Below the pieces are notes generated by a model. That model was given only the letters and a program-made list of their open reading frames with translations. It was not told where the DNA came from and did no database searches. From the NCBI GenBank assembly GCA_013416795.1, contig RQSC01001236.1, positions 30,474 to 52,572 on the forward strand: DNA of 22,099 nt, read 5' to 3'. Positions 1-22,099 of this stretch are shown here, piece by piece. Source of the DNA: Prasinococcaceae sp. CCMP 1430. Its lineage: Eukaryota; Prasinodermophyta; Palmophyllophyceae; Prasinococcales; Prasinococcaceae. A program made the translations under genes and the position numbers. Position 1 is the stretch's first letter. Every line of letters starts with the position of its first letter.

Positions 1-787
1 TTGCCGCGCGCGCCGCGGCCGACGGGTCGGACGCGCTCGACGCGCGGCAGCCGGGGCTGCTCGCGCGGCCGCGTCGCAACAGGCGCAATGCCACGCTGCG
101 CAAGATGTTCTCCGAGACGCACCTCGGCCCCGAGAACTTCATCCTTCCCGTCTTCATCCACGAGGACAGCGAGGAGAAGGTGCCCATCACGTCGATGCCT
201 GGCGTCTTCCGCCAGCCGTGGAAGACGGGACTCGTCGAGATGGTCGAGGAGGCGCGCGCACTGGGCATCAACAACATCATCCTCTTCCCCAAGTGCGTCG
301 ATCGAGCCCGCGTGCGCTCCTCCCGCGCCGCCCGCGAGGGCGCCCCTGCCCCCCTCGGCAGACCGGCGGACGCGCGCCTCGTCTGAGCAGCACGCAAAGC
401 AGCAGCTGACCGTCCTGCCATGGTCGCCATGGTCGCCCTGACCTCATCCCTCGTGCCCCCCACCCCACCCGCACGCCCCCACGCCGCGCACACATACGCA
501 CGCCCGCCCACACACCAACCAGGGTCCCCGACCACCTCAAGACCAACCTGGCCGAGGAGGCGTACAACCCCGACGGCATCGTGCACCGCTCCATCCGCCT
601 CCTCAAGGAGAAGTTCCCCGACGTGGTGATCTACACCGACATCGCGCTCGATCCGTACTCGTCGGTGGGCCACGACGGCGTGGTCGATACTGAGACGGGC
701 GTCATCCTCAACGACGCGACCGTGCACCAGCTGTGCAAGCAGGCCGTGTCGCAGGCGGAGGCCGGCGCCGACGTGGTGGCGCCCAGC

Positions 788-822
<35 letters not shown>

Positions 823-1303
823 GGCGCTCGACGATGCGGGCTTCCCCGAGGTGGGCATCATGGCGTACACCGCCAAGTACGCCTCCGCCTTCTACGGCCC
901 CTTCCGCGAGGCGCTCGACTCCAACCCGCGCGCTGAGGGCAAGATCCCCAAGGACAAGAAGACCTACCAGATGGACCCGGCCAACTACCGCGAGGCGCTT
1001 CGCGAGATCGAGGCCGACGAGGGCGAGGGCGCCGACATCATGATGGTCAAGCCCGGCATGCCCTACCTGGACGTCATCCGCCTGCTGCGTGACAACTCGG
1101 CGCTGCCCATCGCCGCCTACCACGTGTCGGGCGAGTACGCCATGCTCAAGGCGGCCGCGCAGAACGGCTGGCTCGACGAGCGCGCCGCCGTGCTCGAGGC
1201 GCTCATGTCGCTCAAGCGCGCGGGCGCCGACGTCATCCTCACCTACTACGCGCTCGACGCGGCGCGCTGGCTCAAGGAGGACGCGGAGAAGATCGAGTTC
1301 TAA
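1..1303 (+). CDS. ALAD: Delta-aminolevulinic acid dehydratase (porphobilinogen synthase), 5' partial
   Basis: Condenses two 5-aminolevulinate molecules to porphobilinogen, the second common step of heme and chlorophyll synthesis; in algae it is normally plastid-located. Two exons, 1-292 and 523-1303, join across a 230-base GT-AG intron (293-522) to give FPK|VPDHLK in frame. Exon 1 is open to the window edge and carries the family signature RPRRNR before the first internal Met (105), so the true start and transit peptide lie upstream. The Schiff-base lysines are in MAYTAKYAS (codon 875-877) and MMVKPGMPYL (codon 1049-1051). The metal loop reads TDIALDPYSSVGHDG, with aspartates where animal enzymes have zinc-binding cysteines, as in the magnesium-dependent plant and algal class. 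The stop TAA is at 1301-1303. The identification is secure. Confidence 0.97.
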
Positions 1304-1427
1304 TTTGCGGGCGCGCGCCCAGGCGAGGACTGTTATGAATAAGAATGGGCTCGAGTACATACAAAAGAATTTCCGGCGGCGGCGCGCCGCGGTGCACAGG
1401 CAGGCGAGCATGCAGGCAGGCAGGTCA

Positions 1428-2585
1428 TCAGCGCAGGCGGTGCATGGCGAGTTCGTACACCGGGAAGATAGCGGCGCTGCAGACGAAAGCCTTGGCCATG
1501 GTCGCGCCGAAGCCTGCCGCGAAGGCACGCGCGCCGTCGCGCGCGTACACCTCGCGCGCGGCGCGCAGCGGGCCCACCCACGCGCTGCCCGCGCGCCGCG
1601 CCTGCAGGCGCGTCTTGATCACGTCGAGCGGGTAGATGGACGCCTGCCCACGCAGACGCGCCGGGTCAGCGCGCGGAGGCCGCGGCGCCGCCGTCGCGGC
1701 GGCGGCGGCGGCTGCGCCGAGCGCGCGCAGCAGCAAAAGCGGCGACCGCTGCGAAAGCGACAATGGACGACGCACCCACGAGACCATGCCCGCCACGCCG
1801 CCCGCCACGCCTGCCGCCCACGGCGACACGGGGTCCCCGCCGTCCTCGCGCGTGCCCGGCGCGAGGACGTCCAACCCCTTGGCGTACGTGGCGAAGTACA
1901 CGCCGAACGACGGCGCGTCCCGCAGCGCGGTCACGAGCGCGCCGCGGAAGAGCCCGGCGACGCCCTCCCTGGCGACGATGGTGCGCACGACGGCTGCGGA
2001 GAGTGCGAGCCGGGGCGGGCGGCGAAGCGAAGGGCGGTGGCAGGGAGCGGCGCGCACCCGCTCGTCAGCTCGCCGCAGCTGAGGGGGTCACTGGATTGGT
2101 CGGCGAGCATTCGCGCGTCGGTCAGCTCGCGCAGCACGCGCAGCGCGCCGACACGACACTCACCGGACGCCCTCGCCTCCTCCGCGCCGCCCCCACCGGG
2201 CGCCATGAGCTGCCGCTGGATCTTGATCAGGTCGATGGGCGTCACCAAAGCCGTCTGCGCGATGCCCGCCATCAGGCCCGCGACGTACGCCTCGCCGAGA
2301 GTAGGCGGGGGGTCGCGCGCCGCGCCGGTGGCATCGGAGCCCTCGCTTCGCAACGACTGGACGACGCGCACGGCGGCCTCGTACGCTGTGAAGACGGCCG
2401 CGTTCTGGAAGGCCACGCTGTAGAGCGGCCCCGCCAGCCCCTTGAAGAACGAGCGGCCGCCCTCCTGCGCGAGCATCGAGCGGACGCAGTGCGCCACGCC
2501 CGAGTATCTGTGGCCAGGCCGGGCGGGCAAGGGGGGGGCGAGAGCGAGCGAAAGGGTAGGGGGGAAGAGGGGCGCGCGCGCGTGC

Positions 2586-2649
<64 letters not shown>

Positions 2650-3181
2650 GAGAGCGCGCGCAAAAAAAAGGGGGAGAGAGGGATGTGGCGAGTAGCGAAG
2701 GATGAGCGCGAATCGCCGTGCACCGCAGCGGGCCTACAAGTCTCTCCGCGGCCCTCACCTCGCGCCCGCCGAACCGACCGGCCCCTGCTGCTGCAGCCGC
2801 ACACGCACGACGTCCAGCGGGTTGCCCGCGGCGACGCCCGCCGCGCCGCTCACCGCGCCCGCGACAAACTCGCGCCAGTCGGGCGCTGCGCTCGCCAGCA
2901 GCGAGCGCTGCCGCTGCTGGAGCGCGTGCTCGGGCGTGTGGTGCTCCGGGTGCAGGTGGTGGCGCAGCCCGCCCCGGCTTTCACTCGCGGCATCGGCGCC
3001 GCCGCTGGCGCCGCCGCTCGCGCCGCCGACAGACAGGAAGTCGAACTCCAGGCCAAGGCTGCCAGTGTCCTTGTCGAGGCTCTTCAGCATGTCCGGTAGC
3101 TTGTCGAGAGAGCAGCGCAGCAGGCCACGGTGGTGGCGAGCAGCGGCGCTCAACTCTGGATCGTTGGTCACCAGGATGGCG
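1428..3181 (-). CDS. Mitochondrial carrier family (SLC25) transporter
   Basis: Inner-membrane metabolite exchanger with three tandem carrier repeats. Exons by my splice reading, in transcript order: 3181(or 3090)-2759, 2507-2164, 1993-1776, 1643-1428. The introns are 251, 170 and 132 bases, with donors gtgagg, gtgagt and gtgcgt, and all phases agree. The three signature motifs are present: NPLDVVRVRLQ (end of exon 1), TPIDLIKIQRQL (exon 2) and YPLDVIKTRLQA (exon 4), each followed by a G-hydrophobic-[FY]-[RK]-G type helix cap such as GVAGLFRG. Spacing after splicing is normal for the family. The motifs resemble the carnitine/basic amino acid branch (SLC25A20/29/45/48), but the substrate cannot be fixed. 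The start is uncertain: Met 3090 begins a Gly/Ser/His-rich leader, while the frame stays open upstream to the gap at 3182. The gene is convergent with ALAD. Confidence 0.9.
2585..2654. repeat. (GA)n microsatellite in carrier intron 1
   Basis: About 70 bases of nearly pure GA, interrupted by three extra G residues. On the coding (minus) strand it is a long CT tract inside the first intron of the carrier gene, roughly 80 bases upstream of the acceptor at 2509-2508. Translations of this tract give artificial RERE or SLSL runs and are not coding. Confidence 0.95.
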
Positions 3182-3182
3182 N
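3182..3182. other. Single N, probable scaffold gap
   Basis: The N separates the 5' end of the minus-strand carrier from the first visible codons of the plus-strand CNNM protein, which begins immediately after it without a Met. Both genes are therefore cut at this point. Confidence 0.8.
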
Positions 3183-4403
3183 CCCCCGCGCTGCCGAGGA
3201 GCTCGCCGCGTTCGGCACGCCCGAGTTCGCGGCGCTCGCGGCGGGCGCGGGCGTCTGCGTGGCGTTCGGCGGGCTCATGTCGGGGCTGTCGCTGGGGCTG
3301 CTGTCGCAGGACGCCACCGACCTCGAGGTGATTGCGCGCTCGGGGAGCGCAGAGCAGCGGGCGGACGCCGCGCGTGTCGCCGCGGTGACGCGGTCGCAGC
3401 ACTGGCTGCTGGTGACGTTGCTGTTGTGCAATGCCGTCGCCATGGAGGGCCTGCCGCTCCTGCTGGACCGGTTGGCGAGCCCGGCGCAGGCCGTGGCCAT
3501 CTCGGTGACGCTGGTCCTGCTCGTGGGCGAGGTGCTGCCGCAGGCGGTGTGCTCGCGCTACGGCCTGGCCGTGGGCGCGGCCGCCTCGCCGCTGGTCGCC
3601 GCGCTCATGCGGCTCACCGCGCCCGTGTCGTGGCCGCTCGCCAAGGCGCTCGACGCGGCGCTCGGCACGGGGCACGTCACTCGCTACCGCCGCTCAGAGC
3701 TCAAGGCGCTCGCGGGCATCGAGGGCGAGCGCGGGGGGATCACCGCCGACGAGACGCTCATCGTGGAGGGCGCGCTGGAGCTGGTGGGGAAGTGCGCGGG
3801 CGACGTGATGACGCCGCTCGCCGAGGCGACCCTGCTGGCGGACGACGCGCGCATGGACGAGGAGACGATGACGCGGCTGCTTCGGGAAGGGCACTCGCGC
3901 GTGCCGGTGGTGCGCGCCCCCACCGCACCCGGCGCCGGCGGCGCGCCGCTGGTGGGCGCGGGCGACGCGCGGCTCGCGGCGGGCGATCTGCTCGGCGTGC
4001 TCCTCGTGAAGCAGTGCCTCATGCTGCGGCCCGAGGACGCCGCCGCCGTCTCGGCGCTGCCCATGCGCCAGCTGCCTACCGTGGCGCAGGGCGAATCGCT
4101 CTTCCCGCTGATCGACCTCTTCCAGCGAGGGCGCTCGCACATCGCGGCGGTCGTCGACGACGCGGGCGGCGTGGTCGGCCTCGTGACGCTGGAGGACACG
4201 CTCGAGGAGCTGCTGGGCGAGGAGATCGCCGACGAGACCGACGCCGAGGCGGCCGAGAGCGCCGGCTACGTCGACCGGCAGCTGGCCGCCGCGCGGAGGG
4301 CGCGCGCGCCATGCGCCACAGGGCGCGGCCGCGCTTCGTCATGGGCGACGCGTCCAACGTGCGCGACACGCCCGACGGAATAGCCCTCGCCGAGGACGAC
4401 TGA
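3183..4403 (+). CDS. CNNM/ancient conserved domain (DUF21 plus CBS pair) metal transporter, 5' partial
   Basis: Membrane protein of the CNNM/CorC type, associated in the family with magnesium or divalent cation efflux. The DUF21 transmembrane region covers about 3200-3700: GGLMSGLSLGLLSQD, then WLLVTLLLCNAVAMEGLP, then VGEVLPQAVCSRYGLAVG. The cytosolic CBS pair covers about 3740-4230 and includes CAGDVMTPLAEATLL, EGHSRVPVV, DLLGVLLVK and HIAAVVDDAGGVVGLVTLED. The N-terminus is lost at the gap at 3182. The main frame ends at a stop at 4381-4383. However, a shift near 4290-4312 reaches a more protein-like tail, RPRFVMGDASNVRDTPDG, ending in TGA at 4401-4403; I take that as the likely C-terminus, through either a base-call error or a tiny unrecognised intron. 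Convergent with GALC, 108 bases apart. Confidence 0.9.
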   Translation, partial: PPRCRGARRVRHARVRGARGGRGRLRGVRRAHVGAVAGAAVAGRHRPRGDCALGERRAAGGRRACRRGDAVAALAAGDVAVVQCRRHGGPAAPAGPVGEPGAGRGHLGDAGPARGRGAAAGGVLALRPGRGRGRLAAGRRAHAAHRARVVAARQGARRGARHGARHSLPPLRAQGARGHRGRARGDHRRRDAHRGGRAGAGGEVRGRRDDAARRGDPAGGRRAHGRGDDDAAASGRALARAGGARPHRTRRRRRAAGGRGRRAARGGRSARRAPREAVPHAAARGRRRRLGAAHAPAAYRGAGRIALPADRPLPARALAHRGGRRRRGRRGRPRDAGGHARGAAGRGDRRRDRRRGGRERRLRRPAAGRRAEGARAMRHRARPRFVMGDASNVRDTPDGIALAEDD

Positions 4404-4511
4404 ACGCTCCGGACATCGTAGTCGCAGTGGTCGTAATAGAAACAGCAAAAGGCGCCGCTGCCAGGGCAGAGCTCTCTCGTGCGCGTGCTTGCTTCGCTCG
4501 GTGGCTCCTCC

Positions 4512-6987
4512 TCACGCGGCCTGCGCGGCGGCGCCCTGCTGCGGCGGGCGCATGGGCGCGTACGCGCCCATGCAGTGCGCCTGCCATCCGCCGTTGAATC
4601 GCACGCTGCCCGCCTCGTAGTCGTACACCCAACCGTTGTGCTTCGCGTTCGCCTCGCGCGGCTGTGGCTCGCCCGCGGCGGAGGAGGGACAAGGCGCGAA
4701 CACCAGCTGCGCGTCGTTGAGCATCCGCTTGTCGAACTCGCCGTTGTCCGCCAGCGCGATGCACGCCCGGCTGCCGGCGGCCGCCCCCATCCCCGACGGC
4801 ACGGACGCTGATATGGTGCCCTCGTACGCACGCAGCACGACGTCGTCCAAGGCCTGCGGCGAGTCGCACGGCACGAGGCGCATCAGCCGGTCCGATCCAA
4901 CGCCGGCACACAGCGGCGGCGTCGACGAGTCGGGCGCGAGCGTGCTGCGCAGCGTGAGCCGCCCGCCGCTCAGCGTCCACGCGAGCACGCCCGCCGCATG
5001 AAGCAGGTCGTTGCCGCAGGGCTGCGCCGAGAGCGGCGTGCCCGCCGCGGGCGGTGCGGCGCCGCCAGCGGACAGCGCGCCCGCAGAGGGGTCCAGCACG
5101 CCGCGGACGGCGAAGTCCTTGAAGCCCGCGCGCAGGTAGTCGGTTGTGCCGATGGCGCAGAAGCCGTGCGTGGCGATGGCGTTCATGCCAGACTGGGCGG
5201 TGAGGACCTGTGCGCACGTGACGTCAGCACGCGCATGCAGAGTGCAGCCCACCACCGTGCGCGCGCGTGCATGGATTCGTGCTGGCGTGCGTGCATTCGG
5301 CAACCGATCGGCACGCCCGTGTGCGTGCTCGTACGCGTGAACACGCCTAAGCGTGTGAATGTGTGCTATGCGCAGGCGCCCGGTGTGCACAAACAATCTC
5401 AAAAATCGCACACGCGCACGTACCTTGCGCACGCTCGTCCGGCCGGAGAGGTACGCGCTGGCCGTGTCGCCGCTCACCACCAGCGTGAGGCGCACGTCGT
5501 GCGCGTGCTGCGGCGAAAGCGAGGGCACCACACCGCTGGCGACGGTGGCGCTCCGGTCGTGCACGGACTGCAGCGAGGGCTCGAGGCGCCAGTCGCCGCC
5601 CGCCTCGAGCACGAAGTAGATTCCCACGGGGCGCACGCCGTTAAAGGTGCCGCGGCCGTCCACGCGCGCCGCCACGAAGGCCCCGCCGCCGCGGGTGACC
5701 TCGCCGCCCAGCGATACCGTCGCACTCACGCTGACGTCCTGCCACATGGCATCGCCAACCAGACTGAACGGCACGAGGTCCCCAGACCACGTCACCGGAC
5801 GCTCAGGCACGACCTGAACGAGCGCAGTACGGTTGCCCTTAGGGAAATTGGACGCTCCGGGAATGGGATCCCCACCAGCGGAGTCCTCTGCTGGAGCCGA
5901 ATGCCAGTCGTGGCGGACCTCGAAGGTCCCGGCCTGGTCGGCGAAGTATTGCGTCTGGTCGCCGAAGATGCGCCCGACGCCTTCGTCGTTTTCCGGATCG
6001 GCGTCGTCCGAGGCGAAGGCGACGCTCGTGTACGGGAGGGGAAACGGCTTCGCCTCGGGCCGCGTCTCCGGCAGGTCTATGCGCCCCTGTGCGCCCTCGA
6101 AAGAGTCGAGCGGCGCGACGGTGTACACGCAATCCGTTTCGATCTCGAGGAGGATCTCACCCTCGCAGACAGCGACGTCCGGGAGCCGCTCGAACATGTC
6201 CCGCTCGCCGCCGCCGCGTTTCGAGCTCGCGGGGTAATCGAAGCCGAGGCAGGAGCGCCACACGCCCAACGTGGGCTCCGCGCAGCCGTCGCTAGCATCA
6301 GTCGCATGTTCATCCGAGTCCTCGCGGCGGGGCGCACCGCCGACGCCGCGCATGTTGAGACTGTCTGCGTCAAAGACAAACTTGAAGGTGGCAACCTCCG
6401 GTGCGGTGTCGTACCACCCGAGTGACGGGCGCACGCACGACGAGTGGTACGCGCTCATCTTTTCGATGACCATGGCCCAGTTCGCGGCGACGCCGTCACC
6501 GCTCTCAGGCTCGCGCATCGTCACGTACGAGCCGCCATGTGTGAGCTTGCCACTCCCTTGGCCCACGGGCAAATAGATCCAACCGGGGCGCGTGAACTGC
6601 GTCGTGTGCGCCGCCATCCAGATGGGCGACCTCAGGTTATAGCTCCCCGTCCACGGCTGAGCAGCGTCCATCAGACCGCTAGAGAAGAAGGGGAAGCCGG
6701 AGTAGTAGGAACCGATCAGGTTCCATACGATGGTGCAAGTCATGCCCGCGTCCACGAAATTGCGGTTGATGGCGCGCGCCAGACAGCCGCCGCCCTCGAG
6801 ATCTGCGAACGTCGAGTCGTCCTCGGAGGCCCAGAGCGGCACGCCCGCGGCGCGCGCCGCGGTGGGGGAAGTCGCGCCTGGGTAGTGCACCCCAATAGCC
6901 CCCAGGCTCCCCCTGAGCTCGGCGTCCGCACCGACGGCACCGACGAGCTTGTTGGCCGTGGCACCCCACGAGCCGTCGCTGCCGATG
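4512..6987 (-). CDS. GALC: Galactocerebrosidase (glycoside hydrolase family 59), N-terminus missing
   Basis: Lysosome-type beta-galactosidase acting on galactosylceramide and related glycosphingolipids. Exons 6987-5424 and 5207-4512 join across a 216-base intron (donor gtacgt, acceptor cacag); the join gives SVRK|VLTAQSGMNAIATHGF in frame. The family block is clear: PLWASEDDSTFADLEGG holds the catalytic nucleophile Glu (codon 6824-6822), followed by INRNFVDAGMTCTIVWNLIG, AHTTQFTRPGWIYL and GGSYVTM. The lectin-like C-terminal domain of GALC follows (FEVRHDWHS, WQDVSVSATVSLGG, HGFCAIGTTDYLRAGFKDF). The part with the acid/base Glu lies beyond the N at 6988. After the GALC core comes an extra Cys-containing region of about 200 residues (from about 5115 down to 4512). 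I do not recognise it firmly; it might be a beta-trefoil-like carbohydrate-binding module. Confidence 0.93.
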
Positions 6988-6988
6988 N
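6988..6988. other. Single N, probable scaffold gap
   Basis: Interrupts the GALC reading frame upstream of its conserved WASED block. The sequence on the far side (6989-7140) is an alanine-rich low-complexity stretch that does not resemble the missing catalytic half of GALC. Confidence 0.8.
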
Positions 6989-7158
6989 CGCCCGCCGCAA
7001 CGCCGGTGGCGGCAGCGGTGCGAAAGGCAGCACCCGCTGCGGGGGCTCGGGCGGCCGCGGCCGCGGCTGCTGCGGTGCCGAGAAAGAGCGCGGCGCCCGC
7101 CGACGGGGTGTGTGTGGGTACTGTAGGTATTAGGTTTGGGTAGACCAGGCGCTCGCGC

Positions 7159-7768
7159 TCACTCGACGGGCGCGATCTCCCCGAGGTAGATGGCCTTGTC
7201 GGCGCCGGCGCTGGCGATGACGGGCTCGGCGGGGTGGAATGAGACCTCGGCGACGGCACCCTGGTGGCCGGGCAGCTTGTACAGCAGCTCGCGCGCACCG
7301 TAGTCCCACACGTGGACGTGGCGGTCGCCCGAGCCGCACGCCACGCGCGCGCCGTCGGCCGACCACGCGCAGCGCAGCAGGTCCTGCTCGAAGGTGTGCT
7401 TGTGGCCCGTGAGCACCCTGTCCGCGCGCGCGCCGCCCGCGGCGAAGGGCCGCACGTCCCACGAGCGCAGCGTGCCGTCCATGCCATTGGACAGCAGCGT
7501 GTGCCCGTCGGGGGACAGCGCGAGCCCCGTCACCGTGCCGCCGTGGCCCACCAGCGTCTCGACGGGGCCCTCGTCCGTCCGCCGCAGGTCCCACATGCCC
7601 ACGTCATTATCAATCCCGCCCGTGTACACGCCGTCGCCGCCGTCGGCGAAGGCCACCGACGTCATCGAGTAGCCCCCGGTCAGCGTCATCGCCGACGCGC
7701 GCACGCGCAGGTCCCACACGCGGCACGTCCTGTCGTCGGACGCCGTCGCCACCAGCGGCGGCCCTCGC
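7159..7768 (-). CDS. SNRNP40: U5 snRNP 40 kDa protein (WD40 splicing factor), C-terminal half only
   Basis: WD40 propeller that is a U5 snRNP component in the spliceosome (Prp8-binding protein in animals and plants). About 200 residues are visible, matching the C-terminal four to five blades: LVATASDDRTCRVWDLR, GGIDNDVGMWDLRR, LLSNGMDGTLRSWDVRPF, NLLRC-like DLLRCAWSADGARVACGS, VWDYGARELLYKLPGHQG, and the terminal SAGADKAIYLGEI. The end LPGHxGxVxEVxFHPxEPxIxSA is diagnostic for SNRNP40. The exon begins at an acceptor (AG 7770-7769) preceded by a C-rich tract. No sequence encoding the first blades was found upstream on this strand before the next gene, although there is no N between them. It is therefore either a 5'-truncated copy or has a distant 5' exon. 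Confidence 0.92.
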
Positions 7769-8620
7769 CTGCGCGTGGGGGGGTGGGGTGGGGGGGGGGT
7801 GAGGTTTGCCCGCCACGGGCAGCGCATTCCAAGACGTGCCACCCACGCACCTGCTCGCGCTCACGCTAGCGTATGTGCGCTCGCGCGACGCTCGCTGCGC
7901 GGCCTGTATACGGCGCCGGGGCCGGCCTCCTGGCGTGCGTCGCCGGCCACTAGAGTAGGCTTGAGCCAGATCCACCATCCACGTGATACATCTCCTTGGA
8001 TGTGGTGCGCGTGTCACACGTGGACAGCACATGGCGTGCAAACATGCACGGACAATCGATAACATTGCACGTGCAAGCACGCAGCCTGAGTCAAAAGAGT
8101 GCAGGTGCGCGCGTGCCGGCCCCACGGCTCGCAGCCCAGCGTGCCGCCGTGCCTCTGCGCGGTGCGCCGTACAGCCTGGACCCTGGATGCGCGCGCGTGG
8201 AATCAGAGGGCGTTCGAAGTTTGTCATCGAAGACTGTCGGTCGTTGCTCATTGCCGAGACTGTTATGAGTTCCTGCATTTGGCGACGCGGTGCCACGTGG
8301 CGACTCACGTGGCAGATATTATTCTTCTCGCGGCACGCCGTCTCTAGAGAGGCGCTGCGCGCGGTCGCAGCATGCTGCCCGCGGAGGCACACAGAGCGCG
8401 GCTTGCACGGGGCGGGCGGCGGCAGGTGCGGCGCGTGCGCGCCTGCGCTGGCCACGTGCGCGTCGCGCGAGCGGCGGGCCTGCTCGGCTGCCGCGGCGCC
8501 GCCGCCGCCGCTGGGCGGTGTGTGTCATCCGCCTCAATTTTTGGTCCGCGGCGGCTGTTGACATTGTTGCGGCGCGGCGCGTGCTGTAGGGTCCTTCAGA
8601 GAAGCTCGCTCGTGGCTATC
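7769..8620. promoter_or_regulatory. Intergenic region with a cluster of six CACGTG boxes
   Basis: No convincing coding sequence on either strand. The CACGTG core occurs at 7980, 8017, 8068, 8294, 8306 and 8453. The pair at 8294 and 8306 forms a perfect inverted repeat, TGCCACGTG-6 bases-CACGTGGCA (8291-8314). The region lies directly upstream of the probable aquaporin start at 8621 and is less GC-rich than its neighbours. CACGTG is the G-box/E-box core bound by bZIP and bHLH factors in plants and other eukaryotes. That this is the aquaporin promoter is inference from position. Confidence 0.5.
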
Positions 8621-9047
8621 ATGTCGGCGGCCGAGGGTGGCGAGACAGGTGCGGAGGCCGTGCCTCCCAGCCGCATGCCTGCTGCGTCGGTCGGCACCGA
8701 GCCCACCGATGAGACGGCCATTCAGATCGACGCCGACAACAAAGGTGATGCCACGACGCCGCAGGAGGCCGCCGAGGACTACGAGCCGCCCGAGATCGCG
8801 CCGATAAACAAGCCGCCCATCCATCCCGGTGACCTGCCGGTGTGGCTCGCCGCCCACCTTGGGCGCACGAAGATGGCCAGGGCCGGGTCGCCGTTCATCG
8901 TGGAATTTACTGGGACTCTGTTTTTGGTGCGTGCGCGCGATGGGTCGTAGCAAGCGATCGATTGTGTGTTGGCGGCTGACCCTGTGCCCGCTTCCCCTGT
9001 CGTCCGACCCCTTTGGTCTCTGCAGACACTGGTGGTGGCGATGACCG
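8621..9047 (+). CDS. Probable aquaporin/MIP-family protein, N-terminal exons only
   Basis: Exon 1 (8621-8926, 102 codons) starts at ATG 8621 and encodes an acidic, proline-rich cytosolic leader followed by SPFIVEFTGTLFL. A 99-base intron (8927-9025, donor gtgcgt, acceptor tgcag) joins it in phase 0 to TLVVAMT, where the gap at 9048 cuts it. The spliced helix IVEFTGTLFLTLVVAM matches the start of the first transmembrane helix of major intrinsic proteins (E-[FL]-x-G-T-[FL]-x-[LF]-V). No NPA motif is visible because the rest is missing. The call rests on one helix, so other membrane proteins remain possible. It is not part of ATCase, which resumes in a different context after the gap. Confidence 0.5.
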
Positions 9048-9048
9048 N
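9048..9048. other. Single N, probable scaffold gap
   Basis: Separates the truncated membrane-protein gene from the 5'-incomplete ATCase gene. The next bases are a (CG)n-rich run. Confidence 0.8.
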
Positions 9049-10335
9049 GCGGGCGCGCGCACACGCGGCGCGCGCGCGCGCGCGCGTCGTCGCGCTTCCC
9101 GCTGTCGCACGTGCTCAAGGGCCAGCAGTTCACGCCGGAGCTGCTGGAGGTGCTCTTCGATGAGGCCGACCTGATGGCGTCCGTGAAGCCCGGCACGCCC
9201 GAGTCGCGCGTGCTCGACGGCTACATCATGGCATCGCTCTTCTACGAGCCGTCGACGCGCACGCGCCTCTCGTTCGAGGCGGCGATGTGCCGCCTCGGCG
9301 GCAGCGTGATCACCACCGAGAACGCCGTGGAGTTCTCGTCCGCGGCCAAGGTACGCCGCAAGCGCTCGCTCGCGCGCGCGCGCGCGCGCATACACACGCG
9401 CAGCGCAGCACACGCACAGCACACGCACAGCACACGCACAGCACACGCACAGCACGCGCGTCCGCTGACGCGCGCGCGCGCGCGCCCCGCCAAGGGCGAG
9501 ACCTTGGAGGACTCCATCCGCACCGTCGAGCTCTACTCCGACGTGATCGTGCTGCGCCACTTCGCGAGCGGCAGCGCGGGCGCCGCCGCGGCGGCGCTCG
9601 GCGAGAGGGACGGCGACGGCCCGCACACGCCGCTCATCAACGCGGGCGACGGGCCGGGCCAGCACCCGTCGCAGGCGCTGCTCGACGTGTACACCATCCG
9701 CAAGGAGCTCGGCCGCCTCGACAACCTCACGGTGGGCCTGGTGGGCGACCTCGCCAACGGGCGCACCGTGCGCTCGCTGGTGTACCTGCTGGGCAAGTAC
9801 ACAAACATCAAGTTCTACTTCGTGGCGCCCGACGTGGTGCGCATGAAGGACGACATCAAGGAGTACCTCGACGAGGTGGGCATGGAGTGGGAGGAGGCGG
9901 ACGACCTCATGGCCGTCGCCAGCCAGTGCGACGTGCTCTACCAGACGCGCATCCAGAAGGAGCGCTTCGGCGACCGCGTGGAGGACTACGAGTCGGCGCG
10001 CGGCAAGTACATCATCGACAACGAGGTGATGGCGGTGCTGCCGCAGGAGGCGTGCGTGATGCACCCGCTGCCGCGCGTCGACGAGATCGCGCCGGAGGTC
10101 GACGCCGACCCGCGCGCCGCCTACTTCCGCCAGGCGCAGAACGGGCTCTTCATCAGGATGGTGCGCGCGGCGCGCACGCGCACGCGCGCGAGCGGGCGCG
10201 GCGCTCGACTCGACTCGCGGCGTGCGTGCGCCTCGCGCGCGCTGACGCCCACGGTCGCGTCCGCCACCCGCCCCCCCATCCACCCCACGCGCTCGCGCTC
10301 CGCAGGCGCTGCTCAAGCTGCTGCTGCTCTCCTGA
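9049..10335 (+). CDS. PYRB: Aspartate carbamoyltransferase, plant type, 5' partial
   Basis: Transfers the carbamoyl group from carbamoyl phosphate to aspartate, the committed step of pyrimidine synthesis; plastid-located in plants. Exons are about 9049-9350, 9495-10160 and 10306-10335. The introns are 144 bases (gtacgc...caag) and 145 bases (gtgcgc...cgcag); joins give SSAAK|GETLED and LFIRM|ALLKLLLLS-stop, both family-typical. Carbamoyl-phosphate residues are in EPSTRTRLSFE (9252-9266 region). Further motifs are INAGDGPGQHPSQALLD, VGDLANGRTVRSL, YQTRIQKERFG, CVMHPLPRVDEI and DADPRAAYFRQAQNGLF. The protein is a stand-alone ATCase, not a CAD fusion. The N-terminus (transit peptide and first helix) is lost at the gap; the earliest recognisable residues are PLSHVLKGQQF. 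Confidence 0.96.
9406..9457. repeat. 11-base minisatellite in ATCase intron 1
   Basis: About four to five tandem copies of an 11-base unit (acagcacacgc) inside the 144-base intron 9351-9494, flanked by (CG)n runs. The intron is a multiple of three and lacks stops, so unspliced translation inserts a His/Arg/Ala-rich block into the enzyme. Confidence 0.85.
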
Positions 10336-10546
10336 GGGCGCCGCGGGGCGCGGCGGGCGCTCGCGCGCGAGCTCTGTAGAGACCCGGCTGCGCCGCTGCG
10401 CGCGCAGCTAAGACGTCCTGCCGCGCCACGTCGGACATTACGCGCGCGCGCGCGCGCGCGAGGCCGAAGCGCGACCGACGCCCGCTGGGGCGCGCCGCCG
10501 TTGTCGGGGCGAGCCCCAGCGAGGGCGCCGATGCGGAGCGTCCGCC
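10336..10546. other. Intergenic spacer with (CG)n runs
   Basis: Holds the ATCase 3' flank and a (CG)n run near 10441-10460. No gene seen. The ATCase and SPRY genes converge here. Confidence 0.5.
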
Positions 10547-10923
10547 TCACTCGAGCATCATGGAGAGGGGCGTGGGCAGCGACACCTTGCCGAGCAGCCC
10601 CCCGACCTCCTCCCCAAGCGGCGGGTGCAGCCAGCCGCCCTCGCCGAAGTTTACCTCCACCTCGGCGACGCCCGCCGCCGCGCGCGTGCCGCGCGTGAAC
10701 AGCGACACCGCCGGGTACAGCGTGCGCCCGCCCACGGCCACGGACCCGAAGGCGCCGTCTGGCACCCCGTTGCGGTAGAAGAGGATCTCGGCGGTTTGCG
10801 GGCCTCCGCCCTTGGCCTGGCGGCCGCCACCGACGCCACCCGCGCCATCGCCGCCCTCGTCCTCGTCGCCGTCGTCGCCGCCGCCGTCGCTCCCGCCGCC
10901 GCCGCTCCCGCCGCCGCCATCGC
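10547..10923 (-). CDS. SPRY-domain protein (Ash2-like), C-terminal exon only
   Basis: The exon starts after a minus-strand acceptor (AG 10925-10924) with a Gly/Asp-rich low-complexity stretch. It then encodes QTAEILFYRNGVPDGAFGSV, RTLYPAVSLFTRG and EVEVNFGEGGWLHPP, which is the second half of a SPRY fold. The order FYRNGV...YPAVSL...VNFG...PP resembles the Ash2/Bre2 subclass found in histone H3K4 methyltransferase complexes. The first half of the domain was not found upstream, because the opposite strand is occupied by the DDT/WHIM gene whose acceptor lies only 30 bases away. The gene is therefore truncated, or its 5' exons are elsewhere. Confidence 0.7.
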
Positions 10924-10952
10924 CTGAGAAGCCCCAGGAACCTCCGCTGCAG

Positions 10953-11803
10953 ACGCTGATAGCAATGGAGTCACAAGATGCTGCGACATCACAGTCCGCT
11001 GCTACCATCGCGAGCTTCTGTGCCAAGTTCGGCGGCGTGCTGGGCTTGCCTTCGCGCGCGTCGAGTGCCCTCGTACTCATGCGTGTCCCAAAGCTCCGTG
11101 CAGAGTTGGCGCACGTGGCTGTGGCCAAGTGCTGCCCTTTGACTGCGTGGTGGGGCGAGGTCGACTTCTCCGAGAACATTGGCGCGAGGTGGGCAGAGGC
11201 GGCTGACGTTGCCTGGCCGGAGGTCATGCGCAGGCTGCTGCTGTGCCGCCCGCTGGCGGGAAGGCAGATGGATGCGGCATCTCAGGCCGCATGCGGCATG
11301 GGCGACACGTACTGGTGCGCCCGGGCAGCGCGCGTGTCGAGGGTGGCCTCGCACCTCAGCGCCCAAAGCTGGCACGAGCTGGATGCGGGCGATCAGCTGG
11401 CTGCAATTGAGGCCATTGTTGACGAGCTGGTCGACACTGCTGAGGTGCGAGAGGCAATCCGCTCGCGGGCGGAGGAGCTGGCAGAGAAAGAGATTGCGTG
11501 GCGGAAAGCTGAGCGCGAGTCGCAGCGAATGATCAAGGAGGCGGCAGCTGCAGCGCGCGATGAGATGCTCGAAAAGCTCAGCGCGGAGGCCGACGACGAC
11601 GCAGAAGCTGAAGCCGCGGAAGCCGTCGCGCAAGCTGGTGCTCAGGGTGCGGACGCCGCCGACGCCCTCGCGCGCCAGCGTGCAGCCAAGGCTGTGTGCG
11701 CCGCCAAGGCAAGCAAGGCCGGCGAGATCCGCAAGCACGTGTCTGAGGCCATCGAAGCCATCAAGGCCGAAATGGCCGACGAGAACAAGGAGCGGCGGCA
11801 GGA
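10953..11803 (+). CDS. DDT/WHIM-domain protein (ISWI-accessory-like chromatin factor), partial
   Basis: Open frame from a plus-strand acceptor (AG 10951-10952), with first Met at 10965. Early residues ATIASFCAKFGGVLGLP resemble the start of a DDT helix bundle. AWPEVMRRLLL followed by LDAGDQLAAIEAIVDELVDT and AEVREAIRSRAEELAEKE resembles the WHIM motifs of BAZ/ACF1/WSTF-type remodeller subunits, which bind ISWI ATPases and linker DNA. A long charged coiled coil (about 11480-11803) follows and runs into the gap at 11804. Codon use is less GC-biased than in neighbouring genes. The domain call is from motif recall only. The N-terminal exon or exons and the C-terminus are missing. Confidence 0.6.
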
Positions 11804-11804
11804 N
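11804..11804. other. Single N, probable scaffold gap
   Basis: Cuts the plus-strand coiled coil on its left and the 3' end of the minus-strand HYAY-motif gene on its right. Confidence 0.8.
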
Positions 11805-12810
11805 GCGCGCGCCGCGAGCGCCGAAGCCGCCGCCGCCGCTGCCTCGGGCGCGAAGGGCGCGTGCGGCGCCCCCGCGCGCCACTCGAGGGCGTGCTCGAGC
11901 CACGCGACCACCATCCGGTTGTTCACGCCGGAGCGCGGGAGCTCGGCCAGCGTGCCGCCCAGGTCGTCGATTTGCGCGTACGCGTAGTGGCGGTCCTTCG
12001 CCACCGTCTCCTCGGCGACCGCCACCAGGCGCCTCACCTCGATCGCGCCGGGTGGCGGGGGGGGGGAGGGGGATGAGGACGGGTGAGGGTCGTTCGTTGT
12101 TCCGTCCGTGGCGGCCGTGGCGTCGGCAGCGACGTCTAGCGCAGGCGCAGGAGCCCGCTCCGCCTCGGGGAGCCCCTGCGCGCGGGGCAGCGCCCATCCG
12201 AGGAGCACGTAGGGCTTGATGTACCGTCCGTCCGCCATCATGCGGGTCTCGTCCTCGTACCACCTGTTGTGCGGGGGGGGCGGGATAATAAAGGCGAGAC
12301 GGCGAAAGGCGAGACGGCGAAAGGCGAGACGGCGAAAGGCGAGACGGCGCGTCAGCGCGCAAGCGCGCGCGCGGGGGTGGCGCTCGCGCGCACTACGGCG
12401 CGCGCGCGCCATCGCCCGCACCTCTCGAACTTGACGAAGCCCTCCGGCCAGCGCGGGCTGGCCGCGTTGAGCTCCTTCGCCCGCGCCACCAGCTCCGCGA
12501 CGCTGTCGATGTGCGGCAGCGCCTCCCGCGCGCGCGCGCCGCGCCGCGAGCGCGACGCGCGCGCGCCTCTGCGCTGCGAGGGCGCCTGGTGCACCTCGAC
12601 CGGCCTGCCCGCGACGATGGCGGCGAGGTACTCCTCCACGAGCCGCGTCGACGAGCACGCGAGGCTCGGCGCCCCCGGCACGTCGCCGGTGGACTTGTAG
12701 GCGTAGTGCTTGTTGCCCGTCGGGTCGACGCCCACGGCCGCCAGCGTCTCCGCGCCGGCCTCGTCGGTGACGAAGAACATGCGCACCTTGGTGCCCGGCG
12801 CCCACGCCAT
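11805..12810 (-). CDS. Unrecognised protein with two HYAY motif repeats, 3' partial
   Basis: Two exons: about 12810-12422 and 12263-11805. The intron is 158 bases (donor gtgcgg, acceptor acaacag), and the join reads [15 protein letters not shown] in frame. The start is tentatively Met 12810 ([14 protein letters not shown]); the frame is open further upstream to 13029. The protein contains two related segments: [15 protein letters not shown]...[17 protein letters not shown] and [15 protein letters not shown]...[19 protein letters not shown]. Between them lies a well-conserved-looking block, [21 protein letters not shown] Pro/Ser run (about 12080-12045) may be a linker or a missed intron. The frame is open to the gap at 11804. 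I do not recognise the family and assign no function. Confidence 0.65.
12291..12350. repeat. 15-base tandem repeat inside an intron
   Basis: Four perfect tandem copies of ggcgaaaggcgagac lie within the 158-base intron of the HYAY-motif gene, making up more than a third of it. Confidence 0.9.
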
Positions 12811-12985
12811 GGAGCCCGCGGCGGCGCGCGCGGCCGCCACCCTGGCGGGGGAGGTCGTGGGGTCGTCGTGCGAGGAAGGAAGGGAGGCGGAATGGGGGGT
12901 GCGCGCGCCCGCGCCGTCGCACGCGTCGGCGCCCGCGCCCTGCGCGCCGCCGAGGCCGCCGCCGGCCTCGCCGCTCAGCCTGCAG

Positions 12986-13551
12986 ATGTCGGGCGCGGTG
13001 TCGCGCTTCGCGCTGGGGCTGCTCACCACGCTCTATCACGTGCGTCGCGCAGAAGCCGCCCCGATGCTGCTGGCTCTGTGTGTGTACACGCGTGTGTACT
13101 TGTGCGTGCGTGCGTGTGCGTGTGCATGTGCGTGTGCATGTGCGCGGTAGTGTCGTTGCGCGCCTCCGTCCGCTCGGTACGCGCGCAATCGCGTCGCGTC
13201 GCGCGCGCGCTCGCTCGCGCGCTGACGCACACGCGCATGCGCGCGCGGGCTCGCGTCCGTACTCGTGGGCGTGTGCGTCTGCGCGCGCGCGTGCGTACGT
13301 GTGTGCGGCTGCAGGCGTGGCTGTTGCACTTTTACTCCGCGCTCGCGCTGCGCGAGTCCGTGCTCCTCTCCAACGGATCGCACATCCGCGCGTGGTGGAT
13401 CCGCCACCACTTCTTCTTCATCGGCCTCTCGCTGGTGATGCTCACCTGCTCGTATGCCAGCGAGCCCTGCCGCGCCTTCATGCAGCGCTTCAACGTGTGG
13501 GCGTGCTTCCAGGGGCTCATAATGCTGCTGCAGAACCGCTACCAGCGGCAG
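12986..13551 (+). CDS. TMEM120: TMEM120 (TMPIT)-family membrane protein, internal fragment
   Basis: Six-helix membrane protein family with a coenzyme-A-binding fold related to fatty acid elongases; in animals it sits in the nuclear envelope and ER. Exons 12986-13039 and 13315-13551 join in phase 0 across a 275-base intron to read LLTTLYH|AWLLHFYSALALRESVL. Family blocks are RESVLLSNGSHIRAWWIRHH and the helices after it, then MQRFNVWACFQ and LLQNRYQRQ. A donor gtgcgc follows at 13552, and the next exon is lost at the gap at 13616. The N-terminal coiled coil and first helix expected of the family were not found upstream, where the minus-strand HYAY gene begins. Only the middle of the protein is visible. 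Confidence 0.8.
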
Positions 13552-13615
13552 GTGCGCGCGCGCACGCGCGCGTGCGCGCATGTATGCGTCTCTATGTGCG
13601 CGCGCGTGTGTGCGC

Positions 13616-13616
13616 N
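13616..13616. other. Single N, probable scaffold gap
   Basis: Ends the TMEM120 intron on the left and directly abuts a perfect tandem array on the right. The array may therefore be collapsed in the assembly. Confidence 0.8.
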
Positions 13617-13761
13617 CTCAGCCAGACGACTTGTACCAGCAGATGCTCAGCCAGACGACTTGTACCAGCAGATGCTCAGCCAGACGACTTGTACCAGCAG
13701 ATGCTCAGCCAGACGACTTGTACCAGCAGATGCTCAGCCAGACGACTTGTACCAGCAGATG
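13617..13761. repeat. Five perfect copies of a 29-base tandem repeat
   Basis: Five identical head-to-tail copies (5 x 29 = 145 bases) of a unit beginning ctcagccagacgac and ending gtaccagcagatg. There are no spacers. Because 29 is not a multiple of three, each frame cycles through three peptides (for example QPDDLYQQM). The array abuts the gap at 13616, so the real copy number is unknown. Confidence 0.95.
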
Positions 13762-14140
13762 CGGGGCGCGAAGTGCTCGCCGGCATGGACGCCCGGGACG
13801 GCTTCCGGGGTTGCCCAGTACGCGAGGAGGACCGGCGCCTGGCCGATGCGGTTGCGCGCCTGCTCGATCCGAGCGCAAAGGTGACCATCGCACGACACGC
13901 GCTTGTTCATCGACAACGCGGACGACTTCAAATCCGCATTCAACGCTATGGCCCGCGGCATCAAGCTGCTCAAGCACGCCATCAAGCCTCCGTGCGGCCA
14001 AGGCACGCGCTGAATATGTTATTAACAACAACCTCCAAAGCGAGACGCCCATCAACGACCCCGACAAGGAGGACGAGCTCGTCCCTAAGGCTGCACCGCG
14101 AAAGTCCAAGTTTCGAGGTGTGCACTACAAGTTGAAGCGC
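13762..14140 (+). pseudogene. Decayed gene with AP2-like motif
   Basis: Protein-like segments occur successively in three frames: MDARDGFRGCPVREEDRR...LADAVARLLDPSAK, then LFIDNADDFKSAFNAMARG...IKLLKHAIK, then RAAKARAEYVINNNLQSETP and PKAAPRKSKFRGVHYKLK. RKSKFRGVHY resembles the opening strand of an AP2/ERF DNA-binding domain, but the rest of that domain is not readable. No splice signals clearly explain the frame changes, so a frameshifted relic is the simplest view. GC is lower than in the flanking genes. AP2 identity is tentative. Confidence 0.45.
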
Positions 14141-14563
14141 GACACAATGCGCACGACAATGACACCGTCCAGCATACAAATATGCCGCGGCGCGCACCAC
14201 GAGGAGCCTTCCGCGATCCACGGGATGCCTTCCGTCGTTTTCGAAAGCCGCTCAGGTTCGATCGCTCCTTCCTTTTCGCGGAACTGCGCGCGCGAATCGC
14301 GCCCGAAATCACGCGGTCGCCGCGCGCGCGCGCGCGACCTGGTTCCTCGCCCGACGACCCCGGTGGTCCAATCGAATGACCATGTAGGCACCCGGGTTGT
14401 GCCCCAGCCACAACCCGGCGACCCTGGTGTGGCAAATATAAACCCTATATCGTCTTCCAACGCGCACTGTACCTTAATTAAACCCCTAACCCGCACGGCG
14501 CACGCACGCGGCCGCTCCAAAGGGGATTCGAAGTTCGAACGCGTCGGGCGCGCGCGTGGCGCT
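14141..14563. other. Non-coding stretch with a short hairpin
   Basis: No gene seen. It contains a perfect inverted repeat with 10-base arms (ccgggttgtg, 14392-14401; complement at 14409-14418) and a 7-base loop. It also has AT-rich patches with ttaattaaacccctaacc (14475-14492) and the palindrome gttcgaac (14533-14540). Confidence 0.4.
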
Positions 14564-14567
14564 GGGG

Positions 14568-14602
<35 letters not shown>

Positions 14603-14631
14603 GGGGGGAGGAGGGGGGGGGCTGCGCGTGG
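14564..14631. repeat. Poly-G tract
   Basis: A 68-base run that is almost pure G, including 31 uninterrupted G residues at 14571-14601. It lies about 70 bases upstream of the ATG at 14701 and could form a G-quadruplex. The exact length in an assembly is unreliable. Confidence 0.9.
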
Positions 14632-14700
14632 CGCCACGGGCTCCAGGAGGCGTCACACACCGCACGGGTCGGGTGGGGCGGCCGCGCGCCGGCGGGCGGC

Positions 14701-15505
14701 ATGGAGGGCCAGGTGGAGTACGCCGAGCGGCGGAGGCGGCTCAAGCGCGTGCGCGATGCCCTCGACAAGGCAGCCGCGCGCGCCGACAAGCTGCGCGCGG
14801 CGAGGGAGGAGCTCGTCAAGGCGGTGGAGGACGCGGCGTCGTTCGAGGTGCGCGCGCCGCGCCGCCGTGCGCACGCGAATGCGGGTGCTCGCCCGCGCCT
14901 GCTCGCGCCTGCTCACGCCCCTCTCGCGCCGACCCGACCCAACACAGCTCGAGGCCGGCCGACGCCCAGGCGACGGCGCCGCGCTCGACGCGGTCGGGCT
15001 CGCGCTGCGCCAGGGCAACGCGGCGGTGGGCGGGATGGTCAGGACGTGGCAGGCGAGCGTGGACGCCTCCAAGGTGCGCGAGCGAGGGCGCCCGAGCGCG
15101 CGTGGCGGCGAGCGCGCGACTCCATCGGCGCTGACGACCCCGTCTCCCCCCTCTGCCGTTCCCTGCCTCGTCATCCCCCCGCCCCCTCCCTCCCTTCGCC
15201 CGCTGTTGTGTGGCAAAGGAGGCCTTCCCGACGACGCTGCCCAAGGACTCGCGCCCCGACGACGCGGGGTCCTTCCTGGCGCTGCTGTCGCCGGCAATCA
15301 AGGTGCGCGAGATGGATCGAGCGAGCTGGGTGCGAGCCACCCTCAGCATCGCGCGCTCGCCGACGCGCTCGCTGACCCGCGCGCTCTTCAGGCGGAGCTC
15401 GCCGCGCACGCGCAGGCGACCGCCGACATGCAGACCGCGCACCGCGCGCTGCACGCCGACGGCGCGCCCGGCACATCGCGGCCCGCGAGGAGGAGCTCGC
15501 GCTGA
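14701..15505 (+). CDS. Small coiled-coil protein, unrecognised
   Basis: Four exons by splice reading: 14701-14847, 14948-15073, 15219-15302 and 15392-15505. All introns are in phase 0 with gtgcgc donors (100, 145 and 89 bases), giving about 156 residues. Exon 1 is a clean heptad-like coil (YAERRRRLKRVRDALDKAAA, ARADKLRAAREELVKAVEDA). Exon 2 encodes LDAVGLALRQGNAAVGGMVR, exon 3 a short TLPKDSRPDDAGSFLALLSP segment and exon 4 another helix (AELAAHAQATADMQTAHRAL). A membrane-curving (BAR-like) or tethering coil is conceivable but not shown. The last exon could be spliced differently. Convergent with the SRAP fragment. Confidence 0.55.
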
Positions 15506-15565
15506 GGACGGGCGTGCGGCTCGTCGAGGCCGTACTGTACACTCTGCTACTGTACACCACCGCCA

Positions 15566-15966
15566 TCAGTGCTCGCGCTCGAGCTTGGCGCGCTGCGGCG
15601 GCGCCTCCTCCTCCTCCTGCCGCTGCGCCGAGTCGGCCGCGTCGCGGCCGCCCGCTCGCCGCTTGGGCGACGGCGCCGCGCTGAAGAAGCCGCGGATGTC
15701 GGCGCCCGCGCGCGTGGGCTTGGGCGGCGTGTACGGCGCGCAGGCCTCGCTCGGGGGAATGGCATTTGGAGGGATTGTTGATCGCCGGGCTGACCGTGTG
15801 GGAGGTGAGGCCCTCCGCAGTGCCGCGCGTCCGGCGGGCGAACACGTCGGGCCGGTCGCCGCGCCGCAGCCACTCCCTGGCGGCCGCCTCGCCGCGCAGG
15901 ACGACGGGCTGCCGGTCGTGCAGCCACGCGAGCCCCTCGGCGGGCGCCGTCGCGCGACAGGTACTG
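15566..15966 (-). pseudogene. HMCES: SRAP/HMCES (YedK) abasic-site repair protein, 5'-truncated fragment
   Basis: HMCES-family proteins crosslink to abasic sites in single-stranded DNA through Cys2. Only the C-terminal part is here: APAEGLAWLHDRQPVVL (family I-H-x-R-M-P-V-I-L block), AAAREWLRRG and SHTVSPAINNPSK (family V-S-x-x-V-N block). The frame then shifts by about one or two bases near 15745-15765 into ACAPYTPPKPTRAG, IRGFFSAAPSPKRR and a Lys/Glu tail ending REH at 15566. IRGFF is PIP-box-like. The catalytic Cys2 half is absent: the frame ends upstream at about 15966, where GC drops sharply and mobile-element DNA begins. The frameshift could be a sequencing error; the missing half is not. 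Confidence 0.7.
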
Positions 15967-16084
15967 TCCTGGACACGTGAGAATTTTTTTGGACGGCGAT
16001 AAATTTTTCCGATCGAAAAATGCGGGGGCACAAAACAGTTAGGGTCGCTCGGCGAAAATAAGGGTTTATAAATGACTCGTCGTA
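15967..16084. other. Low-GC junction between SRAP fragment and transposon DNA
   Basis: An AT-rich island in otherwise very GC-rich DNA. It contains the hairpin attttTC/GAaaaat (16003-16009 with 16015-16021) and oligo-T and oligo-A runs. It marks an abrupt compositional break beside the truncated end of the SRAP gene. Confidence 0.5.
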
Positions 16085-16330
16085 GCTGTCGGGGTGGGCG
16101 CCGCCACATTTGGCGCTTGAAACCCACCTTCCTCACAACCTCGATGAGCTCGTCGCGGGTCTTCTTGCCCAAGTCCTTGAGCGCAGGGGCCTTGAGGCGC
16201 ACGTGGTATGGGGCCTTGTCCATCACGACGACGGCCATTGCGCCGATGGCGGTGGTACGCCGCGTACTACAGCGCTTCGAGTTCGCGACAAGTCGCACTT
16301 GGCCCGCCTGTGGGCATGCGCGTCCAGGGC
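16085..16330 (-). pseudogene. Possible DDE transposase remnant, 3' part
   Basis: The minus strand encodes IGAMAVVVMDKAPYHVRLK (Met codon at 16238), then KTRDELIEVVRK before a possible donor (gtgggt). VVVMDxAxYH is the form around the second catalytic Asp in DDE superfamily endonucleases (V-I-V-M-D-N-A-x-Y-H), and a K-x-x-L-I-x-x-[LV] helix usually follows. Upstream (16330-16262) the frame differs (ALDAHAHRRAKCDLSRT). That frame continues across the inserted element into the fragment at 17528-17617, so the element has split this gene. No intact catalytic triad can be assembled. Confidence 0.45.
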
Positions 16331-16334
16331 GAAG

Positions 16335-16520
16335 AGGTGAGCATGCGTGTGTATGTGCGGGCCGTGATGTGACGCGATGGCGAGCCTGATGTGACAGTTG
16401 CGTATCTATACTGACTTTTTGATGCGATCGTCGCACCGCACCTCGATCCGTTGGTTTAGTTATTTGAAAGGGCTCTGGCCCTTTTTAACTAGAAGGTTAT
16501 AACGTCCGCCTAACAAGCGG
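16335..16520 (+). repeat. Left terminal inverted repeat (186 bases)
   Basis: Identical over all 186 bases to the reverse complement of 17342-17527. It ends at the last base of the ccgcctaacaagcgg anticodon-stem segment of the tRNA-like gene. Directly inside this end, homology to the other arm switches from inverted to mirror. Confidence 0.97.
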
Positions 16521-16551
16521 AAGGCCGGCAGTTCGACTCTGCCATGGATTA
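16445..16551 (+). tRNA. tRNA-Val(AAC)-like gene with 33-base D-loop insertion
   Basis: A complete cloverleaf can be drawn. The acceptor stem gatccgt (16445-16451) pairs with atggatt (16544-16550; two G-U pairs), and the discriminator is A16551. The D arm is gtttagtt...ggttataac. The anticodon stem tccgc (16505-16509) pairs with gcgga (16517-16521), and the loop ctaacaa gives anticodon AAC (Val). The variable loop is aggcc. The T stem ggcag/ctgcc encloses loop ttcgact. Without bases 16462-16494 the order and lengths match an ordinary eukaryotic tRNA-Val. The insertion folds by itself: aaagggc/gccctttt-type hairpin, with tagtta/taacta pairing at its base. A T9 run (16580-16588) could terminate RNA polymerase III. 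Function is unproven. Confidence 0.6.
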
Positions 16552-16588
16552 GCAGTTCAAAAGCCGTGTGCGGGCTTCCTTTTTTTTT
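16521..16588. repeat. Left arm of a perfect mirror repeat
   Basis: Bases 16521-16580 read backwards on the same strand equal 17282-17341 exactly (60 of 60), and T runs extend the match by six more positions. The block starts at the base adjoining the end of the perfect inverted repeat and lies on the same symmetry centre (16931). It contains the T arm, acceptor 3' strand and terminator of the tRNA-like gene. Confidence 0.95.
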
Positions 16589-16695
16589 GTTGCCCTTGTT
16601 GCATCTTTGTTTTTGCCCGTAACGCTTGCCGCCGCGCATGGGCGCCCCCTCCCCCCCCCACCACCACCCCCTCCGCCCTCCCCCACCTGGTGCAA

Positions 16696-16893
16696 GAAAA
16701 TAAAACCCAGCACACCCTAATCCGCCGACCTGGTCCCCTAATCCGTCGGCCCTGCAGCGTCCATCGACCCCGGTACCCGCATCCGTCGACCCTGGTGCGG
16801 AAAAAAATTAAAACCCAGCACACCCTAATCCGTCGGCCCTGGTGCCCTAATCCGTCGGCCTTGGTGCGTCCGCCGACCCTGGTGCGCTAATCA
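16696..16893. repeat. Internal direct repeats of the mobile element
   Basis: A unit of about 34 bases (taaaacccagcacaccctaa plus tccgYcgRccctggt) occurs at 16701 and again at about 16809. A shorter motif close to aatccgtcggccctggtg recurs at least six times across this stretch with variable spacing. Confidence 0.8.
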
Positions 16894-17275
16894 GTGGGTA
16901 AATGACTGTCAGAAGTAACCACGGGAGAGCAGATACATAAATGGCTGGACATCAAACGTGACCACGGGAGACTAGATGAGGACAACACTATGTGGCATTA
17001 TCCGATGTAATCCACGTATCATCACACACCACCCTCGACCGAACCTCTAGACTAGTCTGTTCGTAAACATTCGGGGGTTACGTCCGAACTTACCACGAAG
17101 TGAAGATGTAATGAAGATGCAATCCATCTATCATCATAAGCCGCGGCGCCTGAGGCCCGGCGGCGACGACGGGAGTGTCGCATACGTCGCCGCGGTCGTG
17201 GACAATAAGGTGCAGGAGACAACGGGGGCTTGCGACGAGACGCCCGAGCCCACGTTCACTATCCTCACGACGCCG

Positions 17276-17341
17276 TTTTTTTCCTTCGGGCGTGTGCCGA
17301 AAACTTGACGATTAGGTACCGTCTCAGCTTGACGGCCGGAA
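17276..17341. repeat. Right arm of the perfect mirror repeat
   Basis: This segment is the base-by-base complement of what continuation of the right inverted repeat would require. Equivalently, it is the left block reversed without complementation. The T run here has 7 T against 9 on the left; inward of the T runs no further symmetry is evident. Confidence 0.95.
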
Positions 17342-17527
17342 CCGCTTGTTAGGCGGACGTTATAACCTTCTAGTTAAAAAGGGCCAGAGCCCTTTCAAAT
17401 AACTAAACCAACGGATCGAGGTGCGGTGCGACGATCGCATCAAAAAGTCAGTATAGATACGCAACTGTCACATCAGGCTCGCCATCGCGTCACATCACGG
17501 CCCGCACATACACACGCATGCTCACCT
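17342..17527 (-). repeat. Right terminal inverted repeat (186 bases)
   Basis: Exact reverse complement of 16335-16520. It carries the 5' half of the tRNA-like gene on the minus strand, including the D-loop insertion and anticodon loop. The 3' half next to it is in complemented form, so this copy cannot form the acceptor stem. Confidence 0.97.
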
Positions 17528-17617
17528 GAAGCGGGACCTGCGCGTACGGGTGTCCGCCCGGTTCACGCTGAACAGCGCTTGAGACGTGGCGCCGACTGCA
17601 AATCTGAAATCCCCGCC
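17528..17617 (-). pseudogene. Host gene fragment split by the mobile element, 5' part
   Basis: The minus strand reads GATSQALFSVNRADTRTRRS-RF up to the element boundary. If the element and one GAAG copy are removed, the frame continues into ALDAHAHRRAKCDLSRT at 16330 and below. A possible acceptor (gatttcag or tttgcag) lies just upstream near 17610-17600. I suspect it belongs to the same transposase-like gene as 16085-16330, but the family is not recognised from this part. Confidence 0.4.
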
Positions 17618-17628
17618 GCGCGTGCGTT

Positions 17629-19371
17629 TTGACCTGCCTGCGCTCCGCGTGCGTGCGCGCGCGCGCACGCCACGCGCCCACTGAGGTAACCGGCCCAGCG
17701 GCGTGCGCGCCCTTCCCCCGACCCTTTCCCCGTCCTCCGCTCCTCCCCCCCCCTCCCCACACACCCCTGTGCCCCTCCCCCTCTGCCGCGCCCCTCGCGC
17801 CCGCCGCCGCCGCCGTCGCCCCGACCGCTAGCGGGCGGCGGCGCGCGGCATCCGCGCGCTCCGCCCCGCGCGCGGCGGCCACCGATCCCGCCGATCCCGC
17901 CGATCCCGCCGATCCCGCGGAGTCCTCGAGCAACACCAACACAGCAGCCTTCCAATGGCGCGGCTTCAAGCCCCTCCCCGCCCTCGCCTCCGTTTCAATC
18001 GGCCTCGTCCTCTACCTTCTCATCCCGTGCCCCGCCCAGCTCACCCAGCAGGCGTGGGCCCTGCTGGCCATCTTCCTCACCACGGTCACCGGCCTCATCC
18101 TCGAGCCGCTGCCCGTCCCGGCGTGGGCCGTGCTCTCCCTCACCACCGCGCTGATGACCAAGACGCTCTCGTGGGACGCGGCGATGGGCGCCTTCACCAA
18201 CGACGTCATCTGGCTGATCACCGTGAGCTTCTTCTTCGCGCGCGGCATCGTGCAGTCGGGCCTGGGCGCGCGCATCGCGCAGGCGTTCGTGGCGCTCTTC
18301 GGGCGCTCCACCCTCGGCCTGTCGTACGGCCTGGCGGCCGCCGAAACCGTATTAGCACTTGCGATGCCCTCGGGCACCGCGCGCGCCGGCGGCGTCTTCA
18401 TGCCGGTGATCGACTCGCTCTCCAAAGAATCGGGCTCCACGCCTCACTCCAACCCCCGGCGTATGGGCGCCTTCCTGGCCATGTCGCAGGCGCACGGCGC
18501 GTCGGCGCACTCCTCGTCCATCTTCCTGACGGGCGCCGCGCAGAACCTGCTCGTCATCAAGCTCGCCGAGCAGGCCGGCGTGGTGTTCGCCAACGCGTGG
18601 ATGCAGTGGTTCGCGGCGGGCGTCCTGCCGTGCCTGGCGTGCCTGGCGCTCAGCCCGTACGCCGTGTACCGGCTGTGCGAGCCCGAGCTCAAGGACACCC
18701 CGGAGGCGCCCGCGCGGGCGCGCGCGAGCCTCGCGGCGATGGGGCCGCTCACGCAGGACGAGGCGATCATGGTGGCGGCCATGGGCGCCGCGGTGGTCAT
18801 CTGGGTGGGCGGCTTCGGCCTGCCGGGCGCCGTGGGCGCCCTGCTGGGGCTCAGCGTCCTGCTGGCGACGGGCGTGCTCTCGTGGGCGGACTGCATCGAC
18901 GAGGAGCCCGGGTGGTCGACGCTCACGTGGTTCTCCATCCTGGTGGGCTACTCCACGGCGCTCAACGAGCTGGGCGTCATCGGCTGGGTCGCAAGCAGCT
19001 GCAGCGGCCTCGTGGCGAGCCTCGGCCTGCCCACCGCCGGCGCGGTGGCGCTCATCCTCGCCGCCTACGCGCTCATCCACTACATGTTCGCCAGCCAGAC
19101 GGCGCACGTCGCCTCGCTCTTCGGCGCCTTCCTGAGCATGATGGTGCTCGCGGGCGGCGCCGGCCTGCCGGCCGCGCTCGCGCTGGGCTTCCTGACCAAC
19201 CTCTTCGGCGGCATCACGCACTACGCCGCGGGCCAGAGCGTGGTCTTCTACAACGCCGGCTACGTGAGCCTCGCGGAGTTCTGGACCATCGGCCTCAAGA
19301 TGTTCCTGCTGAACTCGGCCGTCTTCGCGGCCGTCGCCATCCCGTGGTGGAAGTTCCTGGGCATCATGTGA
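17629..19371 (+). CDS. DIT1: Plastid 2-oxoglutarate/malate translocator (DiT1-type, DASS/SLC13 family), start not visible
   Basis: Plastid inner-envelope antiporter exchanging 2-oxoglutarate for malate, linking carbon skeletons to ammonia assimilation. From FKPLPALASVSIGLVLYLL (about 17964) to the stop at 19369-19371 it matches the family throughout: QQAWALLAIFLTTVTGLILE, AFTNDVIWLITVSFFFARG, SSSIFLTGAAQNLLVIKLAE, WSTLTWFSILVGY, HYMFASQTAHVASLFGAF, LTNLFGGITHYAAGQSVVFY and IPWWKFLGIM, with about 12 hydrophobic helices. The N-terminal region is Ala/Arg/Ser-rich like a plastid-targeting peptide and includes four tandem Asp-Pro-Ala units (17881-17919). There is no in-frame ATG before the membrane part, and a stop precedes 17629. 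A C/T-rich tract with acceptor gctag (17831) or a donor gaggtaacc (17682-17690) suggests an upstream exon, which may have been displaced by the mobile DNA. Confidence 0.93.
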   Translation: MTCLRSACVRARARHAPTEVTGPAACAPFPRPFPRPPLLPPPPHTPLCPSPSAAPLAPAAAAVAPTASGRRRAASARSAPRAAATDPADPADPADPAESSSNTNTAAFQWRGFKPLPALASVSIGLVLYLLIPCPAQLTQQAWALLAIFLTTVTGLILEPLPVPAWAVLSLTTALMTKTLSWDAAMGAFTNDVIWLITVSFFFARGIVQSGLGARIAQAFVALFGRSTLGLSYGLAAAETVLALAMPSGTARAGGVFMPVIDSLSKESGSTPHSNPRRMGAFLAMSQAHGASAHSSSIFLTGAAQNLLVIKLAEQAGVVFANAWMQWFAAGVLPCLACLALSPYAVYRLCEPELKDTPEAPARARASLAAMGPLTQDEAIMVAAMGAAVVIWVGGFGLPGAVGALLGLSVLLATGVLSWADCIDEEPGWSTLTWFSILVGYSTALNELGVIGWVASSCSGLVASLGLPTAGAVALILAAYALIHYMFASQTAHVASLFGAFLSMMVLAGGAGLPAALALGFLTNLFGGITHYAAGQSVVFYNAGYVSLAEFWTIGLKMFLLNSAVFAAVAIPWWKFLGIM

Positions 19372-19588
19372 GGAGGAGGAGGGGGCGGCTGAGGAGGGCG
19401 CGCCGCGGAGGGGCGCCGCGTGCGTGGTCTGTCGCGACGAGCGAGGGGGCGCGCGCACACACAACGCACAGACGGACGGACGAAGCGGGCGCGCCGCCGC
19501 CGCCGCCGCCGCCGGCGGCGGCGTCGCAGGCAGCCGCGACAGCTCGGCGGGAGCCTCTTTTTTTTGTTGTTGTGAATGGAAAAAATGA

Positions 19589-20761
19589 TTACGACGACAT
19601 GGGCGCCAGCAGCTGCCTCCTCTTGGCCCCCCCCGGGACGGGCGGCGGCGCGCGCTCGACGGGGTGCTCCGCACCCCCAAGAAAGCGCTCCGCACCCCGG
19701 CACGTCGTCGCCTTCCCCGGCACGAAGCCGTGCCCCGCGGGCGCCTGCGCCCGCCTGCGCGCGGCGACGCCCGGCCGCTCGCGCGGCGTCGCGGCCATCG
19801 AAAGGGCGTCGCGGCCCAGCCTCGGCGGCCGCCGCGGCTCGAGCGGCGCGGGCTTGCTCTGGGCCCCGCGCACTGCAGGAGAAACGCCCCGTCGCCCCGA
19901 CGCTTGTTTCACTCGCTCCGCGCCCCCGCGCACTGCAGGAACAACGCCCCCCCGTCGCCCCGACGCTTGCACTGCACGAGCAACGCCCCCCCGTCGCCGC
20001 GACGACGCTCGTTTCACTCGCTCCTCTCCTCCCAAATCCTCCTCCTCCACCACCGCCACGCGCGGGCCCACCGCGAAGGCGGGGAGGCGGTCGGGGTCCC
20101 TGCTCGCCATGACGACGACCTTGCCCTCGTGGTCGTACTGGTAGTCCTGCCCGCGCAGCTCCCTCTTGAGGCTCTGGATCCTCCGGAGCTCGGCGGCGTG
20201 CTCCTGGGCCTGCGCGCGCTTGGACGCCTCGGCGGCCCTGCGCTGCTCGATCTCGTCGCGCAGGCGCTGCTCGCGCTCCTGGTCCTCCAGGGACAGGGAC
20301 AGGAACGACGACCTTCGGCTGTACGCGAGGTGGGCCGCGGCGGCGGCCGCGGCGGGCGGCGCGCCGCTGCGGACCGCCGCCGACGCGCCACCGCGCGCCG
20401 CCGCGCCGCGGGTGCCGCCGTCTCCCTCGCCGCCGTCCGCGGACCCCGCCTCGGCCCTCGCGGCGGCGGCAGCAGCAGCAGCAGCAGCCTCCGAAGCGCC
20501 CTCGATCGCCTCGGCCTCCGCGCTCATTCCGGCCGCCTCCCGCGCCTCGACCGCGTCCCGCGCCTCTCCCTCCTCCTCCCCCTCTCCCTCCTCCACCCCC
20601 TCTCCCTCCTCCTCCCCCTCGGGCAACGCGTCTTGCGCCTCGACCCTCTCAATCGCCCCCAAAGAACAGCCCTCCTCCTCCTTCGCGTCAGCAGCAGCAG
20701 CAGCAGCCGCCTCATCAGACAACAACAGCGGCGCTCGCGTGGCCGCGTCCTCACGCGCCAC
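19589..20761 (-). CDS. Acidic coiled-coil protein with conserved KRELRGQDYQYDHEGKV block, unrecognised
   Basis: Open minus-strand frame ending in TAA at 19591-19589, convergent with DiT1. The N-terminal part is Glu/Ala/Gly-rich low complexity. A coil (about 20310-20160: SLEDQEREQRLRDEIEQRRA, KRAQAQEHAAELRRIQSLKR) leads into LRGQDYQYDHEGKVVVM and DPDRLPAF, which looks like a compact conserved motif rather than random composition. The C-terminal third (20035-19870) is built from degenerate repeats (VKRASSRRRG, VKQASGRRGV) and may contain an intron, with a more ordinary tail (PAGHGFVPGKAT) after it. No ATG begins the frame. The first Met is near 20526, and an acceptor ctag (20771-20768) at the 5' edge suggests an upstream exon, possibly the C2 gene's. 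Function unknown. Confidence 0.6.
   Translation of the reverse strand: MAREDAATRAPLLLSDEAAAAAAADAKEEEGCSLGAIERVEAQDALPEGEEEGEGVEEGEGEEEGEARDAVEAREAAGMSAEAEAIEGASEAAAAAAAAAARAEAGSADGGEGDGGTRGAAARGGASAAVRSGAPPAAAAAAAHLAYSRRSSFLSLSLEDQEREQRLRDEIEQRRAAEASKRAQAQEHAAELRRIQSLKRELRGQDYQYDHEGKVVVMASRDPDRLPAFAVGPRVAVVEEEDLGGEERVKRASSRRRGGVARAVQASGRRGGVVPAVRGGAERVKQASGRRGVSPAVRGAQSKPAPLEPRRPPRLGRDALSMAATPRERPGVAARRRAQAPAGHGFVPGKATTCRGAERFLGGAEHPVERAPPPVPGGAKRRQLLAPMSS
19860..20035. repeat. Degenerate tandem repeats
   Basis: Three imperfect units containing gcactgcaggaacaacgccc, cccgtcgccccgacgct and tttcactcgctcc in varying order, spaced about 55-60 bases. They lie within the 3' part of the coiled-coil gene. 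Confidence 0.7.
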
Positions 20762-20771
20762 GAGCGCCTAG

Positions 20772-21528
20772 ACAGATCCTCGGCACCCTCGGGGAGCTTC
20801 ACGGTAGACGCGTCGTCGGTGGCGGCGGCCGGCGCGGCGGCCTCCTCCGGGGCGGCCTCCTCCTCCTCGTCGTCGTCGCTGTCACTCATCATCATGCCCC
20901 CCTCCTCACCGTCGCTCAGGTTCATGAAGTTCATGTCATCGAGCGTCGTCTCCTTGTCCTCCGTGCCGAAGTCGACGGCAGTCACCATGAGATCGACCTT
21001 GCCACCCGGCACAATGATGCCCTTGAAAGTGGGCTTGCCTGTCACCAGCTGTGGTGTAGCAGTGCGAGGGACGCGCGGAGCGGCAGAGCACGAGTTCGGA
21101 CGCGGGCGAGTCAGCACGGATGCGGAAGCTCGTCCGGCGCTGCTCCGACTGTCGCCGCAGCATGCACTGGCGCCGCGCGCTGCACAGAAGCCCTGCGCTT
21201 CACGCGCGTGCCGCGCGGCAGCCCGGGGCACGATCGCGACCCTCGCGCGCACTGCCGAGCGCGCTCGCTGCTCTCCTACGCGGGAGCCTCGCCGCGACGC
21301 CAGCTGCCTCTCGCCGCGCGAGCGCACCTTGTCGAGGTTAAAGAACTGCTGGTCGCCGATCTGCAGCGTGTTGTTGTTCATGAAGAACTTGCCCCACAGG
21401 CGGTCCTTGCTGGGGTTGGCCACCTCGAAGGTCGCCGTCTGCTCCCACTGCGGGTCGAGGCCGCGCTCGGTGCGCGTCGTGAACGACTGCTCGGTGCCCT
21501 CGATGCCCACGGTGCACGTGCAGTCGGG
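20772..21528 (-). CDS. C2-domain protein with acidic tail, partial
   Basis: Exon A (21528-21328) begins at the gap at 21529 with PDCTCTVGIEGTEQSFTTRT, ERGLDPQWEQTATFEV and FNLDK. This is the central part of a C2 fold (ligand G-x-x-x-x-x-T-x-x-x-x-x-L-x-P-x-W). A 279-base intron (donor gtgcgc, acceptor caccacag) joins it in phase 0 to exon B, LVTGKPTFKGIIVPGGKVDL and MVTAVDFGTEDKETTLDD. A Met/Asp/Glu-rich acidic tail follows (SDSDDDEEEEAAPEEAAAP), ending around VKLPEGAEDL. C2 domains typically bind membranes, often with calcium; the calcium-binding loops cannot be judged with the N-terminus missing. The 3' end is unclear: staying in frame runs into Arg-rich nonsense, and the next frame holds the coiled-coil gene, so the two may be one gene. 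Confidence 0.7.
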
Positions 21529-21529
21529 N
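21529..21529. other. Single N, probable scaffold gap
   Basis: Removes the N-terminal part of the C2 gene. Confidence 0.8.
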
Positions 21530-21900
21530 GCGCACCCGCCGCCGCCCCTCCCCGCGCGCGCGGTGTGGCACGCCTTCGCACGCGCGCACGCCGCGCCGCA
21601 CACGCGTTCCCTCGCGGGCAAAAAAAAAAAAAAAAGCCAACGCTTTTTGACCAGGCCCGCTCGAACCAACGCGTTTTGATGGCGCAGGAGTGGGGAGCGC
21701 CCCGCCCCGAAGGTTTGCGCGCATCGACCGAAAATGTACTCAATAGGGTTCGTGCATTGACCCTAATCAGACGTGCTGTACCCTAACATCTCGTGCGCGT
21801 TCGTGCGCGTGATGTGACAGCGACGCGCATATTTTAACGAACGTTCGTAACGGGCGCGCCAAGTGGCGCCGTCGGCGAGACAGCGCAGTGCTGCGCCCCG
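21530..21900. other. Non-coding stretch with oligo-A run and 12-base palindrome
   Basis: No gene seen. It holds a run of about 16 A near 21621-21636 and the palindrome acgaacgttcgt (21837-21848). The 21700-21840 part is less GC-rich. Confidence 0.4.
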
Positions 21901-21902
21901 GC

Positions 21903-22042
21903 GGCCAGACAGCTGCGCCCCGGCGGCCAGACAGCTGCGCCCCGCGGGCCAGACAGCCGCGCCCCGCCGGCCAGACAGCTGCGCCCCCCGGCGGCCAGAC
22001 AGCTGCGCGCCGCCACCGGCCAGACAGCTGCGCGCCGCCACC
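21903..22042. repeat. 22-25-base minisatellite
   Basis: Six tandem copies starting with ggccagacagctgcgc (one has agccgcgc) at 21903, 21925, 21947, 21969, 21993 and 22018. Unit length drifts from 22 to 25 bases at the 3' side. A degenerate further copy lies just upstream. Confidence 0.9.
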
Positions 22043-22051
22043 AAACCGGCG

Positions 22052-22099
22052 ATGGCGGACGCGGAGGGCGGCGCGACCGCAGGAGCGCCGCCGGCCGCC
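22052..22099 (+). CDS. Possible start of a further gene
   Basis: ATG at 22052 opens a frame, MADAEGGATAGAPPAA, to the end of the window, directly after the minisatellite. Sixteen codons are too few to identify or to be sure it is coding. Confidence 0.25.
   Translation, partial: MADAEGGATAGAPPAA

Follow-up and report, generated by a model that had tools for sequence, protein, structure and literature searches.

A half-complemented repeat, in which mirror blocks adjoin a perfect inverted repeat, is most likely a sequence-handling artefact

Genes and features at the locus

The window, that is, the whole stretch of 22,099 nucleotides analysed here, is identical letter for letter to positions 30474–52572 of contig C37 of genome G000. 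The reading frame at 15171–16436 (− strand) matches the C-terminal part of the Pfam SRAP domain (27.6 bits, cut-off 27.1), and its piece at 16035–16436 matches no family. The one relative found among 133 candidates, P0121, is also an SRAP protein, and residues 58–259 are 87% identical. The alignment with P0121 starts at residue 58 (from window 16265 downwards), which leaves about 14 bases between it and the repeat block X listed below, so that the X/Y junction is uncovered. A transposase fragment was considered for this frame and dropped, since both the Pfam match and the relative are SRAP. The best two relatives of the adjoining transporter share 73% and 71% identity with it, and those further down are mostly from plants and green algae. 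The gene content suggests a eukaryotic source.

The repeat under study occupies 16279–17583. Its parts are as follows, with the evidence in parentheses.

16279–16334, + strand: X, outer block of the left arm, mirror partner of 17528–17583 (56/56 against the partner read backwards)
16335–16520, + strand: Y, left arm, inverted-repeat partner of 17342–17527 (186/186 complementary)
16495–16543, + strand: incomplete tRNA-like sequence across the left Y/Z junction 16520/16521 (Rfam RF00005, 25.6 bits)
16521–16586, + strand: Z, inner block of the left arm, mirror partner of 17276–17341 (66/66; 16580–16586, within a T run, carry no information)
16587–17275, no strand: spacer of 689 bases between Z and Z' (a minisatellite, then DNA scoring as ordinary)
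17276–17341, + strand: Z', right arm, Z reversed but uncomplemented (letter comparison, exact matches)
17342–17527, − strand: Y', right arm, Y reverse-complemented (letter comparison, exact matches)
17528–17583, + strand: X', right arm, X reversed but uncomplemented (letter comparison, exact matches)

The minisatellite (about 16686–16895) is a dispersed one with a AATCCGTCGGCCCTGGTGC-like unit of about 21–22 nt and a higher repeat of 108–109 nt, and contigs C105, C108, and C41 of G000 carry further copies of it. The spacer DNA after it has one weak match elsewhere, on contig C23. Further features of the window are a GA microsatellite (2586–2654), a 24-base perfect palindrome, GCATGGGCGCGTACGCGCCCATGC (4550–4573), and a 45-base tract of almost pure G (14564–14608). 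Six of the 10 single Ns on C37 lie in the window, at 3182, 6988, 9048, 11804, 13616, and 21529; the one at 13616 directly precedes a 29-bp tandem array (13617–13762). Of the four single Ns that C37 has beyond the window, two come after runs of C.

Symmetry of the two arms

The two arms were compared letter by letter about the coordinate sum 33862, and exact matches of four kinds were searched for across the window. Both analyses gave the same three pairs. Y and Y' are perfect reverse complements of each other (186/186), Z and Z' are perfect mirrors, i.e., identical when one is read backwards on the same strand (66/66), and X and X' form a second, outer mirror (56/56). The last seven letters of the Z/Z' mirror fall in T runs, so that its informative part is 59 letters (16521–16579). 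The symmetry ends at 16279 on the outside and at 16586 on the inside, with no match past either position. The arms show no divergence, and the junctions between the blocks contain no insertions or deletions. The right arm agrees with the true reverse complement of the left at 186 of 308 positions and differs from it at the other 122. The pattern is that of a 308-letter fragment reversed as a whole, with the complement limited to its middle. A repeat finder reported the Y/Y' inverted repeat but neither of the mirror blocks.

The first-pass annotation had described the inner mirror in register with the inverted repeats and had concluded that one arm is complemented in place without a shift at the junction; the letter comparison bears out both statements. 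It had also regarded the 186-base inverted repeats as terminal. They lie inside the symmetric unit, however: the outer mirror X/X' carries it 56 bases further on each side. The in-place complement thus stands, whereas the picture of one complemented block inside an element gives way, once the overlooked outer mirror is included, to that of a half-complemented 308-letter fragment.

Comparison with known repeat systems

Template switches often make perfect inverted repeats, with arms that are reverse complements (PMC7954356). The perfect 186-bp pair Y/Y', with inverted arms around a spacer, resembles such an ordinary inverted repeat or foldback arising by template switch or inverted duplication. 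However, X and Z are reversed without being complemented, unlike any template-switch product, and only 186 of the 308 positions in the second arm are the reverse complement of the first.

The locus also resembles a transposon or MITE with terminal inverted repeats in its size (about 1.2–1.3 kb), its long inverted arms, and a 4-base direct repeat, GAAG. At the outer edges of Y and Y' (16335/17527), the flanks TCCAGGGCGAAG and GAAGCGGGACCT have the four bases GAAG in common, whereas at the edges of the symmetric unit (16279/17583) the flanks CTACAGCGCTTC and ACGTGGCGCCGA have nothing in common. Since GAAG is unchanged when its letters are reversed, the direct repeat follows from the mirror of X and needs no insertion. 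In contrast to terminal repeats, the inverted repeats lie 56 bases inside the ends of the symmetric unit, there is no outer direct repeat, and the matches on C105, C108, C41, and C23 cover the spacer only, so that no further copy of the element was found by a search that skips very common words and masked stretches. A transposon with terminal repeats is accordingly not favoured.

The one-strand mirror symmetry is shared with H-DNA mirror repeats, and the annotation had mentioned triplex geometry for the inner block, noting that the block is not homopurine. H-DNA has homopurine–homopyrimidine halves and a short spacer, whereas the block is of mixed purine–pyrimidine sequence, 689 bases separate its halves, and the mirror blocks have an inverted repeat between them. 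The mixed sequence and the long spacer rule out this geometry.

Comparison of the left and right arms

The tRNA-like sequence at 16495–16543 scores 25.6 bits against RF00005, below the gathering score of 29 (E value of 0.0081 for the 1011 bases searched). Its anticodon loop, CTAACAA, appears Val(AAC)-like by reading of the letters. A run of nine T lies about 36 bases downstream, within 16495–16588. The same Rfam search of those 1011 bases gave no tRNA match on the right arm, and no second copy of the tRNA-like sequence was found in G000. A true tRNA gene here was rejected, as the match is incomplete and below the gathering score, ARAGORN in its bacterial setting predicted no tRNA gene, and a genome-wide tRNA search placed nothing on C37 among the 63 matches scored of 263 candidates. 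Rfam gave no match above the gathering score anywhere in the window.

Oligonucleotide statistics show a mild preference for the left arm over the right. The spacer part 16900–17275 and the flank 17584–17900 score as natural in all four orders, the flank having belonged to the training set. When C37 was scanned in 60-base windows, the cluster 17289–17357 ranked third among the reversed-looking places in a scan that is unstable and confounded by Y. Single windows swing widely (17281 at the 12% quantile and 17279 at 38%; 17527 at 11% and 17525 at 2%), and the unusual Y sequence scores low on the left arm as well (16441–16481). For these reasons, little weight is given to the scan. With the weak tRNA-like match across its Y/Z junction and the mild statistical preference, the left arm looks natural, although the low score of that match and its absence from the 63 genome-wide tRNA matches count against this reading.

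A faulty reverse-complement step as the probable origin

We consider the half-complemented repeat most probably to be a sequence-handling artefact, since no known DNA chemistry makes the pattern and a faulty reverse-complement step would. The annotation had left the choice between an assembly or strand-handling error and an undescribed rearrangement; the former is strongly favoured, and the latter is given a very low probability. A piece of 301–308 letters equal to the left arm (16279–16586) would have been turned to the opposite strand at some stage of assembly, gap filling, or scaffolding, or when the sequence was handled later. The routine at fault would have reversed the whole piece and complemented only its middle 186 letters, and the resulting letters would have been placed at 17276–17583. 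In the simplest case, the routine would leave lower-case letters uncomplemented and may have met a piece with lower-case ends, derived from quality-clipped read ends or from contig overlaps or fills. This would explain why the uncomplemented blocks coincide exactly with both ends of the copied piece.

When the left arm was reverse-complemented with a table that covers upper-case letters only, X and Z having been set to lower case by our own choice, the right arm was obtained exactly. Such a step suffices for the right arm; that it occurred, and that the ends were in lower case, we infer. Two settings can be envisaged. In the first, a read or short contig whose clipped ends were in lower case would have served as a fill, and the right copy may then be spurious. 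In the second, a true inverted repeat of 308 bp would have been assembled from three contigs, with the overlaps X' and Z' in lower case. The underlying biology is probably either an ordinary 308-bp inverted repeat or a locus with no right copy.

Case-sensitive translation of mixed-case letters is one type of reverse-complement error. Errors of this kind share with the present case the reversal of a whole piece, in perfect register, with a complement confined to part of it and edges free of insertions and deletions. Some tools write contig overlaps or fills in lower case, and some scaffolders mark abutting contigs with a single n and overlapping ones with lower case. The window contains no lower-case letter, nor do the first ten loci checked for case, which counts against an artefact based on case. 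None of the titles and abstract openings listed by literature searches describes such an artefact, which carries little weight because software faults seldom reach print. The joining convention of single n and lower case is not stated in the available portions of PMC8081667, PMC6191289, and PMC6733440.

If the artefact is of this kind, a faulty reverse-complement step would be recognisable from complex-sequence mirror matches lying in register next to inverted repeats. One mirror scan per assembly would flag wrong sequence that is missed by repeat finders looking for direct and inverted repeats only.

Alternative explanations

A post-assembly edit of the stored sequence, either deliberate or accidental (a test insert or file corruption), is the strongest of the alternatives, although we regard it as unlikely. 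The pattern is exact and, within the searches made, single, as would suit an edit. However, G000 carries identical letters, though it may derive from the same source as the window.

An error in decoding colour-space data (two-base encoded, SOLiD-type), by which a real 308-bp inverted repeat looks half-mirrored, is somewhat less likely still. In a two-base code, a sequence and its in-place complement share the same colours, and one wrong colour flips the decoding until the next wrong one. Only 2 of 307 colours distinguish the right arm from a true reverse complement of the left arm, both changes being from 2 to 1, but any in-place complement gives this count, so it does not discriminate. Moreover, a switched decoding should run past the arm, yet the spacer and flank on either side (16900–17275 and 17584–17900) score as natural, and two more switches would be needed exactly at the repeat ends.

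We consider it highly improbable that the letters reflect real DNA as they stand. In that case an undescribed process, such as parallel-strand copying, would have turned two short blocks (about 60 bp each) next to a perfect inverted repeat into their in-place complements where a copied fragment ends. The junctions without insertions or deletions are compatible with such an event, but they also require four edges to form without a base lost or gained. The arms show no divergence, and the readable part of C37 contains no second instance. DNA is copied and joined antiparallel, so that duplications arise as direct copies or reverse complements; an in-place complement would therefore need strands to be copied or joined in parallel, and we know of no polymerase, ligase, or recombinase that does so. 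We thus agree with the annotation that, by established knowledge, no standard step of recombination or replication yields an in-place complement. A real one would break the antiparallel rule of DNA copying and joining.

A chance match or low-complexity symmetry has a negligible probability, as the annotation had held: GA and G tracts, including those of the window, are often mirror-symmetric, but the present blocks are of complex sequence, 66 (59 informative) and 56 letters long and in one register, whereas the longest mirror match in 60 triplet-shuffled windows is 24 (mean 18.4), which rules this explanation out.

Mirror matches and related repeats elsewhere

The window contains 248 mirror matches; among the 14 longest, the 12 other than X/X' and Z/Z' are GA or G tracts mirroring themselves. 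C37 is 149,779 bases long with five long N runs and 10 single Ns, and its 104,307 non-N bases were scanned. Of the 27 mirror matches of at least 24 letters, 24 were discarded as low-complexity, and the remaining three are X/X', Z/Z', and a 29-base self-mirroring tract; these bases thus hold no further complex-sequence mirror pair. No reversed copies of this region were found, and X, Y, and Z have no match elsewhere in G000 by a search that skips very common words and masked stretches. The exact pattern across the left Y/Z junction occurs at 0 places in viral contigs, and that from the inner end of Y' at 0 places in prokaryote genomes; both collections may omit the records of this genome. If the fault were systematic, further instances might be expected, but those in single-copy DNA would have no repeat to reveal them.

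Outside the window, C37 carries an inverted repeat with perfect 81-bp arms that are 5 bases apart (62024–62190), without adjoining mirror blocks. Two stretches of 7.4 kb, C41:8420–15808 and C98:212410–219800, are 99.97% identical to each other and show no mirror instance between them. Their GC contents are lower (46% and 45%), and both carry tRNA genes. They appear to be either organelle-like copies or the arms of an organelle inverted repeat that has been divided between contigs. Contig C136 holds 36 of the 63 tRNA matches listed genome-wide.
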